Source: a virus
Reading direction: 5' to 3' (one strand)
DNA length: 22,013 nt
IMG/VR virus record: IMGVR_UViG_3300028025_000228
Span: 1 to 22,013 of that record
Below the pieces are notes generated by a model, which worked only from the letters and a program-made list of their open reading frames with translations, was not told the origin of the DNA and did not search any database. The stretch's first letter is position 1, and each line of letters starts with the position of its first letter. This document shows positions 1 through 22,013 of the stretch, in pieces. Position numbers and translations under genes: made by a program.

Positions 1-25
1 GTTCACCCCCCCCAGTATATATATT

Positions 26-283
26 TTGAAAAATAAACTTGTCAAACTAGACCCTAATTTATTGTTTGCAGATGGCTATGATGACTGCATCATTGGATTA
101 ACGTTCAGAGGTGACGTACCTGTAGTTTTGTACAGTAGCGATAAGATTGTTGATAAGCTCACAAACGACATGACAGAAGAAGAGGCTTGGGAGTTTTTTG
201 ACTACAACGTTGTTGGAACATATGCTGGCGAACGCACCCCGTTGTTTTGGTACAACGCATCAATTACGGGAGATGAAGAATGA
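26..283 (+). CDS. Conserved small phage protein, function unknown
   Basis: An 85-residue acidic protein if translation starts at the TTG at 26. The C-terminal half has a pattern I recognise from many small phage proteins: a run like MTEEEAWEFFDYNVVGTYAGE followed by TP, preceded by a strand-rich segment with a KIVDKL element. Its role in those phages is not known to me. The start is uncertain. There is no ATG and no clear Shine-Dalgarno site in front of the TTG, and the frame stays open to the left edge, so the gene may begin outside the window. Its 3' end contains the ribosome site (GGGAG at 268-272) for a mini-ORF starting at 280. It is the first gene of the packaging cluster here. Confidence is good that it is coding and low for the exact start. 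Confidence 0.7.
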   Translation: MKNKLVKLDPNLLFADGYDDCIIGLTFRGDVPVVLYSSDKIVDKLTNDMTEEEAWEFFDYNVVGTYAGERTPLFWYNASITGDEE

Positions 284-324
284 GAAATAGCAAAGTTATG
301 AATCCACGGAGCGTAGCGCAGTGA
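280..324 (+). CDS. Possible 14-codon coupling mini-ORF
   Basis: ATG at 280 overlaps the upstream stop as ATGA, and a good Shine-Dalgarno sequence (GGGAG, 268-272) lies 7 bases before it. The frame reads MRNSKVMNPRSVAQ and ends at TGA 322-324, which overlaps the GTG start of the next gene as GTGA. Ribosomes could therefore pass from the first gene through this mini-ORF into the LexA-like gene. It could instead be the N-terminal piece of the next protein separated by a one-base indel. The peptide itself has no recognisable domain. Confidence 0.35.
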   Translation: MRNSKVMNPRSVAQ

Positions 325-551
325 CTCCTAAGCAAAAAGTTGTATTTGAGTTTATTAACCTTTACATTCAGATGAAAGGTTACGCTCCTTCGTATAAGAA
401 CATCGCAGATGCTATTGGTGTAAGAAGTAAAAGCAATGTTCATAAGTATGTACACAAGTTAAGAAAGCAAGGATATCTTAGTGTTCAACCTAGAATGGTG
501 AGATCAATGAAAGTAACCGATGCGTCTGCTAAAGCTATAGCAAAGCTATGA
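321..551 (+). CDS. LexA-type winged-helix DNA-binding protein
   Basis: A 76-residue protein matching only the N-terminal DNA-binding domain of LexA. An opening MTPKQKVVFEFINLYI helix is followed by a helix-turn-helix around GYAPSYKNIADAIGVRSKSNVHKYVHKL and a basic wing (residues 50-65). The autoprotease domain of full LexA (about 200 residues) is absent, so it cannot self-cleave like LexA. The GTG start at 321 has GGAG at 308-311, 9 bases upstream. Its stop overlaps the terminase start (ATGA at 548). It lies directly before the large terminase, where phages usually encode the small terminase subunit, and no other candidate for that role is visible. It may therefore be a transcription regulator, or a DNA-recognition subunit for packaging. 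The domain call is firm and the role is inference. Confidence 0.8.
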   Translation: MTPKQKVVFEFINLYIQMKGYAPSYKNIADAIGVRSKSNVHKYVHKLRKQGYLSVQPRMVRSMKVTDASAKAIAKL

Positions 552-2050
552 GCCTGTTAACCCGCGAAGAAGTGGCTAAGTACATCAAGCTGTTAGATGT
601 ATTGCCTAAAGATTCACCACACATAGACCAGATAGTTCAATTACTCAAAGCAGACAAGATTGAAAGGTGTAAAGAAAACTTTATGCCATTTGTTAGTGAG
701 ATGTGGGGATCATTTATATCTGGCAGACACCACAAAATCATGGCAGACGCTTTTGAGCGAGTAGCAAACGGAGAATTAAAACGACTAATTATCAACATGC
801 CACCTAGGCACACTAAGTCAGAGTTTGCTTCTTATCTATTTCCAGCATGGTTTCTTGGAAAGTTCCCAGAAAAAAAGATTATCCAGACTGCACACACCGC
901 AGAGCTTGCTGTCGGTTTTGGACGCAAGGTTAGAAACTTAGTCAATACAGAGGGTTACCAAGAAATCTTTCCTACAAAGCTTTCTAGTGATTCAAAAGCC
1001 GCAGGACGATGGAACACCCACGCAGGCGGTGATTACTTTGCTATTGGTGTTGGCGGCGCGGTTACCGGTAAAGGCGCTGATGTATTGATCATTGACGACC
1101 CGCATAGTGAGCAAGAAGCCATGCAAGGAAGTCCTGATGTCTATGACAGGGTCTTTGAATGGTACGGCTCTGGACCTCGTCAGCGTCTCCAGCCGGGCGG
1201 GTCTATTATTATTGTGATGACCCGCTGGTCTAAGAAAGACTTAACCGGTCAAATCCTAGCCAACTCAATGAAGCGAGATGGTGATGAATGGGAAGTCATA
1301 GAGTTTCCCGCTTTACTTCCGTCAGGAAACCCACTGTGGGAAGAGTTCTGGTCTAAGAAAGAATTAGAAGCTATTAAGGCTGAAATCCCTGTTAGTAAAT
1401 GGGAAGCACAGTACCAGCAGAATCCCACCTCAGAAGAAGGCGCAATCATTAAGCGCGAGATGTGGAAGATTTGGGAAGGCGAAGAACCTCCCTTTTGTGA
1501 CTACATTATTCAATCGTGGGATACCGCCTTTGAGAAAAACAATCGCGCAGACTATTCAGCTTGTACGACTTGGGGCGTATTTTACAAAACCAATGCAGAA
1601 GGCTTTGACATACCCAATATTATTCTTTTGGATGCGTTTAAAGAAAGAATGGAATTTCCTGAGCTTAAACAAAAGGCTAAGGAAATGTATATGGAATGGG
1701 AACCGGATAACTTAATTGTTGAAAAGAAAGCTGCTGGTGCGCCGTTAATTTATGAGCTTCGACAGCTAGGTATTCCTTTACAAGAATATACACCCAGCAA
1801 AGGCTCTGATAAGATAGCCCGTGTAAACGCCATATCAGATATGTTTGCGTCTGGTTTTGTGTGGTGTCCAGCCACAAGATGGGCAGAAGAGGTCATGGAA
1901 GAATGTGCAGCATTTCCAAACGGCGAGCATGACGACATTGTGGACTCAACGTCACAAGCATTACTTAGATTTCGTAAAGGCGGCTTTGTTAGATTAACAA
2001 GTGACGCAGAAGATGAACCTGTAATTAAACGCAGAACCGCATATTACTGA
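548..2050 (+). CDS. terL: Terminase large subunit (packaging ATPase-nuclease)
   Basis: A 500-residue DNA-packaging motor of the usual length. In the N-terminal ATPase, an atypical Walker A lies at residues 85-92 (PPRHTKSE), Walker B with its catalytic acid at 179-185 (VLIIDDP), and a coupling-type motif at 223-227 (VMTRW). The C-terminal RNase H-like nuclease carries the expected acidic residues: D325 in SWDTAF, E392 in VEKKAAG and D462/D463 in EHDDIVDS. In this family the protein docks on the portal, cuts concatemeric DNA and pumps it into the procapsid with ATP. It starts within an ATGA overlap with the LexA-like gene and is followed 8 bases later by the portal gene. All key motifs are present and nothing suggests truncation. 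Confidence 0.97.
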   Translation: MSLLTREEVAKYIKLLDVLPKDSPHIDQIVQLLKADKIERCKENFMPFVSEMWGSFISGRHHKIMADAFERVANGELKRLIINMPPRHTKSEFASYLFPAWFLGKFPEKKIIQTAHTAELAVGFGRKVRNLVNTEGYQEIFPTKLSSDSKAAGRWNTHAGGDYFAIGVGGAVTGKGADVLIIDDPHSEQEAMQGSPDVYDRVFEWYGSGPRQRLQPGGSIIIVMTRWSKKDLTGQILANSMKRDGDEWEVIEFPALLPSGNPLWEEFWSKKELEAIKAEIPVSKWEAQYQQNPTSEEGAIIKREMWKIWEGEEPPFCDYIIQSWDTAFEKNNRADYSACTTWGVFYKTNAEGFDIPNIILLDAFKERMEFPELKQKAKEMYMEWEPDNLIVEKKAAGAPLIYELRQLGIPLQEYTPSKGSDKIARVNAISDMFASGFVWCPATRWAEEVMEECAAFPNGEHDDIVDSTSQALLRFRKGGFVRLTSDAEDEPVIKRRTAYY

Positions 2051-2058
2051 GAGACATA

Positions 2059-4530
2059 ATGGAAAAATCTTTATACGCAGCCCCAGTAGGTTTAGAGACC
2101 TTAATGGCAGAGCCTGATATTGAAATTGAAATTGAAGACCCCGAATCAGTCAGTATCAATATTGGCGGATTAGAGATTGAAATTGAACCAAGTGATGATA
2201 ATTTTGCTAAAAACCTAGCAGAAGATTTAAACGAGTCTGAACTTTCTATATTGGCTAGTGATTTAATTTCTGATTTTGACGATGATATTTCTTCAAGAAA
2301 AGATTGGATTCAAACCTATGTAGACGGACTAGAACTTCTTGGTCTGAAGATTGAAGAACGCACTGAGCCTTGGGAAGGTGCTTGTGGTATCTATCATCCT
2401 CTTATGGCAGAAGCTTTAGTTAAGTTTCAAGCAGAAACAGTTATGTCTTTGTTTCCTGCTGCCGGTCCTGTAAAAACTAAGATTATTGGCAAAGAAACGC
2501 AGGAAAAGAAAGAAGCTGCGTTGCGTGTCCAAGAGGATATGAATTATCAACTGACAGAGCAAATGCCAGAGTATCGCCCTGAAACAGAACGCCTTATCTG
2601 GGGCTTAGGACTTTCTGGAAACGCCTTTAGAAAAGTGTATGAAGACCCCAGTTTAAACAGGCAGGTTGCTTTATTTGTTCCAGCAGAAGATGTAGTCGTA
2701 CCATACGGAGCCACTGATTTAGCATCAGCAGAGCGTGTTACGCATGTCATGCGTAAAAACGAAAATGAACTCCGAAAACTGCAAGTGTCTGGTTTTTATC
2801 TAGACATTGATTTAGGCGATCCTGAGAACACTTTAGATGAAGTTGAAAAAAAGATTGCTGAAAGATTAGGCTTTAGAGCCACAACAGATAATCGCTACAA
2901 GCTTTTAGAGATGCATGTAGATTTAGATTTGCCCGGCTTTGAGCATGAAGAAGACGGAGAAAAAACAGGTATTGCTTTGCCTTATGTTGTCACCATTGAA
3001 AAAGGCACAAGTAAAGTTTTATCCATTCGTCGTAATTGGAAACCTGATGATAAACAATATATTAAGCGCCAGCACTTTGTACATTACGGCTATATACCGG
3101 GCTTTGGTTTTTATTGTTTTGGGCTTATTCATCTTATCGGTGCTTTTGCCAAGTCAGGCACTTCTATTATTCGGCAACTTGTTGATGCTGGGACTTTGTC
3201 TAATCTTCCCGGCGGTTTTAAAACAAGAGGATTAAGGATTAAAGGGGATGACACCCCAATTTCTCCGGGCGAATTTAGAGACGTAGATGTTGCGTCAGGA
3301 ACAATGAAAGACAACATCATGCCTCTTCCATATAAAGAGCCTAGCCAAGTGTTAATGGCGCTCCTTGGTCAGATTGTAGAAGACGGTCGCCGTTTTGCTA
3401 ACACCGCTGATTTGCAAACATCAGATATGTCTAGCCAAGCTCCTGTTGGAACGACCTTGGCAATCCTTGAGCGCACCCTTAAAGTAATGAGTGCAGTCCA
3501 AGCAAGGATTCATTTTTCATTAAAACAAGAATTAAAACTTCTTAAAAATATTATTGCAGATAATGCACCTAGTGATTATGACTACGAGCCTGAAGAAGGC
3601 AGTCGCAAAGCTAAGAAGTCTGATTATAAAAACGTTGATGTTATTCCAGTCTCTGATCCAAATGCATCAACAATGGCTCAGAAGATTGTGCAATACCAAG
3701 CTGTTTTACAACTGGCGCAAACAAGCCCACAGTTTTACAACATGCCGTTATTGCATCGCCAAATGCTTGAGGTTTTAGGAATTAAAGAAGCGCAGAAACT
3801 TGTGCCTATGTCTGAGGATCAAAAGCCACAAGACCCAGTGACAGAGAATCAAAACATTTTAATGGGCAAGCCAGTTAAAGCTTTTGCTTATCAAAATCAC
3901 GAAGCGCATATTATTGTTCATACCACTTCAATGCAAGACCCCAAAGTGGTTCAAGTGCTTGGTCAATCACCTCAAGCACAAGCTTTGCAGGCAGCTATGC
4001 AGGCGCATATTAACGAACACTTAGGGTTTGGGTACAGAGTTGAAATTGAGAAGCAATTAGGCATGAACCTGCCCCCTCAGAAAGACGCTTCTGGCGAAGA
4101 TATCAACATGGACCCCGAAGTGGAAGCTCGCTTGGCTCCTCTGTTGGCTCAGGCTGCACAGCGTCTATTGCAAATGAATCAAGCGCAGGCTCAACAGCAA
4201 CAAGCGCAACAACAAGCACAAGACCCAATGGTGCAAATGCAACAAGCAGAGCTTCAAATCAAGCAGCAAGATTTACAACGCAAAGCTCAGAAAGATCAAT
4301 CAGACGCACAGCTTAAAGCAGCTCAGATTGAAATTGAAAAAGCGCGTGTTGATAATCAAGCAAAAGCTGAAGGCACAAGAATTGGTCTAAAAGCAGAACA
4401 AGACCGCCAGAAATTTGAATCTCAACAAACCTTAGAAAGCATTCGTTTAGGCGCTGATGCCCAAAATAAACAAAATGATTTAAGAGAACGTATTGCTGCT
4501 CGTGTTTCAAACATACATAAAGGCAAATAA
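2059..4530 (+). CDS. Portal protein
   Basis: An 823-residue protein directly after terL, with the size and layout of large P22-like portals. The N-terminal about 50 residues are acidic and hold two IEIEIE-type stretches (residues 21-26 and 39-43). A long alpha/beta body follows, with segments such as WEGACGIYHPLMAEALVKF and the GTTLAILERTLK helix typical of portals. From about residue 690 the protein is extremely Gln/Ala-rich and then helical and charged, consistent with a C-terminal coiled-coil barrel extending into the head. A portal forms the dodecameric DNA channel at one capsid vertex and is the platform for terminase and later the tail. ATG 2059 is preceded by GAGA at 2051-2054. The stop overlaps the next start as TAATG. 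The P22-like barrel is inference from composition and length. Confidence 0.92.
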   Translation: MEKSLYAAPVGLETLMAEPDIEIEIEDPESVSINIGGLEIEIEPSDDNFAKNLAEDLNESELSILASDLISDFDDDISSRKDWIQTYVDGLELLGLKIEERTEPWEGACGIYHPLMAEALVKFQAETVMSLFPAAGPVKTKIIGKETQEKKEAALRVQEDMNYQLTEQMPEYRPETERLIWGLGLSGNAFRKVYEDPSLNRQVALFVPAEDVVVPYGATDLASAERVTHVMRKNENELRKLQVSGFYLDIDLGDPENTLDEVEKKIAERLGFRATTDNRYKLLEMHVDLDLPGFEHEEDGEKTGIALPYVVTIEKGTSKVLSIRRNWKPDDKQYIKRQHFVHYGYIPGFGFYCFGLIHLIGAFAKSGTSIIRQLVDAGTLSNLPGGFKTRGLRIKGDDTPISPGEFRDVDVASGTMKDNIMPLPYKEPSQVLMALLGQIVEDGRRFANTADLQTSDMSSQAPVGTTLAILERTLKVMSAVQARIHFSLKQELKLLKNIIADNAPSDYDYEPEEGSRKAKKSDYKNVDVIPVSDPNASTMAQKIVQYQAVLQLAQTSPQFYNMPLLHRQMLEVLGIKEAQKLVPMSEDQKPQDPVTENQNILMGKPVKAFAYQNHEAHIIVHTTSMQDPKVVQVLGQSPQAQALQAAMQAHINEHLGFGYRVEIEKQLGMNLPPQKDASGEDINMDPEVEARLAPLLAQAAQRLLQMNQAQAQQQQAQQQAQDPMVQMQQAELQIKQQDLQRKAQKDQSDAQLKAAQIEIEKARVDNQAKAEGTRIGLKAEQDRQKFESQQTLESIRLGADAQNKQNDLRERIAARVSNIHKGK

Positions 4531-4718
4531 TGGACGCACTTGATGTTTTAGTTCAACAACTAGACGAAAAGGCACAACAACTCAGAGAATATATCGGAGA
4601 AGGTAAGTCCGAATCATTTGAAGAGTACAAACGACTTTGCGGTGAGATTAAAGGTCTTCTCATTGCAAGGGGTTATACCTTAGACCTTAAACAACGCTTG
4701 GAGCATTCAGATGAGTGA
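4530..4718 (+). CDS. Small helical protein of the portal-scaffold interval
   Basis: A 62-residue, mostly helical, charged protein with the pattern LVQQLDEKAQQLREYIG, a short Gly/Ser linker, then SFEEYKRLCGEIKGLL. Similar proteins of 60-80 residues commonly lie just after portal genes in podoviruses and siphoviruses. I know no established function. It starts 1 base inside the portal stop (TAATG) and overlaps the co-chaperonin gene by 8 bases, so its translation is tightly coupled to head-assembly genes. A minor structural or assembly helper role is likely but not shown. Confidence 0.8.
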   Translation: MDALDVLVQQLDEKAQQLREYIGEGKSESFEEYKRLCGEIKGLLIARGYTLDLKQRLEHSDE

Positions 4719-5115
4719 GATTCTTATTGGTTCAAACCCCAATAATCCACGAGTAATAGGAACATACAGCAACGAAGAAAAAGCAAGTCAACTTCCAACC
4801 CCATCAGGTTGGCATATTCTTTGTGCAATCCCAGAAATGGACAAAGAATATGAAAGTGGGTTAATTAAAGCTGATGAAACTATCAGAATTGAAGAGGTGT
4901 TAACAACGGTTTTGTTTGTTGTAGCACTAGGACCAGATTGTTATACCGACAAAACACGTTATCCAAACGGTCCGTGGTGCAAAAAAGGCGATTTTATTTT
5001 AATTCGTCCAAATGCTGGCTCTAGATTAATTATTCATGGCAAAGAATTTCGCTTAATCAATGAAGACTCAGTTGAAGCAACAGTTTTAGACCCTCGCGGC
5101 ATCAAGCGTAAATAA
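4711..5115 (+). CDS. GroES-like (Cpn10 fold) phage co-chaperonin
   Basis: A 134-residue protein. Residues 29-131 follow the Cpn10 layout: a first strand at 32-41 (SGWHILCAIP), a flexible loop at about 44-62 that contains SGLIKADETIRIEE in the position of the GroES mobile loop, then VVALGPDCY, a KKGDFILIRP strand, a turn, and a final strand pair GKEFRLINEDSVEATV. In GroES the mobile-loop hydrophobic triplet docks on GroEL. Here GLI would take that place. Phage T4 gp31 and related proteins replace GroES so that host GroEL can fold the capsid protein. Its position between portal and scaffold fits that role. It lacks some bacterial GroES landmarks and has a 28-residue N-terminal extension. A fold-only relative with a structural role is the alternative. 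Confidence 0.8.
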   Translation: MSEILIGSNPNNPRVIGTYSNEEKASQLPTPSGWHILCAIPEMDKEYESGLIKADETIRIEEVLTTVLFVVALGPDCYTDKTRYPNGPWCKKGDFILIRPNAGSRLIIHGKEFRLINEDSVEATVLDPRGIKRK

Positions 5116-5128
5116 AAGGAGCCACATC

Positions 5129-6040
5129 ATGGCTGAATTTGAGAAAAACGAGTTTAAATTTCCGGACGAGACTGAAAATTTCTCTATTGAAATTGAAAAT
5201 GACGATGTAAATATTGAAATTGAAGACGATACGCCTGAAGAAGACCGTAATCGTCAGCCAATGCCCAAGGATATAGTAGAAAAGCTTGAAAAAGAAGAGC
5301 TTGAAAGCTATTCCAGCGAGGTTAGAGAGAAGTTTAAACAGGCAAAGAAGGTCTATCACGATGAAAGACGTGAAAAAGAAGCTGCTTTGCGTGAGCGCGA
5401 AGAGGCTTTAAACGCCACTCAGCGTCTTTTAGCTGAAAACAAACGCATGAAGTCTATGTTGGATAGCGGTCAACAGGAATATGTTGATGCTGTTAAGAAT
5501 TCAACAGAGATGCAGCTAGATAATGCTCGTCGGGCTTATAAAGAAGCTTACGATTCTGGTGATACTGATGCCTTATTAGAGGCTCAGGAGTTAATCACAA
5601 AAACAACAATGCAAATGGAAAGGGTAAATAATTTTAAATTACCCCCTTTACAAGAGCGTGAAACGGCAGTACAACCTCAACAACAGGTCAATCGTCCTGA
5701 TCCAAGAGCTATGGCGTGGCAAGAACGCAATAGCTGGTTTGGTCAAGATGAAGAAATGACAGCAGCAGCTTTAGGTTTACATGAAAAACTTAAACGAAAT
5801 GGTGTCGTTGTTGGCTCTGATGAATATTATTCCACATTGGACAAAACAATGCGGAAACGATTTTCAGAAAATTTTGATGAACCAGAAGTTAGACCAAAAT
5901 CAACGACTGTTGTTGCACCGGCGAGCCGAACTACATCTTCAAAAAAGATTAGATTAAAGGCATCGCAAATGAATACCATCAAAAAACTTGGTATTACACC
6001 GGAACAATATGTGCGTGAAGTTTTAAAACTGGAGAATTGA
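5129..6040 (+). CDS. Putative scaffolding protein
   Basis: A 303-residue, highly charged protein upstream of the capsid genes. Residues 19-34 hold two acidic IEIE stretches like those at the portal N-terminus, followed by DDTPEEDRNRQPMPKD. Residues 50-135 form a long heptad-rich coiled coil (VREKFKQAKKVYHDERREKE and following). A Gln/Pro linker lies near 175-195. The C-terminal about 34 residues are basic and helical (KKIRLKASQMNTIKKLGITP), the kind of tail that binds capsid protein in phage scaffolds. A scaffold guides capsid assembly and then leaves or is degraded. A strong AAGGAG at 5116-5121 sets the ATG at 5129. The function is inferred from architecture and gene order. Confidence 0.82.
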   Translation: MAEFEKNEFKFPDETENFSIEIENDDVNIEIEDDTPEEDRNRQPMPKDIVEKLEKEELESYSSEVREKFKQAKKVYHDERREKEAALREREEALNATQRLLAENKRMKSMLDSGQQEYVDAVKNSTEMQLDNARRAYKEAYDSGDTDALLEAQELITKTTMQMERVNNFKLPPLQERETAVQPQQQVNRPDPRAMAWQERNSWFGQDEEMTAAALGLHEKLKRNGVVVGSDEYYSTLDKTMRKRFSENFDEPEVRPKSTTVVAPASRTTSSKKIRLKASQMNTIKKLGITPEQYVREVLKLEN

Positions 6041-6041
6041 A

Positions 6042-6494
6042 ATGGCTGAAAATAAAACACCCCGTGAGTTAGAAACCCGTGCAGTTCAAGAGCGTCCCAA
6101 GCAGTGGACTCAACCTGAATTGCTACCTGAGCCAGATAAACAGGAAGGTTTTGCTTACCGTTGGATTAGGGTTGCAACGCTTAATACGCTGGATGCCCGC
6201 AATTACTCTGCCAAAATCAGAGAAGGCTGGGAACCGTGCAAGCTAGATGAGCAACCAAAGTTTCAACTGCTAGTTGATCCCAATAGTCGATTTAAAGACA
6301 ACATTGAGATTGGCGGATTATTACTTTGCAAAACTCCAATTGAGTTTGTTGGTCAGCGTAACAAATATTACCAAGACCAAACACGCGCTCAAACGGAAGC
6401 TGTAGATAATAATTTAATGCGCCAAAGCGACCCAAGGATGCCACTTTTTAAAGAGAGCAAAACCGAGGTAAGTCGTTTTGGTAAAGGTTCTTAA
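6042..6494 (+). CDS. Conserved head-module protein, function unknown
   Basis: A 150-residue protein between scaffold and capsid genes. It has a Pro/Glu-rich N-terminus, a central WIRVATLNTLDARNYSAKIREGWEPCK segment, the motif IEIGGLLLCKTPIEFVGQRN, and a C-terminal NNLMRQSDPRMPLF stretch. I recognise this set of motifs from uncharacterised phage proteins that repeatedly sit next to scaffold and major capsid genes, so it is probably a conserved head-assembly or minor head protein. GGAG at 6031-6034 lies 7 bases before ATG 6042, and the gap to the scaffold stop is 1 base. No enzymatic motif is visible. Confidence 0.8.
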   Translation: MAENKTPRELETRAVQERPKQWTQPELLPEPDKQEGFAYRWIRVATLNTLDARNYSAKIREGWEPCKLDEQPKFQLLVDPNSRFKDNIEIGGLLLCKTPIEFVGQRNKYYQDQTRAQTEAVDNNLMRQSDPRMPLFKESKTEVSRFGKGS

Positions 6495-6514
6495 ATTTAA
6501 CTCAGGAGTCTTAA

Positions 6515-7120
6515 ATGGCTTATCCTACTGTAAGCGCCCCTTACGGGCTAAAACCAGTCAATCTGATTGGTGGTCAGGTATTTGCTGGCGCAACTCGTCA
6601 AATGGAAATCGCTAGTGGCTACGCTACCAGCATTTTCTACGGCGACCTCGTTAAACGCGTCTCTGATGGCACAATCGAAAAGGACACCGGTACGACTACG
6701 GCTACTCCTGTTGGTGTGTTTCTTGGCGTGAGCTTTACCAACGCTTCAACTGGTCAAATCCAGCAACAGCAATTTTATCCTGCCAGCACAAGCATCAAGT
6801 CTGGCACGAAGATTTTTGCAGTCGTTGCAGATGATCCAGATACGTTGTTCCAAGTTGCCGTTGTTTCTGGCACAACCGTTATTACTGGGGTCGGCATCTC
6901 GGCTATTGGTAACAACGCAACGTTAGTTCAAAACGCTGGCTCGACCACCACTGGTGACTCGAAAGTTGCGTTGCTGGACTCAACTGCCACAACCAACACT
7001 CTGCCTATTCGTATTATTGATGTGGTGCGAGATACAGCAACCGCTGCTGATGTGTTCCCAGAAGTGATTGTTAAAATCAACTTTGGTATGCACCAGTACA
7101 ACAACGCAACCGGCGTATAA
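6515..7120 (+). CDS. Putative capsid decoration / structural protein
   Basis: A 201-residue protein rich in Thr, Ala, Val and Gly, predicted to be mostly beta strands. The opening AYPTVSAPYGLKPVNLIGG, then ATRQMEIASGYATSIFYGD and a later ADDPDTLFQV, match a widespread family of phage proteins encoded immediately before the major capsid gene. These are usually called structural or decoration proteins. It may stabilise the capsid surface, but I see no diagnostic feature that proves it. AGGAG lies about 10 bases before ATG 6515. The gap to the capsid gene is 11 bases and holds AAGGAG, so the two are probably co-translated at high level. Confidence 0.8.
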   Translation: MAYPTVSAPYGLKPVNLIGGQVFAGATRQMEIASGYATSIFYGDLVKRVSDGTIEKDTGTTTATPVGVFLGVSFTNASTGQIQQQQFYPASTSIKSGTKIFAVVADDPDTLFQVAVVSGTTVITGVGISAIGNNATLVQNAGSTTTGDSKVALLDSTATTNTLPIRIIDVVRDTATAADVFPEVIVKINFGMHQYNNATGV

Positions 7121-7131
7121 GGAGCTAAATC

Positions 7132-8040
7132 ATGGCTATTTCACGCGCACAACTACTTAAAGAACTTCTTCCCGGTTTGAATGCCTTGTTTGGCATGGAG
7201 TATAAAACCTACGGCGAACAGCACAAAGAGATTTACGAAACTGAATCTTCAGAGCGTTCGTTTGAGGAAGAGACCAAACTGTCTGGCTTTTCAGCCGCCC
7301 CTGTTAAGAACGAAGGTTCTGCACTGGCGTATGACAATGCTCAGGAAGCTTGGACTGCTCGTTACAACCACGAAACTATTGCATTAGGGTTTTCCCTAAC
7401 AGAAGAAGCAATTGAAGATAACTTGTACGACTCACTGTCGGCTCGTTATACAAAATCGCTTGCTCGCGCAATGGCATACACTAAGCAAGTTAAAGCTGCT
7501 TCTGTCCTCAACAACGGTTTTACCGCTGGTTATGTTGGTGGCGATGGCGTTGTCTTGTTCAGTGCATCACATCCGTTGGTTTCGGGTGGCGTTAACAGCA
7601 ACACACCAGCAGTCGCTGCTGATTTGAATGAAACTTCGTTGGAAAACGCTGTTATTCAAATTGCTGCATGGACTGATGAGCGTGGTTTGCTAATTGCCGC
7701 TAAACCCAAGAAGTTGATTGTTCCTCCCGCACTACAGTTTGTTGCAACTCGTTTGCTCGACACCAAACTGCGTACTGGCACAACCGACAACGACATCAAC
7801 GCGATTGAGAACAACGGTTCGATTCCAGATGGTTACACAATTAACAACTATCTGACCGACACCAATGCTTGGTTCTTGACCACTGATGTGCCTAACGGCT
7901 TAAAGCATTTTGTCCGTACACCACTGTCTAATTCAATGGATGGTGACTTCGATACAGGCAACGTTCGGTATAAGTCTCGTGAACGCTACAGCTTTGGCTG
8001 GAGCGACCCCCTCGGGATGTATGGTTCGCCGGGCGCATAA
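7132..8040 (+). CDS. Major capsid protein (Mu gpT-like, HK97 fold)
   Basis: A 302-residue protein with the features of Mu gpT-like major head subunits. The N-terminus is helical (LLKELLPGLNALFG), with an extended E-loop-like region around YETESSERSFEEETKLSGF. A GFSLTEEAIEDNLYDSL helix, a long spine helix YTKSLARAMAYTKQVKAASVLNN, and a PPALQFVATRLLDTKLRTGT segment follow. It ends with the conserved ERYSFGWSDPLGMYGSPGA. It should form the icosahedral shell built on the scaffold. AAGGAG at 7119-7124 gives a strong ribosome site. An intrinsic terminator follows 32 bases after the stop, which fits a high-level transcript ending here. No cleaved propeptide is obvious. Confidence 0.93.
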   Translation: MAISRAQLLKELLPGLNALFGMEYKTYGEQHKEIYETESSERSFEEETKLSGFSAAPVKNEGSALAYDNAQEAWTARYNHETIALGFSLTEEAIEDNLYDSLSARYTKSLARAMAYTKQVKAASVLNNGFTAGYVGGDGVVLFSASHPLVSGGVNSNTPAVAADLNETSLENAVIQIAAWTDERGLLIAAKPKKLIVPPALQFVATRLLDTKLRTGTTDNDINAIENNGSIPDGYTINNYLTDTNAWFLTTDVPNGLKHFVRTPLSNSMDGDFDTGNVRYKSRERYSFGWSDPLGMYGSPGA

Positions 8041-8071
8041 GCCTTATAAAACAAGCACTTAGTTAGTTTAG

Positions 8072-8096
8072 CCCCCGTCAAAAGCGGGGGTTTTTT
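8072..8096 (+). terminator. Intrinsic terminator after the capsid gene
   Basis: CCCCCG (8072-8077) pairs with CGGGGG (8085-8090) around a 7-base loop and is followed at once by six T (8091-8096). This is a textbook rho-independent terminator for the transcript carrying the capsid gene. A new promoter follows within 5 bases, so transcription appears to be reset at this point. Confidence 0.93.
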
Positions 8097-8100
8097 ATTA

Positions 8101-8109
8101 TGTTATAAT
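8101..8109 (+). promoter_or_regulatory. Extended -10 promoter for the HNH gene
   Basis: TGTTATAAT contains a perfect -10 hexamer (TATAAT, 8104-8109) with the TGn extension that removes the need for a -35 box. No good -35 is seen 17 bases upstream, where the terminator stem lies. Expected transcription start is about 8115-8118, inside the 5' arm of the hairpin at 8113-8139. Confidence 0.75.
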
Positions 8110-8112
8110 TAC

Positions 8113-8135
8113 CCGTATCGTAACTAGGAGACGAT
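8113..8135 (+). repeat. Left copy of degenerate direct repeat flanking the HNH gene
   Basis: CCGTATC (8113-8119) followed after 4 bases by CTAGGAGACGAT (8124-8135). The same two blocks in the same order recur downstream of the gene at 8747-8772 with a 7-base spacer and one mismatch. Confidence 0.55.
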
Positions 8136-8139
8136 ATGG
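8113..8139 (+). promoter_or_regulatory. Hairpin over the HNH start codon
   Basis: Bases 8113-8121 can pair with 8131-8139 (nine pairs, one of them G-U). The 9-base loop carries the Shine-Dalgarno AGGAG (8126-8130), and the ATG (8136-8138) lies in the 3' arm. Read-through RNA from the capsid operon would carry the whole stem. RNA started at the extended -10 promoter would lack the first 2-5 bases of it. This suggests translation control of the endonuclease. Confidence 0.6.
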
Positions 8140-8705
8140 AATATCCAACAAACAGAACTGATGCAAAAAAAGCCGGAGTTAAGCACTATTTCACAGGCAA
8201 ACCGTGTACGCGAGGGCATATTGCTTTACGCAAAACCAAAGGCGTATGTGTTGAGTGTATGAAAGAAGACTGGGTTTTAGATAATGAACGGCGTAAAGAA
8301 CAACCAAAATCAGAAGCGGCAAAAGCTGCGGGACGTAAATATTACGAACGCAATAAAGAAGTAGTTAAAGCTCGTGCTGCATCTAGACCGGCTGAAGAAA
8401 AACAAAGACATAGAAATAATCACAAAGAAGCAAACCCAGAACTATACAAAGCCTTAACCAGTGTGCGTAAGCGCCGCCATAGGGATGCCACGCCTCTTTG
8501 GGTTACAGCAGAGCAAAAACTTAGTATGCGGCAGCTTTATTTGCAAGCCCAACAGTTAACTAAAACTACAGGTGAACGCTATGTTGTTGACCATATAGTG
8601 CCGTTAATAAGCCCTGATGTGTGCGGGCTACATGTACCGTGGAACCTGCGTGTCATTACTCAAGAAGAAAATTTAAAGAAGTCAAACAAACTACTTGCAC
8701 CGTAA
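8136..8705 (+). CDS. HNH endonuclease (free-standing, mobile)
   Basis: A 189-residue protein. The N-terminus has a CxxxH...CxxC zinc site (C24, H28, C38, C41) of the type seen in phage HNH nucleases. The middle (40-140) is long, basic and helical, with YYERNKEVVKARA-like repeats. The C-terminal 148-186 is the HNH core: VVDHIVPLISPDVCGLHVPWNLRV then TQEENLKKSNK, with the metal-binding Asp-His, a central His and the downstream Asn. Such genes are usually homing or selfish nucleases that nick sequences lacking the insertion. It splits a virion gene order, has its own promoter, terminator upstream, and a hairpin over its start. A packaging-associated HNH role is less likely because those lie beside terL. 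Confidence 0.88.
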   Translation: MEYPTNRTDAKKAGVKHYFTGKPCTRGHIALRKTKGVCVECMKEDWVLDNERRKEQPKSEAAKAAGRKYYERNKEVVKARAASRPAEEKQRHRNNHKEANPELYKALTSVRKRRHRDATPLWVTAEQKLSMRQLYLQAQQLTKTTGERYVVDHIVPLISPDVCGLHVPWNLRVITQEENLKKSNKLLAP

Positions 8706-8723
8706 CCAAATAAAGCGTATAAA
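8695..8723 (+). promoter_or_regulatory. Possible sigma70-type promoter at the end of the HNH gene
   Basis: TTGCAC (8695-8700), a 17-base spacer and TATAAA (8718-8723). The -10 matches five of six consensus bases and the spacing is ideal, but the -35 matches only its TTG. It would start transcription near A8730 and drive the virion genes from 8813 on, which otherwise depend on read-through of the HNH transcript. Confidence 0.5.
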
Positions 8724-8746
8724 TGCAGTACGACTAGGACTAAATG

Positions 8747-8772
8747 CCGTATCAACCCGCCTAGGGGACGAT
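8747..8772 (+). repeat. Right copy of degenerate direct repeat flanking the HNH gene
   Basis: CCGTATC (8747-8753) and CTAGGGGACGAT (8761-8772) repeat the blocks seen at 8113-8135. Here the AGGGG is 45 bases from the next real start, so it is not the active ribosome site. It may be a relic of the original leader that the HNH gene entered. Confidence 0.55.
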
Positions 8773-8805
8773 GCACAGATGATACGGTGACTTGTGCATA
8801 AAGGA
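8747..8805 (+). promoter_or_regulatory. Structured leader with interleaved stems before the ribosome site
   Basis: Stem A pairs CCGTATCA (8747-8754) with TGATACGG (8780-8787). Stem B pairs ATGCACA (8771-8777) with TGTGCAT (8793-8799). The arms alternate, so the RNA could form a pseudoknot or switch between the two stems. Inside stem A, CCC (8756-8758) can pair with GGG (8765-8767). Stem B ends one base before the Shine-Dalgarno AAGGA (8801-8805) of the gene starting at 8813. I do not recognise it as a named riboswitch. Confidence 0.5.
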
Positions 8806-8812
8806 TTCCATC

Positions 8813-9337
8813 ATGGGTTTCGCTACACACCTCGGTCCGTGGCTGCTTGGTACGGTTAAAAATACGACTGGCACTACAGTCGGTACAATTGAAAACCTCG
8901 GTTCTACAATTGTCAGCCAAACATTCAAAAAGAACTACACCGGTCAAGCTGCTTCCGCAACGACAGATACCATTTGTGTATTGCCAGCAGGCGCACAAAT
9001 CTTAGATATTTTTGTTGACACCCTTGTTGCTTTTACAGGTTCGACTGCCGCCAACTTAACCATTGGTGATGGCACAACAGCTAACTTGTATTGGGCAAGT
9101 TCTGACATTACGACTCAAGGTCGTTTGGCAATTACCAACGCCGCAAGCAAACTGGCAAACTGGGCAGGCGCAGCGACCACAGCATCACCTAACGGCGCAG
9201 GTATTGGCGCAACAGACGTTAAAGTTGTTGCAACACTGACTCCTACTGTCGCAGCCGTAACTGCTGGAACTGTTCAGTACACCGTCATGTATGTGGTTGC
9301 CAACTCAAACGGCGCACAGTTCCCAGCGTCAGCTTAA
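8813..9337 (+). CDS. Conserved virion structural protein
   Basis: A 174-residue, Thr/Ala/Gly-rich, beta-strand protein. The opening GFATHLGPWLLGTVKNTTGT and the segment VLPAGAQILDIFVDTLVAF followed by TIGDGTTANLY are hallmarks of a common phage family found downstream of major capsid genes and annotated as structural. A head decoration or fibre role is plausible. I chose ATG 8813 because AAGGA at 8801-8805 lies 7 bases before it. An in-frame TTG at 8792 has no ribosome site and lies within a predicted stem. The gene is separated from the capsid gene by the HNH insertion and probably has its own promoter at 8695-8723. Confidence 0.8.
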   Translation: MGFATHLGPWLLGTVKNTTGTTVGTIENLGSTIVSQTFKKNYTGQAASATTDTICVLPAGAQILDIFVDTLVAFTGSTAANLTIGDGTTANLYWASSDITTQGRLAITNAASKLANWAGAATTASPNGAGIGATDVKVVATLTPTVAAVTAGTVQYTVMYVVANSNGAQFPASA

Positions 9338-9344
9338 TCTTCTA

Positions 9345-9360
9345 AGGGGGTTCGCCCCCT
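9345..9360 (+). terminator. UUCG-capped GC hairpin between virion genes
   Basis: AGGGGG (9345-9350), loop TTCG, CCCCCT (9355-9360): a six-pair stem with a very stable UUCG-type loop, 7 bases after the stop of the upstream gene. There is no T run behind it (GTTTAAC follows), so it is more likely an RNA 3'-end stabiliser, processing or attenuation site than a full terminator. Confidence 0.45.
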
Positions 9361-9382
9361 GTTTAACATCTAGGAGATTATT

Positions 9383-9886
9383 ATGATGCAAACTGACGTA
9401 AAAGCAGGGCATTTAAACAATACTGGGTTTGTACTGTTAGGTCGTACACGGCTTAAAGCCTTATCTACTGTTGGTTCTGCCACTGCGGGTACGCTTGATA
9501 TTTTTGACACCACTGTTGCGCCTGTTACAACGGCAACATACACACGTTCTGGTGCAACGGTCACGGTAACTAGCACTGCTCACGGACTATCAACAGGTGA
9601 TGTGCGTGGTTTTGCTTTTGCCAGTGCGTCTGGTTCATCTGCGACCAACGGTAATTACACAATTACCAAAACAGGCGCAAACACTTTTACCATCACAGAC
9701 ATTAACTCAGGCACAATTGCGAGTACCGCTCTTTCGTATTCAACATTGTGGGTATCCTCGTATGATATTGGCGCAACAGATGTGTTTGGGAATATTGTTT
9801 TAATTCCCGGTGAAGGTGTGTTAATTCAAAATGGCATTTATCTTCTGATGACAAATCTTACGTCTGCGAATATTTACTATGGCTAA
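9383..9886 (+). CDS. Virion structural protein with inserted beta domain
   Basis: A 167-residue protein. The outer parts, residues 1-50 (GFVLLGRTRLKALSTVGSAT, LDIFDTTVAP) and 120-167 (SYDIGATDVFGNIVLIPGEG, GIYLLMTNL), look like a short phage structural protein of about 100 residues. Between them, about 51-112 form a separate module, with YTRSGATVTVTSTAHGLSTG and NGNYTITKTGANTFTIT. Such modules occur in many phage virion proteins and resemble FCCH-like or Ig-like beta inserts. AGGAG at 9372-9376 supports ATG 9383. The stop overlaps the next gene by 8 bases. A surface-exposed head or tail protein is the likely role. Confidence 0.75.
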   Translation: MMQTDVKAGHLNNTGFVLLGRTRLKALSTVGSATAGTLDIFDTTVAPVTTATYTRSGATVTVTSTAHGLSTGDVRGFAFASASGSSATNGNYTITKTGANTFTITDINSGTIASTALSYSTLWVSSYDIGATDVFGNIVLIPGEGVLIQNGIYLLMTNLTSANIYYG

Positions 9887-10133
9887 GAAAACCCCATCCC
9901 TTGCTGTAGGTCGCGGTGAGAAGCTGCCGGTCAAGCAGGGGGCAGGGTTAACTGCCAAAGGTCGCGCTAAGTACAACGCAGCAACTGGGTCAAACTTAAA
10001 GGCTCCACAGCCTGAAGGTGGTCCACGCAAGAAATCGTTTTGCGCCAGAATGTCAGGAATGCCCGGTCCGATGAAAGATGAAAAAGGCAGACCAACACGC
10101 AAAGCTGCAAGTCTCAAACGGTGGAAATGTTAA
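9879..10133 (+). CDS. Small basic Cys-terminal protein (DUF6321-like)
   Basis: An 84-residue, Lys/Arg/Gly-rich protein with the pattern PSLAVGRGEKLPVKQGAGLT, then AKGRAKYNAATGSNLKAPQP and KKSFCARMSGMPGPM, ending KRWKC. I recognise this pattern from many phage genomes and believe it corresponds to DUF6321, but cannot verify the number. It overlaps the upstream gene by 8 bases and the next by 1 (TAATG). High positive charge and the virion-gene context suggest a DNA-contacting internal or minor virion protein. That role is inference. The terminal Cys recurs in two other small proteins of this cluster. Confidence 0.75.
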   Translation: MAKKTPSLAVGRGEKLPVKQGAGLTAKGRAKYNAATGSNLKAPQPEGGPRKKSFCARMSGMPGPMKDEKGRPTRKAASLKRWKC

Positions 10134-10750
10134 TGCCCAGTACATCAAAGAAACAATCTAATTTTATGGCGGCAGTCGCACACAATCCTGCGTTTGCCAA
10201 AAAAGTTGGTGTACCTCAATCTGTAGGTAAAGATTTTAACGCAGCAGATAAAGGTAAAAAGTTTCGTTCCGGTGGTAGAGCTGACCTTCAGCGTGTTAAC
10301 AAGTTAAAAACTGATCATGGCTCCATGAGCCTATTTAAACAAGGTGGCGTTATGAAAAGCGATATGAAAGAAGACATGAAAATGGACAAGGCTCAAGACA
10401 AGTCCATGATTAAAAAAGCGTTTAAACAACATGACGCTCAAGAACATAAAGGTGGCAAGGGAACTAAACTTGCTTTAAAGAAAGGCGGCGCAGCTAAAAT
10501 GGCTGATGGCGGAATGACTGACCCTCGTGCCAAGATGATGATGGCTAAAATGGGTGCTGACCGTGCTGGTCGTGCAATGCCTGCTCCTACAGCGGATATG
10601 CGTGGTCGCGCTATGCCTAAGCGCCCTGCTGAAGCACCTATGATGAAGAAAGGTGGCATGACCAAGATGGCTAAAGGTGGCGGCATTGAGTCTAAGGGCA
10701 AAACCAAAGGAACAATGATCCGAATGAAGTCTGGCGGCAAAGCTTGCTAA
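10133..10750 (+). CDS. Lys/Met/Gly-rich basic protein, phage-conserved
   Basis: A 205-residue, strongly basic protein. The conserved N-terminus MPSTSKKQSNFMAAVAHNPA followed by FAKKVGVPQSVGKDF identifies the start at ATG 10133, which overlaps the upstream stop as TAATG; GGTGGA at 10120-10125 can serve as ribosome site. An in-frame GTG at 10121 is less likely. The rest is low-complexity: repeated KKGG, KMADGGM and AKMM motifs, and a C-terminus with SKGKTKGTM ending in GGKAC. The nearly identical SKGKTKG element occurs in the next protein. No enzymatic domain is visible. It may bind nucleic acid, or be an internal head protein, but the function is unknown. Confidence 0.75.
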   Translation: MPSTSKKQSNFMAAVAHNPAFAKKVGVPQSVGKDFNAADKGKKFRSGGRADLQRVNKLKTDHGSMSLFKQGGVMKSDMKEDMKMDKAQDKSMIKKAFKQHDAQEHKGGKGTKLALKKGGAAKMADGGMTDPRAKMMMAKMGADRAGRAMPAPTADMRGRAMPKRPAEAPMMKKGGMTKMAKGGGIESKGKTKGTMIRMKSGGKAC

Positions 10751-10759
10751 GGATTTGTT

Positions 10760-11137
10760 ATGAAAAAGAAACGGTTTGCAGATGGCGGAATGTACGATGC
10801 AGGTAATGACTTGCCTAAAGATATGGGCAGAATGTCAGGAGGAATTTCTGGAGGCTTACCTCCTTTGCGCCGAACAACTCCTACATTAAGCGATGATCAA
10901 ATTGCTGGGAAAATGAAACTTCAAAAGTTAAAAGATACTTACGGTCCAAATCAAGATGAACGAGACCGCATGGAACGCGCAGCATTAGCAGAAGAAGCTA
11001 AACCTAAAGTTTATATGAGTCCTGACGGCAGGACAGGCGGCATGGGTCCACTTAAAAAGATGGCTAAAGGCGGGTCTGCATCAAAACGTGGCGACGGTTG
11101 TTGTTCTAAGGGCAAGACTAAAGGTCGAATGGTATGA
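10760..11137 (+). CDS. Gly-rich basic protein with CCSKGKTKG tail
   Basis: A 125-residue protein with an N-terminal FADGGMYDAGNDLP element, a Gly/Ser-Pro segment, a charged helical middle (DERDRMERAALAEEAK), and a C-terminus KKMAKGGSASKRGDGCCSKG ending KTKGRMV. The tail repeats the SKGKTKG motif of the upstream protein, and the coding DNA of that element (11105-11124) is nearly identical to 10691-10710, which suggests duplication or exchange. AAGGA at 10749-10753 lies 6 bases before ATG 10760. The stop overlaps the next start as ATGA. The function is unknown. Confidence 0.7.
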   Translation: MKKKRFADGGMYDAGNDLPKDMGRMSGGISGGLPPLRRTTPTLSDDQIAGKMKLQKLKDTYGPNQDERDRMERAALAEEAKPKVYMSPDGRTGGMGPLKKMAKGGSASKRGDGCCSKGKTKGRMV

Positions 11138-11418
11138 GAGCTTCTCGCGGTATGGGTGCTATTAACCCTTCCAAGATGCCTAAAGGCAAGCGTAAAGAAC
11201 GCCGCGATGACACCGACTTCACTGAATATGCTGAAGGTGGCAAGGTAAAGTCTAAAGTAAATGAAGCAGGTAATTACACTAAACCCAGTTTGCGTAAACG
11301 CATTTTTAATAGCGTCAAAGCTGCGGCGGTTCAGGGTACAGGCGCTGGAAAATGGAGCGCGAGAAAAAGTCAATTAGTAGTTAAAAAATATAAAGCAGCA
11401 GGTGGTGGATATAAATGA
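11134..11418 (+). CDS. Small basic phage-conserved protein
   Basis: A 94-residue, very basic protein. The opening MRASRGMGAINPSKMPKGK, a YAEGGKV element, then NEAGNYTKPSLRKRIFNSVK, and GKWSARKSQLVVKKYKAAGG form a pattern I know from many environmental phage genomes. The C-terminal half resembles a small domain of unknown function (DUF5872-like, not verified). It is coupled to both neighbours by ATGA overlaps (11134-11137 and 11415-11418). The basic RKSQ...KKYKAAGGGYK end suggests binding to nucleic acid or to an acidic partner. Confidence 0.75.
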   Translation: MRASRGMGAINPSKMPKGKRKERRDDTDFTEYAEGGKVKSKVNEAGNYTKPSLRKRIFNSVKAAAVQGTGAGKWSARKSQLVVKKYKAAGGGYK

Positions 11419-11657
11419 GTAGTCTAGCAAAACCGCAGCAGTCTTTAAAAGCTTGGGGTGACCAGAAATGGACAACCAAGTCAGGCAAAAAATCGTCTGA
11501 GACCGGTGAGCGGTATTTGCCTAAGAAAGCTATTGAGGCACTTAGCCCTGCGGAGTACGCAGCCACAACTAAAGCAAAGCGTAAAGGTAAGGCAGCAGGC
11601 AAACAGTTTGTAGCTCAACCTAAAAGCATTGCTAAGAAAACATCAGGGTTTAGATAA
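11415..11657 (+). CDS. Small basic phage-conserved protein
   Basis: An 80-residue basic protein: SLKAWGDQKWTTKSGKKSSE, then TGERYLPKKAIEALSPAEYA, then TTKAKRKGKAAGKQFV and a Lys-rich end. Homologous proteins recur in phage virion modules, often beside the preceding gene, but have no assigned role that I know. Start and stop are both inside overlaps (ATGA at 11415, TAATG at 11655-11659). It belongs to the same group of short basic proteins and may be packaged with DNA or help head completion. This is a suggestion from context only. Confidence 0.75.
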   Translation: MSSLAKPQQSLKAWGDQKWTTKSGKKSSETGERYLPKKAIEALSPAEYAATTKAKRKGKAAGKQFVAQPKSIAKKTSGFR

Positions 11658-12577
11658 TGGCTACTAGTGGTTTAAACGCATTCAATCTTGATCTCTCAGA
11701 ACTTGTCGAAGAGGCATTTGAGAGATGCGGGTCTGAACTTCGTACTGGCTATGATTTACGCACAGCTAGACGCAGTTTAAACATCCTAACAATTGAATGG
11801 GCAAACCGTGGCATTAACCTTTGGACAATTGAGCAAGGCTCATTTCCGCTTGTTCAGGGACAAATTGCGTACCCAATACCAACGGACACAATAGATTTGC
11901 TTGATCAAGTTATCCGCACGGGATCAGGCTCAACGCAAGTTGACATTAACATTACCCGAATTTCTGAATCTACATACGCAACAATTCCGACAAAGAACGC
12001 ACAGGGTCGCCCTATTCAGGTTTGGATTAACCGACAGTCTGGCAACACAAACTCTGTTGCTTCAGCGGTTTTAGACGGTGCAATTTCATCTACCGCTACA
12101 ACTATCAATGTGTTATCGGCTGCAAACCTGCCCTCACAGGGATACTTAAAGATTGATAACGAAGTCATTCTTTATCAAAACATTAGCGGCAATCAATTGT
12201 TAAATTGCTTTCGTGGGCAGAACAACACTACTGCTGCGGCTCATTCAACTGCTGTTTCTGCGTATCAAATATTCCTACCAAACGTGAACATTTGGCCCAC
12301 TGCAAACGCTCCGGGCAATCAATATACGTTTGTTTACTGGCGCTTACGCAGAGTGCAAGACGGCGGTGGCGGTGTAAACACGCAAGACATTCCATTCCGC
12401 TTTATTCCATGCCTTGTAGCAGGACTGGCTTATTATTTGAGCATTAAATTGCCAAACATGGATATGAACCGCGCAGCAGGTTTAAAGATGGACTATGAAC
12501 AACAGTTTCAGTTAGCCGCAGACGAAGACAGAGAAAAAGCATCAATACGATTTGTCCCACGCAATACGTTTTATTGA
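11657..12577 (+). CDS. Head-tail adaptor protein (P22 gp4-like) with inserted domain
   Basis: A 306-residue protein. The helical N-terminus LVEEAFERCGSELRTGYDLR and RRSLNILTIEWANRGINLWT, followed by a strand segment AYPIPTDTIDLLDQVI, are typical of P22 gp4-like tail accessory or head-completion proteins, which sit under the portal. The C-terminus (LVAGLAYYLSIKLP, MDYEQQFQLAADEDREKASI) is also typical. Residues about 134-203 form an extra beta module: TATTINVLSAANLPSQGYLK, VILYQ, CFRGQNNTTAAAHSTAV. Modules of this kind are found in tail proteins of many phages. The start at 11657 overlaps the upstream stop (TAATG). The adaptor assignment is by pattern recognition. Confidence 0.82.
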   Translation: MATSGLNAFNLDLSELVEEAFERCGSELRTGYDLRTARRSLNILTIEWANRGINLWTIEQGSFPLVQGQIAYPIPTDTIDLLDQVIRTGSGSTQVDINITRISESTYATIPTKNAQGRPIQVWINRQSGNTNSVASAVLDGAISSTATTINVLSAANLPSQGYLKIDNEVILYQNISGNQLLNCFRGQNNTTAAAHSTAVSAYQIFLPNVNIWPTANAPGNQYTFVYWRLRRVQDGGGGVNTQDIPFRFIPCLVAGLAYYLSIKLPNMDMNRAAGLKMDYEQQFQLAADEDREKASIRFVPRNTFY

Positions 12578-12585
12578 GGTGAGTC

Positions 12586-13008
12586 ATGCCCTCTAAATAC
12601 GCTAGTGGTAAACATAGTATTGCAGAATGTGACCGTTGCGGTCAGCGGTATAAGTTAAAAGAGTTAAGAAAGCAGATTTTAAAAACACATGTGTACAACG
12701 TTAAAGTTTGCCCTAGTTGCTGGGACCCGGATCAGCCTCAGTTGCAATTAGGTATGTACCCAGTTAATGACCCGCAAGCAGTGCATGAGCCAAGACCAGA
12801 TGTGAGCTATCAAGTATCAGGTAATAGCGGGTTACAGATTGGATTAACAGGCTCCACCAACGTTGTTGATTATGGTGTTCCTGAAGGCGGTAGCAGAATA
12901 TTTCAGTGGGGCTGGAACCCTGTTGGTGGCGCAATGGATGATGGTCTAACACCAAACGATTTAGTAGTTGATTGTCAGATTGGTACGGTTACAATAACAG
13001 TTACTTAG
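12586..13008 (+). CDS. Zinc-ribbon virion-module protein
   Basis: A 140-residue protein. Residues 15-45 hold two CxxC pairs (C15/C18 in CDRCG and C42/C45 in CPSCW) with a 23-residue spacing, a clear zinc-ribbon signature. Next comes DPDQPQLQLGMYPVNDPQAV, and the C-terminal half is strand-rich with IFQWGWNPVGGA and LTPNDLVVDCQIGTVTITV. The complete pattern occurs in uncharacterised phage proteins beside gp4-like adaptors. A structural zinc in a head-tail or tail component is likely, and DNA binding is possible. AGGTGAG just before ATG 12586 is the ribosome site. Confidence 0.8.
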   Translation: MPSKYASGKHSIAECDRCGQRYKLKELRKQILKTHVYNVKVCPSCWDPDQPQLQLGMYPVNDPQAVHEPRPDVSYQVSGNSGLQIGLTGSTNVVDYGVPEGGSRIFQWGWNPVGGAMDDGLTPNDLVVDCQIGTVTITVT

Positions 13009-13017
13009 GAGCTTAAA

Positions 13018-13197
13018 ATGGCTTATAAACGTGGCGCTGATGGCGTAGCAAAGAAAGGCAAAACGGAAGGCAAAAACCTTGGCAATGAAGGCGCTAAAGT
13101 TTTAGGCATGAAAGGCGGCAAAAAAGCTGCTGGTGTGTCTTCTGAATCAATGAAGTCAATGGGTCGCAATCTGGCTCGCGTTGCCAATCAGGGGTAA
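13018..13197 (+). CDS. Short Lys/Gly-rich protein
   Basis: A 59-residue basic protein: MAYKRGADGVAKKGKTEGKN, then LGNEGAKVLGMKGGKKAAGV, then a Ser/Met/Arg helix ending NLARVANQG. ATG 13018 has AGGAG about 7 bases upstream, and the stop is followed after 2 bases by the next start. The KKGKTEGKN element recalls the KGKTKG motif of the proteins at 10133 and 10760. It is one of the series of short basic proteins in the virion module. No known domain is visible. Confidence 0.75.
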   Translation: MAYKRGADGVAKKGKTEGKNLGNEGAKVLGMKGGKKAAGVSSESMKSMGRNLARVANQG

Positions 13198-13199
13198 TC

Positions 13200-13472
13200 A
13201 TGGCTAAATTTAGCGCAAAAATGATGGGCAAAGAAGTGGGTGACGCTGGTATCTATGCCAAGCCGCACACAATGGATGGCAAGCCATTAAAGCTTTCAGA
13301 AAACATGCAAGACCCAAACTGTTTAAACGCTGAACAAAGCGGTCCTCGTTCAGGTGCAAAGCGTGTTAGCGCAGGTAATCCAGCCCGTGATGATGTTAAA
13401 ACCACTGGCATTGAAACTCGCGGAAACGGTGCAGCAACCAAGGGTCGTATGGCTCGTGGACCTATGTGCTAA
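13200..13472 (+). CDS. Small basic Cys-terminal protein with GAATKG motif
   Basis: A 90-residue protein. The N-terminus MAKFSAKMMGKEVGDAGIYA leads to a Pro/Asn-rich middle, and the C-terminus TTGIETRGNGAATKGRMARG ends PMC. The RGNGAATKGRMARGPM motif is recurrent at the ends of small phage virion-module proteins. The GIETRG and TKGRM elements parallel GIESKG and TKGTM of the protein at 10133. It follows the previous gene after 2 bases and ends just before the second adaptor gene. It is probably a minor virion component; its function is unknown. Confidence 0.75.
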   Translation: MAKFSAKMMGKEVGDAGIYAKPHTMDGKPLKLSENMQDPNCLNAEQSGPRSGAKRVSAGNPARDDVKTTGIETRGNGAATKGRMARGPMC

Positions 13473-13474
13473 CT

Positions 13475-14131
13475 ATGAATTACGCTCAACTTGTCACTGC
13501 GATTGAGGACTATACCGAAACCACTGAGTCAGTGTTTGTTTCGCAGATACCCAATTTTGTGCAGCTTGCTGAAGAGCGTATTTATAATGCTGTTGACCTA
13601 CCGTCTCTGCGTAAGAACGTACTTGGGTCATTGACCGCTAATAACAAATACTTGGCTTTGCCGGGTGACTTCTTGTCTGTGTTTTCGTTGGCGGTTATCA
13701 ACGCCGCCGGTGAGTACGAGTATCTGTTAAACAAAGACGTTAACTTTATTCGCCAAGCCTATACGCAGCCTACAGATACCGGTAAACCACAGTACTACGC
13801 TATTTTTGGACCGAACAGCAGCTCTGTGAATGAGTTAACCATTATTGTCGGACCAACTCCAGACGCTTCGTACAGCGTTGAGTTTCACTACTTCTACTAC
13901 CCAGAGTCAATTGTCACTGCGGGTACGTCATGGGTAGGGGACAACTTTGAGTCAGCGTTGCTTTATGGTGCGCTGCGAGAAGCTGTGATCTTCCAAAAAG
14001 GCGAACAGGATATGGTCGCTTACTACGAAAAAATGTATATGGAATCATTAGCCTTGTTGAAGAACTTGGGTGATGGCAAGTTACGCCGTGATGCGTATCG
14101 TTCTGGTCAGATAAGGTTGCCGGTGAAATAA
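13475..14131 (+). CDS. Phage adaptor / head-tail connector protein
   Basis: A 218-residue protein. Helical N-terminus NYAQLVTAIEDYTETTESVF and FVQLAEERIYNAVDLPSLRK, then LALPGDFLSVFSLAV, IVGPTPDASYSVEFHYFYYP, and a helical C-terminus ALLYGALREAVIFQKGEQDM. This pattern is characteristic of phage adaptor proteins that join portal to tail. I prefer ATG 13475, just after the upstream stop, over an in-frame GTG at 13466 inside the previous gene; neither has a strong ribosome site, so translational coupling is likely. The stop overlaps the next start as TAATG. Confidence 0.8.
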   Translation: MNYAQLVTAIEDYTETTESVFVSQIPNFVQLAEERIYNAVDLPSLRKNVLGSLTANNKYLALPGDFLSVFSLAVINAAGEYEYLLNKDVNFIRQAYTQPTDTGKPQYYAIFGPNSSSVNELTIIVGPTPDASYSVEFHYFYYPESIVTAGTSWVGDNFESALLYGALREAVIFQKGEQDMVAYYEKMYMESLALLKNLGDGKLRRDAYRSGQIRLPVK

Positions 14132-14547
14132 TGCCATTTACTGGAAACTACCTTTGCACAAGTTTTAAAGTGGGGCTGCTTGGCGCAAGCTTTGACTTTG
14201 CTACGCCAACAACAGATGTTTATAAGATTGCTCTATATGACAACGCAGCAGCTTTTGACGCATCAACGACTGCATATACAACAGACAACGAAGTGGTTGC
14301 ATCTGGATACACCGCTGGTGGGCTAGTGTTAACCCCGACAGTTAGCTATGACGGTACAACGTCTTTCCTGTCGTTTGCCAATGTGACATGGACATCTTCT
14401 TTGACTGCTCGTGGTGCATTGATTTATAAGGTTGGCGGGTCAAGTATCTGTGTACTAGACTTTGGCGCTAACAAAACTTCTACATCAACATTTACTGTTG
14501 AATTTCCTGCTGCCAGCAGTACAACCGCCATTATTAGGCTCGCGTAA
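14131..14547 (+). CDS. Tail-associated structural protein
   Basis: A 138-residue, Thr/Ser-rich, beta-strand protein: FTGNYLCTSFKVGLLGASFD, DVYKIALYDNAAAFDASTTA, then VVASGYTAGGLVLTPTVSYD. This family is frequent in phages between adaptor and fibre genes and is usually labelled hypothetical or structural. It starts 1 base inside the adaptor stop. The DASTTAYT..NEVV..GYTAGG pattern suggests a small jelly-roll or tail-tip component. I assign no specific function. Confidence 0.75.
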   Translation: MPFTGNYLCTSFKVGLLGASFDFATPTTDVYKIALYDNAAAFDASTTAYTTDNEVVASGYTAGGLVLTPTVSYDGTTSFLSFANVTWTSSLTARGALIYKVGGSSICVLDFGANKTSTSTFTVEFPAASSTTAIIRLA

Positions 14548-14556
14548 GGACTAAAC

Positions 14557-15135
14557 ATGTTTAACGATAAAACAACTTCTACAGACCAAATGACAGCAGG
14601 TTTAGTCATGGGTACACACTCTGGTGAAAAAGCCGCAGCCACGGGCGTTTACACGATTGAATGCTTTGACGCACAGGGAAACCTGAAGTGGGAAGCCAAG
14701 TCAAAGAACCTAGTGGTCAACGTCGGCTTGCAAGACATGAACGCCAAGTATTTCACAGGCAGTGCTTACACAGCCGCTTGGTACATTGGACTTTATGGTG
14801 CTGGTGCATCAAACACCCCTGCCGCTAGTGACACTATGTCTTCTCATGCAGGGTGGACAGAGGCTGTCCCTTACAGCAACGCTACACGCCCCGTATGCAC
14901 GTTTGGCACACCGACTACGGCTAACCCCTCAGTGGCTACGAACTCAGCGTCTCCTGCCTCGTTTAACATCAATGCGACAGCAACGGTGGGCGGCGCGTTC
15001 CTGACAAGCAACAACACAAAGAGCGGCACAACAGGTACGCTGTTTTCGGCAGCAGACTTTGGCGCACCCGGCGACCGTTCGGTAGCTAACGGCGATGTTT
15101 TAAATGTAACTTACACGTTGTCTTTGGCAGGCTAA
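14557..15135 (+). CDS. Tail-associated beta-structured protein
   Basis: A 192-residue protein. A short linker leads to VYTIECFDAQGNLKWEAKSK and NLVVNVGLQDMNAKYFTG, then WYIGLYGAG, SSHAGWTEAVPYSNATRP, SPASFNINATATVGGAFLTS and a final DVLNVTYTLSL. This arrangement is common in proteins encoded among phage tail-fibre genes; they are thought to be tail or fibre accessory proteins. AAGGA at 14546-14550 precedes ATG 14557. The neighbour upstream ends at 14547 and the next gene starts 2 bases after this stop. Confidence 0.78.
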   Translation: MFNDKTTSTDQMTAGLVMGTHSGEKAAATGVYTIECFDAQGNLKWEAKSKNLVVNVGLQDMNAKYFTGSAYTAAWYIGLYGAGASNTPAASDTMSSHAGWTEAVPYSNATRPVCTFGTPTTANPSVATNSASPASFNINATATVGGAFLTSNNTKSGTTGTLFSAADFGAPGDRSVANGDVLNVTYTLSLAG

Positions 15136-15136
15136 T

Positions 15137-15649
15137 ATGGCTGAGGGCGGCTGGAGTTCTGGCACTTGGGGTCAAGCTGGTTGGGGCATGTCAGTATATG
15201 ATCGCTCGGCTAGTGAAACCGCAACGGCAACAGATTCAGACGCAGCACAGCAGGAATTTGCGGGTTTAATTAGTGAATCAGTAACAGGCACAGATACAGA
15301 CATTTCCGGCGACAACACGTTTAACCCAAGTTTGACGGAAACGGCAACGGCAACAGATTCTGCTGATAGTATTTTGGCGGCGATTGGTGGTGTTGTTTCT
15401 GAGACCGCCGCAGCAAGTGATGCGTTTGTAGCCAATGTGAATTTTGTAGTCTCGGTAGCAGAATCGTTAGCCGCAGCAGATGCCGTATCAAACGTAATGA
15501 GCTTTGCAGCAAGCGTGAATGAAAGTGTTGCGGCGCTAGACCAAGTTACATCGTTGTTTTTGTGGAATTTAATAGATGACTCACAGAACGCAAACTGGCA
15601 AAATATCAATAACACACAGTCCACAAGCTGGACAGATGTTGTAACGTAA
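15137..15649 (+). CDS. Repeat-containing tail/fibre protein
   Basis: A 170-residue acidic protein. The N-terminus is Gly/Trp-rich (GGWSSGTWGQAGWGM). Then six copies of an approximately 20-21-residue repeat follow, each with an (S/T/N/A)E(T/S)xxxxD core: E27, E47, E68, E89, E109 and E129. The C-terminus has three evenly placed Trp around IDDSQNANWQNINNTQSTSW. Regular beta repeats of this type are found in phage fibre or tail-tip proteins and could stack into a shaft. The stop is followed by a GIY-YIG endonuclease gene that separates it from the next fibre gene. Confidence 0.75.
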   Translation: MAEGGWSSGTWGQAGWGMSVYDRSASETATATDSDAAQQEFAGLISESVTGTDTDISGDNTFNPSLTETATATDSADSILAAIGGVVSETAAASDAFVANVNFVVSVAESLAAADAVSNVMSFAASVNESVAALDQVTSLFLWNLIDDSQNANWQNINNTQSTSWTDVVT

Positions 15650-15658
15650 GGATTACTG

Positions 15659-16450
15659 ATGCAGGTTTATAAGATAGCCAACTTAGTCAATGACCGTGTT
15701 TATATCGGGTTGACTACTTGTGCGCTATCAAAACGTTGGCGTGAACATAAGTGTGCGGCTAACACAGACGTTGATAAACCGCTGTACCGCGCCATGCGTA
15801 AACATGGCGTTAGTAATTTTTACATCGAACCTATATATGAAACGCAAGACGTACAGGCTTTGCGCGATGCAGAGATGTCATTGATTGGTGACTACAAAGC
15901 GCATGTCAGCGATGGCGGTTATAACTTAACGGATCATGGTTTTAATTACGGCAATCAAAATACTGCCAAAGGCGAACAGCAAGCGCAGTCACTGCTAACA
16001 GAACAAATTGTTCAATACATCAGGAATCCAGACACAGCATCAGTTACCAATCAAGTTTTGGTTGATGAAGTGTTAAGCGTATTTGGCGTGTTGGCAAGCA
16101 GGGACTGTATTCGTGATGCGCGGCGTGGTTCTCGTTGGTCGCATTTAAATGACAAATTTCCGCCGGTAAAAATTGGTCGAGGCGCTAGAAGTGAACTTTC
16201 AACAGATGGCAAGATTCAAGCCGTTAACACATTAAACAAACATCGTGGCAATGCGGTTAAAGCGTCTTGTGAATCTAGGGTTGGTAAACGTGGCAATCAC
16301 GCTAAACTATCTGTGGATAAAGTTAAAGAAATATTTTATAGTCCATTATCGCTATCTAAAACTGCTGTTGAGCATGGGGTAAGCAAGAGAATGGTCTTAT
16401 TTATTAAACAGCGCAAAGCGCATGTCTATTTGACAAAGGATTTACCATGA
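15659..16450 (+). CDS. GIY-YIG homing-type endonuclease
   Basis: A 263-residue protein. The catalytic module is residues 1-95: VYK (3-5) and YIG (15-17) in place of GIY and YIG, an Arg in SKRWREH (R26 or R28), the metal-binding Glu72 in AEMSLIG, and GGYNLTDHG at the domain end. Two helix-turn-helix-like segments follow, about 112-165 (LLTEQIVQYIRNP ... SRDCIRDARRGSRWSHL) and 215-258 (LSVDKVKEIFYSP ... SKRMVLFIKQRKAH), as in DNA-binding tails of homing enzymes. AAGGA at 15648-15652 precedes ATG 15659. The stop overlaps the following fibre gene as ATGA. It lies between two tail genes, so it is probably a free-standing selfish nuclease; key residues look intact. Confidence 0.88.
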   Translation: MQVYKIANLVNDRVYIGLTTCALSKRWREHKCAANTDVDKPLYRAMRKHGVSNFYIEPIYETQDVQALRDAEMSLIGDYKAHVSDGGYNLTDHGFNYGNQNTAKGEQQAQSLLTEQIVQYIRNPDTASVTNQVLVDEVLSVFGVLASRDCIRDARRGSRWSHLNDKFPPVKIGRGARSELSTDGKIQAVNTLNKHRGNAVKASCESRVGKRGNHAKLSVDKVKEIFYSPLSLSKTAVEHGVSKRMVLFIKQRKAHVYLTKDLP

Positions 16451-17637
16451 CTACAGCTTATACCCCAATACTGCAATTGGCGTTGCCTGTTACGGGCGAG
16501 CTGAATGGTACTTGGGGAGATACGGTCAACAACAACATTACGTCAATGATTGAGCAAGCAATTGCTGGTCTTGCCACAATTAACACTTGGACTACTGCCA
16601 GTCACACACTGACCACCGCAGACGGAACCACAGACGAAGCACGTTGTGCGATCCTGCAATGTTCAGGCACACCGGGCGCAGCAGCTACGGTTATCTGCCC
16701 TGCGTTGTCCAAGATTTACATCATCAAAAATTCGGTATCTGGCGGCTACGCAGTTACGTTAAAAACCTCTGCGGGTACAGGTATTTCTGTACCTAATGGC
16801 GGCACAGCCCTGTTGTATTGTGATGGTACAAACGTGGTGAGCGGTGGTGGTTTAAACGGTGATGTTGTTGGTCCTGCTTCAGCCACAGATACAGCCATTG
16901 CAACCTTTGATGGGGTTACAGGCAAGCTCATCAAGAACAATGCAAGCGTGACCATTGCGGCTAACGTCATCACAGCACTGGGCTTCTCAGGTCCTTTGAA
17001 TGGTACTGTTGGGGCGACTACTCCTAACACGGCGGCAGTCACGACTCTGTCTGCTACGGGCGCGATTACTTCTACGCTTGTGACCGGCACGGCTCCTTTG
17101 GTTGTGGCATCGACCACTAAGGTAACCAACCTGAACGTGGATCAGCTTGACGGTGCAGACTGGGCATCTCCTGCGGCAATTGGTTCGACTACTCCTGCTG
17201 CTGGTGCGTTCACAACGCTCTCAGCATCCTCAACGGTATCCGGCGCAGGTATTACATCACTCTTTGCAAGCCCACCAGCGCTGGGTACAACTGCCCCTGC
17301 TGAAGTTAAAACAACAACAGGCTGGGCTGCTAACCTTACGCTGACTGACGCTGCTACGATTGCTTGGGATACCGCAACAAGTCAAGTTGCTACATTCACC
17401 TTTGTATCAAGCAACCGCACAATGGGCGCACCGACTAACCTGAAGAACGGTGCGTTCTATGCCTTGGCTGTGATTCAGAACGGCGGGTCTAATACGTTAA
17501 CGTGGGCAAGTAATTTTAAGTGGGCGGCAGGAACAGCACCGACCTTATCCACGGCGGCAGGGGCAAAGGATTACTTCACATTCAGAAGCGACGGGGTTTC
17601 TCTCTTCCAGCAAGGTATCTCGCAGGCGGTTGCATAA
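16447..17637 (+). CDS. Tail fibre protein
   Basis: A 396-residue, Thr/Ala/Gly-rich protein. The N-terminus YTPILQLALPVTGELNGTWG and DTVNNNITSMIEQAIAG is the standard start of a common phage tail-fibre family. The middle contains fibre repeats of the form G(A/S)TTPxxAAxTTLSAxxxxS (about 189-215 and 255-277) and TTKVTNLNVDQLDGADWASP. The C-terminus, WAANLTLTDAATIAWDTATS and KNGAFYALAVIQNGGSNTLT, ends in the frequent FRSDGVSLFQQGIS motif. It should form a trimeric fibre for host contact. It begins inside the GIY-YIG stop (ATGA) and ends inside the second HNH start (TAATG). Confidence 0.87.
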   Translation: MTTAYTPILQLALPVTGELNGTWGDTVNNNITSMIEQAIAGLATINTWTTASHTLTTADGTTDEARCAILQCSGTPGAAATVICPALSKIYIIKNSVSGGYAVTLKTSAGTGISVPNGGTALLYCDGTNVVSGGGLNGDVVGPASATDTAIATFDGVTGKLIKNNASVTIAANVITALGFSGPLNGTVGATTPNTAAVTTLSATGAITSTLVTGTAPLVVASTTKVTNLNVDQLDGADWASPAAIGSTTPAAGAFTTLSASSTVSGAGITSLFASPPALGTTAPAEVKTTTGWAANLTLTDAATIAWDTATSQVATFTFVSSNRTMGAPTNLKNGAFYALAVIQNGGSNTLTWASNFKWAAGTAPTLSTAAGAKDYFTFRSDGVSLFQQGISQAVA

Positions 17638-18212
17638 TGGCTAGGCAAACGTGGGAGTACACATACTCAAACATGATGGCGCGTTGCTACCGTGTTGCCA
17701 ATAAAGATTACCATTCATATGGTGGTCGGGGCATAACCGTTTGCGCCGAATGGAAAAATAACCCCAAGCAATTTCACGCCGATATGGGCAACAAGCCTGA
17801 AGGTATGACTCTTGATCGCATTGACCCGAACAAAGGATACTCGCCTGACAATTGTCGATGGGCTTCTTTTAAGCAGCAAGGCAGAAATCGAACAGATAAT
17901 ACAATTGTTGAGTTTAATGGCGTAAAGATGTGTGTTGCTGAAGCCGCTGAGTTGTCTGGAATTTTGCCAGAAACCATTCATGGCAGACTGCGCCGCAATG
18001 CGTCAAATTTGTTTGTTACCCCGCTACCTCGCGGCAAGAACCGTGATAAAACAGCCCAAGTCGTTACACCCTCAGGCGAGCATATTGTGGCATCAAATAT
18101 CAAGCAATTTTGTTTGCAGCACAACCTAGACCACAGCACAATGACCAAAGTGTTGCGTGGCGTTAAGCCAGCACATAAAGGCTTCACCGGTCACTATCTG
18201 GAGGCTGCTTAA
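17637..18212 (+). CDS. HNH endonuclease with C-terminal DNA-binding modules
   Basis: A 191-residue protein. Residues 8-88 match a familiar phage HNH family: YSNMMARCYRV, YHSYGGRGITVCAEWKN, then GMTLDRIDPNKGYSPDNCRW and QGRNRTDN. A helix-turn-helix-like segment lies at 97-121 (CVAEAAELSGILPETIHGRL) and a NUMOD-type segment at 142-188 (TPSGEHIVASNIKQFC, KVLRGVKPAHKGFTGHYL). I use ATG 17637, which overlaps the fibre stop as TAATG; the open frame upstream only overlaps the fibre gene. The stop overlaps the next gene the same way. It therefore sits between two fibre genes without disturbing co-translation. A homing or selfish nuclease is likely. Confidence 0.87.
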   Translation: MARQTWEYTYSNMMARCYRVANKDYHSYGGRGITVCAEWKNNPKQFHADMGNKPEGMTLDRIDPNKGYSPDNCRWASFKQQGRNRTDNTIVEFNGVKMCVAEAAELSGILPETIHGRLRRNASNLFVTPLPRGKNRDKTAQVVTPSGEHIVASNIKQFCLQHNLDHSTMTKVLRGVKPAHKGFTGHYLEAA

Positions 18213-20608
18213 TGTTTCCGATATTTGCCGGTAACTCTGCATCCACAGGCTACAACCTCACACGCTCGCTGCGGTTTAGAGCGAGTGCGTCTGCACATTT
18301 GAGCCGAACTCCTGCTAGTGCGGGTAATCGCAGAACATGGACTTGGAGTGCATGGGTTAAGCGGGGGACTTTGGCTACCGCAGATTACCCAACGTTATTT
18401 AGCGCGGCAACAGATTCAAGTAATTTCAGTGCGCTATCTTTTTACGATATATCGACTGGATATTTGCAATTTAATTACGTTGTTGGCGGGGTTGATACAA
18501 CTAGAATTGCAACAACTCAGGTATTTCGTGACCCCTCTGCTTGGTATCACATTGTTTTAACTATTGATACAACACAAGCTACTGCCGCCAATCGCATGAA
18601 ATTATATGTGAATGGCAGTCAAATAACAGCGTTTTCTTACGCAAGTTATCCTTCTCAAAATACAGATATGTGGGTAAATGCAACAATTCCTCACGGGATT
18701 GGGATAACACGCGGTGTCGGGGGTAGGTATTACGATGGCTACATTACCGAAGTCAACTTTATCGACGGTCAAGCCTTAACCCCATCATCCTTCGGCTCAA
18801 CCAACGCTCTCACAGGCGTATGGCAACCCGCAGCATACACAGGCAGCTACGGCACAAACGGTTTCTATTTGCCGTTTACAGACAACTCTGCGCTGACCAC
18901 AGCAAGCAACGTAGGCTTGGGTAAAGACTTCTCAGGCAATGCTAACTATTGGGTGACCAACAACATCAGCATCACGGCTGGTGTGACGTATGACTCCATG
19001 ACGGATGTGCCTACTCTTACGAGTGCTACGGCGGCTAACTTTGCTGTGTTGAATCCGTTGAACGCCGAAACAGGCATGACGGGTACGCCGTCAGGCGGTA
19101 ACCTTAACATTGCCGTAAGTGGGGGTAAACGTTCAACAATTGCTGCTAGAACAGGTAAGTTTTATTGGGAGTTTGTTAGCAATAGCGGTGCAGCATCTAA
19201 CTTTCCAATTTCAGGCTTGTATGTGGCGGGGCTTGGAACGTACTGGCCCGGCTACGATGCCAATTCATTTGGTTATTTTCAAGGCGGTGACATTTACTAT
19301 AACGGTTCTGTTGTATTGACTGTTAGCTCATTTACCAATGGTGATTTGCTTGGGTTTGCATGGGATGCTGACACAGGTAAAGTGTGGGTGGCTAAAAACG
19401 GCACTTGGCAAAATTCAGGTAATCCTGCTGCGGGTACGGGTCAAGTAACAACTGTTTCTACAGGCGTAGACCGTGTTGTTGGCGCATATAACTCTTCCGG
19501 TTCATGCTCAATCAACTTCGGTCAACGCCCCTTCACCTACACACCCCCCACAGGCTTTGTAGCCCTGAACACATTCAACTTGCCGACAAGCACCATCGTC
19601 AAGGGCAACACGGTGATGGATGCGACCTTGTATACGGGTACGCTGCTATCTAACTCAATTACTAACGCTGCGGCTTTTAAGCCTGACCTTGTGTGGGTTA
19701 AAGGTCGTTCTATTGTTACAAACAACAAACTTACTGATTCGGTTAGAGGCGTCACTAAAGCAATAATTTCAAACTCAACCAATGCTGAAACAACTGACAC
19801 ACAAGGTGTAACGGCATTTAATACTAACGGCTTTACCGTTGGCACAGACACAACGTACAACAGTTTGGCAGACACCTATGTCGGTTGGCAATGGCAAGCG
19901 GGGCAAGGCTCGTCATCAAGCAACACTAATGGTTCAATAACAAGCACAGTTAGTGTTAACGCAAGTGCTGGGTTTAGCATTGCAACATTTACTGGTACAG
20001 GCGCAAACGGTACAGTTGGTCACGGGTTAGGCGTTGCCCCAAGTATGTATATTGTTAAGTCACGAAGCGCAGTAGGTGATTGGTGGGTGTATCACGTTAG
20101 CCTCGGTGCGGGTAAAGCTATATTTCTTAGTCTGACTGATGCAGCAGCGTCAAGCACAGGTTATTGGAATAACACTGCGCCAACTAGCTCTGTGTTTAGC
20201 GTTGGCACTGCTGGTGGTCTTAACGTAAATGGCGTAACCCAAGTTGCCTATTGTTGGGCGGCAATTGCTGGATTCAGCGCGTTTGGTAGCTACACGGGTA
20301 ATGGTTCGACTGATGGTCCGTTTGTGTACACAGGGTTTAGACCTAAATTTATACTAATTAAAGGGTCAAGTTTTGTGTCTAATTGGTTTATTGAAGACAG
20401 CGCACGAAACGGATACAACGTAAACGATGGAGTGGCATTACGACCCAACTTATCAAACGCCGAAGATGGCACAACAACTTACAATCTAGATATTTTATCT
20501 AACGGTTTTAAATTGCGGTCATCTGCTGGCGATTCAAATACAAACGGTGCGACTTTTGTGTATGCCGCATTTGCCGAAAATCCAACGAAAAACGCTTTAG
20601 CGAGGTAG
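18212..20608 (+). CDS. Large receptor-binding / tail fibre protein (LamG, SPRY-like)
   Basis: A 798-residue protein. Residues about 20-205 look like a concanavalin/LamG jelly roll (WTWSAWVKRGTLAT, AWYHIVLTID, RMKLYVNGSQI, DGYITEVNFIDGQALTP). About 280-440 resemble a SPRY domain (GKFYWEFV, YNGSVVLTVSSFTNGDLLGFAWD, INFGQRPFTYTPPTGF). The C-terminal half has three related blocks beginning FKPDLVWVKGRS (about 489), VAPSMYIVKSRS (about 606) and FRPKFILIKGSS (about 709), the last two like DUF7483 (unverified). Such lectin-like folds bind surface glycans, so this is the best receptor-binding candidate. It starts inside the HNH stop (TAATG). No enzymatic depolymerase motif is visible. Confidence 0.83.
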   Translation: MFPIFAGNSASTGYNLTRSLRFRASASAHLSRTPASAGNRRTWTWSAWVKRGTLATADYPTLFSAATDSSNFSALSFYDISTGYLQFNYVVGGVDTTRIATTQVFRDPSAWYHIVLTIDTTQATAANRMKLYVNGSQITAFSYASYPSQNTDMWVNATIPHGIGITRGVGGRYYDGYITEVNFIDGQALTPSSFGSTNALTGVWQPAAYTGSYGTNGFYLPFTDNSALTTASNVGLGKDFSGNANYWVTNNISITAGVTYDSMTDVPTLTSATAANFAVLNPLNAETGMTGTPSGGNLNIAVSGGKRSTIAARTGKFYWEFVSNSGAASNFPISGLYVAGLGTYWPGYDANSFGYFQGGDIYYNGSVVLTVSSFTNGDLLGFAWDADTGKVWVAKNGTWQNSGNPAAGTGQVTTVSTGVDRVVGAYNSSGSCSINFGQRPFTYTPPTGFVALNTFNLPTSTIVKGNTVMDATLYTGTLLSNSITNAAAFKPDLVWVKGRSIVTNNKLTDSVRGVTKAIISNSTNAETTDTQGVTAFNTNGFTVGTDTTYNSLADTYVGWQWQAGQGSSSSNTNGSITSTVSVNASAGFSIATFTGTGANGTVGHGLGVAPSMYIVKSRSAVGDWWVYHVSLGAGKAIFLSLTDAAASSTGYWNNTAPTSSVFSVGTAGGLNVNGVTQVAYCWAAIAGFSAFGSYTGNGSTDGPFVYTGFRPKFILIKGSSFVSNWFIEDSARNGYNVNDGVALRPNLSNAEDGTTTYNLDILSNGFKLRSSAGDSNTNGATFVYAAFAENPTKNALAR

Positions 20609-20610
20609 TT

Positions 20611-21144
20611 ATGTTTGCAATAATCTCCAACGGCTTAATTGCCCTCCTAGTACCCGCTGGCACAGCCTTTGAGTGGGATAATATTTCTTACCCTGCCAAC
20701 TGGTGCAACCTGTCTAGCCCCGAAGAAAAAGCGGCTATTGGCATGGTCGATGTGGTGTACGGTCAATATCCTTCAGATGTCTATTACTGGATATCACAAG
20801 ACGCACCTGTCTACACCGGCACAGTAGTCGAGATCAACTACACCGCTACGCCTAAAGACTTGTTTGAGTGTCAAATGCAAGCGGTCAACGCCGTGCAAGC
20901 ACAAGCATACTCAATTCTGTTGCCCTCAGATTGGCGAGTGGTCAAGGGTTACGAAACCAAGTCTGTGATCCCGCCCACATGGAATACATGGCGGCAAGAC
21001 ATTCGTACCCAATGCGACGCTCAGATTATTGCTATTAACGGCTGCACAACGGTTGACCAATTAGCCGCGCTGCCACCTGTGGTTTGGGAAAATGATCCTA
21101 ACTACATCCCGCCTGTGGTTCCTGTTGAACCTGCTCAAGGATAG
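20611..21144 (+). CDS. Fibre-associated protein, possible tail-fibre chaperone or tip
   Basis: A 177-residue protein immediately after the large fibre gene. N-terminal FAIISNGLIALLVPAGTAFE and ISYPANWCNLSSPEEKAAIG are followed by a Tyr-rich strand region. The helical C-terminal domain, AYSILLPSDWRVVKGYETKS, TWNTWRQDIRTQCDAQIIAI and TTVDQLAALPPVVWEND, resembles C-terminal domains (DUF4376-like, unverified) of phage fibre-associated proteins. A fibre assembly chaperone or a fibre cap is possible. The gap to the upstream stop is 2 bases. Its 3' end overlaps, in another frame, a candidate hydrophobic ORF. Confidence 0.75.
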   Translation: MFAIISNGLIALLVPAGTAFEWDNISYPANWCNLSSPEEKAAIGMVDVVYGQYPSDVYYWISQDAPVYTGTVVEINYTATPKDLFECQMQAVNAVQAQAYSILLPSDWRVVKGYETKSVIPPTWNTWRQDIRTQCDAQIIAINGCTTVDQLAALPPVVWENDPNYIPPVVPVEPAQG

Positions 21145-21259
21145 CGTTTGCGTACTGGGGGCAATCTTTTTGCTTCCGGTTATTTTGATTGTGATGACCG
21201 CCCTGATCCCTTGGGTAATCTTTGCGGTGTTTAAGGACATACGATGGACTGGCAAATAA
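21092..21259 (+). CDS. Candidate 55-residue hydrophobic membrane peptide
   Basis: An ORF from ATG 21092 to TAA 21257-21259, overlapping the 3' end of the fibre-associated gene and the first 16 bases of the next. The protein is dominated by a membrane segment, VLGAIFLLPVILIVMTALIP, then WVIFAVF and a basic end KDIRWTGK. It fills the otherwise empty 99-base gap 21145-21243. A weak GGGA lies just before the ATG; an in-frame TTG at 21125 would give a 44-residue version. Position before a coiled-coil membrane protein and a holin makes a lysis-related role conceivable. Coding status is uncertain. Confidence 0.4.
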   Translation: MILTTSRLWFLLNLLKDSVCVLGAIFLLPVILIVMTALIPWVIFAVFKDIRWTGK

Positions 21260-21498
21260 TCATCAATATCGGTGCAGGTTCACTGCTAACCATCGGTGGT
21301 TGGTTTGCCCGTCAGCTATGGGATTCTGTCAAAGAACTCAAGAAAGAGATTGCTGATCTCAAGCTGCACGTTTCAGAAACTTACACCAAGAAGTCTGAAG
21401 TTGAAACATTGCGTGGTGAGATGGATAAACGCTTTGACCGCCTTGAGCAGATGATTGCTCGACTCTACGACAAGATTGATGCAAAGGCAGATAAATAA
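21244..21498 (+). CDS. Membrane-anchored coiled-coil protein, lysis module
   Basis: An 84-residue protein. Residues 1-22 form one short membrane segment (IIINIGAGSLLTIGGWFARQ). The rest is a charged coiled coil (VKELKKEIADLKLHVSETYT, then LRGEMDKRFDRLEQMIARLY) ending DAKADK. This N-in membrane anchor plus coiled coil is similar to XhlA/haemolysin-like small proteins encoded beside holins. AAGGA at 21233-21237 precedes ATG 21244, and the stop overlaps the holin start (TAATG). An accessory role in membrane lesion formation is likely but not proven. Confidence 0.75.
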   Translation: MDWQIIINIGAGSLLTIGGWFARQLWDSVKELKKEIADLKLHVSETYTKKSEVETLRGEMDKRFDRLEQMIARLYDKIDAKADK

Positions 21499-21914
21499 TG
21501 TTCCCACTCATGGATATCCTCGGCATTGGCATGAAGGTCTTGGATAAGTTCTTCCCTGATCCCGAACAGAAAGCCAAAGCACAGCTTGAATTGATGCAGA
21601 TGCAGCAGAACGGCGAACTAGCCAAGATGCAAGCAGATATGCAAGAGCAAGGCGAGCTTACCAAGCGTCAAGAAAACGACATGCGATCTGACTCTTGGCT
21701 CTCCAAAAACATTCGCCCTATGACGCTCATAGCGATCCTGACAGGTTATTTTGTGTTTGCCATGTTGTCAGCGTTTGATATTGAGACCAACAGCAAATAC
21801 GTTGAGCTGCTTGGGCAATGGGGGATGTTGATTATGTCCTTCTACTTCGGTGGCAGAACGCTTGAGAAGATCATCGACATGAAAAGCAAAACGCCCGAAA
21901 AGAGCGACAAGTAA
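21498..21914 (+). CDS. Holin (3TM, GTA-type family)
   Basis: A 138-residue protein. The N-terminus MDILGIGMKVLDKFFPDPEQ is followed by a Gln/Met/Ala helix (AKAQLELMQMQQNGELAKMQ, 25-60). SWLSKNIRPMTLIAILTGYF begins a membrane region, with further hydrophobic stretches FVFAMLSAF and LLGQWGMLIMSFYFGGRTLE. The pattern is that of the three-TM holin family known from gene transfer agents. Holins collect in the inner membrane and open it at a set time so endolysin can reach the wall. The endolysin is not in this window. The start overlaps the upstream stop and the stop overlaps the next start, so the lysis genes are co-translated. Confidence 0.85.
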   Translation: MFPLMDILGIGMKVLDKFFPDPEQKAKAQLELMQMQQNGELAKMQADMQEQGELTKRQENDMRSDSWLSKNIRPMTLIAILTGYFVFAMLSAFDIETNSKYVELLGQWGMLIMSFYFGGRTLEKIIDMKSKTPEKSDK

Positions 21915-22013
21915 TGGTAACGGCTAAAAAGCCTGCGGTTAAACGAGCGCCAGTAAAACGGGTTGCAAAACCTGCGCCTGTTAGGAACCCAGACTTTACA
22001 GACAAGGTTGTTG
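21914..22013 (+). CDS. Start of a basic Ala/Pro/Lys-rich protein (cut by window edge)
   Basis: ATG 21914 overlaps the holin stop as TAATG and the frame is open to the end of the window (33 codons). The visible part reads MVTAKKPAVKRAPVKRVAKP, then APVRNPDFTDKVV. The N-terminal part is disordered and basic, like a histone H1-type or linker sequence. The main domain lies outside. Position after the holin makes an endolysin or spanin possible, but nothing seen here supports a particular choice. Confidence 0.7.
   Translation, partial: MVTAKKPAVKRAPVKRVAKPAPVRNPDFTDKVV

Follow-up and report, generated by a model that had tools for sequence, protein, structure and literature searches.

The closest described parallel to the locus reported here is the gene of I-TevI in the td intron of phage T4, whose product represses its own synthesis at an operator that overlaps the promoter and is identical to the homing site at 15 of 20 positions (PMC2988022). 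In addition, RNA structure sequesters the ribosome binding site (RBS) of I-TevI on early and middle transcripts, whereas late transcripts leave it accessible (PMC2988022). I-TevII and I-TevIII have putative operators, and in the T4 review target-mimicking operators are attributed to intron-encoded endonucleases only and proven for one of them (PMC2988022). RNA structures that hide the RBS on upstream transcripts are also found in T4 segB and in mobE of Aeromonas phage Aeh1, free-standing homing genes with a promoter close to the gene (PMC2988022, PMC3014915). A related arrangement occurs in the leaders of T4 gene e (lysozyme) and soc, in which a start-site helix forms only in longer transcripts, the 5' strand of the helix being encoded at the local promoter (PMC3014915). 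Finally, the homing endonuclease I-AniI tolerates changes at the wobble positions of its target (PMC3943268).

On paper, an HNH gene located downstream of the major capsid protein gene in the window, i.e. the whole stretch of 22,013 nucleotides of viral DNA analyzed here, would work like the T4 set, in unrelated phages. As with I-TevI, a promoter-overlapping sequence resembles a target in a neighboring conserved gene, and the structure over the RBS is predicted to need sequence upstream of the start of the local promoter. The differences are that the gene is free-standing and of the HNH type whereas I-TevI is an intron-encoded GIY-YIG enzyme, that the promoter is of the sigma70 type instead of a T4 late promoter, and that the candidate target is a capsid gene, with hairpins that are not conserved. 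The locus shares its free-standing nature and close promoter with mobE and segB, and the HNH type with mobE, but the review describes no target-mimicking operator for these two, and they are inserted at other genes. As in gene e and soc, the 5' strand of the helix is encoded at the local promoter, although those genes are not mobile and use T4 late promoters. We consider it reasonably probable that the locus encodes a free-standing HNH homing endonuclease that targets the capsid gene and represses itself, with a hairpin as a weaker second lock.

The protein is similar over most of its length to endonuclease VII and HNH phage nucleases (phrog_26577, E 5e-25; phrog_1035, E 6e-16). These profile matches and the conserved HNH residues place it in the HNH/endonuclease VII-like group: an N-terminal domain carries C24..GH28..C38xxC41, the C-terminal region carries the HNH motif VVDHIxPL...NL...N, and D152, H153, N170, N179, and N184 are invariant in the family alignment. 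Unlike in the endonuclease VII class, a resolvase or cleavage role is putative here, and the protein has no Pfam match. No PDB relative was found by sequence at E<0.1, and comparison of its AlphaFold model with the PDB gave no confident relative by fold.

Searches of IMG/VR with three starting proteins and two leader-pattern scans yielded a family of 136 distinct leaders, in 134 of which the HNH gene lies directly 3' of the capsid gene. Two subfamilies with about 50% protein identity are distinguished, family 1 (80 leaders) and family 2 (54 leaders). In contrast, the HNH gene is absent from this position in 60 loci with the capsid 3' end, and in most of them the terminator directly adjoins the promoter and the structured leader that belong to the next gene. 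Like homing genes, the HNH gene thus forms its own ORF at a fixed insertion site beside a conserved gene and is exchanged horizontally with respect to the flanking genes. Indeed, HNH and capsid identities are weakly correlated (rho 0.23), and capsid proteins 94–96% identical are paired with HNH proteins only 46–53% identical, the reverse case being found as well, which fits a mobile gene with one fixed site. Some relatives devoid of the HNH gene (L110, L113, and L153) have a GIY-YIG-nuclease-like ORF (e.g. MARGIYKIINIVNNKFYVGSAVN in L110) in the same slot, which therefore seems to be a repeated landing place. Elsewhere in the window, a GIY-YIG homing endonuclease gene (15659–16450) and an HNH endonuclease gene (phrog_3377; 17634–18212) are set tight against or into neighboring structural genes, with little room for a promoter of their own.

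Table 1. Features of the capsid–HNH region of the window
Feature	Position	Strand	Basis or remark
Major capsid protein gene (Mu gpT-like), upstream neighbor and proposed target	7132..8040	+	phrog_371, PF10124
Proposed recognition site TTGCCTGTATCGAAGTCACC, opposite the GDFDTG(N) codons	7942..7961	-	best family-2 matrix match in the window
Intrinsic terminator of the capsid transcription unit	8070..8097	+	stem, loop, and T tract; 134/134 related leaders
Extended -10 promoter TGTTATAAT	8101..8109	+	sequence; start predicted at 8115-8117
Conserved block TTACCCGTATCGTAAC, proposed autorepression operator	8109..8124	+	family-1 consensus TTNCYCGTRTCRTAAC
Start-codon hairpin, 9 pairs	8113..8139	+	-11.1 kcal/mol, z -3.2; not conserved as such
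Shine-Dalgarno (SD) sequence AGGAG	8126..8130	+	sequence; in the hairpin loop
HNH/endonuclease VII-like gene, 189 aa	8136..8705	+	phrog_26577, phrog_1035, phrog_1081; invariant residues
Pseudoknotted leader RNA before the next gene	8734..8805	+	pairing and covariation, 40 sequences
Helix a of the leader RNA	8734-8738/8760-8764	+	
Helix b of the leader RNA	8747-8754/8780-8787	+	
Helix c of the leader RNA	8756-8758/8765-8767	+	
Helix d of the leader RNA	8771-8777/8793-8799	+	
SD of the pseudoknotted leader	8800-8805	+	adjoins helix d

An intrinsic terminator and an extended -10 promoter had been proposed in the initial annotation between the capsid stop codon (at 8040) and the HNH start codon (8136–8138), and both are present. 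The terminator has a stem of 8–9 bp (8070/8071–8091/8092), a loop of 5, and a T tract, and such a terminator occurs at most 110 nt upstream in every one of the 134 related leaders. The extended -10 element consists of TG (8101–8102) and TATAAT (8104–8109); the -10 is common to the relatives, with at least 4 of 6 matches in 130 of 134 and a TGn in 55. Because the window leader lacks an acceptable -35, its promoter rests on the extended -10, and a consensus scan reports no promoter there. Among the related leaders, L038 and L080, for example, have TTGACA at promoter spacing, which speaks for a real promoter here. A full TTGACA -35 precedes the same -10 and block in L038, L057, L080, L185, and L190; in the window and in other relatives, the -10 region lies directly 3' of the terminator without a full -35. 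Promoter strength may differ between clades.

The leader contains a conserved block of 16–20 nt that spans the discriminator, the start site, and the leader, and that contains the 5' arm of the hairpin. Its consensus is TTNCYCGTRTCRTAAC in the 80 leaders of family 1 and TTACCTGTTACTAAGTCAC in the 54 of family 2, the block being conserved across subfamilies about 50% identical in protein. In the viral collection, matches to the block pattern almost all precede this HNH family, with few chance hits elsewhere. The block matches the reverse complement of a conserved capsid-gene stretch (7942–7961) that encodes GDFDTGN; in many loci, its best match falls here, on the minus strand of the capsid gene and some 200 nt 5' of the start of the HNH gene. 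With matrices built on the 20-mer 8109–8128 and its counterparts, the family-2 matrix, which contains no window sequence, ranks 7942–7961 first of ~44,000 window positions (19.1, the next being 13.2) and above the leader of the window itself; with a combined matrix, the scores are 21.3 (capsid site), 21.6 (leader), and 10.2 (next site). A score of 19.1 is attained by column-permuted matrices in 2 of 20,000 cases within the capsid gene and in 7 of 2,500 in the window, the latter being a moderate genome-wide significance; for the family-1 block, p = 0.007 within the capsid gene. When the matrix of one family is applied to the other, the capsid site is the top match in 76 of 78 and 48 of 52 loci (6–11 thousand positions each), which, the capsid site being one conserved site, are not independent tests. 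Furthermore, the conserved columns of the block fall mainly on capsid codon positions 1 and 2 and the variable ones on the wobble position (p 0.010 and 0.007).

Block and candidate target are identical at 11–13 of 20 positions on average and at 15 of 20 at best. The flanks of the 20-mer are only 19–29% identical, and a long inverted duplication of capsid sequence is ruled out since the likeness stops at the 20-mer. The blocks of the two families match partly different halves of the capsid site, as if both had decayed from a full copy. As would be expected of an autorepression operator, the promoter is thus overlapped by a block that resembles the candidate homing site. The same site is present in the capsid genes of loci with and without the HNH gene, which counts against the proposed cutting, since it would also expose the donors; a resistant capsid site was looked for in HNH-containing genomes and not seen. 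With a family-1 14-mer matrix, the best match in the window outside the leader is at 10793–10806 (minus strand, TTACCTGCATCGTA; 15.1 versus 14.5 for the capsid site), which is either due to chance or a further putative binding site.

The nine-pair hairpin on which the initial annotation had focused, and which presents the SD in the loop while enclosing the ATG in the stem, was recovered. Its arms, 8113–8121 and 8131–8139, pair from C8113–G8139 to T8121–A8131 with one G–U among the nine pairs; the loop, AACTAGGAG, contains the AGGAG and the 3' arm contains the ATG. The segment 8112–8140 folds at -11.1 kcal/mol (z -3.2) and none of 200 shuffles is equally stable; for a longer leader, 11 of 200 shuffles fold equally well. 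Transcription from the local promoter was thought to truncate the hairpin. It would weaken it, the fold dropping to -6.4, -5.8, -4.6, and -3.4 kcal/mol for starts at 8115, 8116, 8117, and 8118, respectively, but it would not abolish it, since 4–7 pairs survive. The expectation that related phages keep the stem along with the gene failed: the closest relative (L002), with 95% protein identity, and many other related leaders lack the nine-pair stem. The gene being kept and the stem not, the hairpin was rejected as a conserved structure. Moreover, its 5' arm is conserved even in related leaders whose 3' arm cannot pair with it, and therefore for a reason other than pairing.

Read-through RNA from the capsid operon was also supposed to hide the RBS, and this is supported in part, for the family rather than for the window. 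The segment analyzed in the 134 leaders comprised the last 20 nt before the predicted start, which only read-through RNA contains. With these 20 nt, opening the SD and AUG costs 9.4 kcal/mol in family 1 and 8.4 kcal/mol in family 2 instead of about 4.6 kcal/mol; with shuffled upstream segments, it costs 7.4 and 6.3 kcal/mol, respectively. The mean rank against own shuffles is 0.28 and 0.23 in the two families and 0.52 in 250 control genes. The opening cost also exceeds that obtained with segments swapped from family members (p 0.0014 with 28 clusters and 0.017 with 20 clusters, the clusters being taken as independent although they share ancestry). In the window, the upstream segment does no better than its own shuffles (rank 0.6). 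Read-through occlusion is a likely but weak property of the family, carried by differing helices, and putative for the leader of the window. Several clades have long helices that join the -10 box to the start region, the -10 box itself pairing with the SD–AUG region in L081 (ATAATTACC/GGTAATTAT), L162 (ATGATTTCC/GGAAATCAT), and L077 (ATATTACC/GGTAATAT). Covariation is not strong in any one of the 26 helix registers (best z 3.5), the signal being spread and modest; a single shared helix between the -10 box and the RBS reached significance in a permutation without clustering, but with clustering the signal was weak in each register. The pairing of these two elements appears to be a weak family tendency only.

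The I-TevI-like logic initially read into the hairpin therefore retains its family-level occlusion and its precedents (PMC2988022) and loses the conserved stem and the full release of local RNA. It is unlikely that a T4-style translational switch alone accounts for the leader, with a start site hidden in read-through RNA only and a block that is just promoter and initial transcribed sequence. The stability of the hairpin, the added occlusion that the segment 5' of the start brings across the family, and the switches known for I-TevI, segB, and mobE (PMC2988022) speak for it, but L002 and many other relatives retain the block and not the stem, local transcripts keep several pairs here, and neither the capsid match of the block nor its wobble-phase variability would be explained. 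Judged on these patterns, the capsid resemblance, which the initial annotation does not mention, is the stronger explanation of the leader.

We regard as rather unlikely that the block is the operator of another phage or host regulator and resembles the capsid gene by coincidence. A conserved promoter-overlapping block would suit any repressor, and the moderate genome-wide p leaves room for chance; however, the block accompanies this HNH family alone, across many phage backgrounds, the capsid site ranks top with the cross-family matrices, and the variation of the block follows the wobble periodicity. That the block pairs as RNA with capsid mRNA, by long-range pairing in read-through RNA or in trans, and blocks the ribosome or the capsid message, is very improbable. 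Block and capsid coding strand are complementary over about 12–15 positions, but some mismatches are fixed although they could easily be repaired, and no co-adaptation between a block and its own capsid site was detected, with or without G–U pairs (p 0.34–0.82), which favors protein–DNA recognition over RNA pairing. Least probable of all is an ordinary HNH gene with an ordinary promoter and two coincidences, since, even if AT-rich promoters and purine-rich SDs fold easily, as the longer-leader shuffles illustrate, control genes show no such occlusion and the block is conserved between distant subfamilies.

The mechanism that we favor, autorepression by a homing endonuclease through a copy of its target, builds on what computation established: the slot, the conserved promoter–leader block, its capsid resemblance, and the exchange that the HNH gene has undergone with respect to the capsid gene. 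The endonuclease gene would fill a fixed slot extending from the capsid terminator to the promoter and leader of the next gene. The enzyme would bind the capsid stretch TTNCCNGTRTCRAARTCNCC, synonymous changes being tolerated, and cut the capsid genes of element-free phages, upon which the element would be copied along with its flanks. Like I-TevI, it would also turn off its own promoter, by binding the look-alike block over the -10 and start site. The capsid operon usually ranks among the most highly expressed operons of a phage, and read-through from it would meet two barriers: the terminator, and then an RNA structure that masks the start site and depends on sequence located at the local start or 5' of it. 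In the window, the nine-pair hairpin would play this role, and transcription from the local promoter would no more than weaken it. Of the whole mechanism, the hairpin step is the least certain, and the RNA hairpin is probably a weaker second lock whose exact form varies between phages.

A broader reading appears to us evenly balanced between right and wrong, namely that a widespread HNH family of uncultured phages has copied its capsid target as its own operator, that autorepression by target mimicry recurs outside introns and T4-like phages, and that clade-specific read-through hairpins have arisen in the same bases, some pairing the -10 hexamer with the start codon. If so, the target of a free-standing nuclease could be read from its promoter, the operator being a footprint of binding specificity, homing targets would become predictable for uncultured phages, and the locus would illustrate how a selfish gene persists downstream of a capsid operon.

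A pseudoknotted leader RNA lies between the HNH gene and the gene that follows. Most relatives have this leader, whether they contain the HNH gene or not, and where the HNH gene is missing it lies directly 3' of the capsid terminator. A similarity of 8113–8139 to CCGTATC...TGATACGG at 8747–8787 turned out to belong to this RNA and was discarded as a leader repeat. The order of its four helices is a-b-c-a'-c'-d-b'-d'-SD. In 40 sequences, 84.8% of cells pair, against 27–41% when slid, a coverage that leans toward the structure because the search that collected the sequences required pairing, while the variety of pairs is independent of that requirement. Changes on both sides of a pair are found in 183 cells versus 60 in shuffles, and covariation reaches 0.54 versus 0.20. 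The leader has no match in Rfam 15, and no Rfam family reached its gathering score, with two sub-threshold terminator-like matches only; it is possibly a new family of cis-regulatory RNAs. In phage DSL-LC04 (L321), the same leader precedes a gene annotated as a cement protein; a role in the translational control of a capsid decoration gene is possible.
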